Notes under the pieces: generated by a model | Databases searched by the model: none | What the model saw: only the letters and a program-made list of their open reading frames with translations | What the model was told of the DNA's origin: nothing | Shown here: positions 1 through 64,000 of the stretch, piece after piece | Position numbering within the stretch: position 1 is the first letter of the stretch | How the letters are laid out: each line of letters begins with the position of its first letter | Position numbers and translations under genes: made by a program | Assembly (NCBI GenBank): GCA_030752795.1 | Contig: JASMDM010000067.1 | Location: 124,001-188,000 of the forward strand | Reading direction: 5' to 3' | DNA: 64,000 nucleotides | DNA from: SAR202 cluster bacterium | GTDB lineage: Bacteria; Chloroflexota; Dehalococcoidia; Lucifugimonadales; UBA1123

Positions 1-5
1 CCGCA

Positions 6-650
6 TCACGCAGATCTTCTTCGACGTTTCACTCCTTGGCCTTTGCCCCGTTCCTTGAGGAACATCCGCAGCGCTATTCCGATCGCGGCGACTATCACCA
101 GCACGGCGACCAGCGTGATAATGGCGGTCACGGGACTCGATTGGGTCACATCCAGCACGAACGTTGCCGTGCCTTCTCCCGGTCCCGCGCTTACCGCTAC
201 ATCGAACGTCCACTCGCCTTTCCTGTCGATGGTCGCATTGAGGTCGTAGAAACTCGGGTCGGTCGGATCCTCGATCGCCAGCGCCGGACCGATGTCCGGT
301 ATCCGCGCGTCAGGTCCGCTGGCGGTTACGGTGATGTCGGCGCCGAGCACCACCGTGCGGGTCGTCATCTCGATCACAACGAACGAAACGAGAACCTTGC
401 CCACGGTGAGTGGGTCTGGCGCCGTTCCGATAGCCACCTCGTACGGCCCGGCAAACTCGCGGTTTTTGAAATCCATGCCTTCCCCATGCGAATACACGGT
501 TGCCGGCAATGCAGTCGCCATCGCGACAATTATCGCGACACTGATCAAACCGGAGAGTATGGATTTTACGACCAATGTGAACACCTCAAGGAATAAACGG
601 CAGACGTACTCCCTCGCGTCGATCTGCCGCAGGGGATGTGTTCCGCGCAC
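6..650 (-). CDS. hypothetical membrane-anchored secreted protein (signal/TM N-terminus, one C-terminal TM helix, FixH/YtkA-like beta domain possible)
   Basis: ORF 214 aa; hydrophobic N-terminal segment SILSGLISVAIIVAMATALPA, C-terminal TM VTAIITLVAVLVIVAAIGIALRMFLK plus basic tail; start codon uncertain. Confidence 0.6.
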   Translation of the reverse strand: MRGTHPLRQIDAREYVCRLFLEVFTLVVKSILSGLISVAIIVAMATALPATVYSHGEGMDFKNREFAGPYEVAIGTAPDPLTVGKVLVSFVVIEMTTRTVVLGADITVTASGPDARIPDIGPALAIEDPTDPSFYDLNATIDRKGEWTFDVAVSAGPGEGTATFVLDVTQSSPVTAIITLVAVLVIVAAIGIALRMFLKERGKGQGVKRRRRSA

Positions 651-693
651 GGCGACATTCTAAACGACGAGAGATTGTTCTGCGGGCAAAGGC

Positions 694-1071
694 CTACGCC
701 AGGGGCTGCGGCGGCCTCTTGGGAGGGGAGGAGTAGTGGTCTTGAAACGAGATTCGGTCCCAGGTCATCAGCGACCAGACCGAAGACGGTTCGAATTTGA
801 GCGAATGGGCGAGATGGGTGTCGTCGAGGACAACAGCGGCCGGTGAAGCAGCGCCGCCGTCGAGACTGAGTACGGCGGTCGGGTTTCCGGTCGAGTCGGC
901 GTTGTGGCCGTGCTGCCTGGCGAAATCGTGGTCGTGAGATGGCGCCGCGCCGACGTGGCGATGGGCCGGGTCGCGCTCCGCGAAGTGGTGATCGATCACC
1001 GGACCGAACGCCGGAAATATGACCGCGACCGCCAGAAGAAGCGGCCACAATAGTGCGAATTTCGACTTCAT
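694..1071 (-). CDS. hypothetical His-rich secreted/membrane protein
   Basis: ORF with start MKSKFALLWPLLLAVAVIFPAFG signal-like, His-rich middle HRHVGAAPSHDHDFARQHGHN. Confidence 0.5.
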   Translation of the reverse strand: MKSKFALLWPLLLAVAVIFPAFGPVIDHHFAERDPAHRHVGAAPSHDHDFARQHGHNADSTGNPTAVLSLDGGAASPAAVVLDDTHLAHSLKFEPSSVWSLMTWDRISFQDHYSSPPKRPPQPLA

Positions 1072-1120
1072 CTCGTGGGCATTATAGCAAAGGCGCTTAG
1101 CCGGAACGTAGCGTCCGCGA

Positions 1121-2335
1121 TCACTCGCCGATGCTGACGCCAAGCGCCTCGGCGACCGTGTCGATGTCTTTGTCGCCTCTGCCGCTGAGTCCCATCAGGA
1201 TGATCTGGTCTTTCGGCAGAGTCGGCGCAAGCTTCGACACATAGTGAACCGCGTGGGCGGGTTCCAACGCGGGGATGATGCCCTCGGACCGACACAGGAG
1301 CTCGAAGCCCTCGAGCGCCTCCGCGTCGGTGGCACTGACGTACTGGGCGCGGCCCTCGTCCCTAAGCCAGCTATGCTCGGGTCCTACTCCCGGGTAGTCC
1401 AAGCCAGCCGAGATCGAGTGCGCTTCGTGGATTTGGCCGTCTGCGTCCTGAAGCAGGTACGACATGCTGCCGTGGAGCACGCCGATCTGCCCAGCGGTCA
1501 ACGTTGCCGCGTGTTTGCCGGTTTCGACTCCGAGCCCCGCAGCTTCGACGCCCACCAGCTTGACCTCGCGGTCGCGGATGAACTCGTAGAACAGACCGAT
1601 CGCGTTGCTGCCGCCTCCCACGCACGCGACGGCGTAGTCGGGCAGCCGGCCCGCGGCGGCGCGGATCTGCTCGCGCGCCTCTCTGCCGATTATCGACTGG
1701 AAGTCCCTGACCACCTCCGGATACGGGTGCGGGCCCACAACGCTGCCGATGAGGTAGTGCGTCGTCTCGACGTTGGTGACCCAGTCGCGGATCGCCTCGT
1801 TGATGGCGTCCTTCAGCGTTCGGCTGCCTGAAGTCACCGGACGAACCTCGGCCCCAAGCAAGCGCATGCGGAAGACATTGAGAGCCTGCCTGCGGATGTC
1901 TTCCTCGCCCATGTACACAATGCACTCTTGCTTCAGCATCGCGCAGACCGTGGCCGTCGCGACCCCATGCTGGCCTGCGCCGGTCTCGGCGATGATCCGG
2001 TTCTTGCCCATGCGCTTGGCCAGCAGCCCCTGCCCGAGCGCGTTGTTGATCTTGTGCGCGCCCGTATGGGCTAGGTCCTCGCGCTTGAGATAGATGTGGG
2101 CGCCGCCGAGCTCACGCGTGAGGTTCTCGGCATAGTAAAGCGCCGTCGGTCGTCCCGAGAAGTGGTGCGACAAGTCGGCCAGCTCCGCCTGGAACGCCTC
2201 GTCGGCCTGGGCTGCCCTGTATTCGCGCTCCAATTCATGGACCGCGGTCATCAGTGTCTCGGGAACGAAGCGTCCGCCAAAAGGCCCGAATCGTCCCATC
2301 TCGTCCGGCAGTGTCGGAATCGTCATATGTCGCAC
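1121..2335 (-). CDS. trpB: tryptophan synthase beta subunit
   Basis: 404 aa; [42 protein letters not shown] (PLP lysine motif), GGGSNAIG phosphate loop. Confidence 0.97.
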
Positions 2336-2429
2336 GCATCCCTGTCGCCAATGCCCGATTCGGGCCGGTGGCGTGTTGTGTGAAGGCTATTGCGGATTGG
2401 CCGCATCCGACAGATATTATACCCGCCGG

Positions 2430-2458
2430 TTGACCGAGAGTAACGTCGCCTCTAGAAT
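2430..2458 (+). promoter_or_regulatory. sigma70-like promoter upstream of FmdB-family gene
   Basis: TTGACC - 17 nt - TAGAAT, about 50 nt upstream of ATG 2506. Confidence 0.55.
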
Positions 2459-2505
2459 GGTCGAAGCGAACAGACCCGCCGAGTCTTCGGATTGAGGGAG
2501 GGCCA

Positions 2506-2742
2506 ATGCCGATCTACGAATATGCATGCACGGTTTGTAAACACAGTTTCGACCGCCTCAGGCCCATCAGTCGCATGGACGATGAAGCGCCTTGCCCCGA
2601 GTGCGACGCCGAATCGAAGCGCCAGCTCTCGGTGTTCGCCGCGTTCACAAGCTCAGGCGACGGCGAATACGCTCGAGTCGGCGGCGGAGGCGGTTGCGCG
2701 GGCTGCGGCCCCAACGGCTGCGGTTGCGCCGGCGGCATGTAG
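2506..2742 (+). CDS. FmdB family zinc-ribbon protein
   Basis: MPIYEYACTVCKHSFDRLRPISRMDDEAPCPECDAESKRQLSVF; Gly/Cys-rich tail GCAGCGPNGCGCAGG typical of the family. Confidence 0.92.
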   Translation: MPIYEYACTVCKHSFDRLRPISRMDDEAPCPECDAESKRQLSVFAAFTSSGDGEYARVGGGGGCAGCGPNGCGCAGGM

Positions 2743-2777
2743 CCTCGCGGTAGCCGCCACACCCTAATCGACCAACC

Positions 2778-2797
2778 GGGCGCACGATTGTGCGCCC
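2778..2797 (+). terminator. Rho-independent terminator
   Basis: GGGCGCAC-GATT-GTGCGCCC followed by TTCTCATTT. Confidence 0.75.
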
Positions 2798-3087
2798 TTC
2801 TCATTTCCCGGCCATCGTCGGGCAGAGTTCTGGGCCGGAGTAACGTCGAAGACGATAGCCAAGCCTGGTCGGTGTTCGTCTGAACGGCGCACGAACGAGG
2901 TCAAGTTCCTGAGCTCGACCTTTCAACATCAATCCAAAGATGGAGTCCTCGCGGATGGGTCACACGATGCCGTTGATCGACGCGATGCCGTCCCGATGTG
3001 GCTCCGTGCCCCAATCCGAACGGCCTCAGGCGACAAGCGACGGAATGTGGACAATCGATACGGCCGATCACTGCTCGGCGCTAGCCG

Positions 3088-4248
3088 ATGCGAATCCCAC
3101 GGAAGGTGGATAGCATGAAAATCGAGTCGATTGAAATATCCGTGTTCGAGCTGCCGATGTATCGGTCGACGATCCGAGCAATGAACACCGGAGCAAGTGT
3201 CGCGCCTCGGTGGCAGAACTCTAACGCATCAAGCGACCTGGTCCCGGTGCAGGTAATCCGTGTCAGAACAAATGATGGCGTCGACGGAGTTTGCACGGTC
3301 GGCGACTGGCGCTACACCGAGATTTCTTCACAGCAACTGGGTCACCTACGGCAGTTGACCACAGGGGAGGATCCGCTCAACAGAGATCGAATTTACTCAA
3401 AACTGCGTTCGGTGGCCCGGTTCTACGAACCCGCCTGGTTTGGCGGGTTCGACAACTGCCTGTGGGACATAACCGGAAAGGTGTCGGGCCTGCCGGTGGC
3501 GCAACTGCTGGGCGGCGCGAAAGATCGAGTGCAAACCTACTGCAACATCACCGGGAGTTCCCTGGAAGCGTTGTTGGAAAGCGGTGAAGCCGCCCGGGAG
3601 AATGGCTATACGGTTCTCAAAGATCATCTGCCTTATGACGCCAAGGAGAACATAAGACTGTTCCGCGAGCTTCGGAAGTCTTTCGGCGATGAAGTTGGAC
3701 TCATGCATGATGCAGCGCTGACTCGCCACTCCTACGAAGAGGTGTCGAAAGTAGGCCGGGCGCTGGAGGAGGAAGAATTTATCTGGCTGGAAGAGCCGTT
3801 GCCCGATCATCAGTTGGAGAATTACGTCCGCCTCGCCGATGCGCTGGATATTCCGGTTTCCGGCGCCGAGACCTTGATGCACGATCCTGAATTGGGCGCT
3901 CTGTGGCTCAGATCGGGCGCGGTCGACGTTCTGAGAGTCAACGGCCGCCATGGGACCACGCCCATTCTCAAGCTGGCCAATTTCGCCGAGATGCACAACG
4001 CGAACGTCGAACCGAACGCGTACGGTCCGCTGTTTGGCCTTGTTCACGCCCACCTAAATTGCGGGATAGGCAACATTCGATGGTTCGAAACCTCTCCGCC
4101 GTTTGGAGGCGCCAAAATGGCCGAAGAGATTAGACTGACGAATCCCGCCGTGCCAGTCGAAGGTTGGGTCAGCTTCCCGGACGCTCCCGGCTGGGGCGCC
4201 GAATGGGACTGGAAACAGTTCGAAAAGAAGCGCGTGGCGACACTTTAA
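3088..4248 (+). CDS. enolase superfamily / mandelate racemase-like protein
   Basis: 386 aa; MR_MLE-like fold motifs: GGFDNCLWDITGKVSGLPVAQLLGG, EEFIWLEEPLPDHQLENYVRLADALDIPVSGAE; start may be internal (MKIESIEISVFELPMYRS, 3115). Confidence 0.9.
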   Translation: MRIPRKVDSMKIESIEISVFELPMYRSTIRAMNTGASVAPRWQNSNASSDLVPVQVIRVRTNDGVDGVCTVGDWRYTEISSQQLGHLRQLTTGEDPLNRDRIYSKLRSVARFYEPAWFGGFDNCLWDITGKVSGLPVAQLLGGAKDRVQTYCNITGSSLEALLESGEAARENGYTVLKDHLPYDAKENIRLFRELRKSFGDEVGLMHDAALTRHSYEEVSKVGRALEEEEFIWLEEPLPDHQLENYVRLADALDIPVSGAETLMHDPELGALWLRSGAVDVLRVNGRHGTTPILKLANFAEMHNANVEPNAYGPLFGLVHAHLNCGIGNIRWFETSPPFGGAKMAEEIRLTNPAVPVEGWVSFPDAPGWGAEWDWKQFEKKRVATL

Positions 4249-4464
4249 GACATCGCCAGCGGAGGAGACGGCGTATCGTCCGGGAACTCCCGAAGTTAAA
4301 CATTTAGCTCGCCGAATCAGCACCGGACGGACCATGCCTGCCAATCGAACTCGGTCCGTAACCGATCTCGGCAATGAGCGGGGCCGGAACGACAAAATCG
4401 TTGAACGAATTATCTACGATGACCATCGGGCCAACCCAATTCAGACGTCTTCATACGGATAACC

Positions 4465-4923
4465 ATGCTCTTCGAAATCCTGAAAACCGTGCACGTCCTC
4501 GCCGCCATCGCCGCGTTCGGCGCCAACATCTCGTATTTCGTCTGGTTCCGGCGCGCCGTGAACAACCCCGAAGCGCGGACCTACACGTTGCGCACGATCA
4601 AGATAATGGAACGAGCCTACGTGAACCCGTCCTACGCGTTGGCCGGGATCACCGGGGTGTTGCTGATTCAGGAGAGCCCGTGGGAGTTTTCGACCCCGTG
4701 GGTCGCACTGTCGATGGTGACGTACTTGTTTCTGATGGCGCTGGGCATCACCGTGTACGCTCCACTGATGCGGCGTTTGATCCAGTTGGCAGAGTCGGGA
4801 AACGGCGACTCGGGCGACTACCGAAAAATCGACCGCTGGGCGAACGCCATCGCGGGCGTCCTGGTCGTGATCGTGGTCTTCCTCGTCTACCTCATGACCG
4901 CACGCCCGCAACTGTGGGCGTGA
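4465..4923 (+). CDS. DUF2269-like integral membrane protein
   Basis: LFEILKTVHVLAAIAAFGANISYFVWFRRAV; four hydrophobic helices. Confidence 0.75.
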   Translation: MLFEILKTVHVLAAIAAFGANISYFVWFRRAVNNPEARTYTLRTIKIMERAYVNPSYALAGITGVLLIQESPWEFSTPWVALSMVTYLFLMALGITVYAPLMRRLIQLAESGNGDSGDYRKIDRWANAIAGVLVVIVVFLVYLMTARPQLWA

Positions 4924-4985
4924 GTTCCGGTCAGCGAGGCACTAGAAGCTGACGCGCCGGCCGAAATGGCAGATCCAGCCCCACT

Positions 4986-6411
4986 CTACGCGCCGCCGTC
5001 CTTTTCGTTGATTGCCTTCCGAATCGAAGCCGGCGACATCGGCAGCGAAGTCATCCTGACGCCGATGGCATCGTGGATCGCGTTGGCGACGGCCGCCAGC
5101 GGCGGCACGATCGGGGTCTCGCCGACGCCCCTGATCCCGTACGGGTGACGAGGATTCGGCACCTCGACGATGACCGTGTCGATCATCGGCAGATCCAGCG
5201 TCGTCGGCATCCGGTAGTCCAGCAGCGACGTATTGGCGATTACGCCGCCCTCGGTGTAGAAGTACTCCTCGTTGAGCGCCCAGCCTGCGCCTTGGAGAAC
5301 CCCGCCCTGCATCTGCCCCTCGACGTTCTGGCGATGGACCACCTGGCCCACGTCCATGAAAGTCGTATAGCGCAAGATTCCCACTTTGCCGGCCTCGGGA
5401 TCAACCTCGACATCGATGATGTTCCCGGCAACCTGAGGTCCGACGTCGCCCTGGCGATCCGAGGCGGAGCACGTCACGAGCCCGCCGGTCTCCATCAGAC
5501 GTCCGGCCATCTCCTTGAACGTCATCCGCTCCGATCTGTCCTGAGATCGGACGAATGCGCCGTCGACGAAATCGACGTCGTCCGGTTCCGCTTCCCACAG
5601 CATCGCCGCGCGCTCCTTCATTTGCCGGATGACCTCGTCGGTCGCGGTCAGGATTGCCCTGCCGGTGTCGAACGTGATCCGGCTGCCAAACGAACCCGCG
5701 GTGAACCCAACCGAGTCAGTGTCCGCCACCGACGGCGTCACGTCTTCGGCAGCGATTCCCAATGCCTCGGCGGCCCGCATTGCCAGGGCTATGCGGCTGC
5801 CAGAGAGATCTGCCGAACCCGTCACGAGCTTGATCGTGCCGTCGTCATTGACCGCGATAGTCGCCGATAAACCGGCGCCGCCAACGTGCATCCGATAGCC
5901 GATCGCGACGCCACGCCCGCGGTTCGCGCCCTCCAGCGGCGCGCTGTAATGAGGGTGTGCCTTCATCGCCTCCTCGACTTCTACACACCCGAAGCGCGAG
6001 TGACGCAAACCGGTCGGCGCCCGGTCGCCTTCGGAGACCGCGTTCTTGAGACGAACCTCCATGGGGTCCATGCCAAGCTTCTCGGCGAGCTCGTCCATCA
6101 CGGTCTCGACCGCACGCGCCGACTGAGGTTGCCCAGGCGCGCGATAGGATTGGGTCTTGGGCTTGTTACAGAGGCCATCGTAGCCGTCGACCAAAAGGTT
6201 CTCGATCTTGTGCGCCGAACGCGGGGAACGCGCCTCCACCGACCGGAGAGCCGGGGTAGGCGCCCGCCTCATAGGCCATATAGAGCTGTGTGGCGGTGAT
6301 CTGACCGCTGCTGTCGGCGCCGACCTTGCACCTCATGTATGTGCCCGACGTGGGCCCGGTGCCCTCGAAGACTTCCCTCCGTGTCATACGGAGAGTCGTC
6401 ACCGGCGCCAT
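4986..6411 (-). pseudogene. xanthine dehydrogenase family molybdopterin-binding subunit, N-terminally truncated and frameshifted
   Basis: Frame ending at 4986: KIENLLVDGYDGLCNKPKTQSYRAPGQPQSARAVETVMDELAEKLGMDPMEVRLKN; the preceding homologous stretch (TRREVFEGTGPTSGTYMRCKVGADSSGQITATQLYMAYEAGAYPGSPVGGGAFPAF) lies in a different frame; junction near 6210-6217; N-terminal part of the subunit absent. Confidence 0.85.
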
Positions 6412-7929
6412 CAATGCTTCAACCCATTTGGCGCCCGTCGTAGCCGTGTCTATGATGAGATCTCCGTGCGTCAGGCTGGGGTAGCCTTGCAGAGGGACCA
6501 TCCACCCGCCCGCCTCGGTAGTCAACGCCTTGGCGCTCACGTTGGTCAAGGCCAAATCGCCGGGCTGCGACTTGAGGAGGTCGTAAACCGTTATATCGTC
6601 GATCAGGCCGAAGTTGTCGTCCGCGATCCTGTCGGTGTCGGGAGACAGATTGTAGCCGATGCCCCCTTCGCCCCAGGTCACGAACTGCTTCGAGTGAGGG
6701 TTGCGCTCCCATTCCCTGAGGTTGTCGATGGCACCAGAGGGACGAAGGTCGACGTTGACTTTTGGAGTACCGGGAAACCCGAAGAGATCGGTGATCACCG
6801 GCCGCACGAACTCTATCGCGCCGATAATCGACTCTCTCTGCGTCTCCGCGAAGCCAGTGTCAGCCCCATACGCCAGGAGATCGTAGCCCACCATTTCGGC
6901 AGCGTCGGCGAAAATGTTGATGAACTCATCGATTTGTTCATTCGTCAGATTGGTGCTAATGCTCAGCCGGATCAGGTTCCGCAAGAACAGCTCGAACGGT
7001 GGTTCGGCCTTGTTGGATATAACTGAGGCCAACCAGGGGTCGAAGAAAATGTCGGTGTCAAAGTCGTCGTAACAGATGTTCGCAACTTCGGCGATGGTGC
7101 TGCCGCCAAACGGCGGGGCGGTAAACATCACGTTGGCGACACGTTCCTGTTCCACCCTTGATTCGCTCCGGTTGAGCAACGCCAGCAGCGCTCGGACGTC
7201 GATTCCACCCGCGCTGTGCGTGATTATGTTGAGCTGGTGATCGTCTTCGAATGCAACGCCGCCAAACTCGCTTCTGAGCAGGTCTTTCAGGTCTTCGGTG
7301 TGATACTCGGCTCGACCGTTCCGGTTGTAATTGCTCTTCACTCTCCGCTCGGAAAGCTCTTCGAGGAACTCGACGGCTGGAATGAAGCAATCTTCAGGCA
7401 ACGGCAAAAGAACCCGGCACACCGGCAGCCACTGGGTCAATTTGTAGTAGTTATTTCGGAAGAAATCGATCGGATCGGGCGAATTGTATGGGTTGAAGTC
7501 CTGGCCTGGAACAACTTCCTCCGAAGAGGGCAACGCCATCCGTTCCGGCGTCTGGAGCAGTGCTCGGCCTTGGGCAGCGGTGGCGAAAGGGTTTCCGTTC
7601 GGCGCAGTGAACTGGACCGCGTAGTTTCCCACCGGCGTCTCTTGCGGGTTGCCGGCGCCCTCGGTTATGTCACGAAGGGCGTTCCAATACGGCCCGGTCG
7701 TTTTCCCCTATGACGCGCCGTCGTCATTGAATCCGTGCACGTAGATCAGCGGGAGCTGTTCGCGTCCATCAGGAGGGACCAGCGTCTCCTCAAGGGCGGA
7801 TACCGGCGTTGGGTTGCTTGGAATCAGCGCCAGCGCCACTAACACCAACAGGATTGCCGAGGCAACAACATATCGTCGAGTCCGCACTTGCGTGACACCT
7901 CTCCGCCGATTCTCATCCATTAGGCCCAA
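6412..7929 (-). pseudogene. secreted alpha/beta-hydrolase (lipase/PGAP1-like) with in-frame amber stop, fused at its 3' end to the XDH remnant
   Basis: Signal anchor plus LPLIYVHGFNDDGAS (7708-7929), TAG at 7708-7710, then the same frame continues GKTTGPYWNALRDITEGAGNPQETPVGNYAVQF...NIITHSAGGIDVRALL (nucleophile-elbow-like HSAGG). Confidence 0.8.
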
Positions 7930-8234
7930 TGCCGCGCCACATCTGCGCGTCTTTTAGGCAGTCTGAGCAGCGAGCGCCATCGTAGCACACGGAATTCGTG
8001 AACGCACCTGGACGGATCGTTCCTCGACGGATCTCAAGCCGTGCACGGCCTGCCTCTCGGCTACGAACAGCTGGTCGAGGGGTATTTCGTCGGCGGGATG
8101 CTGGGCACGTTCTCATGCTGGGTCGCCAACCCAAGCATGCAAGACGCGTTGACACAGCGAGTGCCCGGCACCGCCAGTGAATACGCGGCCAGGTACAACC
8201 GAGGCAATTCGTTCTGGTTCTCGTGACCGAGTCG

Positions 8235-9239
8235 CTACCCGGGAAGCGGTCGCCCTGCTCCGGACCCGACGGCCCTATCATAGACGAGCTTGGCCGCCGC
8301 GATGTCCCACAGCGCCATACCAAGCGACTTAAACAGCGTGATGTCGTTGGCGGAAGCTCTCGCCGCGACCTCTCCGCCAACAAGCTGCCACAGTTCGTGC
8401 ATCTGCTCCCAAAGGACCAAACCGCGCTCCGCGGGCATCGTCAGCTCGCCGGCCTCGATCTGTGCCTGAGCTCGGTCATCGACCACGATCAGGTCGGCCC
8501 GCTGCACGGTCAGGTCGTCGATCTCGCGGATGTACGGGTCGGCCCCGCCAGCTGCGACAACGTGCGCGCCAGGCTCGAGCCACTCGCCGCACAATACCGG
8601 CTCGCGTGAGCTCGTGATCGTAACGACGATGTCCGCGCCCTCGACAGCGGCTCTCGCGGAGTCGACGGGATCGACTTCGATGCCCAAGACCCCAGATATC
8701 TCCCGAGCGTAGGCTTCGCGCTTCTCCGGAGTGGGACTGAAGACGCGTACACGCTTGATCGAGCGCACCTTCGCGACAGCCGCCAACTGGCTCCGAGCCT
8801 GGAAACCGGTGCCGATGATCGCCACATCGCGGGCGGCAGCGTTCGCCATCAGCCGAGTGGCGACGCCGGTCGCGGCCCCCGTGCGGAGCTGACCGAGCTT
8901 GTTGGCTTCGACGATCGCCAGAAGAGCGGATGTCTCGGAATCGTAGAGGTAGACGAAGAATCGGTAGACGCCCGAAGCGACGGTGTAGGTCTTGAATCCG
9001 TGTGCGCCGAGTGCGTAGTCCGCGCCCAGCATCGTGTTGACGTATACGTCACGACCGCCGACAGCCCGTTCCCGATGTTGGTTGGTGGCGCGAGCGTTCG
9101 CCCGATGCATGAGCGACTCTTCCACGGCGACGATGGCGTCGTCGATGGACAGCAGACGCTCGACCTCCCGTTCGGAGATGTACAGGGAAGGGATGCCGAT
9201 GATCCGTGAGCGGGTGGAGTTAGGTCCGCACCGCAACAA
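8235..9239 (-). CDS. ornithine cyclodeaminase / mu-crystallin family protein
   Basis: LYISEREVERLLSIDDAIVAVEESL, GAHGFKTYT, LGQLRTGAATGVATRLMA, AIIGTGFQARSQLAAV Rossmann motif. Confidence 0.93.
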   Translation of the reverse strand: MLRCGPNSTRSRIIGIPSLYISEREVERLLSIDDAIVAVEESLMHRANARATNQHRERAVGGRDVYVNTMLGADYALGAHGFKTYTVASGVYRFFVYLYDSETSALLAIVEANKLGQLRTGAATGVATRLMANAAARDVAIIGTGFQARSQLAAVAKVRSIKRVRVFSPTPEKREAYAREISGVLGIEVDPVDSARAAVEGADIVVTITSSREPVLCGEWLEPGAHVVAAGGADPYIREIDDLTVQRADLIVVDDRAQAQIEAGELTMPAERGLVLWEQMHELWQLVGGEVAARASANDITLFKSLGMALWDIAAAKLVYDRAVGSGAGRPLPG

Positions 9240-10038
9240 CGCCCAGCCAGTTGCGTTGGACGTACGTCAGGTTCAACTCTTCGAAGGCCTGTTCGATGCC
9301 ACGCTGGAGACTGGCGCTCGCCTGCTCCAGAGGGACGCCGGGCATTGTGCCGGAGATGAAATCTTCGAAGGTGCTTATGTCGAGCCATCCGCCGATCGGG
9401 ACGTCGATCGTTTCGATCTTCTGCTTGAGGATGGTAAAACCGTGACGTTCGACCAGGTCTTTGTAGTCGTCCGGCGTCAGGTGCTTCCTCGATTCAACCT
9501 TTTTGGACCTTTCGGGCTTCAGGCCGTATTCCTTGCGAAGGTCACGGGCCGCCTTGAACATCCACTTGCGGTAGAACTGCAACGAATTTTCCGGTTGACC
9601 GCCGTCGAAGAACGACGTGTTGAACGCGAATTTTCCGCCCGGCTTCAACGCTTTCGAGATTTCGCCGACCAGAGCGTCTTTGTCCGGCACGTAGTGAATC
9701 GCATTGCAGAAGATGATGGTGTCGGCTCTTTCTTTGAGCGATTCGGAGACCTGCTCGACCTGGCTCTGCACAAACTGAACCGCGTTGTCGCGAATGTCTT
9801 TCAGGTCTTCCATCGCCTGTTTCAACGCGATCGCGGAGTGGTCCATCGCGATGATGGCCGAATCCCGCGCGCCTTTGATTCGCTCCAGAATCAACCGCGT
9901 GACTCCACCGGTGCCGCACGCCAGATCGACAATGCGCTGGCCGGAACCCAGATCGGTCATGTCAACCAACCGCGCGTTCAAGGCGTCGTAAAATTCGTTT
10001 TTGGAGAACGTGGAAAACGAGAAATCGTCAGTAGTCAA
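9220..10038 (-). CDS. class I SAM-dependent methyltransferase
   Basis: RIVDLACGTGGVTRLIL motif I; 272 aa. Confidence 0.9.
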   Translation of the reverse strand: MTTDDFSFSTFSKNEFYDALNARLVDMTDLGSGQRIVDLACGTGGVTRLILERIKGARDSAIIAMDHSAIALKQAMEDLKDIRDNAVQFVQSQVEQVSESLKERADTIIFCNAIHYVPDKDALVGEISKALKPGGKFAFNTSFFDGGQPENSLQFYRKWMFKAARDLRKEYGLKPERSKKVESRKHLTPDDYKDLVERHGFTILKQKIETIDVPIGGWLDISTFEDFISGTMPGVPLEQASASLQRGIEQAFEELNLTYVQRNWLGVVAVRT

Positions 10039-10238
10039 GGCGCCCTCCTAGGCTGCGGAGTACCTTCTCCGATGTGTCCGGACAGTCGCCGGCGCGGTGC
10101 AAAGATCAAATCGACGTTCGGCAAGTTCGAGCGGCGGTCGATCCGAATATCGCGTGTATTATACCATCTGAATCGAAAACCGCGACCACCTATCTTAATA
10201 GGTTCGCGCCCTTGTTTCCAATCGGCGCCGACATCGCT

Positions 10239-10793
10239 CTACCCCTGCGGGCTCTCAACCATCGGCCGCCGCTTGCGACGCCGGAAGTATCGAGCGCAAG
10301 CTACGCCTGAAGCCAGGCCGGTCAGGTGCCCTTCCCACGAAACGCTCGTCGCGAACGGCACGGCGGTGAGCACTAGTCCGCCGTAGAACAGCAGCACCAG
10401 CACGGAAATCAATATCGAGACGAAACTGCGCTCGAACCATCCCCGGGCCAGCAGGAACCCAAAGTAGCCGAACACGACCCCGCTGGCGCCGATGTGCACC
10501 CCCGGTCGGGCGAAGAGCCACACCCCTATCCCACCGAAGATCGCGGCGGAGGTCGAGACGCCCAGCAACACGTTCCGTCCCCGAGTCGCAACGAGTCCGC
10601 CGAGAATGACGATCGGCGCGCTGTTCGACATGACGTGGCCGAAGCCCGAGTGCAGAAACGGCGCCAAAACGAGGCCCCGCAGTCCCACTGTCGCGCGTGG
10701 CACGATCCCGAACTCGTCCAGGCGGTGCCCCAAGATCGCGTTGACGACCTCCACCGCCCATATGACGCCAACGTATCCAAATATCCAGATCAT
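10239..10793 (-). CDS. rhomboid family intramembrane serine protease
   Basis: HSGFGHVMSNSAPIVILGG, IGASGVVFGYFGFLLARGW (GxSG), VSWEGHLTGLASGVACA (H in last TM). Confidence 0.93.
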   Translation of the reverse strand: MIWIFGYVGVIWAVEVVNAILGHRLDEFGIVPRATVGLRGLVLAPFLHSGFGHVMSNSAPIVILGGLVATRGRNVLLGVSTSAAIFGGIGVWLFARPGVHIGASGVVFGYFGFLLARGWFERSFVSILISVLVLLFYGGLVLTAVPFATSVSWEGHLTGLASGVACARYFRRRKRRPMVESPQG

Positions 10794-10832
10794 AGGCGTT
10801 CTCGTGAGGCGCTTTCGGGACCGGTCGACCGG

Positions 10833-12959
10833 TTAGCCGTCGGTCGCGGACGAAACGGAAATCTTGAACGACGCAGGTTGACGAGCGCCCATCGTAATGG
10901 GCGCCACGATGACAACCGCACTCTCGAACCCGGCGTTGGTCCCTTCTACCGCGATCGCGCCGGCATTTTCGCCGTCGAGGGTCATCCGCGACACTCTGAC
11001 GTCGCCGTCAGCGTACCGCTCGACGAGTTGCACCGCAAACCGTTGCGTCAGATCGCCGTTCACGCGAGTGAATCCTCGAGCATCCCATCCGGCGTCGGCT
11101 TCCCCGTCATCGACAAACCCGAGTTCGGGGACGGTGAAATCGTCTAAGAACAACCCATCGAGGTACACTGCGTCGTCGGTAACGTACTCGAAACGAACCA
11201 AGACCTCGCCGCCAACGTACGGCGTCAAATCGACGGTCTCTTCAGACCACCCGCTGGTCGCCCCCGTGTAGCCATGTCCGTAGCTGTTGCCACTCGGATT
11301 ATCTGCGGTCGTCGTCGATCCCGGCAAGATCTCCCAGGTCAGTCCGCCGTCTGCCGACACTTCGACGTACCCGTAGTCCCAACCCTTTTCGATCTTGTGC
11401 CACGCGTTGAACTCCAGCGTCGCCGACGTCAATTCGCTCAGGTCGAACGCCCTCGTCAGCGTGACGTCGATCGCATCACCGGCGCCACTCCACCAGCAGG
11501 TCGTTCCGCTCGGACACTCGGCCGCCATCAATCGAGCCCCGGCATCGCCCACGAAGCTCACATTGAGGCGACCGGAGCTTGCGGGCAAACCGTAGTATCG
11601 CGCTGAGAATTGCGGGAGCGTGCCGGACAGCGTCGAACCCTCAATCATCGGGAACACCTTTTTGACGCTCACATCTTCGCCAGGATAGGCGTACGGCCCT
11701 TCTGCCGCGTCCACGTGATTCGCCACGACCCAATCCTGAAACACGCCGGTGAACGTCAGGCCGAATCCCCTCAGGAACGCGTCCACGCCCGCGGCTCCGT
11801 CCCTCTGTTCGGCGACCAAATCGCCCAGAACGTCGTAGCTGCCCAGCCGCTGAGCCAGGTAGTTGAAGAACAGGTTCGATGCGCCGTAGTGTGGGTAGCT
11901 GTTCTGCAATTGATCGGGCCACCAATTCAACTGGGTTTCCGGTTTGCGAAGGAACGCGTCAGCCGACGCCGGGGTGTAGCCCGCCAGCGATGTCGCGGCC
12001 TCGGACAGCCCTTCGTTGACCCACGAATCTTCGCCGGTGTCCTGGTTCCAGTGGATCGCGTGCTGGAGTTCATGCGCGAGCACGCCAAGGTAGCCGTCGC
12101 TCCCGGCCCTCAGGCTCCGGGTGTCCATGTAGATGATCTCGCGCTCATTGCTATGCGGATGCACGAACTGGGGGAACTCGTCCTTGGAGCCGTAGTAGCC
12201 GACGGCGCCTGACAGGACGGTGTGCAACACGGCAAGGCGCGGATCGCCGTCCACTCCTGGATCCCAGATGTCGCCGAACGCGCCGACGACGGCCGGGTGA
12301 ATAATCTCCTCGTAGGCGTCCGCCGAGTCTTGCAGGGACTGAGTCGCTACACTCGTCGCGTCGTCGACAAACCAATAAGCGTGCTCGCTGACCAGTTGAA
12401 CCGTCGCCGTAATGGTGTGAACGGTGCCGTCGGCTAGTTTGGTCACAAAGAACTCGTCTTTGTGACCCACCTCGAGCGGCGCAGCCGAAGAGGCTACGAA
12501 TCGGGACGGATCGGACTCGCTGGGCGACCTGAACCTCAACGCCAGATCGAACAAGTCCCTAACCGGCGCCTGCGACGGGTCGACCTGGGCCTCGATCGGC
12601 ACGGGCGGCGGCGTTGCGCTCGGGGCCGCGGTCGGGACCGGTATGGCGACCGTGGGCGTCAACGGCGTCGGTGTTGGCGCCGGCTGCGGTTGTGCGGATG
12701 GGACAACTGTACGCACCGGCAGCGGCCTGCTGAACGCCGCCGCGGGAGGCACGGTCGGCTGGGTTTCGGGCTGGGCGACGGGTGTGCTCGCGGCAGACGC
12801 CGGAGGCGATACTTGATCTGGCCTGTCCGTGTCCGCTGGTTCCTGACCGCAGGACACTGCGACCAAAGACACCGCAATAACGACAGCGACGATCCCTATG
12901 CGCCTCGGCTGGCGATCAATTATACTCGCGAAAATACCCATTCGATTCAAGTCTATCAT
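10833..12959 (-). CDS. secreted lipoprotein metallopeptidase (immune inhibitor A/M6-like C-terminal module)
   Basis: Lipobox VAVSCGQ; HExxH in LAHELQHAIHWNQDTGEDSWVNEGLSEAATS; C-terminal ADGGLTWEILPGST...GWSEETVDLTPYVGGEVLVRFEYVTDDAVYLDGLFLDDF. Confidence 0.85.
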   Translation of the reverse strand: MIDLNRMGIFASIIDRQPRRIGIVAVVIAVSLVAVSCGQEPADTDRPDQVSPPASAASTPVAQPETQPTVPPAAAFSRPLPVRTVVPSAQPQPAPTPTPLTPTVAIPVPTAAPSATPPPVPIEAQVDPSQAPVRDLFDLALRFRSPSESDPSRFVASSAAPLEVGHKDEFFVTKLADGTVHTITATVQLVSEHAYWFVDDATSVATQSLQDSADAYEEIIHPAVVGAFGDIWDPGVDGDPRLAVLHTVLSGAVGYYGSKDEFPQFVHPHSNEREIIYMDTRSLRAGSDGYLGVLAHELQHAIHWNQDTGEDSWVNEGLSEAATSLAGYTPASADAFLRKPETQLNWWPDQLQNSYPHYGASNLFFNYLAQRLGSYDVLGDLVAEQRDGAAGVDAFLRGFGLTFTGVFQDWVVANHVDAAEGPYAYPGEDVSVKKVFPMIEGSTLSGTLPQFSARYYGLPASSGRLNVSFVGDAGARLMAAECPSGTTCWWSGAGDAIDVTLTRAFDLSELTSATLEFNAWHKIEKGWDYGYVEVSADGGLTWEILPGSTTTADNPSGNSYGHGYTGATSGWSEETVDLTPYVGGEVLVRFEYVTDDAVYLDGLFLDDFTVPELGFVDDGEADAGWDARGFTRVNGDLTQRFAVQLVERYADGDVRVSRMTLDGENAGAIAVEGTNAGFESAVVIVAPITMGARQPASFKISVSSATDG

Positions 12960-13007
12960 GCGGTCTCAACCGCTTCTACGGCGATCAATTCCCTTGACGG
13001 TTTGTTG

Positions 13008-14888
13008 ATGGCGCCTCCAGCAAATACGGTGGCTGATAGAACGCCTGCGCTCATGGCACGGTTAGCGGGCACACACAGAGCGCATATCGCTTTGGCGGCG
13101 ATCATCGCCCTCGCATCGGCGATGCGGTTGCGCGATCTCGGTCACGGACACCCCGGACTCGCGATCTACTCGGCCATCTCCAAGAACGCTTACACGTCGT
13201 TCGACAACTGGCTGTATCCGAGCATCTTCGTTGACGGCTCGTTCCTGGCTGACAAGCCGCCGGTGTTCTTCTGGATCCAGGGCGCGTTCATCGCGATTCT
13301 CGGCCCCACGAACATCGCCTTCCGGCTCCCAGCGGCCCTGACCGGCATCGCCTCGGTCATCTTGCTGTACGTCATCGTCAGGCGGCTCCACGGCAGGCGC
13401 GCAGGACTCGCCTCAGCGCTCGTCATGGCGACCATGCCGATGGACGTCAACTTCTCGCGTGGCGTCTTCCTCGAACCGGTCACGACCGTCACGATGCTTC
13501 TGGCGGCATACTTCATGGTCCGGGCGGTTCAGGAGCGGCACGAGGGCTTTTTCTATGTCGCCTCGGCAGTGGTCGGTCTAGCTTTCATGGTCAAACTGTG
13601 GCAAGGCTTGTTGCCGGTCCCTGCGTTCGCATTGTTGGCCCTACTGTACCGGTGGACGCCCTGGCCCAGATTCGTTCGCACCGCGGCAATCTGTTCCGCA
13701 ATCGCCCTGGTGTCAGCGCTGTGGTGGCCGACGCTGGTGTGGTTGACCTCCGGGTCGTACGCGGCGGTCATGCACGCCTCCAGCGTGTGGAACATGATCT
13801 TCGGATGGAACCTGTTGCAGCGCTTCGGCGATCTCGAATACGGAGGAACCAGCTACCGGCAAGACGTGCTGTGGTTCGTGACCGGACCGCTCGCCGTGTT
13901 CTTCGGCATCTCGCTGATACCTGGAGCGGTCATCGGCGTCGTTGCGCTCGTGCGGCGTCGCGCCGTCACACCTGGAGTGCTTTGGCTCGTGTGGTTCGCG
14001 GCAGGCGTGGTTGGGTTCGGCTGGACATCGGTCAAACTCGCGAGCTACTGGGCGTCCGTGACACCCGCGGTCGCGGCCATGTCAGGCATCGGCCTCGCGT
14101 TCCTGATCGAGGAACGAGCCAGGCTGGGTAGGCTCTGGCCGATCTTGTTGCTTATCGTCGCCGCGGGATTCGGCTATTACGCCTACGCGTTCGGGCTGGT
14201 GCGGGCCGCGCCGGGACCGTTCGCAACTATCGAGTTCGTCTCGGTGATATTGGCGCTGGCGTTAACTGTTTTCGCCGTCGCCGTTATTGTCCAATCGGCA
14301 TTTCCCGGACTGATCGGGGTGCGAGGGAAGCCGTCGCTGATCGTACCGGCGGCGATAGCGTTCGTCGTCATCGCGATGAATGCTCAAGTAACGATCCACA
14401 ACATCCAATCGCCCCGAACAGACACCCTTGGCAGAATCGGATTCGACATGGTAACGGTCCCATCCTCGCAGCCAACGGGCAGCATCTTACTTTCGCGCCC
14501 CAGGATGCGGGGCTCGGTCATCACGTCGATAGTCAGGGTCGAGGTCGAAAGTCTCGACGCCGCGCTCGAGTACGTCCAGCAAAACAGGCGTGGCAGCCGG
14601 TACCTGCTCGCCGCCGATTCGTACAACACGGCGGCCAGGGTTGCGCTGCTGACCGGCGAGCCGGTGTTGCCGCTCTACTCCGAGTACCAGGACGTGCGCG
14701 TCACCGAGTTCGACACGCTGAAAGAACTGGTCGACGCGGGCGATGTGCGATTCGTGCTGATCGCGCCATTGATGCAGTACATGGACCGTGAGCTGTTCTC
14801 GTACGTAACCAGTCGAGCGTTGGAGGATCTGACGAGTCGATTCGGATTGCCCAGGGACGAGATGCGATTACTGCGAATTGCCAGGTGA
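13008..14888 (+). CDS. ArnT/PMT-like glycosyltransferase (family 39-like) membrane protein
   Basis: Multi-TM; FVDGSFLADKPPVFFWIQGAFIAILGPTNIAFRLPAALTGIASVILLYVIVRRLHGRRAGLAS. The provided ORF start (12462) is antisense to the upstream gene; ATG at 13008 or 13053 more likely. Confidence 0.88.
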   Translation: MAPPANTVADRTPALMARLAGTHRAHIALAAIIALASAMRLRDLGHGHPGLAIYSAISKNAYTSFDNWLYPSIFVDGSFLADKPPVFFWIQGAFIAILGPTNIAFRLPAALTGIASVILLYVIVRRLHGRRAGLASALVMATMPMDVNFSRGVFLEPVTTVTMLLAAYFMVRAVQERHEGFFYVASAVVGLAFMVKLWQGLLPVPAFALLALLYRWTPWPRFVRTAAICSAIALVSALWWPTLVWLTSGSYAAVMHASSVWNMIFGWNLLQRFGDLEYGGTSYRQDVLWFVTGPLAVFFGISLIPGAVIGVVALVRRRAVTPGVLWLVWFAAGVVGFGWTSVKLASYWASVTPAVAAMSGIGLAFLIEERARLGRLWPILLLIVAAGFGYYAYAFGLVRAAPGPFATIEFVSVILALALTVFAVAVIVQSAFPGLIGVRGKPSLIVPAAIAFVVIAMNAQVTIHNIQSPRTDTLGRIGFDMVTVPSSQPTGSILLSRPRMRGSVITSIVRVEVESLDAALEYVQQNRRGSRYLLAADSYNTAARVALLTGEPVLPLYSEYQDVRVTEFDTLKELVDAGDVRFVLIAPLMQYMDRELFSYVTSRALEDLTSRFGLPRDEMRLLRIAR

Positions 14889-16028
14889 CTCGTCCGCGTC
14901 TCCGACAGGCCGGCTTGTAAGCAGTCGCGAGACCTCGATCACCCGCAGAACGTCGCCTCTCGTGACGAGCCCGACCGCGCGGTGGTCTTCCACGACGACA
15001 AGCTGATGGAAACCTCGCTTCACGATCAGATCGAGCGCTTCCTCCAAGGGAGCGTCGGGCGACAGGGTCACGACGTCTTCGCTTCTGATCATCGCCTCGG
15101 ACACCCAGGTCTTCTCACGATCCGGCGGCCCCACGTTCCGCACGTCAGCCGTCGTGATCAAGCCGCGAAAGGTGTCGCCGAGAACGACGACGTACGCCCG
15201 CTCGAAATCCTGCACGATGCGCTCGTCCAGCAATGTTTGGACCGTGGTCCCCGGACCGACAGTCGCAAAGTCGGTCCGCATCGCTTCACTCACGGTCCGA
15301 CTCGACAAAAGTGTGTCTGTCGTCTGCTGTTCACGGATGGACGATGCCGCGGACTGGATAAACCAGCCGATCAGCACGAGCCAGATGCCGGCGATTCCCT
15401 GCGTGAACATAACCAACATGATGCCCAGCGCCATGAGACCAAATCCGAGCCCGGTGCCCGAACGGCTGGCGGCCCTGGTCGCTCTGCCCTCGTCGCCCGT
15501 GACCTTCCACAGAAGGGCCTTCAGCACCCTCCCGCCGTCAAGAGGCAACGCGGGCATCAGGTTGAACAGACCAATCGCCACGTTGACGTACGCCAGATAC
15601 CACACCAGCGCGGTCGCCTGGGACGGCCCGCCTCGCGACACCAGATACACGAGCCAGAACACCACCGCCAACCCGAGGCTGGTCAACGGACCCACGACCG
15701 ACACCCAAAACTCATCCGAGGCGCTTTCGTTGTCTTCTTCCATCTGCGAGATGCCGCCGAGGAAGAAGAGCGTGATGCTCTCCACCCGCCGTCCTCGCCG
15801 CAGCGCCTCCAAAGAGTGGCTGAGCTCGTGCGCGAACACGCATACGAACAGAAGCAAGCTGCCGACGATGCCGATCGCCCAATACTGCCTCTCGGACCAT
15901 CCCGGATAGCCGTCCGGCAAAAACGGCACGGCAAGCGTCCAGGCGACAAGTATGAAGACGAAGATCCACGAGAAATGGACTTTCAGGTCAATGCCGAACA
16001 GTCGTCCAACACGCATGGTTCCGGACAA
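14868..16028 (-). CDS. site-2 protease (M50) with CBS domain pair
   Basis: VFAHELSHSLEALRRGRRVESITLFFLGG, LFNLMPALPLDGGRVLKALLW; C-terminal tandem CBS. Confidence 0.95.
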   Translation of the reverse strand: MSGTMRVGRLFGIDLKVHFSWIFVFILVAWTLAVPFLPDGYPGWSERQYWAIGIVGSLLLFVCVFAHELSHSLEALRRGRRVESITLFFLGGISQMEEDNESASDEFWVSVVGPLTSLGLAVVFWLVYLVSRGGPSQATALVWYLAYVNVAIGLFNLMPALPLDGGRVLKALLWKVTGDEGRATRAASRSGTGLGFGLMALGIMLVMFTQGIAGIWLVLIGWFIQSAASSIREQQTTDTLLSSRTVSEAMRTDFATVGPGTTVQTLLDERIVQDFERAYVVVLGDTFRGLITTADVRNVGPPDREKTWVSEAMIRSEDVVTLSPDAPLEEALDLIVKRGFHQLVVVEDHRAVGLVTRGDVLRVIEVSRLLTSRPVGDADESPGNSQ

Positions 16029-16208
16029 TCGAGACTCCTGAACGGGCTAACTTCCGAGCGAATCGACCGATATACACCGAATAATACGTGCGGCCAGACG
16101 AGCGGTCAAACGCCGTGGGGCTCGCGGAAGGGACCGAAGGGACCCGAAGGGACACCAGGGATTGCGGCGTTAAGCCGACCACTGCCCCCAATCCGCCGCC
16201 CCAATACG

Positions 16209-16285
16209 CTCGTCCCGAGATTGTCACCCCATCCGCTCGCCCAGGGCTTGTCACCATCCGTTCGTCCTGAGCTTGTCGAAGGACC
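16209..16285. repeat. three degenerate tandem copies of an intergenic REP-like unit
   Basis: CTCGTCCCGAGATTGTCACCCCATCCG / CTCGCCCAGGGCTTGTCACCATCCG / TTCGTCCTGAGCTTGTCGAAGGACC. Confidence 0.7.
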
Positions 16286-16345
16286 TCTTACACTCAATCT
16301 CGCCCTCAACGCGGCGTTGGTCGAACAGACTCGCACAGCAACCAA

Positions 16346-17797
16346 TCACTCCCCAAGCCACTTCGCCGCGTCCCGCCTCAGCTCGCGTCGGAAATCCGGA
16401 TGCGCGATCGCGATCAGCGCCTCAGCTCGCTCAGCGTGGTTCTTGCGGACCAGCTTCGCGACTCCGTACTCGGTCACAATCGTGTCCGCCCAGAATCGTG
16501 GAATCGTCACGATCTCGCCCTCCGCCAGTCGAGGCACGATGCGTGACACGGCGCCGCCCACCGCCGTCGAGTAGAGCAGCGTGATCGCTCGCCCGCCGTG
16601 CGAATACAGGGCGCCCAGGTGAGCGTCCGGTTGGCCCCCGATGCCGTTCATCATCTGACCGCCGAAGATGCTCTCCGAGTTGATCTGTCCGAGCAAATCG
16701 ACGCTCAGGGCGTTGTTCATTCCCACCTGTCGGCTGTTTCGAGCCATCACAGTTGGATTCAGAACGTAGCTGGGCTCGTACAATTCGAAGGCCGGGTTGT
16801 CGTCGATGACGGCGTAGTCGCGGTCGTCTGAACCTGACCAAGCGACGGCAACCGCCTTGCCTTTGTGAAGCATCTTCCTGCGGCCGTTGATCACCCCGGC
16901 CTCGACCAGCTTCGCCACGCCCGGGACCATGAGCTCCGAGTGCAACCCGAGATCGATCTTGTTGTCGAACGTGCCCGCGCGGGGAAGGTAGAACGACGGC
17001 GTGCCTACTCCGATCTGAATCGACGCTCCGTGCGGGATCAATTTCTCGACGTGCTCGGCAATCGCCCTGGCCTCGGGCGTCGGATCGTCGATGCCCCAGC
17101 CTGTCTTCAGCCGCTTGAGGTCCAGCGAGCCCAATCGTGACATCAACGGCGCGAATCGGTTCGGGTCGGCAAGGTCGATCATCTCTTCGAGTTCACGCCT
17201 GTAATCTCCCTCGAACTGTTCAGCGGCTTTCTTCAGCTCCGCTTTCGTAGTAGTGGGCGGATCGATCTCGACCAACCGGTCGAACGCCGACACCGGCAGA
17301 AAGCAGTCGCCATAAGTGCGCATGAGGTTCGGGTTGACCTCGGCAATTACCTTGCGGGCGCGCCGAGCGTAGGCCCGCTTGAACCACGGCTGCGGACCGA
17401 ACGAGACCATCCCGTCCTCGTTTGGCGGCGCCACGGTCACCATCGCGACATCGATGGGTTTGGCTTCCGACGGCCGTTCGTCGAACGCTTTGAAGCTGAG
17501 AGAGAACGCGAGAGGCAGATACGGCGCCCTCCCGTCGTTCTCGTACGGTCGCGCGAACGGACCGATGAAGTTTTCGAACTCGACCGCGTGTCCGGCGTCC
17601 AACAGACCGCCCGGGTCGAATCCGGACGTCGAGATCGTGACCATCACACCGTCGAGGTCCGATCTCTCCGCCAACGAGGCGACCAAGCCCATCGGCTGTT
17701 CGGTCAACGGCACGATGACCCGATCGCCATTCTCGATGATGTCGACCGCCTCAGCCGACGACGTCAGTTTCTGCCTGTACTCGTCTTGCCAGTTCAT
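16346..17797 (-). CDS. acetyl-CoA hydrolase/transferase family protein
   Basis: IQIGVGTPSFYLPRAGTFDNKIDLGLHSELMVPGVAKLVEAGVINGRRKMLHKGKAVAVAW; IFGGQMMNGIGGQPD; SRIVPRLAEGEIVTIPRFWADTIVTEYGVAKLVRKNHAERAEALIAIAHPDFR. Confidence 0.95.
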   Translation of the reverse strand: MNWQDEYRQKLTSSAEAVDIIENGDRVIVPLTEQPMGLVASLAERSDLDGVMVTISTSGFDPGGLLDAGHAVEFENFIGPFARPYENDGRAPYLPLAFSLSFKAFDERPSEAKPIDVAMVTVAPPNEDGMVSFGPQPWFKRAYARRARKVIAEVNPNLMRTYGDCFLPVSAFDRLVEIDPPTTTKAELKKAAEQFEGDYRRELEEMIDLADPNRFAPLMSRLGSLDLKRLKTGWGIDDPTPEARAIAEHVEKLIPHGASIQIGVGTPSFYLPRAGTFDNKIDLGLHSELMVPGVAKLVEAGVINGRRKMLHKGKAVAVAWSGSDDRDYAVIDDNPAFELYEPSYVLNPTVMARNSRQVGMNNALSVDLLGQINSESIFGGQMMNGIGGQPDAHLGALYSHGGRAITLLYSTAVGGAVSRIVPRLAEGEIVTIPRFWADTIVTEYGVAKLVRKNHAERAEALIAIAHPDFRRELRRDAAKWLGE

Positions 17798-17966
17798 CGG
17801 GAATCTCCGCGAATAAGGGACCGGGGCCGTTCGTTCGACCCATCATACTCCATGCCCGCGGTCGTTCGGGACCAGAATTGCGCAGGCGTACAGGCGAAGA
17901 CAGCACGGGATCCGGGTGCTGCGAACCTTGTTGAACAGGCGCAGGAAGCCTATCCTACGTGGCGCC

Positions 17967-18749
17967 ATGACCAGCGCATCGAACACTCCATACGACCCTT
18001 GGGCGGACGTGTACGACGCCGTCTACTCCTACGTCCGCGATGACATCCCGTTCTACGTCGAAGAAGCCCTAGCCACGGGAGGCCCGGTGCTCGAGCTCGG
18101 CTGCGGCACCGGACGCGTCGCTATCCCAATAACGCAGGCGGGCGTCGAGGTGGTCGGCGTCGACTACTCCGAAGCGATGCTGGCCGTCGCGAATCGCAAG
18201 GCTCGACAGATCGGCGTCGATCCGGCCGCGATGAACCTGGTCCACGGTGACATGCGCGACTTCGAACTGAACCAAAAGTTCGACCTGGCGATCATTCCGT
18301 TTCGCGGATTCCTCGCGCTGCTGTCCGTCGAGGATGAGGTTCGCGCCCTGGCCCGTATCCGCGAACACCTCACGCCGGGCGGAAGGCTCGTATTCAACGT
18401 CTTCGTACCCGCCCAAGACATGCTGATGCAGCAAGGCGACACGTCCTACCACCTCATGGACGTAACCGACCCAGATACAGACACGGCCTATGTGTTGTGG
18501 CAACAGAGCAGCTACGACGGCCACAGCCAGATCATCTCGACTCGGCTGACCATCGACGAGCTCGCCGACGACATGTCAGTCGCCCGAAGGGGGTACCTCG
18601 ACTTCCAACTCCGCATCGCCCATCGCTGGGAGCTCCACCACCTGCTCACGTCCAACGGCTTCGAAATCGTCGACCTATACGGCGACTTCGACCGCTCGCC
18701 CTTCGACGAGTACAGCAACGAGATGATCTGGATGGCTCAGAGGGTTTGA
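17967..18749 (+). CDS. class I SAM-dependent methyltransferase
   Basis: PVLELGCGTGRVAIPITQAGVEVVGVDYSEAML; alike to the gene at 50710. Confidence 0.9.
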   Translation: MTSASNTPYDPWADVYDAVYSYVRDDIPFYVEEALATGGPVLELGCGTGRVAIPITQAGVEVVGVDYSEAMLAVANRKARQIGVDPAAMNLVHGDMRDFELNQKFDLAIIPFRGFLALLSVEDEVRALARIREHLTPGGRLVFNVFVPAQDMLMQQGDTSYHLMDVTDPDTDTAYVLWQQSSYDGHSQIISTRLTIDELADDMSVARRGYLDFQLRIAHRWELHHLLTSNGFEIVDLYGDFDRSPFDEYSNEMIWMAQRV

Positions 18750-18841
18750 TTCGCGTCTCGGCCTCACCGGTGCTCTGGCCGTTCACGGCCAAGCCAACTT
18801 CACCTCGCACACTACTCGGCGGCAGCAGACGCACCTCGTGA

Positions 18842-18950
18842 GTCATTTCGCCATGCTGAGCTTTCCGCAGGAAGCGAAGCATCTGGATCCTCGCAGGCGA
18901 TAACGTGTGTTCCTCGACCAGATTCTTCGGCTGCGGCCTCTGAATGACAC
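18842..18950. repeat. imperfect inverted intergenic repeat (REP/MITE-like)
   Basis: GTCATTTCGCCATGCTGAGCTTTCCGCAGGAAGCGAAGCATCTGG ... CCAGATTCTTCGGCTGCGGCCTCTGAATGACAC; arms are partly complementary. Confidence 0.6.
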
Positions 18951-19119
18951 AGATTATGCGATGTCACGGCTAGGCCAGCTCCCCTCACTCACCGTTCACG
19001 GCCAGGCCAGCTCCACCTCACCCGCTTTCCACGCCCAAGCCAACCCTTTTCGCCCGCCTGCCCACCCCCAACCTCCAATCCAAACCTGGCCCGATGTACA
19101 ATGGTTGATGGAGAGGTGA

Positions 19120-21099
19120 GTGGTGCCAGAGTTTGAAGTAGTCTCCGATTTCCAGCCCACGGGCGACCAGCCGCAAGCGGTGGACCAACTTGCAGATGGT
19201 TTGGAGCGCGGCGACGTCCACCAGAGCCTGCTGGGCGTCACCGGCAGCGGCAAGACGTTCACGATGGCCTGCGTCGTCGAAAAGGTCCAGCGGCCTACGC
19301 TCGTCATCGCACACAACAAGACACTCGCGGCTCAGTTGGCGACCGAGTTCAAGGAGTTCTTCCCCAAGAACGCCGTCGAGTACTTCGTCAGCTACTACGA
19401 CTACTACCAGCCCGAGGCGTACGTGCCCCGGAGCGACCTCTACATCGAAAAAGACGCCGACATCAACGAGCAACTCGACAAGCTCCGCCATGCGGCCACC
19501 CGCGCCATTCTCACCCGCCGAGACACATTGGTCGTCGCTTCGGTGTCGTGCATCTTCGGCCTTGGATCGCCGGAAGAGTACCAGGGCTTTGTTGCCCACG
19601 TTCGGCGAGGCGAGATTCGCAGCCCGTCGAGGCTCGCCCGACAGCTCATCGACATGCAATACGAGCGCAACGACTTCGACCTATCCCGAGGGCGGTTCCG
19701 AATCCGAGGCGACACGATGGAGATTCTGCCCGCTTACGAAGACGTCGGTGTGCGAATTGAGTTCTGGGGCGACGAGGTGGAGCGCATCGTTCAGCTCGAT
19801 ACGTTGACCGGCGAGGTGCTCGCCGAGAGCGAGGATGTCGAGATCTACCCGGCCAAGCACTTCGTAACGTCGGAAGAAAAGCTCCGCATCGCGATTGAGC
19901 GGATCGAGGCCGAGAAAGAGCAGCAGGTTGCCATGCTGAACGGCCAAGGCAAGCTGCTCGAGGCGCAGCGCTTGGAATCCCGCACCAACTACGACATGGA
20001 GATGATGCGCGAGACCGGGTATTGCTCCGGCGTCGAGAACTACTCGCGACACCTGTCCGAGCGATCCGAGGGAAGCGCACCGTACACGCTCCTCGACTAC
20101 TTCCCCGAAGATTTCTTGTTGTTCATCGACGAGTCTCACATGACGCTGCCGCAGATCCGAGGCATGTACTTCGGCGACCGCTCCCGCAAAGAGGTGCTCG
20201 TCGAGTACGGCTTCAGGCTCCCGTCGGCGCTGGACAACCGGCCGCTGAACTTCGGCGAGTTCGAAGAGCGCGTCAACCAGGCGGTATACGTCTCGGCGAC
20301 ACCTGGCCCGTACGAATACGAGCACTCACAGCAGATGGTCGAGCAGGTCATTCGACCGACAGGGCTTATCGATCCCGTTATCGAGGTCAAGCCCACCGCC
20401 GGCCAGATCGACGACCTCCTGTACCAGATCAAGATGCGCGTAGACCGCGGCGAACGTTGCTTGGTGACGACGCTGACCAAACGTATGGCCGAGGAGCTCG
20501 CCGACTATCTCCGCGAGACCGGAACGCGAACCACTTACCTCCACTCCGAAATCGACACCCTGGAACGGAGCGAGATCCTGCGCGACTTGCGCTTGGGCGT
20601 GTACGACGTGATCGTCGGCATCAACCTTCTGCGCGAGGGCTTGGATTTGCCCGAAGTCACTTTGGTCGCCATCCTGGACGCCGACAAAGAAGGCTATCTG
20701 CGCTCTACGACCTCGCTCATCCAGACCATCGGTCGCGCATCGAGGCATGTGTCCGGCTCGGTGATCATGTACGCCGACAAGGTTACGGACTCGATGAAGC
20801 GCGCCATCGACGAAACGGAGCGACGCCGCGACATCCAGGTCTCGTACAATCGCGAGCACGGCATTACGCCTCAGAGCATCCAGAAGACCATCCATGACAT
20901 CAACGAGCGCGTGAAGGCGATCGCCGAGACGCGCACCAGCTACGCCATCGACGAGGGAGACATGCCCAAGGACGACGTATTGCGGCTGGTGAAAGATCTT
21001 GAGACGCAGATGAAGTCGGCGGCCAGGAACCTTGAGTTCGAAAAAGCCGCTCTGCTGCGCGATCAGATATCGGACCTGAGAAAAGTCATAGCCGACTAG
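19120..21099 (+). CDS. uvrB: excinuclease ABC subunit B
   Basis: 659 aa; [54 protein letters not shown]-terminal UVR domain. Confidence 0.98.
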
Positions 21100-21140
21100 G
21101 CGTAGCTGTCAATTCGCTTGCCCGACGTTCGGGAGTTCAT

Positions 21141-22115
21141 TTGTCCAACCGGTACGGAATCGCAACCCTGTTCGCCATATTGATGCTGGCCGGGATCGCG
21201 TGCGCCACGGATGTCGACGAAGGGAAAGCGACGTTGCCCGAGGGCATCGAAACGGCCATGTTGCCCGACGCCGATCTGGGCGGGTACGTGTACTTCAACA
21301 CCAACAGCTCGATCGACGTCGCCGCCGAGCGCTTCCTCAAGTCCGACCTGACCGACGTTCTGCCGATCGGCGTGCCGAAATCGCTACGACTGTCACGCGC
21401 AACGATCGCGGTGGCCTCGTCTCCGGAGGAGTTCGGCGGCACGCTTGAGTTCGCCAGCGACTCGGACGCCGAGACGGCTTGTGACCTGTACCAAGCCACC
21501 GGCACCCAAGACGAGTTCTGGGGGCTCCTTGATCAGAACAAAGTTCACGTCGTACGCGGCGAGACGGCTTGGTCGACGACGGTCAAAACGCAGCTCGAAT
21601 TCGGGCCGCTCGTCCCGTTCGACGAGTACGACCCGATCGCGTGGAACCTGATCACCAACCTTCCGAAATCGGACGCCAGGCCTCTCGCCGTGGGAGTAAT
21701 GACGCTCGAGGACGAACTCATCCAGGAGCTTGCCAGCCAGGGTGGCATTCGATTGTTCGGTCTCAACACCGTGTTCGGTTTGATCAGAGTCGACAACGTT
21801 GCATTCGCGGCCTACGCTGACGCCAACCTTACCGTGCCGGCCTCTATCGACGACGAGTTCTTCCTCGAATCCGGAGTCGGCGTGGTATTCGTCAGCAAAT
21901 CCGGCTATCCCGGATTCCTCGTGTCGTTCTTGCTCCGATCCGTGTCCAATCGCATCGGACTCGAGACCATCGAGATCGGCGACACCAACGCCCGTTACCG
22001 TGAGCTCGACAACCTCCACGTAGTGCTCAAGAACAAAGGCAACCTCCTGTACGTGGCGGTGGCCGGAAGCCAGCCTGACGCCGAGCGGATGATCCTGGGC
22101 GTGCTGTCTGAATAA
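21141..22115 (+). CDS. hypothetical lipoprotein
   Basis: 324 aa; lipobox-like LMLAGIACATD; no family recognised. Confidence 0.65.
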   Translation: MSNRYGIATLFAILMLAGIACATDVDEGKATLPEGIETAMLPDADLGGYVYFNTNSSIDVAAERFLKSDLTDVLPIGVPKSLRLSRATIAVASSPEEFGGTLEFASDSDAETACDLYQATGTQDEFWGLLDQNKVHVVRGETAWSTTVKTQLEFGPLVPFDEYDPIAWNLITNLPKSDARPLAVGVMTLEDELIQELASQGGIRLFGLNTVFGLIRVDNVAFAAYADANLTVPASIDDEFFLESGVGVVFVSKSGYPGFLVSFLLRSVSNRIGLETIEIGDTNARYRELDNLHVVLKNKGNLLYVAVAGSQPDAERMILGVLSE

Positions 22116-22148
22116 GCTTTACATGCTTGTTATGTTGTGACGCGTTTT

Positions 22149-22177
22149 TTGACACTTGGCGTTCGCGCGGGTACAAT
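22149..22177 (+). promoter_or_regulatory. sigma70-like promoter
   Basis: TTGACA - 17 nt - TACAAT upstream of DUF59 gene at 22224. Confidence 0.75.
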
Positions 22178-22223
22178 TAGCTAGCTTTTGATAAAACCAT
22201 CTCCGATACTGGAGGAAGCTTCG

Positions 22224-22535
22224 ATGACCACGGTGGCTGTAACAAAAGAAACCGTCTTTGACGCCTTACTAGATGTCTACGATCCCGAGATTCCGGTCAA
22301 CATCGTCGACTTGGGGTTGATCTACGGTGTGGAAGTGGACAATGGCAACGTGGACGTGAAGATGACCCTCACCTTCGCCGGCTGCGGCCTGGGCCCCTAC
22401 ATCGCCCAGCAGGCCGAATGGCGAATCGCGGAGATCGAGGGAGTCGTCGAGGTCAACGTAGAGTTGACGTTCGATCCGCCCTGGACGCCCGATCTGATAA
22501 CCGAGGACGGCAAGAAGCTCCTCGGTCTGGACTGA
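22224..22535 (+). CDS. MIP18/DUF59 family metal-sulfur cluster assembly factor
   Basis: VFDALLDVYDPEIPVNIVDLGLIYGVEVDNGNVDVKMTLTFAGCGLGPYIAQQAEWRI. Confidence 0.93.
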   Translation: MTTVAVTKETVFDALLDVYDPEIPVNIVDLGLIYGVEVDNGNVDVKMTLTFAGCGLGPYIAQQAEWRIAEIEGVVEVNVELTFDPPWTPDLITEDGKKLLGLD

Positions 22536-22655
22536 CCCGCCCGCTCGACCTTCATCCCTACCGTTCCGGGAAGGGGTCCGCGACCCCACTCCCAGGCTGC
22601 CAGAATGGACCCATGTCGGCCATCTGCCGGTGTTGAGTCGACTGCGGCCTAAGGA

Positions 22656-23498
22656 GTGCCCGAAATGAACCCGCAAATGAACCCTCAGCAGCAGGCGCAA
22701 GCCCGAGCTCGCATCGAATCGATGAAGCAGCAGTTCGAGCAGAAACGCGCCATCACCGACGCCCTTTCGGATATCAAACACAAAATCGGTGTGTATTCGG
22801 GCAAGGGCGGCGTCGGCAAAACCACCATCGCCGTCAACTTGGCCGTGTCTCTGGCGATGGACGGCGCCAGCGTCGGCATCCTGGATGTCGACATCGACTG
22901 TCCCAACGTCGTGCGCGCCCTCAAGATCGCCGAACAGCCAGTGGTTAGCGAAGACAGGCAGATGGTGCCGCCGGAGCGATTCGGCGTCAAGGTCATGTCC
23001 ATGGGCTTCTTCCAGCAAAACGAAGAAGAGGCGATCATCTGGCGCGGACCGATGGTCCACAACGCGATCAACCAGTTCCTCCAATCCACCGAGTGGGGTG
23101 AACTGGATTACCTGGTCATCGACCTCCCGCCCGGAACCTCGGACGCCCCGCTGACGATCATGCAAGCGCTCGACCTCGACGGATTCGTCGTCGTCACAAC
23201 GCCTCAGGAGCTGGCGCAGATTGACGCGAAACGCTCCATCAACATGATCCGCAAGCTCAATGTCAACGTGCTCGGAATCGTGGAGAACTTCTGCGGCGAG
23301 ATCTTCGGCGAAGGCTCAGGCGAGGCGTTGGCCGAAGACATGGACCTCAACTTCCTGGGCAGGCTTCGAATGAAGACCGACTACCTCGACACCTCCAAGC
23401 CCACGGTGCTGAACAGCAACACCGTGCTGGAGGAGTTCCTCCACATCGCCGCCGGCGTTCGCTCGGGCCTCGACAACGTCGAGCAAGAGGCCGGCTAG
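22656..23498 (+). CDS. Mrp/NBP35-type ATP-binding iron-sulfur carrier protein
   Basis: IGVYSGKGGVGKTTIAVNLAVSLAMDGASVGILDVDIDCPNV; LVIDLPPGTSDAPLTIMQ. Confidence 0.95.
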   Translation: MPEMNPQMNPQQQAQARARIESMKQQFEQKRAITDALSDIKHKIGVYSGKGGVGKTTIAVNLAVSLAMDGASVGILDVDIDCPNVVRALKIAEQPVVSEDRQMVPPERFGVKVMSMGFFQQNEEEAIIWRGPMVHNAINQFLQSTEWGELDYLVIDLPPGTSDAPLTIMQALDLDGFVVVTTPQELAQIDAKRSINMIRKLNVNVLGIVENFCGEIFGEGSGEALAEDMDLNFLGRLRMKTDYLDTSKPTVLNSNTVLEEFLHIAAGVRSGLDNVEQEAG

Positions 23499-23533
23499 CC
23501 GGGCGTTCCAATCCAAGCCGATCAACAGAATCC

Positions 23534-23567
23534 AAACCGGGGCAGGTCGAGTAGACCTGCCCCGTTT
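23534..23567 (+). terminator. Rho-independent terminator (possibly bidirectional)
   Basis: AAAC-CGGGGCAGGTC-GAGTA-GACCTGCCCCG-TTTG, 11-bp perfect stem. Confidence 0.8.
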
Positions 23568-23912
23568 GCCGTCTGACCAGGTTCATATACGGCCCACCGC
23601 GAATGATCGCGAAACCTGACGAACGGGCGCCCGAAATTCCGTGGATGAGAATAAAACCGGTATGCCGTGGTGCTGTGCGTCCGCAGAACGCCTTCATGGG
23701 CGGGCGGGCGGGACAAGACCGGTGTGATCGCCGGGAGACCGAAGCCAAGAGCGCTATCGGGCCGGCAAACGAAATGGATGCGGAGACCGATTCCAACACC
23801 CGCAAAGCAAGAGTTGCTCAACGCGAATGAAACGACAGCGCATCCACAACGCACAAACGCAACGTGACGACCGCATCGAAACATGCCCCGACGGTGACCG
23901 TCACGTAAACCA

Positions 23913-23939
23913 AGCTGATAGCTGAATGCTGTCAGCTGT
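23913..23939. repeat. short intergenic repeat of the AGCTGATAGCTGA family
   Basis: AGCTGATAGCTGAATGCTGTCAGCTGT; related sequence at 60324-60341 (CAGCTGATAGCTGACAGC). Confidence 0.5.
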
Positions 23940-23945
23940 CGGAAG

Positions 23946-24377
23946 TTAGCCTCGCTTCGGCAGCGACACCACCGCGGAGCCTGGGGTCGTCCTCTGGCCT
24001 TCGTGATTCTCCAGCCAGATGTCGCACTCGACCAAGTTCTCGCCGTCTTTCTCGTACGTCTTCTTGACAATGCCCTTGACGAACGCAGGCGTGCCGGGCA
24101 CGTCCATGCCGCGGTATTGGACGCTAAGCTTCTTCAGCGTCCCGCCTTCGCCGATCCAGTTGGTCATGATCTGGCCCAGGAACGCGTTCTTTAGCGCGCC
24201 GTGCAGGATCACGTCCGGCAGGCCGTTGTTGCGAGCGAAGGTCTGATCATAGTGGATCTGATAGTAGTCGCCGGAAGCGCCAGCGTACATCACGAGTTGC
24301 TGGGTCGTCGGATCCTTGCGGACTTCGGGGAGTTCCATCCCTTCGGATACATCGTCGAAATATACTTGGTCTGCCAT
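23946..24377 (-). CDS. MaoC family dehydratase
   Basis: MADQVYFDDVSEGMELPEVRKDPTTQQLVMYAGASGDYYQIHYDQTFARNNGLPDVILHGALKNAFLGQ. Confidence 0.92.
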   Translation of the reverse strand: MADQVYFDDVSEGMELPEVRKDPTTQQLVMYAGASGDYYQIHYDQTFARNNGLPDVILHGALKNAFLGQIMTNWIGEGGTLKKLSVQYRGMDVPGTPAFVKGIVKKTYEKDGENLVECDIWLENHEGQRTTPGSAVVSLPKRG

Positions 24378-24432
24378 TATCGGTTCCTCCATCGTAGTTC
24401 CCTGATGCGTGATGCGTGGGTTGCCGTCAGCG

Positions 24433-24903
24433 TCATTCGCCCTCGGGCGGCTGATAGCTGATGCCGGTGCTGCGCTGCAACGCGACCGCTTTGTCGAACT
24501 GGTTGACGTACTTTGTTTCACGCACCATGAACAGCATGTTCCCGAGCCGGCCCGCCCTCTCGAATGCGTCGGCCAGGTACGTGGTCACGGTAATTCTGTC
24601 GCCGGGGCGAACGGGTCCGAAGTACTCCCACTCGCTGCCGCCGTCGAGGTTCGCCGGGTACGGGCTCTGCACGTCCACCTTCGACGGCCCCGCATTCAAC
24701 GATCGAAAGAACGTGGGCGGAGCGATGACGCCGCCGTGTCGCGACTTCCTCGCAGCTTCGTCGTCGTTGAACAGAGGGTTCGTATCGCCGATCGCGCGAG
24801 CGAATTTTTGGATCGCTCCTAGCTCGACAGCATTGGTGCGAGGCTCCGACTCAACGTTGATCGCAGCCCGCATCTCGTCTGAAATCGCCGATTCTTGGGT
24901 CAT
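24433..24903 (-). CDS. MaoC-like/FAS1-like dehydratase N-terminal domain protein
   Basis: GAIQKFARAIGDTNPLFNDDEAARKSRHGGVIAPPTFFRSL. Confidence 0.9.
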   Translation of the reverse strand: MTQESAISDEMRAAINVESEPRTNAVELGAIQKFARAIGDTNPLFNDDEAARKSRHGGVIAPPTFFRSLNAGPSKVDVQSPYPANLDGGSEWEYFGPVRPGDRITVTTYLADAFERAGRLGNMLFMVRETKYVNQFDKAVALQRSTGISYQPPEGE

Positions 24904-25201
24904 GGGTGCTCTCCTATTCGGGCATACGCAACGATGATCGCCGCAACGCCAATCTGAATCTGGGGCAAGTTTACGGCTGCGCACAATCCGTGTCAAGAAT
25001 CGCGGCACGGGCGATCATTAACTGACGGCTCGTGCTGGCAATGGGCGCACGGCTGGCCGATAATGTCACACCGTAGCTTCGGTGTCGCGTGTCCGTCTCA
25101 TGTGCGGTAGCAATTCGTGAATAACCGATGTCTGCTCCGGACGTTGCAATAGTCGAAGCCTTAACAACATGGAAGCCGGAGGCGCAAGCCGTGAAACTCA
25201 C

Positions 25202-26353
25202 ATGAACTCGCCCTCGCTCAATTTCAGTCGTGGCCGGTGCATCGGATTCTTGCTGGTCGTGGTGGTCGCCTTCGTAGCAGCCTGCGGAACAGTCGCCATC
25301 GAGGATCGCCAGACGACCGGCGCAGATGCGATTCAGCGCCCGACACCGACGCCTCAATCCACTGCGATTCCGGCCGCGGCTCCTGTGCCATCTGAACTTT
25401 CTTCGGCACGGCGATCATCGGCAGCGCCAGTCTCGCAGCAGCAGCGCAGATCTCCGTTCGTGCCTCTGGACGATCCCGAATTTCTGAGCGTTCAAGAAGC
25501 AACCTACTTAGGCGACGAGAACTTGGTGCTGGGATTGGACGTGGACGGCAAAGCCCGCGCCTACCCCGTTGGCATGGTCTACTACCACCACGTGGTCAAC
25601 GACACGGTTGCGGGTCGACCGATACTCATCACGTATTGAATCAAGTGCAGCTCGGGGGTCGGGTACGACCCCGTGGTCCGAGGCAGCGCCCTCACCTTCG
25701 ATGTTTTCGGATTGAACCAGGCGGTCCTGTCCATGCGAGACCACGAGACCGGCTCTGTCTGGACTCAGCTCGACGGCAAAGCGACCGACGGGGCTTTGAA
25801 GGGCGAGAGGCTCGAGATGATTCCAATGCCTCAAATGACATGGGGCGAATGGAAGAGTGCACACCCTGACACGCTTGTGCTCTCGCCCAACACGCCATTT
25901 AGCGACCGCTACGGAGCCGTCCGAATCGGCACGTTCAATCCCGGCGAGGCAATCTACGGCGACGACAGGCTCGATGCCAACGCCCTGGTTGTCGGCGTCG
26001 AGGTGGACGGCGAATTCAAAGGCTATCCGATAGCGGAATTCGCTCGGAGCGGAGGCGCGGTCAACGATGTCCTCGCGGGCCAACCGGTTCTCATCATCTA
26101 CGACGAAGCTTCACAAACAGGCATGGCATACTCCAGTTTGGTCGACGGCTCTGCTCTTGAATTCGACGAATCGAATCACGACGGTTTCTCTGTAACCGAC
26201 CGCCAAACCGGCTCCACATGGGACGCTCAAGGCAGAGCAACGGCTGGCGAACTCAACGGACGCACGTTGGAGTTCGTGCCGTCGTTCATCTCCGAGTGGT
26301 ACGGCTGGTCCGCATACCATCCAGACACGACGCTGCACGCCGCGGAACGCTGA
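25202..26353 (+). CDS. DUF3179 lipoprotein (two DUF3179-like repeats), candidate selenoprotein with in-frame UGA at 25637-25639 (codon 146)
   Basis: MNSPSLNFSRGRCIGFLLVVVVAFVAACGT lipobox; DPEFLSVQEATYLGDENLVLGLDVDGKARAYPVGMVYYHHVVNDTVAGRPILITY-[UGA]-IKCSSGVGYDPVVRGSALTFDVFGL; both halves share one frame and homology continues across the UGA. Confidence 0.75.
25651..25682 (+). promoter_or_regulatory. candidate bacterial SECIS hairpin
   Basis: CTCGG GGGTCG [GGTA] CGACCC cgtggt CCGAG; apical loop starts 22 nt after the UGA, loop begins with G. Confidence 0.45.
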
Positions 26354-26358
26354 CTCGT

Positions 26359-26388
26359 TTCACAAAACCTGGGCCCGCGAAGTAGAAT
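26359..26388 (+). promoter_or_regulatory. sigma70-like promoter upstream of tgt
   Basis: TTCACA - 18 nt - TAGAAT. Confidence 0.45.
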
Positions 26389-26423
26389 GCTCGATACACA
26401 TCCTTGGAGGGGCCGAACCGGGC

Positions 26424-27590
26424 ATGTCAGTATTCACGGTCCAGCACACCGACGGCGATGCTCGCACGGGAGTGTTGGCGACGGCGCATGGGGATGTAGC
26501 GACGCCGGCGTTCATGCCGGTGGCGACCCAGGGATCGGTCAAGTCGCTGGATCCCGCCGATTTGCGAGCCGTCGATGCGCGAATCGTCCTCGGGAACACG
26601 TACCATCTTTACCTGCGTCCGGGTGTCGATATCGTCGAGCTCCATGGCGGATTGCACCGGTTCATGGCCTGGGACGGCCCGATTCTGACCGACAGCGGGG
26701 GCTTCCAAGGCTTCAGCCTCGAACACCTCCGGAAGATCGACGAAGACGGAATTCTGTTCAAATCCCACGTCGACGGCAGCATGCACAAGCTGACGCCTGA
26801 GAGCGCCATCGAGCACCAGCAGAGGCTCGGAGCGGACGTCATCATGCCGCTCGACGTTTGCGTCGCGGCGGACGCCGACAAGGAAGCGGTGGAAGCGGCG
26901 GTCGAACAGACCAATCGGTGGGCCGAGCGTTGCAAAGAAGCTCACACGCGGAAGGACCAACTCCTGTTCGGCATCGTCCAGGGTGGGCTGTTCCCTGGCC
27001 TCAGGCAACGTTCGGCCGAGTTCTTGACGTCGTTGGGATTCCCTGGCTATTCGATCGGCGGCCTCAGCGTCGGTGAGTCGAAAGAGGCTATGTACGAAGG
27101 AACCGGCGCCGCGGTCTCGCTTCTGCCTGTCGATGCGCCTCGATACCTGATGGGCGTTGGCTCTCCCGAAGATCTGGTCGAGTGCGTCGCCAGGGGCATC
27201 GACATGTTCGACTGCGTGCTGCCGACGCGTATAGCCCGCAACGGCGCGTTGTTCTCACGAGACGGACGCATCAACATCGTAAGCGCGCCGCATCGAAGGC
27301 GCGACGAGCCGTTGGAAGCGGGGTGCGACTGCTACACCTGCCAAACCTTCTCGGCGGCATACGTGCACCACATGTTCAAATCCGGTGAACTGCTAGCGTA
27401 CAGGTTGGCGTCGATCCATAACCTGAGGTTCATTCTCAGGTTGATGGACGAGATGCGCGTGGCTATCGCGACGGGCACGTTCGAGGAGTACCGGACAGCG
27501 TTCCACGACCGATTCGTACCGCCCGATCAACGAGCGCGGCACGAACAGAAGACGAAGTGGTTGCAATCCCAGGGAAGGCCGGGCGTCTAG
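26424..27590 (+). CDS. tgt: queuine/preQ1 tRNA-guanine transglycosylase
   Basis: TPAFMPVATQGSVKSL, VLGNTYHLYLRPG, ILTDSGGFQGFSL, FDCVLPTRIARNGALF, CDCYTC zinc site. Confidence 0.97.
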   Translation: MSVFTVQHTDGDARTGVLATAHGDVATPAFMPVATQGSVKSLDPADLRAVDARIVLGNTYHLYLRPGVDIVELHGGLHRFMAWDGPILTDSGGFQGFSLEHLRKIDEDGILFKSHVDGSMHKLTPESAIEHQQRLGADVIMPLDVCVAADADKEAVEAAVEQTNRWAERCKEAHTRKDQLLFGIVQGGLFPGLRQRSAEFLTSLGFPGYSIGGLSVGESKEAMYEGTGAAVSLLPVDAPRYLMGVGSPEDLVECVARGIDMFDCVLPTRIARNGALFSRDGRINIVSAPHRRRDEPLEAGCDCYTCQTFSAAYVHHMFKSGELLAYRLASIHNLRFILRLMDEMRVAIATGTFEEYRTAFHDRFVPPDQRARHEQKTKWLQSQGRPGV

Positions 27591-27862
27591 CCCCCGGCGA
27601 CAGCTGGGACGATACTGATCTCGTCGCCTTCTTTGGCCGGCGAGTTGATGCCGTCCAAGAAACGAACGTCTTCGCCGTTGACGTAGATGTTCACGAAGTT
27701 GCGAAGCTGCCCTTGCTCGTCGCAGAGTCGCTCCCTAATCCCAGGGTGCTGACTTTCGAGCGAGTTGATGATCTCGTTGATCGTCGCGCCTTCGACCGTT
27801 ACCTTGTCCTGGCCGTTGGTCACGCGACGGAGAGGCGTCGGAATCCTCACCGTAGTACTCAT
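27587..27862 (-). CDS. MoaD/ThiS family ubiquitin-like sulfur-carrier protein with C-terminal GG
   Basis: VRIPTPLRRVTNGQDKVTVEGATINEIINSLESQHPGIRERL...NFVNIYVNGEDVRFLDGINSPAKEGDEISIVPAVAGG. Confidence 0.93.
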   Translation of the reverse strand: MSTTVRIPTPLRRVTNGQDKVTVEGATINEIINSLESQHPGIRERLCDEQGQLRNFVNIYVNGEDVRFLDGINSPAKEGDEISIVPAVAGG

Positions 27863-27941
27863 ATCCAAACCCTCCACAGCACATGAATTCCAGCAGGGAT
27901 CTCCCCTGCCGCTTATTTGATGTCGCGATCGACCGCCGGAT

Positions 27942-28184
27942 TCAGCCCTCGATAACGTCGCCGCTCACGGGGTCGATCCTGACACCCGTCTCGGCGACCC
28001 ACTCGAGGCCGTTGGCGATTTCGTCCTCCGACCCTTCCAGCTCCAGCACCACCCAGCCCATGTCTTCGCGCACGTCCGCTCGGCGAATGTTGGTCACCAG
28101 CTTGAACCGGTGACCGAGCTCGTAGATCACGGGGTCGGTGATTTGGTTGGTTGGGAACGTAAATTTGACTCGTCTCTTGACCAT
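27942..28184 (-). CDS. NIL domain-containing protein
   Basis: KRRVKFTFPTNQITDPVIYELGHRFKLVTNIRRADVREDMGWVVLELEGSEDEIANGLEWV. Confidence 0.9.
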   Translation of the reverse strand: MVKRRVKFTFPTNQITDPVIYELGHRFKLVTNIRRADVREDMGWVVLELEGSEDEIANGLEWVAETGVRIDPVSGDVIEG

Positions 28185-28216
28185 GGCACGCCGTCCTTTG
28201 CCGTATTGACGCGGAG

Positions 28217-29440
28217 CTACCGCTCCGCCATAGCCTCTTCGAACGCGTCGTAGCTCGGAGAGATGTGAACGGGCTTGATTGCGCTCGCCACCACTTCCTG
28301 TGTTTTCAGACCGTTGCCGGTTATGTACGCTACGGTAAGCTCGTCGGGTTTGATGAGGCCGTTTTTGACCAGTCGTTTCAACCCGGATATCACAACGCCG
28401 CCGGCGGTTTCGGTGAATATTCCCTCGGTCTCTGCGAGCAACTGGATGCCGCTAACGATCTCGTCCTCCATAGTCCTGACGGCGGAACCGCCCGAATTGG
28501 CGATCGTCCGCAGCGCGTACGGGCCATCCGCTGGGTTCCCGATGGCCAGAGACTTGGCCAACGTATTGGGCCGTACGGGCCGCACCTCGGTCTCGCCGAG
28601 ATTGTACGCCTCGACGATGGGTGAGCAACCCTCGGCCTGTGCAATGTGCATCTTGGTCGAAATCGGGTCGATGAGATCAGCCGCGACCATCTCGTTCAGG
28701 CCCTTGTATATCTTCGTGAACAGGGCGCCCGATGCGCCGGGCACGACGCAATGTTGCGGGGCGGTCCAGCCAAGTTGCTCGGCCACTTCGTAACCCAGAG
28801 TCTTGCTGCCTTCGGCGTAGAACGGCCGCATGTTGACATTGACGAACGCCCAGCGATGGTTGTCGGCCAGCTCGGAGCACAATCGGTTGACCTGGTCGTA
28901 GGTCCCGTCTACCGCGATCAGCGTGGCGCCGTAGATCCCGGCGCCGACGATCTTGCCTTGCTCAAGGTCCGCGGGAAAGAACACCATCGTGTTCATGCCC
29001 GCCTTCGCGCCGTGAGCGGCGACCGCGCCCATCAGGTTGCCGGTCGATGCGCACGCCAGCGTCTCGAATTCGAACTCGAGCGCCTTGGCCGATGCGACTG
29101 ACACGACTCGATCCTTAAACGAAAACGTCGGGTTGACGCTGTCGTTCTTGATGTACAGGTTCTCGAGGCCAAGCCTTCGACCAAGGTTTTCAGCCTTGAT
29201 CAATGGGGTGAATCCGGTGCCCATGTCCAGCGCAAGCTCGGAGTCGACGGGCAAGAAGTCGTGGTACCGCCACATTGTGTTCGGACCTTGAGTTATGCTC
29301 TCACGGCTTACGGCCTCGTGGATAGCTTCGTAGTCGTACTCGACTTCGAGCGGTCCGAAGCAGAAGTCGCAAGCGTTCAAGGGCTCGACTGGGTACTCTC
29401 TTTCGCACCCTCGGCAGCGCAGACACTTGACGTGGGACAA
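28217..29440 (-). CDS. thrC: threonine synthase-like PLP fold-type II enzyme (probable TTG start)
   Basis: N-terminal zinc-ribbon-like CLRCRGCEREYPVEPLNACDFCFGPLEVEYDYEAI; SFKDR PLP lysine motif; no ATG near the homologous N-terminus, TTG at 29440 preceded by GGAGG 8 nt upstream. Confidence 0.9.
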   Translation of the reverse strand: MSHVKCLRCRGCEREYPVEPLNACDFCFGPLEVEYDYEAIHEAVSRESITQGPNTMWRYHDFLPVDSELALDMGTGFTPLIKAENLGRRLGLENLYIKNDSVNPTFSFKDRVVSVASAKALEFEFETLACASTGNLMGAVAAHGAKAGMNTMVFFPADLEQGKIVGAGIYGATLIAVDGTYDQVNRLCSELADNHRWAFVNVNMRPFYAEGSKTLGYEVAEQLGWTAPQHCVVPGASGALFTKIYKGLNEMVAADLIDPISTKMHIAQAEGCSPIVEAYNLGETEVRPVRPNTLAKSLAIGNPADGPYALRTIANSGGSAVRTMEDEIVSGIQLLAETEGIFTETAGGVVISGLKRLVKNGLIKPDELTVAYITGNGLKTQEVVASAIKPVHISPSYDAFEEAMAER

Positions 29441-29514
29441 CTCTTGAGCCTCCAAGACCACGGTTTCCCAGACGGAGCGAACCGTTGTCGTTCGATTAGG
29501 GTCAGTGACGAATA

Positions 29515-29555
29515 AACAAAAACCCTCAGCGATCGCGCGGATGAATGCCGAGGGT
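29515..29555 (-). terminator. intrinsic terminator in the 5' leader of thrC-like gene (attenuator candidate)
   Basis: Minus strand ACCCTCGGC-attcatccgcgcgatc-GCTGAGGGT-TTTTGTTT, located between the promoter and the TTG start. Confidence 0.7.
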
Positions 29556-29598
29556 ACACAGCCACGGACTCTGGACAGGCAGGGATTTTGGCAAAAGC

Positions 29599-29628
29599 AT
29601 CGTAGCAACGCCCAAGCTTCATTGTCAA
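29599..29628 (-). promoter_or_regulatory. sigma70-like promoter for thrC-NIL-MoaD operon
   Basis: Minus strand TTGACA - 18 nt - TACGAT. Confidence 0.65.
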
Positions 29629-29807
29629 GAATACAGGCACGCGCCAGCCCGGAATGGGACTCATCTAACTGAGCGCAGATTGACTGCTTTCGACGGCAGT
29701 GATAACGTTCGCGCATTGTCGGCAATCCGCGCCACCCGAGACTGGCCCTGGGCGGCCGACAACATTGGCTCAACGCAAAGACATGACTGAGGTTGGGGAG
29801 TCAGAAC

Positions 29808-30059
29808 ATGCCGATATACATGGACACGCACAAAAACGTCGACGGCCTCACCGCCGAAGCGGTCGCCGGAGCTCACGCCCGCGACGTTGAAGTCCAGGGA
29901 AAATACGACGTCAACTATCTTCGTTACTGGTTCAACCAGAACGAGGGCACCGTGTTTTGCCTCGTCGACGCACCCAGCAAAGAGGCCGCTGAAGCGGTGC
30001 ACCGCGAAGCGCACGGACTCATCGCCGACGAGATCACCGAGGTGTCCGAGGGACAATAA
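29808..30059 (+). CDS. DUF4242 domain-containing protein
   Basis: MPIYMDTHKNVDGLTAEAVAGAHARDVEVQGKYDVNYLRYWFNQNEGTVFCLVDAPSKEAAEAVHREAHG. Confidence 0.9.
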   Translation: MPIYMDTHKNVDGLTAEAVAGAHARDVEVQGKYDVNYLRYWFNQNEGTVFCLVDAPSKEAAEAVHREAHGLIADEITEVSEGQ

Positions 30060-30116
30060 CCTCGGTCCGGGCTCGGTCGTGCCCGCGATCCTTGGACCTC
30101 ATCCAGATCCAGTGGT

Positions 30117-30543
30117 ATGGTCTTTGTCTTGATTACCGAAGACGTCATCACCTACCTCGGACAGAGCAAAGTGGGCGTCATTGCCACGCTCAGGCGGGAC
30201 GGCAGCCCGCACGCAGTACCCCGTTTGGCATCGGTTCGACGGGGAATCGATCCTCGTCTGGACCGAGAAGCACAGGGCGTGGGTCAATAACGTCAATCGC
30301 GATGGCCGGGTTGCGTTCTCGGTCCAAGACGACTCGCCGCCATTCGCCGCGCTGGTGATGCGGGGAACGGCGACCGCGACCGATCGACTGGACGATTCCG
30401 GTTTGGAGGCCGCCAAGGACATTAGCCGCCGCTACCTGAGCGAAGACGAGGTGGACGGCTACGTCGAATCCTACTGGCCGGAACTGCACACCTTCGTACG
30501 AATCGTCCCGGAAACGATCACTCTTTGGCGGCGCGGACACTGA
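30117..30543 (+). pseudogene. pyridoxamine 5'-phosphate oxidase / F420-binding split-barrel family protein with frameshift
   Basis: Frame from 30117: MVFVLITEDVITYLGQSKVGVIATLRRDGSPHAVP; next frame: VWHRFDGESILVWTEKHRAWVNNVNRDGRVAFSVQDD; junction at CCCC 30219-30222. Confidence 0.8.
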
Positions 30544-30559
30544 CGTTCGGCGCTCACGC

Positions 30560-31420
30560 CTAGCTCAGGCCAACCCTCGATAGGAACTCCGGTTTGCCCC
30601 GGATGCCAAGGTTCAACCGGTACAACCCGCCTGCGCCCGGACCGTCTTCTTCGCGAATGTCGCCGCCTGCTGTCGTCACGTACATGTCCGTCAGATCGGG
30701 TCCGCCGAAGGCAACCGCCGAGACCTTTTTCGCCGGAATCGGCACACGCGCGATCTGTTCGCCGCTGGGCGAATAGCGATAGAGCGCTGACCCGTCCCAC
30801 CGAGCCGACCAGACGCAACCCTCGGCGTCTACGGTCATCCCGTCGGGCCCGCCCTCGCCTTCGGGCGTCTCGACGAATACACGTTGATTCGTGATCTCGC
30901 CGGTGTCCATCTCGTAGTCGAAGATGTAGATCTTCCTCTCGAAGGTGTCTGTGAAGTACATCTGCTTCAGGTCAGGCGTGAAACCGAGACCGTTGCACAG
31001 GCCGACACCCTCGAACACCGTGGTCAGCGTGCCGTCCGTGTCGAGTCGATACAGCGTAGCCGATTGAGTGTCGGTGGGCATTGTTCCGCAGAAAACCCGG
31101 CCCGCGGGGTCGGCGATGACGTCGTTGAATCGGTTGTCGAGTTGATCGGGGAGCTCGTCCGCCAGAAACTCGACGGCGCCGTCGCGCAAGACGGCAATCG
31201 AGCATCGATCCATGAATAGCAGCAGCGAGCCGTCTCGCTGGATCGTGAACCCGCCGACTTGCCTGCCGTCGTAGAACTGTTCGTGGATGCGTGTCTGGGG
31301 ATTGAGCCGAAACAGCCGTCCCTGCGGTATGTCGCCCCAGTACAACCGCCCTTCCATCGGATTCCATAGCGGCCCTTCGCCCGTGTGGCACCGATAATCG
31401 GCCATTAATTCTGCTGCCAT
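30560..31420 (-). CDS. SMP-30/gluconolactonase/LRE family protein
   Basis: ADYRCHTGEGPLWNPMEGRLYWGDI; PDGMTVDAEGCVWSARWDGSALYRYSPSGE. Confidence 0.94.
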   Translation of the reverse strand: MAAELMADYRCHTGEGPLWNPMEGRLYWGDIPQGRLFRLNPQTRIHEQFYDGRQVGGFTIQRDGSLLLFMDRCSIAVLRDGAVEFLADELPDQLDNRFNDVIADPAGRVFCGTMPTDTQSATLYRLDTDGTLTTVFEGVGLCNGLGFTPDLKQMYFTDTFERKIYIFDYEMDTGEITNQRVFVETPEGEGGPDGMTVDAEGCVWSARWDGSALYRYSPSGEQIARVPIPAKKVSAVAFGGPDLTDMYVTTAGGDIREEDGPGAGGLYRLNLGIRGKPEFLSRVGLS

Positions 31421-31533
31421 GTCGACCCCCAATCGATTTTCATCAAACATATCGGGTTATGCATCTTCGTCACACTGCATCGTTCAAGTTATACGAGGGT
31501 CCGCGCGAGTTGCAAACCACCGCGCTGCCTTGA

Positions 31534-31562
31534 TTGACATCCAAACGACCCGCGCCTAGAAT
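31534..31562 (+). promoter_or_regulatory. sigma70-like promoter
   Basis: TTGACA - 17 nt - TAGAAT upstream of Lrp/AsnC-like gene. Confidence 0.7.
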
Positions 31563-31633
31563 GCAGGCACTCAACCGTGCCGCATGCGACCGCACTTGGC
31601 TAGCGATCAAAGCTGTCGAAACGGAGGGCGCCT

Positions 31634-31870
31634 ATGTCTACAAAGGCCTACGTTCTGATTGAAACGGCGGTTGGCAAATCCGCTGAGGTGACCCAGGCCC
31701 TCAAAGATTTGTCCAGCACCGAAATCGTCGATGCGGTCACCGGACCCTACGACATCATCGCGGTCGTCGCCGCGGAGGACCTGATCGCAGTCGGTGAAAC
31801 CATCACCAAAGAAATCCACATGATCCCCGGCATCGCGCGCACCATCACGTGCCTATCGGTGGGCGGCTAG
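31634..31870 (+). CDS. stand-alone Lrp/AsnC ligand-binding (RAM) domain protein
   Basis: MSTKAYVLIETAVGKSAEVTQALKDLSSTEIVDAVTGPYDIIAVVAAEDLIAVGETITKEIHMIPGIARTITCL. Confidence 0.93.
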   Translation: MSTKAYVLIETAVGKSAEVTQALKDLSSTEIVDAVTGPYDIIAVVAAEDLIAVGETITKEIHMIPGIARTITCLSVGG

Positions 31871-31900
31871 TCGGACGGCCCGCAGCCACAGGCGCCGAAT

Positions 31901-32797
31901 CTATAACGCCTTCACCGTCGATAGTTCAAGCTGGTCGACTTGGCGGGCCAGTTCTCGATACGTGAGGTCATCCGGCCTCATGCCAGGATGGCGGACGTTG
32001 GCAGCCTTGAACACCCCTCGTAGCCGCAGCACCTCTTTCGTCAGGTAGATTGCGATCCCCTGGCCCTGTCCCAAAGTCTGAAGCAGCGGGATGTACCGCT
32101 CGAACTCGCGCGTGGCTTCACCGTCTCTGCCGTCCTGATACAGATCCCAGACCGCGCGGAACACCTCGGGTATCGCGGCCGCGGGCATCGTCCCCACAGA
32201 CCCGCGACGCAACTCCTCCACGAAGAAGTTGCCGCCTGCCCCGCCGAAGATGACCAGGTCGTCGCCGGCCAACTCCTTCGCCTGAGCAACTCTGGGCGCG
32301 GTCGGTGAGACCTCGACCTTCGCGTAACAGGCGTTCTCCGATTCGCGTGCGATCTGCACCGCCAGCGGCGGGGGCACGGGTCCAGAGCTGATGTCCTGGA
32401 TGAAAATCGGAATTTCGATCGCGTCGGAGATTTGTCGGAAATATTCTCTGATCGAAACTGGCGCCGCCCCGGCCGGAGGAACTGCCATGACCGCGTCCGC
32501 GCCGAGTTCCTGGGCGTTCCAGCTATACTGGATCGCCAGATCCGTTCCAGGGCCGCCCGTATTGATGACGACCTTGACGCGTCCTCTCGCCTGGTCCACC
32601 ACCGCGGTCGTCGCGAGATCGCGCTCCGACTCCGAGAGCTTGTACACCTCGCTGGCCATCGCTACGCCGACGCCGTGGACGCCGGCGTCGACAAGATATT
32701 CGACCTCTCGTTGCAAATCCTCGACATCGATACGCGAGTCGTCGTCGAAAGGCATCGCTAGAATCGGATAGACGCCTCGCATCGTGCGGTCTACCAT
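31901..32797 (-). CDS. dihydrodipicolinate synthase/N-acetylneuraminate lyase family protein
   Basis: MRGVYPILAMPFDDDSRIDVEDLQREVEYLVDAGVHGVGVAMASEVYKLSESER; KVVINTGGPGTDLAIQYSWNAQELGADAVMAVPP. Confidence 0.92.
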   Translation of the reverse strand: MVDRTMRGVYPILAMPFDDDSRIDVEDLQREVEYLVDAGVHGVGVAMASEVYKLSESERDLATTAVVDQARGRVKVVINTGGPGTDLAIQYSWNAQELGADAVMAVPPAGAAPVSIREYFRQISDAIEIPIFIQDISSGPVPPPLAVQIARESENACYAKVEVSPTAPRVAQAKELAGDDLVIFGGAGGNFFVEELRRGSVGTMPAAAIPEVFRAVWDLYQDGRDGEATREFERYIPLLQTLGQGQGIAIYLTKEVLRLRGVFKAANVRHPGMRPDDLTYRELARQVDQLELSTVKAL

Positions 32798-32933
32798 CGG
32801 ATTTCCTCCCTCAAACAGCATGTGAACGTCGGCCATAATCGCCGACGCCCGTAGTCTAGAAGTGGTCGGATGCCCTGTCAAGAACGGCCATGGGGATGCG
32901 TCGGCGCCAGTGAAGCCGTCGAAAACGAAAAAC

Positions 32934-32965
32934 GCCGGAACGGTCAAGGTGAGCCGTTCCGGCGA
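32934..32965 (-). terminator. Rho-independent terminator of the repeat lipoprotein gene
   Basis: Minus strand CGCCGGAACGG-CTCACCTTGA-CCGTTCCGGCG followed by TTTTTCGTTTT. Confidence 0.88.
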
Positions 32966-32986
32966 ATTGGACTTGGGTTGGCGCTT

Positions 32987-34618
32987 CTATGCAGCGAAGG
33001 TCTCGGACAGATCGCCGTTGACCGTGACCGTGTACGTCTCGCCGGCGACGAATCCGTCTCCCAGAGGGATTTCAGTCTCGACGATCGGCAGATCGGCCGT
33101 GCAAGGCATCATTCCGGTAACCTCGTAGTGAGTGACCGTCACGTCGACCGCGCCGTTGTATGGCCGAGAAACGCTGTATCCGTTGAACCACGAGCAACTG
33201 CTGCCTTTCGGAAGCTGGGAGACAACGTTCAACGTGTACGCGCCCGACTCGGTTTGGGGTGCAACGACTTCGATGTGCTCAACCGGCGAGTCGGCAATGA
33301 CTGCTTCCGGTCCTTCGAGGTCGCGTGCGGTGAAGGATGTGATCGCGGCGCCGTTGACGGTGACGCGGTACGCTTGATTAGGCGCGAAGTCGGTCCCGAG
33401 CGGAATCTCAGTCGACACGACTGGCAGATCCGCGGTGCAGGGCATCATCTCAGTCACCTCGAAGTGGGTGACCGTCACGTCGATGACTCCCGCGTAGGGA
33501 CGCGCAACATCGTATCCGTTGAACCACGAGCAACTGCTGCCTTTCGGAAGCCGAGAGACGACCTGCAGGATGTACGCGGTTGGGTCCGACTCGGAGACTA
33601 CAACATCCACGCGCTCGATTGGCGAGTCCGCCATCGCGGTCTTGGGGCCTTCGTCTTGGGCCGTGAATGCATTCGTCACGTTTCCGTTTACCGACACCAT
33701 GTACGTCTCGCCAGCCGTGAAGTCGCTGCCGAGCTCGACTTCGCCTTCGTGGATGCCGTACATCATCGTGCAGGGCACTGGCTCCGTCGGGGCAAAGTTG
33801 GTGACGGCGACGTCGATGTGGGCGCCTTCGCAAGCTACGGAGTAGTCTCCGAATTTGACGCATCCGCCCGGTAGACCGGAAACGATGTGCAGCGTGTATT
33901 CGCGCGGGTTCGAATCGGAAGTCGTCAACTCGACGCTTTCTATCGGAGCCCGCGTCTCGGTCATGGCTGGTATGACTGGATCGGGGGGTTGCGCTGGCGA
34001 GGTCGCGACCTTGGTCAGCACCATGTCGACGTTTGTCGGCCCGCCGCGAGTGATCACGCTGTACCGGGTGTCGTTGATGAACGCTAGCTTTCCGCTTTGC
34101 GTGATCCTGGCCTGGACCGCGTAGCTGAACCTGTCATCGATTTCCGCTGGGTTGTATTCGATCTCGAACGCGATCGGAACCTGACCGGGGCTCACGATGA
34201 TCTGCTCTCCGATAGTAATGGCCGGAGCATCCATCCTTGAAACGTCAATCAGCTTGATTTCGACGACTGAATCGGGTGTCAGCGCGATGCGTTCCCGATA
34301 AGCGACCGTACCGGTGATTGTCGCGATCGCTGGCGCTTCTATCTCTACAGGCGCCGCCGGACCGACGGGAGCCACTGGGTTGGACGGTTGTGCCGGCATA
34401 ACCGGAGCGATGGGCTCGACGAGCGCTGCCGGGATTGCCGGAGCTATGGGCTTGATGGACACAATCGATTCTGCGGGAACCGCTGGTTGGCTGGGCGCCG
34501 CGGGTATTGCCGTCGCGGGCGGTTGTGCTGGCGCCGGGCTTGCGGGAGCGCTTGAACAGGCGATCATCGCCCCAGCTACCAAACTCAATGCTAGTGTCGC
34601 TACGATCCTGGGTGTCAT
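32987..34618 (-). CDS. secreted lipoprotein: YbaY-like domain plus three about 100-aa tandem repeats
   Basis: Lipobox GAMIACSS; Pro/Ala linker; YbaY-like TGTVAYRERIALTPDSVVEIKLIDVSRMDAP...; repeats starting PIESVELTT, PIERVDVVV, PVEHIEVVA. Confidence 0.8.
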   Translation of the reverse strand: MTPRIVATLALSLVAGAMIACSSAPASPAPAQPPATAIPAAPSQPAVPAESIVSIKPIAPAIPAALVEPIAPVMPAQPSNPVAPVGPAAPVEIEAPAIATITGTVAYRERIALTPDSVVEIKLIDVSRMDAPAITIGEQIIVSPGQVPIAFEIEYNPAEIDDRFSYAVQARITQSGKLAFINDTRYSVITRGGPTNVDMVLTKVATSPAQPPDPVIPAMTETRAPIESVELTTSDSNPREYTLHIVSGLPGGCVKFGDYSVACEGAHIDVAVTNFAPTEPVPCTMMYGIHEGEVELGSDFTAGETYMVSVNGNVTNAFTAQDEGPKTAMADSPIERVDVVVSESDPTAYILQVVSRLPKGSSCSWFNGYDVARPYAGVIDVTVTHFEVTEMMPCTADLPVVSTEIPLGTDFAPNQAYRVTVNGAAITSFTARDLEGPEAVIADSPVEHIEVVAPQTESGAYTLNVVSQLPKGSSCSWFNGYSVSRPYNGAVDVTVTHYEVTGMMPCTADLPIVETEIPLGDGFVAGETYTVTVNGDLSETFAA

Positions 34619-34793
34619 GTCAATTTCTCCTCTGCTTTGATTTGTGATTTCTATAACTTATGACGTACGACGTCACAGTTTTGTTCCACAAACCAAACAG
34701 GGAACGAAAAACTCGAAACGAGCGGGGGCGCCAAAAAGGGGAGTGTCGTCGGCCAATTGAATCTGGAGTCTACGCTACGTTCAGCCTGCCGGT

Positions 34794-35468
34794 TTAGGCT
34801 TCCAACACGTGCAGGGTCTCGATAGAGGCGTCGGGCGAAACTAGCGCCACGTAGTCCCTGATTTGCTCCAGGTGAGCTGTGATCTGCTCGGTCGATATGC
34901 CTTCGGGGCCGTAGATCGTAAACAGCACGTCCGTGGTGTCTCCTGAGATCGGCGTTCGTTTGTCGGGACCGTAGATGATGCTGGACATGACCCCATCGGT
35001 GTCGGCGATGAACATGTCGCCTTCCGTCAGGGTTTGCTCTTTGCCGTTCAGCATCGTGTAGGACTCGTCGCCGGCGGCCACGCCGACGACGACGGGCTCG
35101 CGAATAGAAGCGAGGTCGTGACCCGCCGTCAGGAGCTGGTTGTCGAGCTCCGCCGCGAACATCGCGCTGACCAACGCCGACGGTCTGGGCATATTTCGAC
35201 CCTTGACCGTGACCGACTCCAATTGTCCCTGGACGTGATAGGTCTTCTTGAATCGCCGGTAGTATGCTGTGTATGCTTGGACGGTCGGCAGGGTGCGGAT
35301 CACAGGCCTGCCTCCTTCCGAATACCGTCGGCGTAGATCGGTCTCGACATCGGCCATCCGACTATCCAGATCGGGGTGGTTCTTCGGGTTCGACACCCCG
35401 TGGATTGCCAGCACGCCAATCGACGCCTCGGGATAAGCTTGTCGCCAGGCATCTGTTGCAGTCAACAT
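34794..35468 (-). CDS. B3/B4 domain (PheRS beta-like) protein
   Basis: WRQAYPEASIGVLAIHGVSN...PVIRTLPTVQAYTAYYRRFKKTYHVQGQLESVTVKGRNMPRPSALVSAMFAAELDNQLLTAGHD. Confidence 0.85.
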   Translation of the reverse strand: MLTATDAWRQAYPEASIGVLAIHGVSNPKNHPDLDSRMADVETDLRRRYSEGGRPVIRTLPTVQAYTAYYRRFKKTYHVQGQLESVTVKGRNMPRPSALVSAMFAAELDNQLLTAGHDLASIREPVVVGVAAGDESYTMLNGKEQTLTEGDMFIADTDGVMSSIIYGPDKRTPISGDTTDVLFTIYGPEGISTEQITAHLEQIRDYVALVSPDASIETLHVLEA

Positions 35469-35568
35469 GGTGCACCTCCGTGGTTACATCGATCTGTTGC
35501 CGATCACAGCGAAGCGGATTCAGAGTATCACACGCGGCCCGGCGCCCTGTTGGCGGGATCGCCGTAAA

Positions 35569-36903
35569 TCAAGGCTTCGTGACCAGCCTGGATATCGTCT
35601 TGTCGAAAGAGAGAATGTAGAGCTCTCCGGCTGGATCCTCCGCGAACGACGAAATTTCGAGGACCGTGTCGGCGAGTTCGGTCTGGGTCACAACCGAATC
35701 TTCGCCACTCGTAAGCACCCAAATCTTCCCGGAACAAAAGTCGCCGTAGACGTACGCTCCGTAAAGCTCGGGAAGCCGTGTCCCTCGATAGACGTATCCG
35801 CCTGTGATCGAACACCCGTCGTCGCGGCCGTACGCGCCGACTGGGAGTTCTAGGCCGGCCGTGTCGCACGGTCCTTGGGGTCGCGGATAGCAATCGCTCT
35901 CCTCCATCGCGTTCAAGCCGTAGTTTAGACCCGGCTTGATCACGTCGATCTCCTCGAGCCGGTTCTGACCGACATCGCCCGCCCAAAGGTCGCCGGTCAG
36001 CCGATCGAACGTGAATCGCCATGGGTTCCGCAGCCCGTACGCTCAAATCTCGCCTCGGGCGTTGCTCAATTCGATGAATGGGTTGTCGCCCGGTATCGTG
36101 TACGAACCGGTCGAGTCCAGGCTTGCGACATCGAAACGAAGGATCGTGCCCAGATGCGTTGCCGGATCCTGGCCGTTCCCGCGGGGGTCGCCTCGGCTTC
36201 CGGCGTCGCCCAATCCCAGGTACAGGTACCCGTCGGGTCCGAAGAGCACCTGCCCGCCGTTGTGGTTCTGGTATGGCTGATCGACCTCCAAAACCACGAG
36301 CTCGCTGTCGGGGTCCGCACTGAGGCCGTCTGGTTCAACAGTGAACCGAGACAGCACGCCCCGATTGGGGTCGGACGCGTTGTAGTACACGAAAAGATAT
36401 CCGGTTCGCTGAAAGTCCGGACCCAGGGCCAGTCCCAACAACCCCTCCTCGTTGCCTCGGTCCTTAACGCGATCCCTGATATCGAGTAACTCCGTGGCTT
36501 CGCCGTTTTCATCGCTGGCGTCGAAGCTCATGATTTGGCCAGGTTGGAGTACAAGGAACGCCGTGCCGGACACGTCGTCTGCGAAAGCCAAAGCGATCAT
36601 GCGGCTGTAAGAGATCTTGGGGTAAGCATGCTCGACTCGAAACGCGCCTGCCAGCACACGTTGAACGGGGATCGGAACGGGAGTTGGCGTCGCCGTTGGC
36701 GTAAGCACAGTCACCGTCAAAGCGGCGGGTGTCGGTCGAACCTCAGGAGTAATCGGAGTGGCGCGGGCCGGGGTTGGCGATGATGGTGGCGCCTGCGTAA
36801 TCGCCGTGGGCGCGGTTGGCGGTGATGCCGGTGTTCGGTCGCCGCCGCCACCGCACGACATCGCAGCCAATGCAGCCACGGCGACGATCAATAGACTTCG
36901 CAT
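35569..36903 (-). pseudogene. PQQ-dependent sugar (sorbosone-like) dehydrogenase lipoprotein with in-frame TGA at a conserved Trp position
   Basis: GLLGLALGPDFQRTGYLFVYYNASDPNRGVLSRF...LSNARGEI-[TGA]-AYGLRNPWRFTFDRLTGDLWAGDVGQNRLEEIDVIKPGLNYGLNAMEESDCY; both halves in one frame. Confidence 0.88.
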
Positions 36904-37101
36904 CCCGAGATTATACGCGAGTCACGCGATTCGGCGGCGGTGGCGTAGACGATGCGACGCGACGTCTGTTATCGGATCCTGCCGGGGCAGCAGGCAGACG
37001 TCGCGTCAGTTTGGGGGGGAAACTTGTATTGTAGCCGACCCCTGATCTCTCGATCTCAGAGGCGTCGGTGAACTCGGCCCACGGGTCGAGTTCATTTTTC
37101 C

Positions 37102-37269
37102 TTAGCTCATGTTCCCATAGCGCTGAGATGCCATGCGCTTGTAGTCGCTCCTGGCCTCGTCGATCGTGGGGCCGAATTGGCCGGTCTCCTGGCGAACCCG
37201 GTTCAAATAGGCCTCGAACCCGGTGGAGATGGTGCCGTGCCTGAATACGTGGGTGATCTTGTTAAACAT
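37102..37269 (-). CDS. small hypothetical protein (55 aa)
   Basis: MFNKITHVFRHGTISTGFEAYLNRVRQETGQFGPTIDEARSDYKRMASQRYGNMS; AGGAG SD-like sequence upstream of the ATG. Confidence 0.55.
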   Translation of the reverse strand: MFNKITHVFRHGTISTGFEAYLNRVRQETGQFGPTIDEARSDYKRMASQRYGNMS

Positions 37270-37413
37270 TGTGATCTTTCTCCTTCTTTTGCGGATCACC
37301 AACTGCGTTAGTGATTCATGTATTACTCTTCTAGTATCAGACATGTCAGTCATACCGCAAGGGATACTTCATGATATACTTCATTCGATTACGTGATAAT
37401 GAAGGCGGCCGGC

Positions 37414-38316
37414 ATGGAACTCAGAGAGTTACGCAGTTTTTGTACAGCCGCCAGAGTGCGCAGCATCTCGAGGGCCTCGGAGATTCTTGGCATGGGGCAG
37501 CCGACGGTCACCACGCACATCAAGAAGCTCGAGGCTGAGCTCGGTGCCACGTTGTTCGACAGGTTCAAGCGTCCCATCCAGCTCACGTCGGTCGGCAAGA
37601 CGCTGGCCGAGGTCGCGACTCCGCTCGTCGAAGGCATCGACGCGCTGGCCCAGACGGCTTCCGAAGCAGAGGAACGCGGACCAGTCGTGGTCGCCTCCAC
37701 GCCAGACATCATTCCCCACACCCTTCTTCGAGTCGTGCGGGTGTTCCTGGCCCGCCACCCTCACATCCACCTGCGCATCAACTCGGCCACTCGGCGGGAG
37801 GTCGTGCGTCGAGTCGTCATCGGCGATGCCGACATGGGGATCGTCGCGCATGACGACATGGACGACCAACTCGATTTCGAAGGTCTGTTCGTCTACGACC
37901 GCGCGCTGGTAACGCCAAAGGATCACCCGCTGCTGGAAGAACCCCTGGAGTCGCTGACACAAGTCGCAAAGTGGCCGTTGATATTGATGGGGCCGGGAAC
38001 GCACACGCGTGAAATGCTCGAAGCCGAACTGCGCAGACACGGTGTGGACTACGAGATCATCGTCGAGCTCGACAGCCTCGACATGATCAAACGTTACGTT
38101 GCCCTCGGGATGGGGGTGTCAATCGGACCCAAGCTGGCCATCGACCCGCAAGATGAGCACGAATTAGGGGTTGTCAGCCTGTCCCACCTGCTGCCGTTCG
38201 AGCAAGGCGGCATCATCACCCCTCGGGGCAAACGGCTTTCGCCGGCGGCCGAAAAATTCGCGGCAGTGATGAGGGACACGTTGGCCGCGGCGACATCGCC
38301 CAAACTCTCGCGCTAG
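37414..38316 (+). CDS. LysR family transcriptional regulator
   Basis: MELRELRSFCTAARVRSISRASEILGMGQPTVTTHIKKLEAELGATLFDR wHTH; LysR substrate domain. Confidence 0.95.
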   Translation: MELRELRSFCTAARVRSISRASEILGMGQPTVTTHIKKLEAELGATLFDRFKRPIQLTSVGKTLAEVATPLVEGIDALAQTASEAEERGPVVVASTPDIIPHTLLRVVRVFLARHPHIHLRINSATRREVVRRVVIGDADMGIVAHDDMDDQLDFEGLFVYDRALVTPKDHPLLEEPLESLTQVAKWPLILMGPGTHTREMLEAELRRHGVDYEIIVELDSLDMIKRYVALGMGVSIGPKLAIDPQDEHELGVVSLSHLLPFEQGGIITPRGKRLSPAAEKFAAVMRDTLAAATSPKLSR

Positions 38317-38339
38317 GCGAGATCTCGGCGACCGCGGAG

Positions 38340-39389
38340 TTACCCCCGTTTTATCCCGACCAGCTTGCCGGTCACGACGATGCGGTGATCGTAGACGAGC
38401 CTGGGAACGCACGCCACAAGCGTTATCGTCGCGTCGTCCGAGTCGTAGAGCCTCAGATCGTCCTGATGCACGACCCGCGTGGCAGTCACCTGGTAAAGAA
38501 ACTCCTCGCCGTTCGATTCCAGGCTCACGTAGACGGGGTCGCCGTTTCTTAGCAGTTCAGGTATTTCTGGCAAACGGTGGAAGACATTGCCCTCGCCCTT
38601 GATCGGGCTCTCAAGGTGGCCGAAATACCAGGAGTTCCCCGTCTCGCCCGGGTTGGCGCTTTCGGGGATGCGGCCCACGACCTTGTTCGGAGTCTCGTAC
38701 TCGCTGCTGTCGCCCAAATCGATGATGGCAAGATCCGACACACTTGAGTCGACGCCGATGGTCGGGATGGTGATTCGCGTCGCGGCAGATCCCTCGCCGC
38801 GGTGCAGCGCGTCCGAGGCCGTAGCTTGCGTGTAACCGTCGGGCCTCCGTATCTCACCAAACGTGTATTCGTCGGCGCCAGCCCACTGAGGATCGCCCCA
38901 GTATTTCGGATGTACGTTGAAACCAGGATAGATGGCGTTGTAGCTGGAAACGAGGACGCCCCCATCGGCCGGAGGAAACTCGACCGGGCTGACTTCCTTG
39001 GCAGCTTGAGGCGCCTGGGTAGGCGACGCCTCGGCCTTGGAGGCTTTCACCGCGACGACCGGAACGGGCGACGGGGGAACCGATGCGGTCGGCGCGATCA
39101 GCACACCGCCGGCTTCGACGAACGAACGCGTGTCGGTCGTGACCGTTCTGATCGGCTTGAAGCTGCCGTCGGGGAGCAGGGCTCCGTGCACCTGAAGAGC
39201 ATCGGCCGGGAGAGCGGGGAGAGCGACGGGACCGTCGATCGTGGCATTCAATTCGTCCAAGCGTGACGACGAATAGAGGCCGAAGCCGTAGTAAAAGCCC
39301 ACCGCGGCCAGCACGGCAACGCCCACGATGATCGTTCCTACACCGCCAACCAACACCGGCCAGCGTCTGCGTTTGATCGTCGACATCGA
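38340..39389 (-). CDS. sortase family protein
   Basis: N-terminal TM; NSWYFGHLESP (His), TITLVACVPRLVYDHRIVVTG (Cys/Arg active-site motif). Confidence 0.9.
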   Translation of the reverse strand, partial: SMSTIKRRRWPVLVGGVGTIIVGVAVLAAVGFYYGFGLYSSSRLDELNATIDGPVALPALPADALQVHGALLPDGSFKPIRTVTTDTRSFVEAGGVLIAPTASVPPSPVPVVAVKASKAEASPTQAPQAAKEVSPVEFPPADGGVLVSSYNAIYPGFNVHPKYWGDPQWAGADEYTFGEIRRPDGYTQATASDALHRGEGSAATRITIPTIGVDSSVSDLAIIDLGDSSEYETPNKVVGRIPESANPGETGNSWYFGHLESPIKGEGNVFHRLPEIPELLRNGDPVYVSLESNGEEFLYQVTATRVVHQDDLRLYDSDDATITLVACVPRLVYDHRIVVTGKLVGIKRG

Positions 39390-39511
39390 ATCCTCGGACC
39401 GCATCCACCACCGCCAAACATCTGAATTTCGCGAACGCCCGAACCACAGTCGGACGATAGATCAGTATACCATTCCTGTTCGCTCGACCCACGAAAACGG
39501 GCCGAGGCGCC

Positions 39512-39537
39512 AAAAAAAAAGCCCTCTTACGAGGGCT
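39512..39537 (-). terminator. Rho-independent terminator
   Basis: Minus strand AGCCCTC-GTAA-GAGGGCT followed by a T8-9 tract. Confidence 0.9.
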
Positions 39538-39561
39538 TTAAATTCCGTATTTCGGTGTATG

Positions 39562-39777
39562 TTAACGCACGCGGGGAGTGTGCATTGCGCCGCTCGCAAT
39601 CGGCTCGTTTAGGTAGACGTCACCGTTGCGAATCTTGATGTTGAAGCCGCAATCCGGATTGCTGCAAACCCACGCTTTGTAATGAATCGGCGCGCCTTGG
39701 CTGCCGAAATCGGACAACGGCAGCAATTTGCCTGGTTCACACTTTGTGCACTCGGGCCACCACCCATTACCTTCCAC
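39562..39777 (-). CDS. small zinc-ribbon-like protein (GTG start)
   Basis: VEGNGWWPECTKCEPGKLLPLSDFGSQGAPIHYKAWVCSNPDCGFNIKIRNGDVYLNE; GAGGAGG SD upstream of GTG. Confidence 0.65.
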   Translation of the reverse strand: MEGNGWWPECTKCEPGKLLPLSDFGSQGAPIHYKAWVCSNPDCGFNIKIRNGDVYLNEPIASGAMHTPRVR

Positions 39778-39969
39778 GCCGTCCTCCTCTTGAAAACCTG
39801 CCCTATTTGCGACAATCACAACAAGTATACCATCGTGTCGGGCATTATAACAGGCGCGGAAGCGACGTAGCTGTGAGGGAACCATGATGCATCATTAACG
39901 TAGCTTAACTGCATCTACATGCCGTTTTGCGTGATGAGTCTCGGAGCGTCACCGGGCAACTTTAGAGCG

Positions 39970-40557
39970 TCAATTTCCTCGCAACGACGCGGAAAACAAC
40001 GCGTCGTGAACTGCGCCGCGTTGCGTGAATGTCGTGCGCATTAAACTCGCATGATTGCCATGTATTCGCAGTCCCGCCGGAATCTTCAATCCCGAGAGCA
40101 CCTCTGAGGCGCGGCGCTTGCCCTCGGAAGTTGCATTGTCGCGGACCCGACCCAGCGTCAGGTGAGGTTGGTACGCCCGGTTGTCCGCCTCCAACCCCAG
40201 AGCCACGATTTCGCGCTCGACGGCCTCGTGGAGCCGGCCCAAGGCTTCGAGATCGCCATCGAGCCCGATCCACAGTACGCGCGGCGACCGCCAATTCGGA
40301 AACACGCCCGCCTTTCCGAGTCCCAGATCGAACGGATCCAGGCCGGCGGTCGCTCGGTCTATCGCCTCGGACACCTCGGCCACACGGCCGGCTTCAATGT
40401 CTCCGAGAAACTTCAACGTCAGATGAATGCCGTCCGGCCGCACTGTCCGCACGCCGCGAATGTCCGCTTGACCGATCTGCCGAACCGCCGCGCTGAGCGC
40501 CAGTTTGACCGCATCAGGCATCTGAATCGCGATAAAGGTCTTGAGCTTCTCAGTCAG
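39970..40557 (-). CDS. thpR: RNA 2',3'-cyclic phosphodiesterase (2H family), possible CTG start
   Basis: KTFIAIQMPDAVKLALS; HLTLKFLGD and HLTLGRV (two HxTx motifs); homologous N-terminus extends upstream of ATG 40521. Confidence 0.88.
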   Translation of the reverse strand: MTEKLKTFIAIQMPDAVKLALSAAVRQIGQADIRGVRTVRPDGIHLTLKFLGDIEAGRVAEVSEAIDRATAGLDPFDLGLGKAGVFPNWRSPRVLWIGLDGDLEALGRLHEAVEREIVALGLEADNRAYQPHLTLGRVRDNATSEGKRRASEVLSGLKIPAGLRIHGNHASLMRTTFTQRGAVHDALFSASLRGN

Positions 40558-41097
40558 TGCGCGGGCTCCATCTCATCTCTGAACTTGGCGAGCTCAGTGT
40601 ACCAGCCAATCAGTTCGGCCATCGAATACGCGGCGTTGGCCGGGCTTGGGTTCGGAATCAGAAACACCCGCGACTGCCCGATAAGTCGATCTTGGAGACC
40701 CAGGTCCGGATTCTCATCGACCCCCTCTGCTCGCTTGAGGTAATTGACGTACGCAATCTTCCCGTGGAAGCGCACAATACGGGGAGAACATCGCAACAGG
40801 CGCCGCTTCAATTCCGGCGCCCAGCGCTTGTAGTCCGCCGCGCGAAGATCGGACGACCCGGCAGTCGGACGTTTTACCACGTCGGTGAACCCGATGCCCT
40901 GCTCCAGCGCTCGGGCGTCGGACGTCGGACGTCGCGTCCAGAGGCGGATCGAATATGCCCGCCTGGTTCGCCGCCGTCCAGATTCGATTGCGGGGCGAGG
41001 CGAAGTAGTGACCGACCCTGACCGATTCAAGCCCCGGATTGAGCCCCACGAATACGAGACTCAGGCCCTCGCGCAGATGGTCGGGCAGCGTGTCCAA
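40554..41097 (-). pseudogene. mismatch-specific (G:T/U) DNA glycosylase, Mug/TDG-like, frameshifted by a 7-bp tandem duplication
   Basis: MDTLPDHLREGLSLVFVGLNPGLESVRVGHYFASPRNRIWTAANQAGIFDPPLDATSD / ARALEQGIGFTDVVKRPTAGSSDL...VFLIPNPSPANAAYS in a second frame. Confidence 0.88.
40916..40929. repeat. 7-bp tandem duplication CGTCGGA x2
   Basis: CGTCGGA CGTCGGA CGTCGCG; removal of one copy restores the glycosylase frame. Confidence 0.85.
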
Positions 41098-41100
41098 GAT

Positions 41101-42423
41101 CTACGCCAGGTCTTCCATGACCAACTTCGCGACCTGCCTGCCCATGCGAACGCTGTAGTTGGTCCCCCGGTCCTCGGGGTAGATCTGGGTGGTGTTGGCC
41201 AGGTAAGCGCCTTTGACCGGCGTCCGGTGACCAGGCATGTGATTCGAGTAGTCGACGCCGACGATCGGCTGCGCGTAGTCCACTCGGTGGTGATAACTCG
41301 CCTCGATCCATGATCGGTCGAACGCTGGGTTTACCTTTCGCAAATGGGGCAGGTACGTGTCCAGCAGCTCGTCGTGCTCCATGGAGTACAGCGGATCTTC
41401 GGTCGTCACGTAGTTGGACAGGTACACCACGTGATTTCCGCCGTAGTGCTCCGGGTGGATCAGGTTCGTGTGCTCAATCACGCCCACGAACGGGATCGAG
41501 CGGTCAGCCACGTTCAGCCAGTACACGTCCGACAGCGACCGTTTGAGCACCAGGACGATAAGCACTGCGGACATGTATCGCGCGGCGGACAATCGCGACA
41601 GGTACTCTCCGGACAGATCGGGCAGAATCCTGGGCAGCACCGGTGACGGCGTCGTCGCGATCACGGCGTCGAACGCCTCGAACCGCGGCTCTTCGCCGCC
41701 TATCGACACCTGCATTCCGTTTGCGCGACCGTCCTCGGCGACGATCCTCTCCACCGAAGCGGACGTGTGTATCTCGCCGTCTTTGGCGCGAATGCGATCT
41801 GCGAGCACGTCGAAGACCTCGCCGAAGCTGCCCATCGGATAGCCCAGCATCTCCCGCACCATATTCTTGCCGCGCGACTTCACGCGGGTATTGATCTTGC
41901 CCCACACCCAGGCCATCGACACCTGGTCATAGTTGTCCTCGCCGAACTTGCCTCGCAGCATCGGTCCCCAGAAGACATCGTATGGTTTTCTTCCGCCGTG
42001 CTTGCGCAGCCATTCGTCGGCTGTCACACCCTCGTACTTTCGCCAGTTCTTTTGCCGTTGTAAGTACAGGGTCGTCAGGCCGAGGCCCAGCCGATCGGGC
42101 AAGCTGAGCGGCTTGAACTTCAGCAGGTCTATCGGCGTGACGAAGTTGTAGATCGTCCCGCCGTGAAGCGTGCCGACCGTCGAGTCTATCCAGCGGATTG
42201 TGTCACCCAGGCCGATCTCGATCACCAGGTCCATGATGTCTGTGTCGTGGGTGAACCAGTGATGGTATCCGCGTTCGAGCCGTGTGCCGCCGACGTCGAA
42301 CGTCGAGGCGTGGCCGCCCAGAAACGGAGATCGCTCGAAGACCTGCACGGCGTGACCCTGCTGGGTGAGCTCGTACGCGGCTGCCAGTCCGGTCGCCCCA
42401 GCGCCGACTATCCCGACCCTCAT
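41101..42423 (-). CDS. FAD-dependent amine oxidase/phytoene-desaturase-like oxidoreductase
   Basis: MRVGIVGAGATGLAAAYELTQQGHAVQVFERSPFLGGHAST dinucleotide-binding motif; C-terminal MPGHRTPVKGAYLANTTQIYPEDRGTNYSVRMG. Confidence 0.92.
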   Translation of the reverse strand: MRVGIVGAGATGLAAAYELTQQGHAVQVFERSPFLGGHASTFDVGGTRLERGYHHWFTHDTDIMDLVIEIGLGDTIRWIDSTVGTLHGGTIYNFVTPIDLLKFKPLSLPDRLGLGLTTLYLQRQKNWRKYEGVTADEWLRKHGGRKPYDVFWGPMLRGKFGEDNYDQVSMAWVWGKINTRVKSRGKNMVREMLGYPMGSFGEVFDVLADRIRAKDGEIHTSASVERIVAEDGRANGMQVSIGGEEPRFEAFDAVIATTPSPVLPRILPDLSGEYLSRLSAARYMSAVLIVLVLKRSLSDVYWLNVADRSIPFVGVIEHTNLIHPEHYGGNHVVYLSNYVTTEDPLYSMEHDELLDTYLPHLRKVNPAFDRSWIEASYHHRVDYAQPIVGVDYSNHMPGHRTPVKGAYLANTTQIYPEDRGTNYSVRMGRQVAKLVMEDLA

Positions 42424-42441
42424 GACGCCGCCCGCATTCGC

Positions 42442-43587
42442 TTAGGCATCGACCGCAGCCTCGGTCGTACCCGTGGACACCGGTTCGTCTTCCTGTCCGC
42501 GGCTCGAGAGCCGGCCCAACGAGATGTTGCCGGCCCAGAGGAAGATCTGGCCGAGGATGATCATCGGCAACAGGATCACGGCGTGGAGCACGATCGCGTA
42601 GCCCGCGGCGACCGATCGGTCCACGGCGGCGAGCGGTCCGAGCACGAGCGTCTCGCGTGTGATGATCTCGAACAACCCCAGACCGCCAGGCGCGGCGGGC
42701 ACGGAGCTGCCGATGTTGGTGACGGCGGTGACGAGCACCATGGTGACGCCCATGTCCCACACGCTGCCGAAGACATGGTTCAAGTCGAATGGGTACGCCA
42801 TCAGGAAGAACACGCCAGCCTCGAACAGCCAGATCGGAATCGACATCACGAACAACAGCGCCAGCATCTGCGGACTTCGCAGCGGCGCGAGCCCTTCGAG
42901 GAACAGCGCTACAACATTGGCGAATCCTTCCCGCACCCGGGGCGGCGCCGGCGAAACCAGCCGGTTCATCAGCGCCTGCGTCCGCGCCGGGGCCGTCGCG
43001 AACAGCACCAGTGTCCCGAACGCTCCGAGGAACGGCAGGCTTCCCGCCGCGACGAGTATGCCCGCCGGTATTCCCGATTGATCGGCGAACGAACGCGTGA
43101 GCCCGGTGAGCGGGACGAACGCCGCGATCACGGCGATGAACGCGAGCAAGATCAGCGCATCGAACACACGCTCGATCGCGATCGTAACCAAAGCCGACGC
43201 CTTGCTGATCCCTTCGCGCTCGCTGACGTAGAAGCTGCGAACCAGCTCGCCGAGTCGCATCGGCAGCAGGTTGTTGGACATGTACCCAACGACAACCACC
43301 GGGAACAACCTGCGGGTTCCCACCGGTTTCATATGGCGCATCAACACGCTCCACCGCATTGTCCGAAACCACGTCGACCCGAGGTACAAAACAGCGGCGG
43401 GGATCACGTACCAGTAGTTGGCATCGGCCAGGGCGTCCAGCATGTCTCGAACACCGGCTGTGCGCACGAACAACACCAGCAGCGCCGCGCAGATGCCGAT
43501 CCCGATATAGAATTTGAGCGATCCCGCCAATATCAAACCTCTGCACCACATTAGCACAGCGGCATCGCACTCGACACGTGCTCCCAA
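42442..43587 (-). CDS. flippase-like domain / lysylphosphatidylglycerol synthase TM region (UPF0104) protein
   Basis: YVIPAAVLYLGSTWFRTMRWSVLMRHMKPVGTRRLFPVVVVGYMSNNLLPMRLGELVRSFYVSEREGISKASALVTIAIERVFD; SSVPAAPGGLGLFE; start uncertain. Confidence 0.92.
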   Translation of the reverse strand: MGARVECDAAVLMWCRGLILAGSLKFYIGIGICAALLVLFVRTAGVRDMLDALADANYWYVIPAAVLYLGSTWFRTMRWSVLMRHMKPVGTRRLFPVVVVGYMSNNLLPMRLGELVRSFYVSEREGISKASALVTIAIERVFDALILLAFIAVIAAFVPLTGLTRSFADQSGIPAGILVAAGSLPFLGAFGTLVLFATAPARTQALMNRLVSPAPPRVREGFANVVALFLEGLAPLRSPQMLALLFVMSIPIWLFEAGVFFLMAYPFDLNHVFGSVWDMGVTMVLVTAVTNIGSSVPAAPGGLGLFEIITRETLVLGPLAAVDRSVAAGYAIVLHAVILLPMIILGQIFLWAGNISLGRLSSRGQEDEPVSTGTTEAAVDA

Positions 43588-43756
43588 TGCGTTCGACGAG
43601 AACGCTCGCCCGGCTCAATTCGTGGCCCCGCCGAACTCTGCCTGGAGCTCCGGACTACAGTGTCGTCAGTGTTAGACTTCAGGCGTCAGGCGGTCGTGTT
43701 CCGAGCGGCGCCTGCAGTCAGAATCGGCAAGAATGTTGGTCACCGGAGGACAGCTC

Positions 43757-44227
43757 ATGAACTGGGCGGATTTCAAGCGCGAAGCCCCTGAACTCGCGGC
43801 GTTCGGCGAGGAGCGGTTCGATCCGACTGGCCTCATCCTTCTAGACACGCTGCGAAAATCGGGTTGGCCTCGCATCACCCCCGTCGAGCCGTTGATCGCC
43901 TTCGGCGACCTGTGGCTTAGGATGATGTGGCAATCACGGAAAGCCCTCGACCTGCTGCGCGACTCACGATGCACCGTTCACAGCACGGTCTCGAACCGCG
44001 ACGGAACCGAAGGCGAGTTCAAGCTCTACGGCCGAGCGATCGAAACCCGTGACCTCGATACTCGACGGCGATACGGCGAAGCGTTGCTCGAAAAGATCGG
44101 TTGGGAACCGGAGGAACCCGAGGTCCACCTGTTCCACATCGACATCGAAAGCGCGGCTTCCGTGTTGATTCAGAACGAAGAGATGGCCCACATGGTTTGG
44201 GATACGAAAAACTCTACGGCGTCGTGA
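43757..44227 (+). CDS. pyridoxamine 5'-phosphate oxidase family protein
   Basis: MNWADFKREAPELAAFGEERFDPTGLILLDTLRKSGWPRITPVEPLIAFGDLWLRMMWQSRKALDLLRDSRC. Confidence 0.85.
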   Translation: MNWADFKREAPELAAFGEERFDPTGLILLDTLRKSGWPRITPVEPLIAFGDLWLRMMWQSRKALDLLRDSRCTVHSTVSNRDGTEGEFKLYGRAIETRDLDTRRRYGEALLEKIGWEPEEPEVHLFHIDIESAASVLIQNEEMAHMVWDTKNSTAS

Positions 44228-46586
44228 AGTTCTGCTCGAAGTCGGCGTCAAAATACACGTACGCGTCCTCGCTCCCGATGCGAGCTTCGACGCCGCTTCG
44301 GTACAGCCAGTAATCCGTCGTGCTCCGCCACGCGTTGCGATCGAGTATGCCTCTCAGAACCTTGACCGGCGTCAGGTTCCGGTACGTGCCTTCGGGGAAC
44401 CACCATCGATGCCTTATCCGTTCGCCTTCCGTGAACGCGTCTCCGAGTCCCGCGTCGGCCGCCTCGCGGTTTTGCGAATGGACGACCACCAACGGCGATG
44501 TCGGAGGAGTGCCGAACGAGTTTTCGTTGTAAGTCGGGAAGTCGGCGTTGTCGCTGTCGCGAAAGTACCAGGCCCACGGCCACGTGAAGCCGGAAGTTTG
44601 GTCTATGTCCGCGGGATTGTCAATTCCGATCCCCGTTTCCTCGATCGTGTCGAGCAACCTCGCAATGTCGGGCGACGTCTGCGTGTAGACGATCATCTCG
44701 ACCGGAATGTCGCTGTTGCGATAGCTGGCGATCCAGCCCGTTCGCACCGTCAGCACAAGCAGCACGCCCGCGACTCCGACCAGGACGGCGGCCCGGAAAT
44801 ACTGCCGTTCGATCCGACGCATGAGCAGCCATCCGGATGCGACCATCGCGACGAGCACCACGATCAGCGCTGCCACGAGCGCCACGTCCGTCAGATCGAC
44901 GCTGCCGGCCTCGTATAAGGCGAGCTGCCATAGCAAGACCATGAATACAGCCACACCAGCGGCCACCAACCAAACTTCGGAGTTGCGCAACCTTCGCCAA
45001 TCGAGCTCACCGAAAACGTCGGCCATGAACTTGCCGACGAGAATGATGAACGGAAGCGTGATGTTAACCAGCAGCCACGGCATTTTCTCGCTCGCGACGG
45101 TGTAGAGGACGAACGTGATTGCCGACCAGTGGACCAGAAACAGGCCGAACCGGTCTCGCTTTCGCAGGTAGTACACCATCGCTGCCGCGCCAATCAGCAA
45201 CGGGAGGAACTCGTACACGGACCCAATGACGATGTAGTAGTACCACGGCTGTCCGCCCCGCCCTTCGCCCTGTTGAACGACCCAGTACCCCAACGATTGC
45301 CAGAGGCCGCTCTGGATGCCGCCCAGGTTGGTGAAAAACGTCGTGTACAGAGGGATCCAGATCGCGTAGAACACCACGGCGCAACGCCACCAGACAGCCC
45401 AGCACCACCTGTAACCGACCGCGATCGACACGCCAAGCAGCGAAACCACGATCAGGAAGGCGAGCACCTGCCCGCCCCCGATTGGCGCGCCTATTGTCAG
45501 GTTTCCTTCACCCGCCGCCAACACGAGTCCGGTCCAGCTCAGGAGCGGAGTATCTTGGAACAGGCTGACAAACGCCGACCATTGCGGCAAAGTCAGGGTG
45601 ATCATAACGGCGAGGAACGCCGCGGGCCGCGAGAGCTTCGACAGGTCGACTCCGTCCGCGTATGCGCCCCACAACGCCCGGATCACGCGCCCGATGGCCA
45701 CCGGCGGCGAAGCGCCTTCGATCTCGATCGGTTTTAGGGAGCGCTCGATAACAGGCAGCGCGACCCGCATCGCGAGGTATAAACCCAGCATGGCCATCAC
45801 CAGGTAAGCGGTCTCTTTGGTGGTCAGAGCCAGCGCCAGGAGCCCAGCGGAGAAGTACAAGTATCGGGGGCGCCCTTCGTCAAGATAGCGCCACATCGAG
45901 ATCACCAGGCCGAGAGTCCACACAGCCATCAGGATGTCGTTGCGGGCGAACCTGCTGAAGTATAAGATCGCGGGCGAAGCCGTGAGGAGCCCTGCGACCA
46001 TCAGCGCACCAAACCGCCCGAGGTGGCGCCTGAACAGGAACGGCATTGCGATCAGCAGCGTCCCGGCGAAGGCGTACAGCAGCCGCGCGGTGAGATCGCT
46101 GTCGCCCAGTGCCAGGAAGATAGCCGCGTTAGCCTCGAATTGGAAAGGGCCGTGCATCATGGGGCTGTGTTCGTAGCCACGGCCGTCGAACAGGTTCCAC
46201 GAGTACAGCGCGTGCAGGCTCTCGTCGTGGTGCATCGCTCTTGCGCCGAGGTCCCACAGTCTCATGGCCAGCGCGGTCACGAGCAGTGCGGCGTACCCGA
46301 CGAGCTCCCACCATCGGGCTTCGGGACTCGCGAATTCGTCGTCCGAGCCGTTGCGGAACAGTGCGCGCTTTGCGCGATCCAGCATTCCCAACGGCGGGCT
46401 TTCGGATGCCTGAACCTCCGGCGTCACGACAGCGTCGCCGGTTGCCGATGGACCTTCCAAATCTATGTACGCTCTACTTTCGTATCTTGAATATGCTGAC
46501 GTCGCCCTGGTGGAACACCGAATCCATGAACTCGGGGAACTTCTCCATCCCGGATTCGCCGTACTTCGTTCGTTCGCGCCCGCCAA
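44214..46586 (-). CDS. TIGR03663 family / Agl23-like multi-TM glycosyltransferase-like protein
   Basis: LRLWDLGARAMHHDESLHALYSWNLFDGRGYEHSPMMHGPFQFEANAAIFLALGDSDLTARLLYAFAG; likely start MLDRAKRALF (internal). Confidence 0.9.
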   Translation of the reverse strand: MAGANERSTANPGWRSSPSSWIRCSTRATSAYSRYESRAYIDLEGPSATGDAVVTPEVQASESPPLGMLDRAKRALFRNGSDDEFASPEARWWELVGYAALLVTALAMRLWDLGARAMHHDESLHALYSWNLFDGRGYEHSPMMHGPFQFEANAAIFLALGDSDLTARLLYAFAGTLLIAMPFLFRRHLGRFGALMVAGLLTASPAILYFSRFARNDILMAVWTLGLVISMWRYLDEGRPRYLYFSAGLLALALTTKETAYLVMAMLGLYLAMRVALPVIERSLKPIEIEGASPPVAIGRVIRALWGAYADGVDLSKLSRPAAFLAVMITLTLPQWSAFVSLFQDTPLLSWTGLVLAAGEGNLTIGAPIGGGQVLAFLIVVSLLGVSIAVGYRWCWAVWWRCAVVFYAIWIPLYTTFFTNLGGIQSGLWQSLGYWVVQQGEGRGGQPWYYYIVIGSVYEFLPLLIGAAAMVYYLRKRDRFGLFLVHWSAITFVLYTVASEKMPWLLVNITLPFIILVGKFMADVFGELDWRRLRNSEVWLVAAGVAVFMVLLWQLALYEAGSVDLTDVALVAALIVVLVAMVASGWLLMRRIERQYFRAAVLVGVAGVLLVLTVRTGWIASYRNSDIPVEMIVYTQTSPDIARLLDTIEETGIGIDNPADIDQTSGFTWPWAWYFRDSDNADFPTYNENSFGTPPTSPLVVVHSQNREAADAGLGDAFTEGERIRHRWWFPEGTYRNLTPVKVLRGILDRNAWRSTTDYWLYRSGVEARIGSEDAYVYFDADFEQNFTTP

Positions 46587-48870
46587 TGTACACGTAATCT
46601 ACGTCGTACTTGGCCAACAGGTTCTCAGCCTCTTCCGGGTCCATCGTCTCGTAGATCCGCGCCACGTCGCCTTCGCGACCATCGAGAACCTCGTGTGATC
46701 CGCGCCACTGAATCTCGTGGCCCGGCCAATTGATCACGGTGGGCACGCCCGTGCTGCGCGAGATGAGACCCGAATCGAACCACTCTCCGACCGCCTCGAG
46801 AATCGCGGCGTCTCGTTCGATTTCGTCCATGACGAAGAAGATCGCGGCATACTCGGCTTTCGACGTCCGTTCGACGAACGCCAAGCCGTCGAGAGTGGTG
46901 TCCCGGTCAGGGAACCCGGACTTGCTCGCGGCGGCCGCGGCCGTGTAATAGAGCGACCCAACCAGTAAGATGACGACCCCCGCGGCCCACACGGTAGCGC
47001 TCGCACGTTTCCACGCCCGCAGGACCCGCCGAACGACCAGCCAGTAGTATATGGCGAAGCCAGAAGCTGCGGCAAGAAGAATCCACGCCTGGTAGTACAG
47101 CTTGAACACGGTGTTCATGCGCTCGCTCGGCGGTCCGAAAGAATCGTCGGCATACAGGAGCTCGGCGCCCATGATCAACCCGAGGCCGACCGTCGCCACC
47201 ATCAGGGCGAACGAAAGGCCGTTGACGCCACGAGCCCGAGCAAACGATATCGCCGACCACGTGCTCAACACGATGAGCGTCAGGAACGGGAGTATGTGCA
47301 CCAACCGAGCGGCCGGCCCTTCATCGGTGTCGAGGGATTGAGATCTCACGAGTACCCACACCGCATACGGCAGAAACCCGATCGCCAGCGAATACAAGCC
47401 GACCCTGCGCCAATCAGACGCCAGCCTCGTCCTCCAGAACGACACGACGATAAACGGTCCCACAATCGCCAGCGGCAGACCCCACATCAGAAACAGATGC
47501 GGATAACGCGTGGTCGTCGCAACCGCCCCGATCCCTTCGACGGAAGCGGCGAATGTGGTGTAGTAAGGAACGAACAGCAGCACCGCCAACCCGAAGACGG
47601 GCAGCGCCTGTTCCTTCAGCGTTCGCAATATCGGCATAATCCCGCCGTCGGAAGTCGCATAAGCCTTCAGTGCGATCGCGCCGAGAAACAGGATTGCGTA
47701 CGTCGGCAGGTCCCACATGTTCGTGAAAGCCAGGCCGCCCAGAGACAACCCCATCGAGCCAACAAGCGCGTACGTGTGGGGTTGCCGCCAGTCGAGATGC
47801 GGAGTGCCCGTTCGAAATAGGTTCCACGTGAAGCCCACGAAAAGTAGTGCAAACGGAATCGCAGACACGTGGGGATGCAGGTCCCCGAGAATGAAGCTGA
47901 AGAACGGGAACTCCTGGATCGTGTAATCGATCCCGTTCCCCAGATCGAACGTGTTGATTACTCGGGTCGCCCGGAACCACCACCAGAAGTCGTTCGGGGT
48001 CCAACTGTCGGTCGGCGTCTCGGCGGGTCCGTCGAGCCCGTCGATCGCGATCCAATCGTAGAATCCCTGTCCGCCTATCGCGTTGGCTTTCCAGAACTCC
48101 AACACGCCCTCGAGGTTGCCGACAACACCCAGCACGATGCCGGCCGCGACCCCGGCGATCACGGCGTGCGCCCACCTGCGCGACTCCGATCGCACCATCG
48201 CCGCGACGAGTCCGAACAGCCCCATCGCGGCCAGCGCCGGGATAAGCGCTAGCGACAAGTTGTACGAGTAGTTCGTCGGCACATTCGCGAGCTCGGTGAC
48301 CGCGCCCATCATCCAATAGCCGAAGTAGTAGTAGCTGATCGACTCGCCGCGCAGCCATGGGTCTTCGGGCTGACCCGTGGTCGCTAGGACGGACGCGTTG
48401 AGGAACGCGTGGTCCATCGGCTGCTCGGTGTGGTCGATGGCGGGGTCATACGCTCGAAAGACCGTCCAGGCGACGAAGAAGACGAGGAAGATCGCCTCGG
48501 CCGCGATCAACGCCCGTCGTTCGAGGACGATGAACGCTTTTAGCCCGACGCGCTCACGCCACGCGATCCAACCTCCGAGAGATGCCATCGCGACGAAGAT
48601 CACGATGAGCGACACTCGCACGCTGGGCACGATGCCTAAGGCGCCCAGTATCCAGGATAAGTAGCCGACGATCAGGATGCCGAGCGGTTTGCTGAAACTG
48701 AAGCCCCGATCGGGCATCCGTTGAAACAGGTAATAGGCCAGCGGAAACGCCGCCAACCCAAGGGCTTCGACCGTTATCAACCATGACAGGACGTGGAGCA
48801 CCGCCAAATTATACACGCAAGGGAATCGCGTCACGTGTGAACGGAACCTTGCACGAGACTTGTCGCCCAC
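46474..48870 (-). CDS. DUF2298 (YYY-type, TIGR03662-like) multi-TM protein
   Basis: DRGFSFSKPLGILIVGYLSWILGALGI; DHTEQPMDHAFLNASVLATTGQPEDPWLRGESISYYYFGYWMMGAVTELANVPTNYSYNLSLALIPAL; EFPFFSFILGDLHPHVSAIPFALLF. Confidence 0.92.
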   Translation of the reverse strand: MGDKSRARFRSHVTRFPCVYNLAVLHVLSWLITVEALGLAAFPLAYYLFQRMPDRGFSFSKPLGILIVGYLSWILGALGIVPSVRVSLIVIFVAMASLGGWIAWRERVGLKAFIVLERRALIAAEAIFLVFFVAWTVFRAYDPAIDHTEQPMDHAFLNASVLATTGQPEDPWLRGESISYYYFGYWMMGAVTELANVPTNYSYNLSLALIPALAAMGLFGLVAAMVRSESRRWAHAVIAGVAAGIVLGVVGNLEGVLEFWKANAIGGQGFYDWIAIDGLDGPAETPTDSWTPNDFWWWFRATRVINTFDLGNGIDYTIQEFPFFSFILGDLHPHVSAIPFALLFVGFTWNLFRTGTPHLDWRQPHTYALVGSMGLSLGGLAFTNMWDLPTYAILFLGAIALKAYATSDGGIMPILRTLKEQALPVFGLAVLLFVPYYTTFAASVEGIGAVATTTRYPHLFLMWGLPLAIVGPFIVVSFWRTRLASDWRRVGLYSLAIGFLPYAVWVLVRSQSLDTDEGPAARLVHILPFLTLIVLSTWSAISFARARGVNGLSFALMVATVGLGLIMGAELLYADDSFGPPSERMNTVFKLYYQAWILLAAASGFAIYYWLVVRRVLRAWKRASATVWAAGVVILLVGSLYYTAAAAASKSGFPDRDTTLDGLAFVERTSKAEYAAIFFVMDEIERDAAILEAVGEWFDSGLISRSTGVPTVINWPGHEIQWRGSHEVLDGREGDVARIYETMDPEEAENLLAKYDVDYVYIGGRERTKYGESGMEKFPEFMDSVFHQGDVSIFKIRK

Positions 48871-49001
48871 TTCGCCTCGTGCTAACCTCTAGCCCTGATT
48901 CGAACCCACTCGCAATTGCCTTCTAGAACCATCGCGGAGATCGGTTCCTGTAGCGATCTCGAAGCGGACACCAACGGTTATCGAACCCCGGAGGAGACGC
49001 C

Positions 49002-50126
49002 ATGGACCTCGGCTTGAATGAAGCACAGCAGATGCTGCAAAACAGCGCGCGGGAGTTCCTCGAGGCCGAGTGCCCCGACACCTACGTCCGTGCGATGGAA
49101 GAAAACGAGCGCGGCTACTCGCCCGAGATGTGGACGAAGCTCGCCGAGCAAGGCTGGATTGGGTTGACCATCCCCGAACAATATGGAGGGGTCGACCTGA
49201 CCTTCACAGACCTGACAGTCCTGCTGGAGGAGATGGGACGCGCACTACTCCCGGGACCGTTCTTCTCGACAGTCGTCTTGGGAAGCCAGGCCATCCAGCT
49301 CGCCGGGTCCGACGAGCAGAAATCCGAGTTCCTCCCTCGCATCGCAACGGGCCAGCTCATCGTGACGCTTGCGCTTACCGAGCCGACCGGCCGCTGGGAT
49401 GCCGCGGGAGTCGAAACCACCGCCACGCCGTCAAGCGACGGCTACGTCATCAACGGCACGAAGCTGTACGTGCCCAACGCCCACGTCTCCGACTATCTGG
49501 TGGTCGCCGCGAGAACCGGAGACGCGGAAGGCGACGTCAGCCTGTTCATCGTACCGCGCTCAACATCGGGCGTTAGCCAAACCTTGCTCAAGACGATCGC
49601 CTCCGACCGACAGTCGGAAGTCGTGTTCGAGAACGCGACCGTGCCAGCCTCTACCCTGCTCGGCGAGCTCAACGGCGGTTGGGACACCATCGAACGCGTC
49701 CTCCAGTGGGGCGCCGTCGGCAAGTGCGCCGAGATGGTCGGCGGCGGCCGGCAGGTGCTGGACATGACCGTCGACTACGCCAAAGAGCGAGTCCAGTTCG
49801 GCAGACCGATCGGCAGCTTCCAGGCGATCCAACACCACTGCTCGAACATGGCCACCGAGGTCGAGGCGTCTCGCCACATCACCTTCCAGGCGGCGGCGCG
49901 CATCTCCGACGGGCTCGACGCCGCGAAAGAAGTTGCCATGGCAAAGGCGTGGGTCAACGACTCTTACCGCCGCGTGTGCGACCTCGGGCATCAGTGCCAT
50001 GGGGCCATCGGCTTCACCAAAGAGCACAACATGCAACTCCACTCGCGCCGCGCCAAAGCCGCCGAGCTCATGTTCGGCGACAGCGACGTCCACCTGGAAT
50101 CCGTTGCCCAGGCAATGGGCCTCTAG
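49002..50126 (+). CDS. acyl-CoA dehydrogenase family protein
   Basis: MDLGLNEAQQMLQNSAREFLEAECP...KLAEQGWIGLTIPEQYGGVDLTFTDLTVLLEEMGRALLPGPFFST; VQFGRPIGSFQAIQHHCSNMATEVE. Confidence 0.95.
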   Translation: MDLGLNEAQQMLQNSAREFLEAECPDTYVRAMEENERGYSPEMWTKLAEQGWIGLTIPEQYGGVDLTFTDLTVLLEEMGRALLPGPFFSTVVLGSQAIQLAGSDEQKSEFLPRIATGQLIVTLALTEPTGRWDAAGVETTATPSSDGYVINGTKLYVPNAHVSDYLVVAARTGDAEGDVSLFIVPRSTSGVSQTLLKTIASDRQSEVVFENATVPASTLLGELNGGWDTIERVLQWGAVGKCAEMVGGGRQVLDMTVDYAKERVQFGRPIGSFQAIQHHCSNMATEVEASRHITFQAAARISDGLDAAKEVAMAKAWVNDSYRRVCDLGHQCHGAIGFTKEHNMQLHSRRAKAAELMFGDSDVHLESVAQAMGL

Positions 50127-50305
50127 CAGCCGAGGTTGGATTCGGCACGTGAGAGTCATCAACTACATTGAGTGGTGCTCGACGCTTCTCGCGATGCTGA
50201 ACGTTCTGCTAAAGGATCAAAATGACGCCAATTGGTCGAGGGCGCGTAAGTTGCTTGTTGCGATCACGGCCAAGCCGAGTTCCGTCCATGGCAAGCCGCG
50301 CGCAC

Positions 50306-50335
50306 ATCCGTTCGCCCTGAGCCTGTCGAAGGGCC
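50306..50335. repeat. REP-like 30-bp unit, 27/30 identical to 16256-16285
   Basis: ATCCGTTCGCCCTGAGCCTGTCGAAGGGCC vs ATCCGTTCGTCCTGAGCTTGTCGAAGGACC. Confidence 0.75.
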
Positions 50336-50468
50336 GCCCACACGCAACCCTCGCCCAGGCCGTGATGGTCATCATTCGAATACGTGACGCTCAACGCTTC
50401 ACGCCGTGCTGGATGGCAGGGAAACCAAGAAGCGTTTGGGATCGATCAGGCAACAAGGCGCGTCCATC

Positions 50469-50510
50469 GACCAGCTTCTTCTCCTTCTGCGGAAGGAGAA
50501 GAATGACACA
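50469..50510. repeat. intergenic hairpin repeat with TGCG loop
   Basis: TTCTTCTCCTTC-TGCG-GAAGGAGAAGAA (12-bp perfect stem, 50476-50503) flanked by GACCAG and TGACACA, resembling 18916-18950. Confidence 0.65.
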
Positions 50511-50709
50511 CTTCGTTCGGCACCATCTGATATGTTTATCGCCATCAGGCAGACCCCGCGCAGCAAACCTCAATCCGGACACACGCCCATCATTGAGTCG
50601 CATCACCAAATCGAACACCGGCTTGCAGCTTGTCGATAGTCGTTCACGAATGCCGACGCCGCCGGATGTCCAGCCGCCCACCCACGCTTGAACGCCCGAG
50701 GAACCGCCC

Positions 50710-51495
50710 ATGCAGCAATTCGACCGAACCGACGCTGCATTCTACGACTTCATCGCCAAGGGTACGCCAGGCGACGTGGATTTCTACCTCGACGAAATCC
50801 GCAAGACCGGCTCTCCCGTACTTGAATTAGGCTGCGGAACCGGCAGGGTCATGATTCCGGTCGCGGAGGCGGCCCACGACGTGGTGGGGCTAGATCGTGC
50901 CCCGGCGATGCTTGAGATAGCCAGGACGAAGGTCGCGAAGCTGCGCGAGGACGTCAGGGCCCGGATTCAGATCGTCGCAGGGGACATGCGCGACATCGCG
51001 CTGGGACGGCGATTCAAGATGGTCTTGATTCCCTACGGGGCTTTCATGCACTTGATGACGATAGAACACCAACGGGCGGCTTTGATCAGCGTCCGCGACC
51101 ACCTGGAAGACGGCGGTCTGCTCGTGTTCAATATCTTCGACCCCAATCTCGAAGGAATCGCGGCCGGCTCGTCTTACTCGGGACAAGCGTTGAATCGTCT
51201 CGCCGAGTTCGAAGATCCGGAAACGCAAAACAAAACGGTCGTGTGGGAGACTCGGAATTTCGATCTAGAGCGACAAGTCGTCTCGATTTACAGGATTTTC
51301 GAGGAGTTGGACGACAACGGTGTTGTGCGGAAAAAGACCTACACGCCATTGGAGCTGCGGTGGTCCTATCGCTACGAAATGCAACACCTGCTGGAACTGT
51401 GCGGGTTGGAGGTCGATGCGCTGTACGGGGATTTCGACCGGGGACCGTACAAACCGGGCGTCGAGCAGGTCTGGGTGGCACGCGCGGCAAGCTAG
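50710..51495 (+). CDS. class I SAM-dependent methyltransferase
   Basis: SPVLELGCGTGRVMIPVAEAAHDVVGLDRAPAMLEIAR. Confidence 0.9.
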   Translation: MQQFDRTDAAFYDFIAKGTPGDVDFYLDEIRKTGSPVLELGCGTGRVMIPVAEAAHDVVGLDRAPAMLEIARTKVAKLREDVRARIQIVAGDMRDIALGRRFKMVLIPYGAFMHLMTIEHQRAALISVRDHLEDGGLLVFNIFDPNLEGIAAGSSYSGQALNRLAEFEDPETQNKTVVWETRNFDLERQVVSIYRIFEELDDNGVVRKKTYTPLELRWSYRYEMQHLLELCGLEVDALYGDFDRGPYKPGVEQVWVARAAS

Positions 51496-51617
51496 GCTGT
51501 GCTATATTCATGGGCAACCCAATAGCGCACAGGGTTGATGTTGGACGCAGAATTGGCCCGTGCAGCATGTGTGGATGTTTGGGAAGGGGCGGTGTCTGCA
51601 TACGACCAAGGTTCTGA

Positions 51618-54600
51618 ATGCACCCATTAACGACTAGCAAGCTCATTTTCAAGCGCCTGATCGACGACTGGAAGCTGCTTCTCAGCATCTTCGTCGGCAT
51701 CTTGATCGCGACGAGCCTCGTTGCCGGGGCGCCCATCTATATCAAGACGCTTGAGCGCCAGGGCCTAGACACGGCGATCGATCGCTCCGAGCCGCGATTC
51801 TTGAACGTCTATGCCGTCGCGCCGTACATCGCCTTGTCCCGGCCTGCCCTCGAAGAATCGGACGAGATCATCGATCGCGCTTCGCTAGGCAACATCGGGG
51901 AAATTTTCAGAACCCGCGAACGCTACCTCAAAACCTCGACGTACTTGGTCGGGACAGAAGGCAGAAACCTCGACCTCGATCCAAGCCAATTCGTCTCACG
52001 CGGCTATTTCCAGTTCCTATCCCACTTGTCGGACCACGTCACGTTCCGCGAAGGCCGAATGGCCGGCGGCAACATCGAGCAAGGGCCGGACGGCCCGATC
52101 ATCGAGGGTGTGGTCGGCGAGATCACCAGCACCGTATTCGACCTCGGCATCGGCGATGTAGCTGTCATGGCGCCGTCGATGGCCGACACGGGACACGTGA
52201 CCGTCAGGATCGTCGGGATCCTCGAAGTGAACGATCGTGAAGAGGAGTACTGGCACCTTAATCCGAACGTGTTCTTCGCCCCGGAACCGCTGACCGAGAT
52301 TCCGGACGTCGGGGTGGATATCGACCCCGAAGAGGTTCCTCTCTCGCTGTTCACCTCGTACGACGCCATGATCGAAGGCGTTGGCAAAGCGTATCCGGGC
52401 AACATGGTCTCGTCGAGCTGGTTCACTTTCATCGACAAGGAACGGCTCAAGCTATGGGGCATGAATGAGGCCAGGGCAAATTTAGACCAAATGGAAGCCG
52501 ACGTATCGGAGAAGCTCCGCGGGTCCGCGGTTTTCACGGGGATAAATCGGCTTCTCGACCGATTCGAGAGACGTAGCTTCTTCACCAGCGTGCCGCTGTT
52601 GTTGTTGCTCGTCGTGATGGTCGTCACGGTGTTGTATTACACCACGATGATGGTCTCGTACCTCGTCGGCAGCAGGAACAGCGACGTCGCGCTGCTCCGA
52701 AGTCGAGGCGTCAGCACTGTTCAGCTGGTCAAGCTTTACGCTTTCGAGGGGCTCATTCTGACCTCGACGGCCGCGGTTGTCGCGCCGTTCATCGCGATGG
52801 GAACCATCTCCTTCGCCGGAAAGCTGGGCTACTTTGAAGAGATCACCGCGGGAGCGCGGTTGCCGGTCGAGCTCGGTTGGGCTCCATTCGCGGTGGCCGC
52901 GGGGACCGGCCTGTTGTGCCTGGCGATCTTCGTTTTGCCCGGAGTGATGGTGGCCCGGTCCGGACTCGTGGTGCACAAACTGCGCTCGTCCCGTCCGCCA
53001 TCGACGCCGTTCTTCCAACGCTTCCACGTGGACATCGCGTTGCTGGTTCTCGGTGGTTTGGTCTTTTGGGAGCTCTACTCCCGAGGACAGGTGGTGTCCA
53101 GGGGTTTGTTCTCCGACGCCACCGTCAACGAGACGCTGCTGTTCGCCCCCGTGCTCCTGCTGACAGTGGTCGCGCTCTTATTCATGCGCTTCTTCCCGCT
53201 CATGGTCAGATACCTGAGCGGCGACTCGCCGGCGCTGATGCACATGTTCGGGGTTGCCGTCCTCGCAACGCTTGCATCCTTGATGGCCGTTCGCGGTCTC
53301 AGAGCCGACTCGGGCTTCGACTGGGTGGGGGATTTCGCAATCGTTGGCGGTGTCGGCCTGATGTATCTCGCCGCCAACAGAACCTCGTCGCCTTGGAATC
53401 GCGCCGCGGCGCTGATCGCGCAGACCGGACTCGTCGCTCTGTTGATCTACGGCGGACTTCCGGGACGCGATGACATCCTGTTGATCCCCACGATAGCGCT
53501 CGCGTTCCTCGTGCCGCTGCAGCTTATCTATCTGCTTACGCACAACCTCGCCCGCGTCTACCCCGTTTGGACTTCCATGGCGATCTGGCACATGGCCCGG
53601 AACCCGGTGCAATACAGTTGGCTCGTGCTCCTGCTGGTCATGGTGACCGGGCTCGCGGTGTTGGCTACGACCGTGGGCGGAACGCTCGACCGCAGCTACG
53701 AGGAGCGAATACTCTACGAGGTGGGCGCCGACCTGAGGGTGACGGGCGTGCCTTCGTACTACACCCGGACCATCTCTGACTTCAAGGAGATGTACCTGGA
53801 GATCCAAGGGGTGACCGCGATCTCCGTCGCGCTCCGAGGGGGAGGCTCCGTCGGATCAACGTACGCGGGCAGCGGATTCGCGATGCTCGCCTTGGAGTCC
53901 GAAGACTTTCCGTACATCTCATGGTACCGCGACGATTTCTCCCGCCAACCTCTGACGGGGGTGATGCGGTCGCTGCAAGGAAGCGCCAAAACGGAGCCGA
54001 TCGAGATTCCCGACGACGCCACGAGCCTCCAAGTTTGGGCGGAACCGCAAGAGGCGTACTCCAACATGTTCCTGTGGATGGTCGTTCGTGACCGCGAGGG
54101 CGTTCTAGACACCGTGTCGTTGGGATCGGTCGGACAATCAGAGTGGCACTTGATGGAAGTCGACATCCCCCACACCCTGAAGACTCCGCTGTCTTTGGTC
54201 TCGGTGCAGATCTACGAGCCGGTGTTCGGGCCCGCGGGCACGGTCGGATCCATCCGCCTGGACGACATCCAAGCCGGTTTCAGCAACGGCAAAGAGGCTG
54301 CCGTGCTCGACGACTTCGAGGGCCCAAACAAGTGGACGACGCTGGCGACGTCGCTGATCTCTTCTGACAGGATCACCACCTCTCGAACAGCTCCGTTGAA
54401 CGGTCAACAATCAGGGGTGTTCTCGTTCGGAAAAGACACCGACGCCGGGATCCGCGGGTTCTATCGCAGTCCGTCCGGCGGTCCGGTGCCGGTCGTGACC
54501 AGTACAACGTTCAGCGAAATCTCCGGCGCCCAGATCGGCGACCAACTCATCGTGAACATCTTCGGCCGAATGATCCCGATCAGGATCATGGACACAGTCG

Positions 54601-55274
54601 AATTCTTCCCAACGTTGGATCCATCGGAAACCGGATTCTTGCTGGCGGACCTGGACAACATGTTGGGCCATCTCAACCTTCTGAGTCCGATCGCGATGAT
54701 CAGACCGAACGAGCTGTTCGTCGCCGAGGTGCCCGGCGCAAACGAGGCGGTCTACGAAACCGCGTTGCGCCTGTCGGGTTCACGCGAACTGGTTCATGAC
54801 AAGGCGACCCTGCTTGAGGCCATTGAACTGGACCCGTTGATCACCGCCGGATGGAAGGCGATGGTCCTGCTGGCCGTAGGGATAGTGCTATTCGCCGCCT
54901 CCATGGGTTACATCACCTACCTGTTGTCGTTCTCCAGCCAGAGCCGTAGCGAGATGGGCTTCTTGCAAGCGCTGGGCGTCACAAAACGCCAAATGGGTTT
55001 CCTGCTGGGAGCGGAACACCTTGTCATCGTGTCCATCGGGTTAGTCATCGGGACCGTGACCGGTTTCGCTATGAGCGATATCATGGTGTCCGGCATCGCC
55101 GTCACCGAAACTGGGGAAGCCGTACTGCCCCCATTCATACTGACCACGCACTGGTCGCTGCTTGGGCCGATATTCGTGGTGATGTTGGCGGTGTTCGCGG
55201 CGGCGCTGTATTGGCTCTCTCGCATGGTAACCAACGTGAACTTGCAGGAGCTTTCCAGGATGGAAGATGAGTAG
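51618..55274 (+). CDS. giant FtsX/MacB-like ABC transporter permease (1218 aa)
   Basis: TM clusters with FtsX-like segments (YYTTMMVSYLVGSRNSDVALLRSRGVSTVQLVKLYAFEGLIL; SQSRSEMGFLQALGVTKRQMGFLLGAEHLVI) and large extracytoplasmic loops. Confidence 0.9.
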   Translation: MHPLTTSKLIFKRLIDDWKLLLSIFVGILIATSLVAGAPIYIKTLERQGLDTAIDRSEPRFLNVYAVAPYIALSRPALEESDEIIDRASLGNIGEIFRTRERYLKTSTYLVGTEGRNLDLDPSQFVSRGYFQFLSHLSDHVTFREGRMAGGNIEQGPDGPIIEGVVGEITSTVFDLGIGDVAVMAPSMADTGHVTVRIVGILEVNDREEEYWHLNPNVFFAPEPLTEIPDVGVDIDPEEVPLSLFTSYDAMIEGVGKAYPGNMVSSSWFTFIDKERLKLWGMNEARANLDQMEADVSEKLRGSAVFTGINRLLDRFERRSFFTSVPLLLLLVVMVVTVLYYTTMMVSYLVGSRNSDVALLRSRGVSTVQLVKLYAFEGLILTSTAAVVAPFIAMGTISFAGKLGYFEEITAGARLPVELGWAPFAVAAGTGLLCLAIFVLPGVMVARSGLVVHKLRSSRPPSTPFFQRFHVDIALLVLGGLVFWELYSRGQVVSRGLFSDATVNETLLFAPVLLLTVVALLFMRFFPLMVRYLSGDSPALMHMFGVAVLATLASLMAVRGLRADSGFDWVGDFAIVGGVGLMYLAANRTSSPWNRAAALIAQTGLVALLIYGGLPGRDDILLIPTIALAFLVPLQLIYLLTHNLARVYPVWTSMAIWHMARNPVQYSWLVLLLVMVTGLAVLATTVGGTLDRSYEERILYEVGADLRVTGVPSYYTRTISDFKEMYLEIQGVTAISVALRGGGSVGSTYAGSGFAMLALESEDFPYISWYRDDFSRQPLTGVMRSLQGSAKTEPIEIPDDATSLQVWAEPQEAYSNMFLWMVVRDREGVLDTVSLGSVGQSEWHLMEVDIPHTLKTPLSLVSVQIYEPVFGPAGTVGSIRLDDIQAGFSNGKEAAVLDDFEGPNKWTTLATSLISSDRITTSRTAPLNGQQSGVFSFGKDTDAGIRGFYRSPSGGPVPVVTSTTFSEISGAQIGDQLIVNIFGRMIPIRIMDTVEFFPTLDPSETGFLLADLDNMLGHLNLLSPIAMIRPNELFVAEVPGANEAVYETALRLSGSRELVHDKATLLEAIELDPLITAGWKAMVLLAVGIVLFAASMGYITYLLSFSSQSRSEMGFLQALGVTKRQMGFLLGAEHLVIVSIGLVIGTVTGFAMSDIMVSGIAVTETGEAVLPPFILTTHWSLLGPIFVVMLAVFAAALYWLSRMVTNVNLQELSRMEDE

Positions 55275-55286
55275 GAATCTGACTGC

Positions 55287-58200
55287 ATGAACCTGATACG
55301 AGTAGCAATCAGGCTCGCGAAAGCTTGGCCGCTTGTCGTCAGACGAGCGATCGCCAGTTGGCGGCTGCTCTCGACGGTCGTCATCGGAGTGTTGATGGCG
55401 TGCGCCATCATGGCTGGCACGGTAATCTACTTCGACGCGCTCAAAGAGCTCGCGCTGAAAAACGCGTTAAACCAGTTGACCGAGGATGAGACCAATATCC
55501 TCGTCAAATCCGACCGCGGTCCGACAACCCGAACGGAAGCGGCCAACGTGGCGCGAGTAGTGAATCTGGAGATCGACCGCCGCGCCGCCTGGCTCCTGGA
55601 AGACCGCATCTTCGGCATGAAATCGGCCACGTATTTCGTGACCGACGTCGGGGACGAAGCGATCGCGGGAGATGATAACCGCCGCGCGTTTTTCTTCCAC
55701 GTCCCGACGTTCTACGAACACATCACGATCTTGCCAGGGGGCCGAGTCCCGGTGGATCAGCCCATTGGCGCGCCCGGTGAACCGATTACGCTCGAGGTGA
55801 TCGCACCGGTCGAGGCCGCCGAAGCGTTCGGCGTATCTCTTGAAGGGCAGCTCTCCACCGTCGCGTACTGGGGCGATCACCTGCCCATCGTTCGAGTCAA
55901 AGTCGTTGGCTTGTACGAGAAGAACGATCCGGACGACCAGTTCTGGCACCTCGAAGAAAGAATCCTCCGCGCTTCGACATCGGGCAGCTTCACCACGATA
56001 CCGTTCCTGCTGTCCGAGGAGACGTATTTCGACGTACTCGGCGCGACGTACAAGCAACTGGACACCACGTACGGTTGGTTGCTAGTCGTCGACACGGACA
56101 GGCTCAACGCGGGCAACGCCACGTTCGCGAGGGCTAGCATCGAGGCGATGCGGCGTCACCTGCAAGCCACGTTGTTCAGCTACCGACAGATCACCGAACT
56201 TGTCGACACGATAGAGGAGTACGACACGCGGCTGTTTTTCTCCAAGCTGCCGATGTTCATCATACTCGTGCTGATCGCAGTCGTGATCTTGTACTACGTC
56301 GTCACGATGTCGTCGTTGCTCGTGGAGCAACAACGATCCGAGATCGTCCTCCTTCGAAGCAGGGGATCGACATCGGCGCAGGTCCTTTCCGTGTTCGTGC
56401 TCGAAGGCGCAACTATCGCCGTCCTCGCTGTGTTCGTAGCCCCGGTGTTGGCGGCGATAGTGATCAGCTTCCTGGGCTATACACCCGCGTTCTCCGACTT
56501 AAGCGGCAACGGCCGTTTGGTCGTGAGCTTGTCCTCCTCCGCGTTTTTGATGAGCGCCGTCGGAGGCGTTTTCAGCTTCGTGGCTCTGTTGGTTCCCGCG
56601 ATTCAGGCCTCGCGCGTCACCGTCGCGACGCACCGGCAGGAATCGGCCCGACCCGGCACGCAACCGTTCTATCAACGCTACTATCTGGACGTGCTGCTGT
56701 TGGCCGCCGGAATTCTGCTGTTCAGGCAGCTTTCGCAACAGGGGTCCGTGGTGGCGGTCAGCATATTCGGCGCCGTGGCAGTCGACCAAGTGCTGCTAGC
56801 CGTGCCCGCGGTAATTCTGGTCGCGTCGGCGCTCGTGCTGCTCAGATTGTTCCCGCTGACGATGAGAATAGCCAGCCGCTTGCTGTCACCCGTCCTGCCC
56901 GCCGGCCTGGTAATCGGGTTGTGGCAGATGGCGCGTTACCCGACCCACTACGCTCGACTATCGCTTCTGCTCATTCTGATGGCCGGATTGGGCATCTTCG
57001 CCGCCAGTTTCGGCGGCACGCTGGAGCGCAGCTTCGAAGAACGAGCTCGTTACTCGACGGGCGCGGACATTCGGATGTCAGGCGTCCTCCTGGATTCCCG
57101 TGGAACGTCGAGGCCCGTGCAAGCCACGTTCGAGGCGTTGCCCGCCGTGCGTGACGTCGGCCTCGCTTTCCGGGGTTTCGGATCGGACCTTTCCAGGATG
57201 CTCGGCGATTCGTACACCATGTTCGCCATGGAGGGCGACGCGATCATGGACATAGGCTGGTTCCGCAGCGACTTCTCGGAGGGGCCGATGCGGCCCAAGG
57301 TGACGAACCTGTCGAATCCGACTCCGCCCAAAGGCATCGTGCTTCCGGACGGCGCCGATACCATCGGAGTCTCGATCAAACCCGACCGCATCCATCCGTC
57401 GGTTGCCTTAGCCGCCAGACTCAAAGACGTCAACGACCGATACTTCACCTACACCCTCGGAACGCTCGATTCGAACCAGTGGCTCGAATTAGAGGCCGGG
57501 TTCGCGCGCGTTAGCCAGTTTCGGCGCGTAGAGTTGCTTCAGCCGGTCGCTCCCCTCAAACTGGTGTCTCTGACCGTCCACGAAACCAACAGCAGGAACC
57601 GGCTCCGAGCGGGTTCCGTCGCGATATCCGAAGTGTACGCGAAATTCCCGGACGGAGAAGTTCAGACGATCGAATCGTTCGACTCAACGGACCGTTGGAA
57701 CATAATGAAGGCGGCGCCTGAGTCAGAATCCGACATCTGGCGCGCGTTCGAAGACCCAACGGCTTCAGACGGGATAGGCACGTTCATCTGGGCCGAGGGC
57801 AGCCCTCTCATGAGCCGCGGCGTGTTCCACGGTCCGCCCATAGTGCCCGTCGATGTCGTCGCGACCAAATCGTTCCTGCGCATCAACAACCACGCGATCG
57901 GGGACACGTTCCAGGTCTCGGTCCAGGGCCACCGGATCGATGTGTCGTTGGTCGACGAAGTTGAGTACTTCCCCACGCTCGAAACGCACAACAAGTCGTA
58001 CCTGATCGGCGACCTCGATTCGATCTCCGAGTACGCGAATCTCGACGCCAACAACAGCGAACTCAAGCCCAACGAGATCTGGCTCACCACAGACGATCCG
58101 GCCGAACGGGTGGAGCTCGTCGACATGCTGATCGACGACAAGCCGTTTCTGTCCCGCGTCGTTCACGACCGCGAGCAAATGTTCAATGAGGCGCAGGTCG

Positions 58201-58643
58201 ATCCGCTGATCGACGCCGGCTGGAACGCGTTGCTGTTCGTGGCGTTCTCGGCCGTGTTTATCCTGAGTGGTCTCGGATTCTTGGTGCACGCGTACGTGTC
58301 ATTCAAGAGCAGAGAGGTCCAGTTCGCTCTGATGCGCACCATCGGGTTCACGATGAAACAGCTCATGGCGCTGGTGTTCTTGGAGCAGGTGCTCGTCATC
58401 GGAGCGGGCTTAGCGTTGGGCACGTGGATGGGAGACCGGCTGGGCGCGGTCATGATGCCGTACCTGAGCCACGACGACATGGGAATCCAGGTGCTTCCGC
58501 CGTTCATCGTCGAGGTAAACTGGGACACGTTGGCGGTCGTCTACGGCGCGATGGCGTTGCTTTTCGCGCTGATCATCGGCGGCGTCATCTGGTTCGTTCG
58601 GCGAATCTCGCTGCAGCGCATCCTGCGGCTTGGCGAAGTGTAG
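55287..58643 (+). CDS. giant FtsX/MacB-like ABC transporter permease (1118 aa)
   Basis: YYVVTMSSLLVEQQRSEIVLLRSRGSTSAQVLSVFVLEGATIAVLAVFVAPVLAAI; SFKSREVQFALMRTIGFTMKQLMALVFLEQVLVIGAGLALG. Confidence 0.9.
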   Translation: MNLIRVAIRLAKAWPLVVRRAIASWRLLSTVVIGVLMACAIMAGTVIYFDALKELALKNALNQLTEDETNILVKSDRGPTTRTEAANVARVVNLEIDRRAAWLLEDRIFGMKSATYFVTDVGDEAIAGDDNRRAFFFHVPTFYEHITILPGGRVPVDQPIGAPGEPITLEVIAPVEAAEAFGVSLEGQLSTVAYWGDHLPIVRVKVVGLYEKNDPDDQFWHLEERILRASTSGSFTTIPFLLSEETYFDVLGATYKQLDTTYGWLLVVDTDRLNAGNATFARASIEAMRRHLQATLFSYRQITELVDTIEEYDTRLFFSKLPMFIILVLIAVVILYYVVTMSSLLVEQQRSEIVLLRSRGSTSAQVLSVFVLEGATIAVLAVFVAPVLAAIVISFLGYTPAFSDLSGNGRLVVSLSSSAFLMSAVGGVFSFVALLVPAIQASRVTVATHRQESARPGTQPFYQRYYLDVLLLAAGILLFRQLSQQGSVVAVSIFGAVAVDQVLLAVPAVILVASALVLLRLFPLTMRIASRLLSPVLPAGLVIGLWQMARYPTHYARLSLLLILMAGLGIFAASFGGTLERSFEERARYSTGADIRMSGVLLDSRGTSRPVQATFEALPAVRDVGLAFRGFGSDLSRMLGDSYTMFAMEGDAIMDIGWFRSDFSEGPMRPKVTNLSNPTPPKGIVLPDGADTIGVSIKPDRIHPSVALAARLKDVNDRYFTYTLGTLDSNQWLELEAGFARVSQFRRVELLQPVAPLKLVSLTVHETNSRNRLRAGSVAISEVYAKFPDGEVQTIESFDSTDRWNIMKAAPESESDIWRAFEDPTASDGIGTFIWAEGSPLMSRGVFHGPPIVPVDVVATKSFLRINNHAIGDTFQVSVQGHRIDVSLVDEVEYFPTLETHNKSYLIGDLDSISEYANLDANNSELKPNEIWLTTDDPAERVELVDMLIDDKPFLSRVVHDREQMFNEAQVDPLIDAGWNALLFVAFSAVFILSGLGFLVHAYVSFKSREVQFALMRTIGFTMKQLMALVFLEQVLVIGAGLALGTWMGDRLGAVMMPYLSHDDMGIQVLPPFIVEVNWDTLAVVYGAMALLFALIIGGVIWFVRRISLQRILRLGEV

Positions 58644-58713
58644 GATGATATATCATAGGTTTGGCGACCGGCATGCACGATGACCGCTGTCGCCCGAACG
58701 TTAGAGGTGACTG

Positions 58714-59601
58714 ATGACCCTTGGAAACGAAAACGCCTACGTCCTGTGCGAGGACCTGTTCAAGATCTACAAGATCGCCGACCTCGAGGTCGTTGCCCTG
58801 CGCGGCCTGGACCTTGACGTCCGGAGAGGCGAGGTCGTCGCGATCGTGGGCGCCAGCGGCAGCGGCAAGAGCACGCTGTTGAACATCTTGGCTGGTTACG
58901 ACGCTCCTTCCGCTGGTCGAGTGACCGTCGGCGGCAAGGATCTGCTGCAAATGAGCGGCAAGGACGTCGAAGACTACCGTCGGAACGATGTCGGATTCAT
59001 CTGGCAGCAGACCAGCCGTAACATGTTCCCCTACCTCACGTCGATCGAGAACGTAGCCCTGCCCATGATGCTCACGAACAAGCCGGGCAAAGAGCGGCAG
59101 CAGAGGGCCAAAGAGCTGCTCGAGATCGTCGGGTTGGGCCACAGGCTCGACCACACGCCCGAGAAGCTCTCCGGCGGTGAGCAGCAGCGAGTCGCCATTG
59201 CGGTTGCGCTGGCCAATGACCCGCCTCTGTTGTTGGCGGACGAGCCCACAGGCGAGCTCGACGACACGACCGCCGCCGAGATTCTGGACCTGTTCGGCTC
59301 AGTCAACCAGGAGCTGGGCACGACGATCCTCATCGTCACGCACGACCCGGACATCGCCTACAAGGTCGGCAGGGTCGTCATGATCCGCGACGGCAAGATG
59401 TCCACTGAAATCCGGCGCAGGGTGTCGTTCCAGCGCATCACCGGCGATGCCGACGCCCAAGCGTCGCTGGAGGAATTCACGCTCGTGGACGCCAGCGGAA
59501 GGGTCCAGATACCGCGCGACCTGCTCGATAGCCTCAAGATCAAAGACAAAGCGCGTGTGACAATCGAAAACGGCACTGTCACGCTGCGGCCCGAGGAGTA
59601 A
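58714..59601 (+). CDS. ABC transporter ATP-binding protein (MacB/LolD-like) with C-terminal AbrB-like tail
   Basis: IVGASGSGKSTLLNILAGYD Walker A; LSGGEQQRVAIAVALANDPPLLLADEPTGELD; tail DASGRVQIPRDLLDSLKIKDKARVTIENGTVTLRPE. Confidence 0.95.
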   Translation: MTLGNENAYVLCEDLFKIYKIADLEVVALRGLDLDVRRGEVVAIVGASGSGKSTLLNILAGYDAPSAGRVTVGGKDLLQMSGKDVEDYRRNDVGFIWQQTSRNMFPYLTSIENVALPMMLTNKPGKERQQRAKELLEIVGLGHRLDHTPEKLSGGEQQRVAIAVALANDPPLLLADEPTGELDDTTAAEILDLFGSVNQELGTTILIVTHDPDIAYKVGRVVMIRDGKMSTEIRRRVSFQRITGDADAQASLEEFTLVDASGRVQIPRDLLDSLKIKDKARVTIENGTVTLRPEE

Positions 59602-59605
59602 CCGG

Positions 59606-60319
59606 ATGGCCAGAGTCGTACCCCTGATAACAACTCACAACCTCACACGGAGCTACCAGGTGGGCTCCGAGACTGTCAACGCGCTTCGCGGCATCGACAT
59701 GACGGTGTCGCCCGGCCAGTTCATCGCCGTGGTCGGCCGATCCGGCTCGGGCAAGACGACGCTCCTGAACATCCTGGCCGGACTGGACAAGCCGACCGAT
59801 GGCCAGGTGCTGTTCCAAGATCGGGACCTTGGCGCGATGAACGAGAAGGAGCTCACCGAGATCCGTCGGCACAAAATCGGGTTCGTGTTCCAGTCGTTCG
59901 GTCTACTGCCGCTGCTCTCCGCGTTCGAAAACGTCGAGCTCCCATTGCGGATCGCGGGCGTGCGCACCAAAGAACGGGAGGCGCGCACCCGGGAGACGCT
60001 CGAGATCGTCGGGTTGTGGAACCGGTCCAAGCATCGCCCGTACGAGCTCTCCGGCGGCGAACAGCAACGTGTCGCGATCGCCAGAGCCATCGTCAACAAC
60101 CCTCCGTTGATCCTGGCGGACGAACCGACCGGTGAGCTGGACTCGACCAACGCGCGAGCGATTTTCGGCCTCTTCAAGGACATGGTCAAAGAGCAAGGCA
60201 TCAGCGTACTCTCGGCCACGCACGACTCCACGCTCCTTGCCATGGCGGACGAGGTCAAGGAAATCCGCGACGGCCACCTTGCGGACGCGACCCATCTCGG
60301 CCAACGGTACCGGGACTGA
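59606..60319 (+). CDS. ABC transporter ATP-binding protein (MacB/LolD-like)
   Basis: VVGRSGSGKTTLLNILAGLDKPTDGQVLF; ELSGGEQQRVAIARAIVNNPPLILADEPTGELD. Confidence 0.96.
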   Translation: MARVVPLITTHNLTRSYQVGSETVNALRGIDMTVSPGQFIAVVGRSGSGKTTLLNILAGLDKPTDGQVLFQDRDLGAMNEKELTEIRRHKIGFVFQSFGLLPLLSAFENVELPLRIAGVRTKEREARTRETLEIVGLWNRSKHRPYELSGGEQQRVAIARAIVNNPPLILADEPTGELDSTNARAIFGLFKDMVKEQGISVLSATHDSTLLAMADEVKEIRDGHLADATHLGQRYRD

Positions 60320-61003
60320 TCGACAGCTGATAGCTGACAGCCCAAAACGCCGCCCCGCTTTCGGCATTCCGCGACCGATTTTCGCGCTCGCACGCCTTGC
60401 ATGTTTCTAAGACACGTATTAGCCTTGGCCCAGCACACGTGTTCTCAGGAGCCTTGCCCGCATGCGGAATCGGCGTCCCGCGCCCCAGCAGCTCGACAGT
60501 CAATTCGAATCGTACCTCGCCACGCACCTTCCGCCTTCCACGAGCCGGGTGCCGTCCGTGTATCGCGAGACGACGAAATGCTACGCGTACATGTGCACCT
60601 ACGCCTACGGCTGCAGCGAGCAGACCCCGCGCCCCGCGCAAGTCTTCATACGTCGCTGCATGCGATACATGCCTGAAACGTTGCGCGTCAAGCCCGCCCT
60701 GTCCGACAACGCCCTCGACGTGCTCGCGCGACAACGCGACCGCGGCCAACTATCCGGCGAGACCAGGGCCATCCTCGACCGACTCCGCCCCAACGGCCCA
60801 AAACGCCCTGTCGCGGCAGGCTTCTAGTGAAACACTTTCACAAACGCTCGACGCCGCAAAGGCCGCTGCCCCCCCGTCCCTTCGTCGTATAATGGCTCAG
60901 GCTACAAGCTACGAATGCGGTGCCGCGAGCGACCGATGACGTGCCGGTGTTGCGCCCGACGACATTCGGAGATTCCCATCGCACAGCAGGAGACAACCGA
61001 ATC

Positions 61004-61765
61004 ATGACCATGTTCGACCTTAACGGCAAGACAGCCATCGTCACCGGGGGCAACGGAGGCATCGGCCTCGGGATCGCGAGAGGCTTGGCGCAGGCCGGCG
61101 CAAACATCGTAATCGCCGCCCGCAACGAATCGAAGACCGAGGCGGCCCTCGACGACATTCGTGAGCTCGGAGCGAAAGCCATCGGCACGGCCACCGACGT
61201 GACCGACGAAGCGTCTGTGGCGGCCATGGCCGAGGCCGCGACGAACGAGTTCGGCGGCGTGAACATCCTCGTCAACAACGCGGGCATCGCGATCCGCAAA
61301 GCGCCCCAGGACTACACGCTCGAGGAATGGGAACAGGTCGTGGACATAAACCTGACCGGTACGTTCCTGTGCGCTCGGCAAGTGTATCCCCTCATGAAGG
61401 ACGCCGGAGGAGGCAAGATAATCAACATCGGCTCGATGACATCGATCTTCGGCAGCGACTGGGTGGCCGCGTACTCGTCCAGCAAAGGCGGAGTCGTGCA
61501 GCTTACGAAAAGCCTGGCTTTGTCCTGGGCCGCCGACAACATCCAGGTCAACTCGATCCTGCCCGGCTGGATCCACACCGATCTCACCAACCCGATCCGA
61601 AGCGACAACCCCGAACGTTACGCCTCAATCACGGCCCGCATCCCTCACGGACGCTGGGGCGAGCCCGACGAGATGGGAGGCTGCGCCATCTTCCTGGCCA
61701 GCGCAGCCTCTGACTACGTCACCGGCACAGCCATCCCAGTCGACGGCGGCTACGCGGCGTTCTAG
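61004..61765 (+). CDS. SDR family oxidoreductase
   Basis: GKTAIVTGGNGGIGLGIARGLAQAGANIVIAARN; NNAG; YSSSKGG; VTGTAIPVDGGYAAF. Confidence 0.96.
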   Translation: MTMFDLNGKTAIVTGGNGGIGLGIARGLAQAGANIVIAARNESKTEAALDDIRELGAKAIGTATDVTDEASVAAMAEAATNEFGGVNILVNNAGIAIRKAPQDYTLEEWEQVVDINLTGTFLCARQVYPLMKDAGGGKIINIGSMTSIFGSDWVAAYSSSKGGVVQLTKSLALSWAADNIQVNSILPGWIHTDLTNPIRSDNPERYASITARIPHGRWGEPDEMGGCAIFLASAASDYVTGTAIPVDGGYAAF

Positions 61766-62117
61766 GGCGCGGCCCCACTCAGCGCCCGCGATCGGCATGT
61801 CCTGGCGTCGGCCCACGGGAGAAGGCTTCCTGTTGGTCGAATTCCTTGGCCACCACCAGCAATTGGCGCTTGATGACGTTGAGCCCGCTCAGCGACCGGA
61901 TATGGGGTCGCCACGACGTTAGCGCCGCCTTCGGGCCTTGTCGCCGCACATCGGTCATCGTAACGAGGGAGCCCGCGTGATACACTGGATGCCTGAAACA
62001 TCCCGGCTCGACTTGCCCCGTGTCTGAGGTAATCGAAGTGCCCGTCAACGCATCCGAAGCCACCTGCTGCGGCATCGACGTCCGGTCGATGGCCGAAATG
62101 GCGGATTCACCGCGGCA

Positions 62118-62681
62118 ATGACAACGTCGCGGATCACCCGCGGATCCGACTTCATTGTGGTCGCGGCCATGATCGCGATCATGGTGATGTCAACGGCGTG
62201 TGGAGCCACTGGCCCCGATCCGACAGCCGTGCTGACTGCTGATATCCCGGTCGATCCCGGGGATTACAAGGACCGGTACGGACGCTCCCTGCCTATGGAG
62301 GACATAGCGTCGATCCTGACTGCCAGCGCCTTGCGAGTTCTGCGCGATGTGGACTGGGAGTGGGGTGCTGACGTTGATACACCCCGCGTCTGCGTAGCCA
62401 TCAATCCTGCTTGGGCTTCCGTGATCGACGAGGGTCGGCTCCCGCGCGCACTTATCGATGACCTGGTGCGTCGCCTCGGGCGCAACCTTTCGCTGCAGGT
62501 GTATGTCTCCGACTATGAAACGGCCGCGGACCGATGCCAATCCGGCATCGCCTGGCACATCAGCTTCTCGACCTACCGTCTAGGAGGACTCGAAAAGAGT
62601 CGCCTCACAGTGGACCTGAGTGAGCGTTTCGTGGGCACCTTCGGGGGAAGCAGTTGGCAATACACCTTCGTCACGCAATAG
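62118..62681 (+). CDS. hypothetical lipoprotein, possibly C-terminally truncated by TAG
   Basis: Lipobox MVMSTACGATG; frame continues after TAG with DGDWVLAFADPTGIY to TAG 62727-62729. Confidence 0.65.
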   Translation: MTTSRITRGSDFIVVAAMIAIMVMSTACGATGPDPTAVLTADIPVDPGDYKDRYGRSLPMEDIASILTASALRVLRDVDWEWGADVDTPRVCVAINPAWASVIDEGRLPRALIDDLVRRLGRNLSLQVYVSDYETAADRCQSGIAWHISFSTYRLGGLEKSRLTVDLSERFVGTFGGSSWQYTFVTQ

Positions 62682-62756
62682 GACGGCGACTGGGTCCTAG
62701 CTTTTGCAGATCCGACGGGCATTTACTAGTTCGAGGCAGCGCCAAACACCGCCTTC

Positions 62757-62810
62757 GACTACGTCACCGGCACGGCCATCCCCGTCGACGGAGGCTGCGC
62801 GGCGTTCTAG
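62757..62810 (+). pseudogene. SDR C-terminal remnant (duplicate of the 3' end of the 61004-61765 gene)
   Basis: 54 nt, 50/54 identical to 61712-61765; encodes DYVTGTAIPVDGGCAAF*. Confidence 0.8.
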
Positions 62811-62957
62811 CGAGCCAACGATCACGGAGACAATTGCATCTCTTCGCCCCGGCCTGCACCTAATCCGTTACTGACGCCGGACTGACGAAGTTCGGCGCAT
62901 CAAGATCGGATTAGCAGCTTGGCCGCTGTTATCGTGGCCAACGCGGAGGAGCAGAAG

Positions 62958-63170
62958 ATGGCAAAACAGGTCAACAAGACCGAGACGCTTGCGCCCAGGG
63001 GATGGGCCGTATCCCTGCTTTGGGCAGTCGGGATCATCGGAGTGTCCATAGCCCTCAGCGCGACAATCAACCCGCTGTTCGGGCGTTACGTCCATTGGGA
63101 CTGGATGGCCGGAGTCGCGCCGGTGAGCTTCGCCCTGATCGTCGCCGCCTTCAGGCGACGTTGGGTGTGA
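62958..63170 (+). CDS. small hypothetical membrane protein
   Basis: MAKQVNKTETLAPRGWAVSLLWAVGIIGVSIALSATINPLFGRYVHWDWMAGVAPVSFALIVAAFRRRWV. Confidence 0.6.
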   Translation: MAKQVNKTETLAPRGWAVSLLWAVGIIGVSIALSATINPLFGRYVHWDWMAGVAPVSFALIVAAFRRRWV

Positions 63171-63733
63171 TCACAACTAAATCTCAACAGCACGTATATC
63201 AATTCTGCGGTTGAAATTCCGATGTAATTGCTCGGGTCCGGTGTTGCGTCAGCATTGAACAATAGCACTCGATAATTCGCTTCCTGGTCGCGAGAGAGCC
63301 TTTGCTCCTGAGTTCGCCTCCTTGTTCCAAAGAACGATTTGGCGACGTTGCAAGCCGCGCCGATCAAACGGATCTCACCGCAACTGGCGGTCACGCTGAA
63401 ACCCGGCGATGTTCTGAGTCGGATGGTGTACTCGGCAAACGGCAGTTCGATCGAGTGGTCTGCCAATCCTTTCAACAGCTTTTTAACGCCTTCAAAGACA
63501 ACCAGATCTGACAAGATCTTGTTGCCGGCTTCGTAAACACTTACGTTCGGGTACGGACCTGAACCAAGCGGCCGCCTTTTGAGTATGGTCAAGGTCTCGA
63601 CGACATCATCGGTGGGCGTAGGGAGCACGATGTCCTGTACGGCATCTGAGTATTTCGCTATCTCACGATCGATACTTTGGGCGGTCAGAACCAATGATTC
63701 TGTGCTCACAGATTTCTTCCCTTCTAAACCCAT
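63086..63733 (-). CDS. hypothetical protein
   Basis: 215 aa ORF; non-antisense-like composition; overlaps 3' end of 62958-63170, so its C-terminus may be imprecise. Confidence 0.5.
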   Translation of the reverse strand: MGLEGKKSVSTESLVLTAQSIDREIAKYSDAVQDIVLPTPTDDVVETLTILKRRPLGSGPYPNVSVYEAGNKILSDLVVFEGVKKLLKGLADHSIELPFAEYTIRLRTSPGFSVTASCGEIRLIGAACNVAKSFFGTRRRTQEQRLSRDQEANYRVLLFNADATPDPSNYIGISTAELIYVLLRFSCDHTQRRLKAATIRAKLTGATPAIQSQWT

Positions 63734-63867
63734 CTAGTGCACTTCACTCGGATTCGGCGAGAATCTTGCGCCGGTTACCGGTGCCGGTATAACATCGGTC
63801 AAGCGATGGGCACGGCCACCTGACGACACCGCACATCACACCCGTCGTGAATGGAAGCGAACTCGCC

Positions 63868-64000
63868 ATGACCGATCTGTTGCTGAAGGGCGGCGAAGTA
63901 ATCGACCCTTCCCAGGGCATCCGAGAGCGACTCGACGTCGCCGTCACCTACGGCGCGATCACACAATTGGTCGCTAACCTTGAACCTGACGCCGAGACGC
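63868..64000 (+). CDS. amidohydrolase / dihydroorotase-like protein, truncated by window end
   Basis: MTDLLLKGGEVIDPSQGIRERLDVAVTYGAITQLVANLEPDAET, typical cyclic amidohydrolase N-terminus. Confidence 0.8.
   Translation, partial: MTDLLLKGGEVIDPSQGIRERLDVAVTYGAITQLVANLEPDAET

Follow-up and report, generated by a model that had tools for sequence, protein, structure and literature searches.

A UGA codon probably decoded as selenocysteine in a DUF3179 gene of a SAR202 cluster bacterium

In the genome of a SAR202 cluster bacterium (Chloroflexota; Dehalococcoidia), two open reading frames share one common frame, at 25169-25639 and 25673-26353 of the stretch of DNA analysed here (64,000 nucleotides, hereafter the window, positions 124001-188000 of contig C67 in a 3.50 Mb assembly of 116 contigs), and the first of them closes on an in-frame TGA at 25637-25639. 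This locus raises the question of whether the TGA is a lesion in a decaying gene or a codon for selenocysteine (Sec). We find that it is very probably decoded as Sec, judging from sequence comparisons, and the pillars of this reading, all computed here, are the UGA column in homologues, the Sec machinery of the host, a conserved hairpin and purifying selection.

When the TGA is read through, a frame that starts at the ATG at 25202 becomes a DUF3179 coding sequence of 383 residues, including Sec146, plus stop (25202-26353, forward strand, as for all features of this gene; residue numbers start from this ATG). The translation around the codon reads ...VNDTVAGRPILITY-TGA-IKCSSGVGYDP..., and the genuine end of the gene is a second TGA at 26351-26353. 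Residues 89-376 of the read-through product (25466-26329) align with PF11376 (profile positions 7-292 of 292, E 7.5e-66, 223 bits against a cut-off of 27), and an NCBIfam search with it returned no model above cut-off. A lipobox-like VAAC motif at residues 25-28 (25274-25285), with a putative lipidated Cys28, follows a hydrophobic stretch, suggesting that the protein may be an exported lipoprotein. Cys149 (25646-25648), the likely resolving residue of the UxxC motif that Sec146 opens, is invariant in the family alignment (58/58), and His129 (25586-25588) is found in 57 of the same 58 sequences. Of the relatives with names, Dehalococcoidia bacterium UBA2160 (79% identity) and a SAR202 cluster bacterium stand nearest.

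We examined the Sec column in DUF3179 loci from a class-wide search of 198 genomes, together with 80 loci from named genomes. These yielded an alignment of 147 unique proteins, one of them a fragment gapped at the Sec column, and the remaining 146 homologues comprised 93 with TGA and 53 with Cys, so that Sec forms outnumber Cys forms in what is a non-random sample, chosen by likeness to the window sequence and not a census. Every UGA homologue preserves a UxxC motif (UIKC, UPLC, UTLC, UILC, UPIC and others). The UGA copies are distributed over Chloroflexota, Acidobacteriota and Planctomycetota, plus the bins HR08 and HR10; within the class, the family search identified DUF3179 in 77 of the 198 genomes, among the matches listed, many copies having a single TGA. 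In a FastTree phylogeny, eight switches between U and C are needed, at least seven of them forced by well-supported branches, and the clade that holds the window gene consists of 29 Chloroflexota rows, all U. The TGA is also kept in the same-genus and other related genomes examined, which were assembled separately.

The window genome itself holds three DUF3179 copies with UGA at the Sec column (on contigs C67, C21 and C24), and a fourth with Cys. The C24 paralogue (L005, from 49399) keeps both the UGA and the hairpin described below and has one extra base just after, a frameshift that accounts for its split match and its second TGA. Another homologue (L092), probably from a SAR202 strain in culture whose genome is closed, carries a further TGA eight residues upstream of the Sec position, where Gly is usual. 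The closed genome of the cultured SAR202 strain Ca. Lucifugimonas marina JH1073 appears to hold at least four UGA copies of DUF3179 (L069, L079, L092 and L093).

All the components of a bacterial Sec system were identified in the window genome: a tRNA-Sec with anticodon tca on contig C44 (71.9 bits), selA (545 bits), selB (326 bits) and selD (366 bits), the last with a Sec of its own at the active site (CAGUAAK). As selB lies on C67, the window's own contig, contamination of the bin cannot explain away the machinery. Across the class, and among the matches listed, tRNA-Sec or selA was found in 20 of the 21 genomes with UGA copies, the exception being a 69% complete genome (G010) with neither gene, and 12 of the 13 genomes without tRNA-Sec and selA had no UGA copy. 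The difference between TGA and non-TGA genomes in this respect (20/21 vs 44/56, among the matches listed) is not significant (p 0.10), and tRNA-Sec alone does not split the two sets (18/21 vs 43/56, p 0.53, again among the matches listed), because many Cys-only genomes retain the machinery.

Downstream of the UGA lies a hairpin of the bacterial SECIS type (25655-25672), with GGGGUC (25655-25660) pairing to GACCCC (25667-25672) around the loop GGGUAC; it starts 18 nt past the first base of the UGA and spans +18 to +35. Folded alone, this hairpin is unremarkable (z -1.03, 30 of 200 shuffles as good), and an Rfam search at this position gave no match of weight. Across relatives it is both conserved and covarying. 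In the window-type group (A2, 30 sequences), 100% of cells are paired and three of the six pairs show double changes (10 double-change cells); in a second paralogue group with a shifted register (A3), 98.9% of cells are paired and covariation extends to six of the seven pairs (18 double-change cells); none of 500 shuffles scored as high for it, and no slide came near. Assignment to these groups was by best-fitting register, which inflates the percentages paired, not the compensatory changes. Compared with synonymous recodings, hairpin energies gave a mean z of -1.30 in U genes and -0.12 in C genes (p 1.6e-9, kinship ignored), the relatedness of the sequences meaning that the hairpin p-values overstate independence. 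In Acidobacteriota (L136-L183), where the hairpin lies nearer the UGA, the codons ACC-GGT-CTG-GTG are identical in all 36 U genes, while the Cys homologues of the same phylum, which mostly encode the same residues, use GGT for the same Gly in 0 of 11 cases (Fisher 6e-11, kinship ignored); the frozen codons point to selection that would act on the RNA and not on the protein. The DUF3179 hairpins resemble the SelB-dependent bacterial SECIS in lying in frame, approximately 18-36 nt from the UGA, with a covarying stem whose apical loop contains G. They differ from it in matching no Rfam family and in register, of which the Chloroflexota paralogues use three and the Acidobacteriota one more, closer to the UGA.

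Could the TGA instead be a nonsense mutation in a pseudogene, or an error in the consensus of a metagenome assembly? The window does contain other apparent nonsense codons. A TGA at 36043-36045 (reverse strand) occupies a Trp site in a gene of the GSDH family (PF07995), and a TAG at 7708-7710 (reverse strand) lies in frame at a Trp-like site of a lipase/esterase-like ORF (IYVHGFNDDGAS-stop-GKTTGPYW); the one-base frameshift of the C24 paralogue is likewise what such decay or error might leave. Against this, the identical TGA recurs in 93 homologues spread over three phyla or more, separately assembled relatives included, whereas the Trp-site TGA of the GSDH gene is absent from 18 of 18 relatives with that gene, the same genus among them, and itself probably reflects a nonsense mutation private to this genome or an error of assembly. 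Purifying selection moreover persists past the DUF3179 TGA: in comparisons with four relatives, dN/dS was 0.15-0.22 downstream and 0.14-0.43 upstream of the codon, with synonymous sites almost saturated between the more distant relatives. We therefore regard a pseudogene or sequencing error as very improbable. An even slighter chance attaches to UGA being read as Trp or Cys under a changed genetic code or by a suppressor tRNA. The UGA is read through in frame, and the window has one more UGA at a Trp site, as such a code would have it; yet TGA also serves as an ordinary stop, terminating 10 of the window's 40 longest open frames as well as the DUF3179 gene itself, and thus the code is not reassigned. 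The UGA also alternates with Cys and not with Trp, the genome has the complete Sec machinery, and a covarying hairpin follows the codon.

These results agree with an earlier note on this DNA, which had placed an in-frame TGA at residue 146, where a CxxC motif begins, and had preferred Sec insertion to pseudogenisation. The placement is borne out by the read-through translation and the homologue column, and the preference by the machinery, the U/C column, the covarying hairpin, the selection and the TGA of relatives. Of the checks that the note had proposed, those for selA, selB, selC (tRNA-Sec) and selD, for U/C alternation and for a SECIS element all came out in favour of Sec, while close relatives had kept the TGA and the relaxed dN/dS expected of a pseudogene was replaced by its opposite. 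The note was also correct to contrast this Cys-site UGA with the two Trp-site stops elsewhere in the window, the GSDH stop being private among the relatives searched.

As to mechanism, SelB would bring Sec-tRNA to the ribosome at the in-frame hairpin (25655-25672) by the standard bacterial route, with Sec146 and Cys149 then forming a UxxC redox pair. This pair would lie in the first half of a tandem duplication. Repeat 1 (25496-25873) and repeat 2 (25946-26329) align with a score of 217 (shuffled mean 28.6, sd 4.8), their profiles match at E 3.5e-37 in hhalign, and both are predicted to adopt the same strand-rich fold, which may be Rieske-like. The set of H129, N133-D134, Sec146 and Cys149 occurs only in repeat 1, which also has W187, while repeat 2 has DEAS instead of UxxC. 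AlphaFold2 modelled the domain with a mean pLDDT of 93.8, and repeat 1 with 97.1; a sequence search of the PDB identified no solved relative. In Foldseek, Rieske ferredoxins and NirD were consistently on top (3gce, probability 1.00, target TM 0.57; 5cxm, target TM 0.61), with E-values of 0.008-0.5.

The likeness of the fold raises a different reading, in which Sec is inserted and the selenol and thiol serve as metal ligands in a Rieske-like domain, with no thiol redox enzyme. Both fold searches give Rieske and NirD domains, and the UxxC is accompanied by the nearly invariant H129, N133, D134 and W187. We consider this reading unlikely, although less so than decay or reassignment: no Foldseek E-value is better than 0.008, the Rieske ligand pairs C-x-H...C-x-x-H were not found in the invariant columns, and profile comparison with Rieske reached a probability of at most 16%, in a register that does not put UxxC on the ligand boxes. 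A placement of UxxC on Rieske ligand box 2, which its CPxH-like spacing might suggest, found no support, D-R-Q-T-G-S-x-W being aligned there at low probability. The DUF3179 halves weakly resemble Rieske/NirD-like domains (PF00355 and relatives) in predicted fold (Foldseek probability up to 1.00, target TM 0.5-0.6), but differ in having no cluster ligand pairs and, in our reading, a UxxC redox pair instead, and the likeness comes with weak E-values and no support from sequence profiles. We favour a redox role for the DUF3179 protein, which we consider likely from its motif and predicted structure, the redox centre probably being the UxxC pair. The protein is most likely a thiol/selenol redox enzyme outside the cytoplasmic membrane, which would cycle between a selenenylsulfide and the selenol/thiol form, and our proposal is a UxxC oxidoreductase that is exported and built on a Rieske-like scaffold.

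The earlier note had further taken this to be a new selenoprotein family, and this part of its claim does not stand: DUF3179 (PF11376, UxxC/T) is already tabulated among selenoproteins in two reviews (PMC9312934, 2022; PMC13188914, 2026), which both cite Zhang & Gladyshev 2007 (NAR 35:4952) for it. The window protein fits the published pattern, with the Sec codon first and Cys at +3 (UIKC), and shares with the published family, as the reviews list it, the Pfam family, a Sec in UxxC and a basis in bioinformatic prediction. It differs in taxonomic setting. In the same listing, the first attribution of the published family is to the delta-1 symbiont of Olavius algarvensis, whereas the present set comprises Dehalococcoidia/SAR202, whose genomes hold several Sec paralogues each, as well as Acidobacteriota and Planctomycetota. 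Under the terms searched, the two reviews make no mention of Chloroflexi, Acidobacteria or Planctomycetes, and the SAR202 cultivation paper (PMC10444878) makes none of selenium; we found no description of the multi-copy spread over Chloroflexota, Acidobacteriota and Planctomycetota in the literature searched, and one may exist elsewhere. From comparative sequence evidence, the window gene is thus a well-supported new Dehalococcoidia/SAR202 member of a known selenoprotein family. A broader view is possible but doubtful: that DUF3179 proteins are widespread, multi-copy exported selenoproteins with a duplicated Rieske-like fold, in which UxxC replaces the iron-sulfur cluster, and that several lineages within the SAR202 Chloroflexota and the soil Acidobacteriota may have Sec as a common or ancestral form.

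Automatic annotation likely truncates DUF3179 genes at the UGA, so that the family is easily miscounted. The alternation of Cys and Sec in one column, within similar flanking peptides, offers a clean natural comparison of the constraint that a SECIS imposes on codons. With JH1073 as a cultured host, Sec insertion and the use of selenium in an abundant ocean clade would be directly testable.

Follow-up and report, generated by a model that had tools for sequence, protein, structure and literature searches.

The gene at positions 25202-26353 of the window (the 64,000-nucleotide stretch of a SAR202 cluster bacterium contig that was analyzed here) encodes a DUF3179 (PF11376) protein and contains an in-frame UGA that is almost certainly a selenocysteine (Sec) codon. 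The hairpin directly downstream of this codon can be identified with high confidence as a bacterial SECIS element, to which SelB would bind, and the decoded product would be a DUF3179 protein with the motif UxxC. In other words, the hairpin very probably makes the bacterium insert Sec at the redox site of this protein. An annotation treating the UGA as a stop would split the gene in two. The positions of the features are listed in Table 1.

The translated product yields a single full-length match to PF11376 (E-value 7.5e-66; 222.9 bits against a cut-off of 27), and a search of the organism's own genome recovers the gene as a DUF3179 match with 1 TGA. The start codon is inferred, and the gene terminates at the TGA at 26351-26353. 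The protein consists of two domains that form a tandem repeat. The in-frame UGA lies in the context ...GRPILITY-U-IKC-SSGVGYDP... (motif TYUIKC); for comparison, an ordinary DUF3179 motif, SITYCPLCNTA, is found in a stop-free paralogue on contig C71 of the same genome. Examination of the translation by eye reveals an N-terminal signal-like segment that ends in a lipobox-like sequence, AFVAAC; the UxxC site is therefore probably located outside the cytoplasm, and the protein is a putative lipoprotein that would be exported. The motif itself is suggestive of a thiol/selenol redox role.

Table 1. Features of the DUF3179 gene and of the hairpin following its in-frame UGA (window coordinates)
Feature	Position	Strand	Remarks
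DUF3179 (PF11376) selenoprotein gene, UGA read through	25202..26353	+	383 aa; translated with TGA = U
In-frame UGA, putative Sec codon (first position of UxxC)	25637..25639	+	corresponds to the first CxxC Cys in the alignment
Resolving Cys codon TGC of the U-I-K-C motif	25646..25648	+	invariant in alignment A1
Lower helix of the preliminary description, 5' arm CUCGG	25651..25655	+	can form, not conserved; 46.7% of cells paired
SECIS upper stem, 5' arm GGGGUCG	25655..25661	+	compensatory changes among 33 UGA homologues, in which 98.7% of cells pair
SECIS apical loop GGUA, 22 nt after the UGA	25662..25665	+	aligned in 33 relatives
SECIS upper stem, 3' arm CGACCCC	25666..25672	+	pairing and compensatory changes in relatives
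Lower helix of the preliminary description, 3' arm CCGAG	25678..25682	+	can form, not conserved; 46.7% of cells paired

On the plus strand, the TGA at 25637-25639 is followed by ATCAAGTGCAG CTCGG GGGTCG [GGTA] CGACCC CGTGGT CCGAG, ending at 25682, which is the sequence and the interval (25637-25682) reported in a preliminary description of this DNA. The best representation of the element is GGGGUCG[GGUA]CGACCCC (25655-25672). The upper stem had been described as 6 perfect base pairs; these pairs stand, but C25672 is the better partner for G25655, which extends the stem to 7 bp. The 4-nt loop GGUA, beginning with G 22 nt after the UGA, is as described. The 5-bp lower helix that had been thought to close the structure can form and contributes about 0.9 kcal/mol in the window gene. 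Among relatives, however, 46.7% of its cells pair, compared to 98.5% for the upper stem, and it is left out by RNAalifold; it was accordingly rejected as a part of the element. The calculated minimum free energy (MFE) is -13.8 kcal/mol for the helix alone and -15.4 kcal/mol for the segment 25649-25675. The published constraints on bacterial SECIS elements (bSECIS) are a loop of 3-9 nt, a stem of 4-16 bp, a G in the first two loop positions, a spacing of 16-37 nt and an MFE at or below -7.5 (PMC13188914). The window element, which is located directly after the UGA and has a 7-bp stem, a 4-nt loop starting with GG, a spacing of 22 nt and an energy well below -7.5 kcal/mol, falls within all of these limits, so that the fit to the bacterial consensus proposed earlier holds.

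One alternative is that the UGA is a true stop (or results from a sequencing error or from decay of a pseudogene), and that the hairpin arises from the GC-rich composition of the coding DNA. Such DNA indeed forms hairpins, with 5% of random window offsets passing -7.5 kcal/mol, and the longer folds at this site are not unusual: stretches of 45-61 nt around the hairpin are uninformative (z about -1 against dinucleotide shuffles), in line with the caveat on chance hairpins that accompanied the original claim. The 27 nt of 25649-25675 have a z of -2.7, and 0 of 200 dinucleotide shuffles are equally good. When only hairpins that obey the published rules for spacing, loop size and loop G are allowed, synonymous recodings of the gene equal the observed hairpin in 2.0% of the cases with own codon usage and in 3.8% with pooled usage (p = 0.020-0.038), and an equally good hairpin at an allowed spacing follows 0.2% of the 869 plus-strand TGAs in the window. 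Within this gene alone, the hairpin modestly exceeds chance. This signal leaves doubt, and for this reason relatives of the gene were brought into the analysis.

In an alignment of 33 distinct UGA-containing sequences, the 7-bp stem is paired in 98.7% of the cells, and the pairing drops to 37-70% when the partner is slid by 1-3 columns. The first loop base (column 26 of alignment A2) is G in 33/33 relatives. The compensatory changes that the preliminary description had suggested looking for are present, including amino acid changes that keep the pair, with double changes at two stem pairs. In five sequences, the sixth pair is U-A instead of C-G, GUC...GAC (Val, Asp) being replaced by GUU...AAC (Val, Asn); in L155, the fourth pair is also A-U, via Val to Ile and Asp to Asn. 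The C-G/U-A state has changed at least three times on the protein tree, as forced by well-supported branches, a pattern compatible with one gain and two losses. Given that Asp to Asn is tolerated together with a synonymous Val change that restores the base pair, the RNA element constrains the protein, and this is an unusually clear case of such a constraint exerted from within a gene. In the window subfamily, synonymous codon choice is most constrained at codons +6 to +11, which correspond to the stem-loop, and is little constrained at most other codons. In the stem, the Gly codon is GGG in 33/33 sequences (25% in general usage), Val is encoded by GUC in 88% (42% usage) and Pro by CCC in 94% (37% usage). 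In two loci the UGA is kept and the stem is broken, by a change of the Asp codon GAC to TTC (L137:2275-2322) and of the Gly codon GGG to GTG (L165:2711-2758).

A sister Sec subfamily with the peptide signature xGIVYxR (14 sequences) has its helix centre shifted by 1.5 nt. Here, 98% of the cells are paired, against 73% after shuffling and 21-56% in slid registers, and both-side changes are seen at 6 of the 7 pairs. Gly-Ile-Val-Tyr-Ala and Ala-Ile-Val-Tyr-Gly replace each other in this subfamily with the stem kept (GGGC/GCCC, GGCC/GGCC). Some Sec subfamilies carry the loop G at position 3, which is outside the strict bSECIS model.

The nearest named relatives of the window's genome point to the class Dehalococcoidia. 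DUF3179 is represented in 76 of the 197 genomes of the class that were surveyed, and the in-frame stops among the DUF3179 matches listed in this survey are 33 TGA, 2 TAG and 0 TAA. Wherever a UGA occupies the motif position in the fetched homologue loci, it stands in place of the first Cys of CxxC. The subfamily profile, when used to scan named genomes, identifies 42 loci, with a UGA in every one that has a readable motif; no Cys member of the window's subfamily was seen among the loci found. The same UGA and hairpin, together with SelA and tRNA-Sec, are present in the complete genome of the isolate Ca. Lucifugimonas marina JH1073 (CP046147), which shows that they are not an error of metagenome-assembled genomes (MAGs). 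The excess of TGA over TAG and TAA at a single codon position, found in numerous genera and also in the finished genome of an isolate, the conservation of the protein for more than 200 codons past the UGA, and the covariation and synonymous constraint on the stem all speak against this alternative, which is very improbable.

Several further observations concern the distribution of these genes. Members of the Sec-only subfamily, with the hairpin, are also found in records (L153, L154, L157, L160, L161, L162, L164 and L168) that carry the labels Anaerolineae, Acidobacteria, Actinomycetota/Acidimicrobiales and Planctomycetota. This occurrence suggests either horizontal transfer of the gene with its SECIS or misbinned contigs. 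Co-occurrence of UGA-containing DUF3179 genes with SelA or tRNA-Sec is in the right direction and not significant (20/21 vs 19/25, p 0.11) since many genomes of the class have the Sec trait, including genomes without a UGA-containing DUF3179 gene. One UGA-containing genome (G011, 69% complete) has no detectable SelA or tRNA-Sec. A UGA-containing DUF3179 gene in another genome (L096, G190:C1:2387162-2388831) carries, besides the Sec codon, another in-frame TGA located eight codons before it, where relatives usually have Gly; this additional TGA could be either another recoded codon or a sign of a decaying gene.

The stem accompanies Sec rather than Cys. The hairpin is better than synonymous recodings at p < 0.05 in 70-76% of the 33 Sec genes and in 4-6% of the 52 Cys genes, with a median p of about 0.02 for the former and 0.4-0.5 for the latter. 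When three registers are considered, 28 of 33 Sec genes have the complete helix in at least one of them, vs 3 of 52 Cys genes (Fisher 4e-14, relatedness ignored); the three registers were derived from the Sec sequences, which biases this count toward Sec, whereas the shuffle test is free of this bias. Both comparisons had been put forward as checks together with the original claim, and in both the claim survives. A tree of 80 homologues shows 6 changes of the Sec/Cys state, at least 4 of them on supported branches. Among 4 independent Sec/Cys pairs, an average of 3.6 have the hairpin on the Sec side and none shows the opposite; with 4 pairs, a sign test cannot reach 0.05. The Cys genes L114, L115 and L121 are nested in a Sec clade beside L075 and do not have the stem that is present in L075, which looks like a loss following replacement of Sec by Cys. 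These comparisons bear on the possibility that the stem is kept for another reason at the RNA level, such as ribosome pausing or the speed of protein folding, and follows the UGA by coincidence. The stem does overlie a nearly invariant peptide, SGVGFDP, so its conservation is partly a matter of the protein. Nevertheless, the stem is missing in Cys homologues, including the clade nested among Sec genes; Asp to Asn replacements and Ala/Gly swaps retain the pairing; and position and loop agree with the published bSECIS model. An unrelated role of the stem is thus even less credible than true termination.

The genome from which the window comes, a MAG-like assembly of 3.5 Mb in 116 contigs (91% complete), contains the genes selA, selB, selD and selC. 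SelA is detected with 545 bits, SelB above the cut-off on the window's contig, SelD with 366 bits, and tRNA-Sec with 71.9 bits against a gathering score of 47. The SelD gene itself has one in-frame TGA, and the hairpin after it (-12.8 kcal/mol) conforms to the loop-G rule. The selB gene is located on the same contig about 60 kb upstream of the window start (C67:64451-66304); selA, selD and the tRNA-Sec gene are located on another contig, C44. Besides the window gene, two DUF3179 genes of the genome carry a UGA at the motif, and another one does not. In the third UGA-containing copy (L027 / L020 / L021, C24:49399-50302), the frame breaks soon after the SECIS and continues in another frame, due to either an assembly error or pseudogenization. 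The frame of the window gene would be open with the UGA read as any residue, but decoding as another amino acid without a SECIS (by suppression or a variant code, e.g., as Trp or Cys by a near-cognate tRNA) can be dismissed almost entirely given that both this gene (at 26351-26353) and several relatives end in UGA as an ordinary stop, that the site aligns with Cys and not with Trp, that the Sec machinery of the genome is complete, and that a hairpin under selection directly follows the UGA.

In bacteria, Sec is inserted when SelB carrying Sec-tRNA(Sec) binds the SECIS loop and the UGA is decoded. Under the SECIS reading of the hairpin, a ribosome would arrive at UGA 25637, the complex of SelB-GTP and Sec-tRNA(Sec) would bind the G-containing loop GGUA on the 7-bp stem 22 nt downstream, and Sec would be inserted in place of termination, yielding a DUF3179 protein with the redox motif UxxC rather than CxxC.

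The AlphaFold model of the protein (pLDDT 85, pTM 0.84) consists of two similar beta domains, at about residues 38-150 and about 192-302 (first row of A1), with Sec at the end of the strand 69-76 in the first domain. The best 50 VIA-align rows are all Rieske-fold proteins (Z 7.1-9.0); they mostly cover the second half, and one (4aiv) covers residues 45-144, which contain Sec. A Foldseek search with the model gives no match at E <= 0.001, a PDB sequence search with the subfamily profile gives no match, and there is no NCBIfam family at E <= 0.01. Relative to Rieske domains (ferredoxins, oxygenases, NirD-like proteins), whose fold the model may share according to VIA-align, the protein differs in having UxxC (or CxxC) in the first half and in lacking the CxH / CxxH cluster ligands; no Cys/His pairs of this type occur in the columns that are invariant across the Sec subfamily, where there is only UxxC. 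The modelled structure provides a lead, not a classification, toward a tandem Rieske-like fold with UxxC in the first domain. Tentatively, and with the odds somewhat against it, DUF3179 might comprise tandem Rieske-fold domains devoid of Fe-S ligands, where CxxC or UxxC replaces the cluster-binding loop to make a cluster-free, selenium-based redox site within a peptide shaped by the SECIS RNA.

The DUF3179 family (UxxC/T) is tabulated among the known prokaryotic selenoprotein families (PMC9312934; PMC13188914), and its discovery as such, in an Olavius algarvensis symbiont, is credited to Zhang & Gladyshev 2007 (PMC13188914). The family is therefore already known as selenium-containing, and the window gene is a well-supported further member, sharing with the known selenoprotein the PF11376 domain and Sec in the first position of UxxC. 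The terms 'Chloroflexi' and 'SAR202' are absent from the texts of the two reviews (PMC9312934 and PMC13188914). Compared to bSECIS elements, nothing essential differs in the hairpin; the highly conserved GGGGUCG[GNNN]CGACCCC-type sequence is specific to the window's DUF3179 subfamily. The listed DUF3179 selenoprotein comes from a deltaproteobacterial symbiont, whereas several Sec subfamilies are found here in Chloroflexota (of the Dehalococcoidia / SAR202 type), one of which is Sec-only in everything found. The range of DUF3179 selenoproteins is thus widened from a deltaproteobacterial symbiont to a broad set of Chloroflexota.
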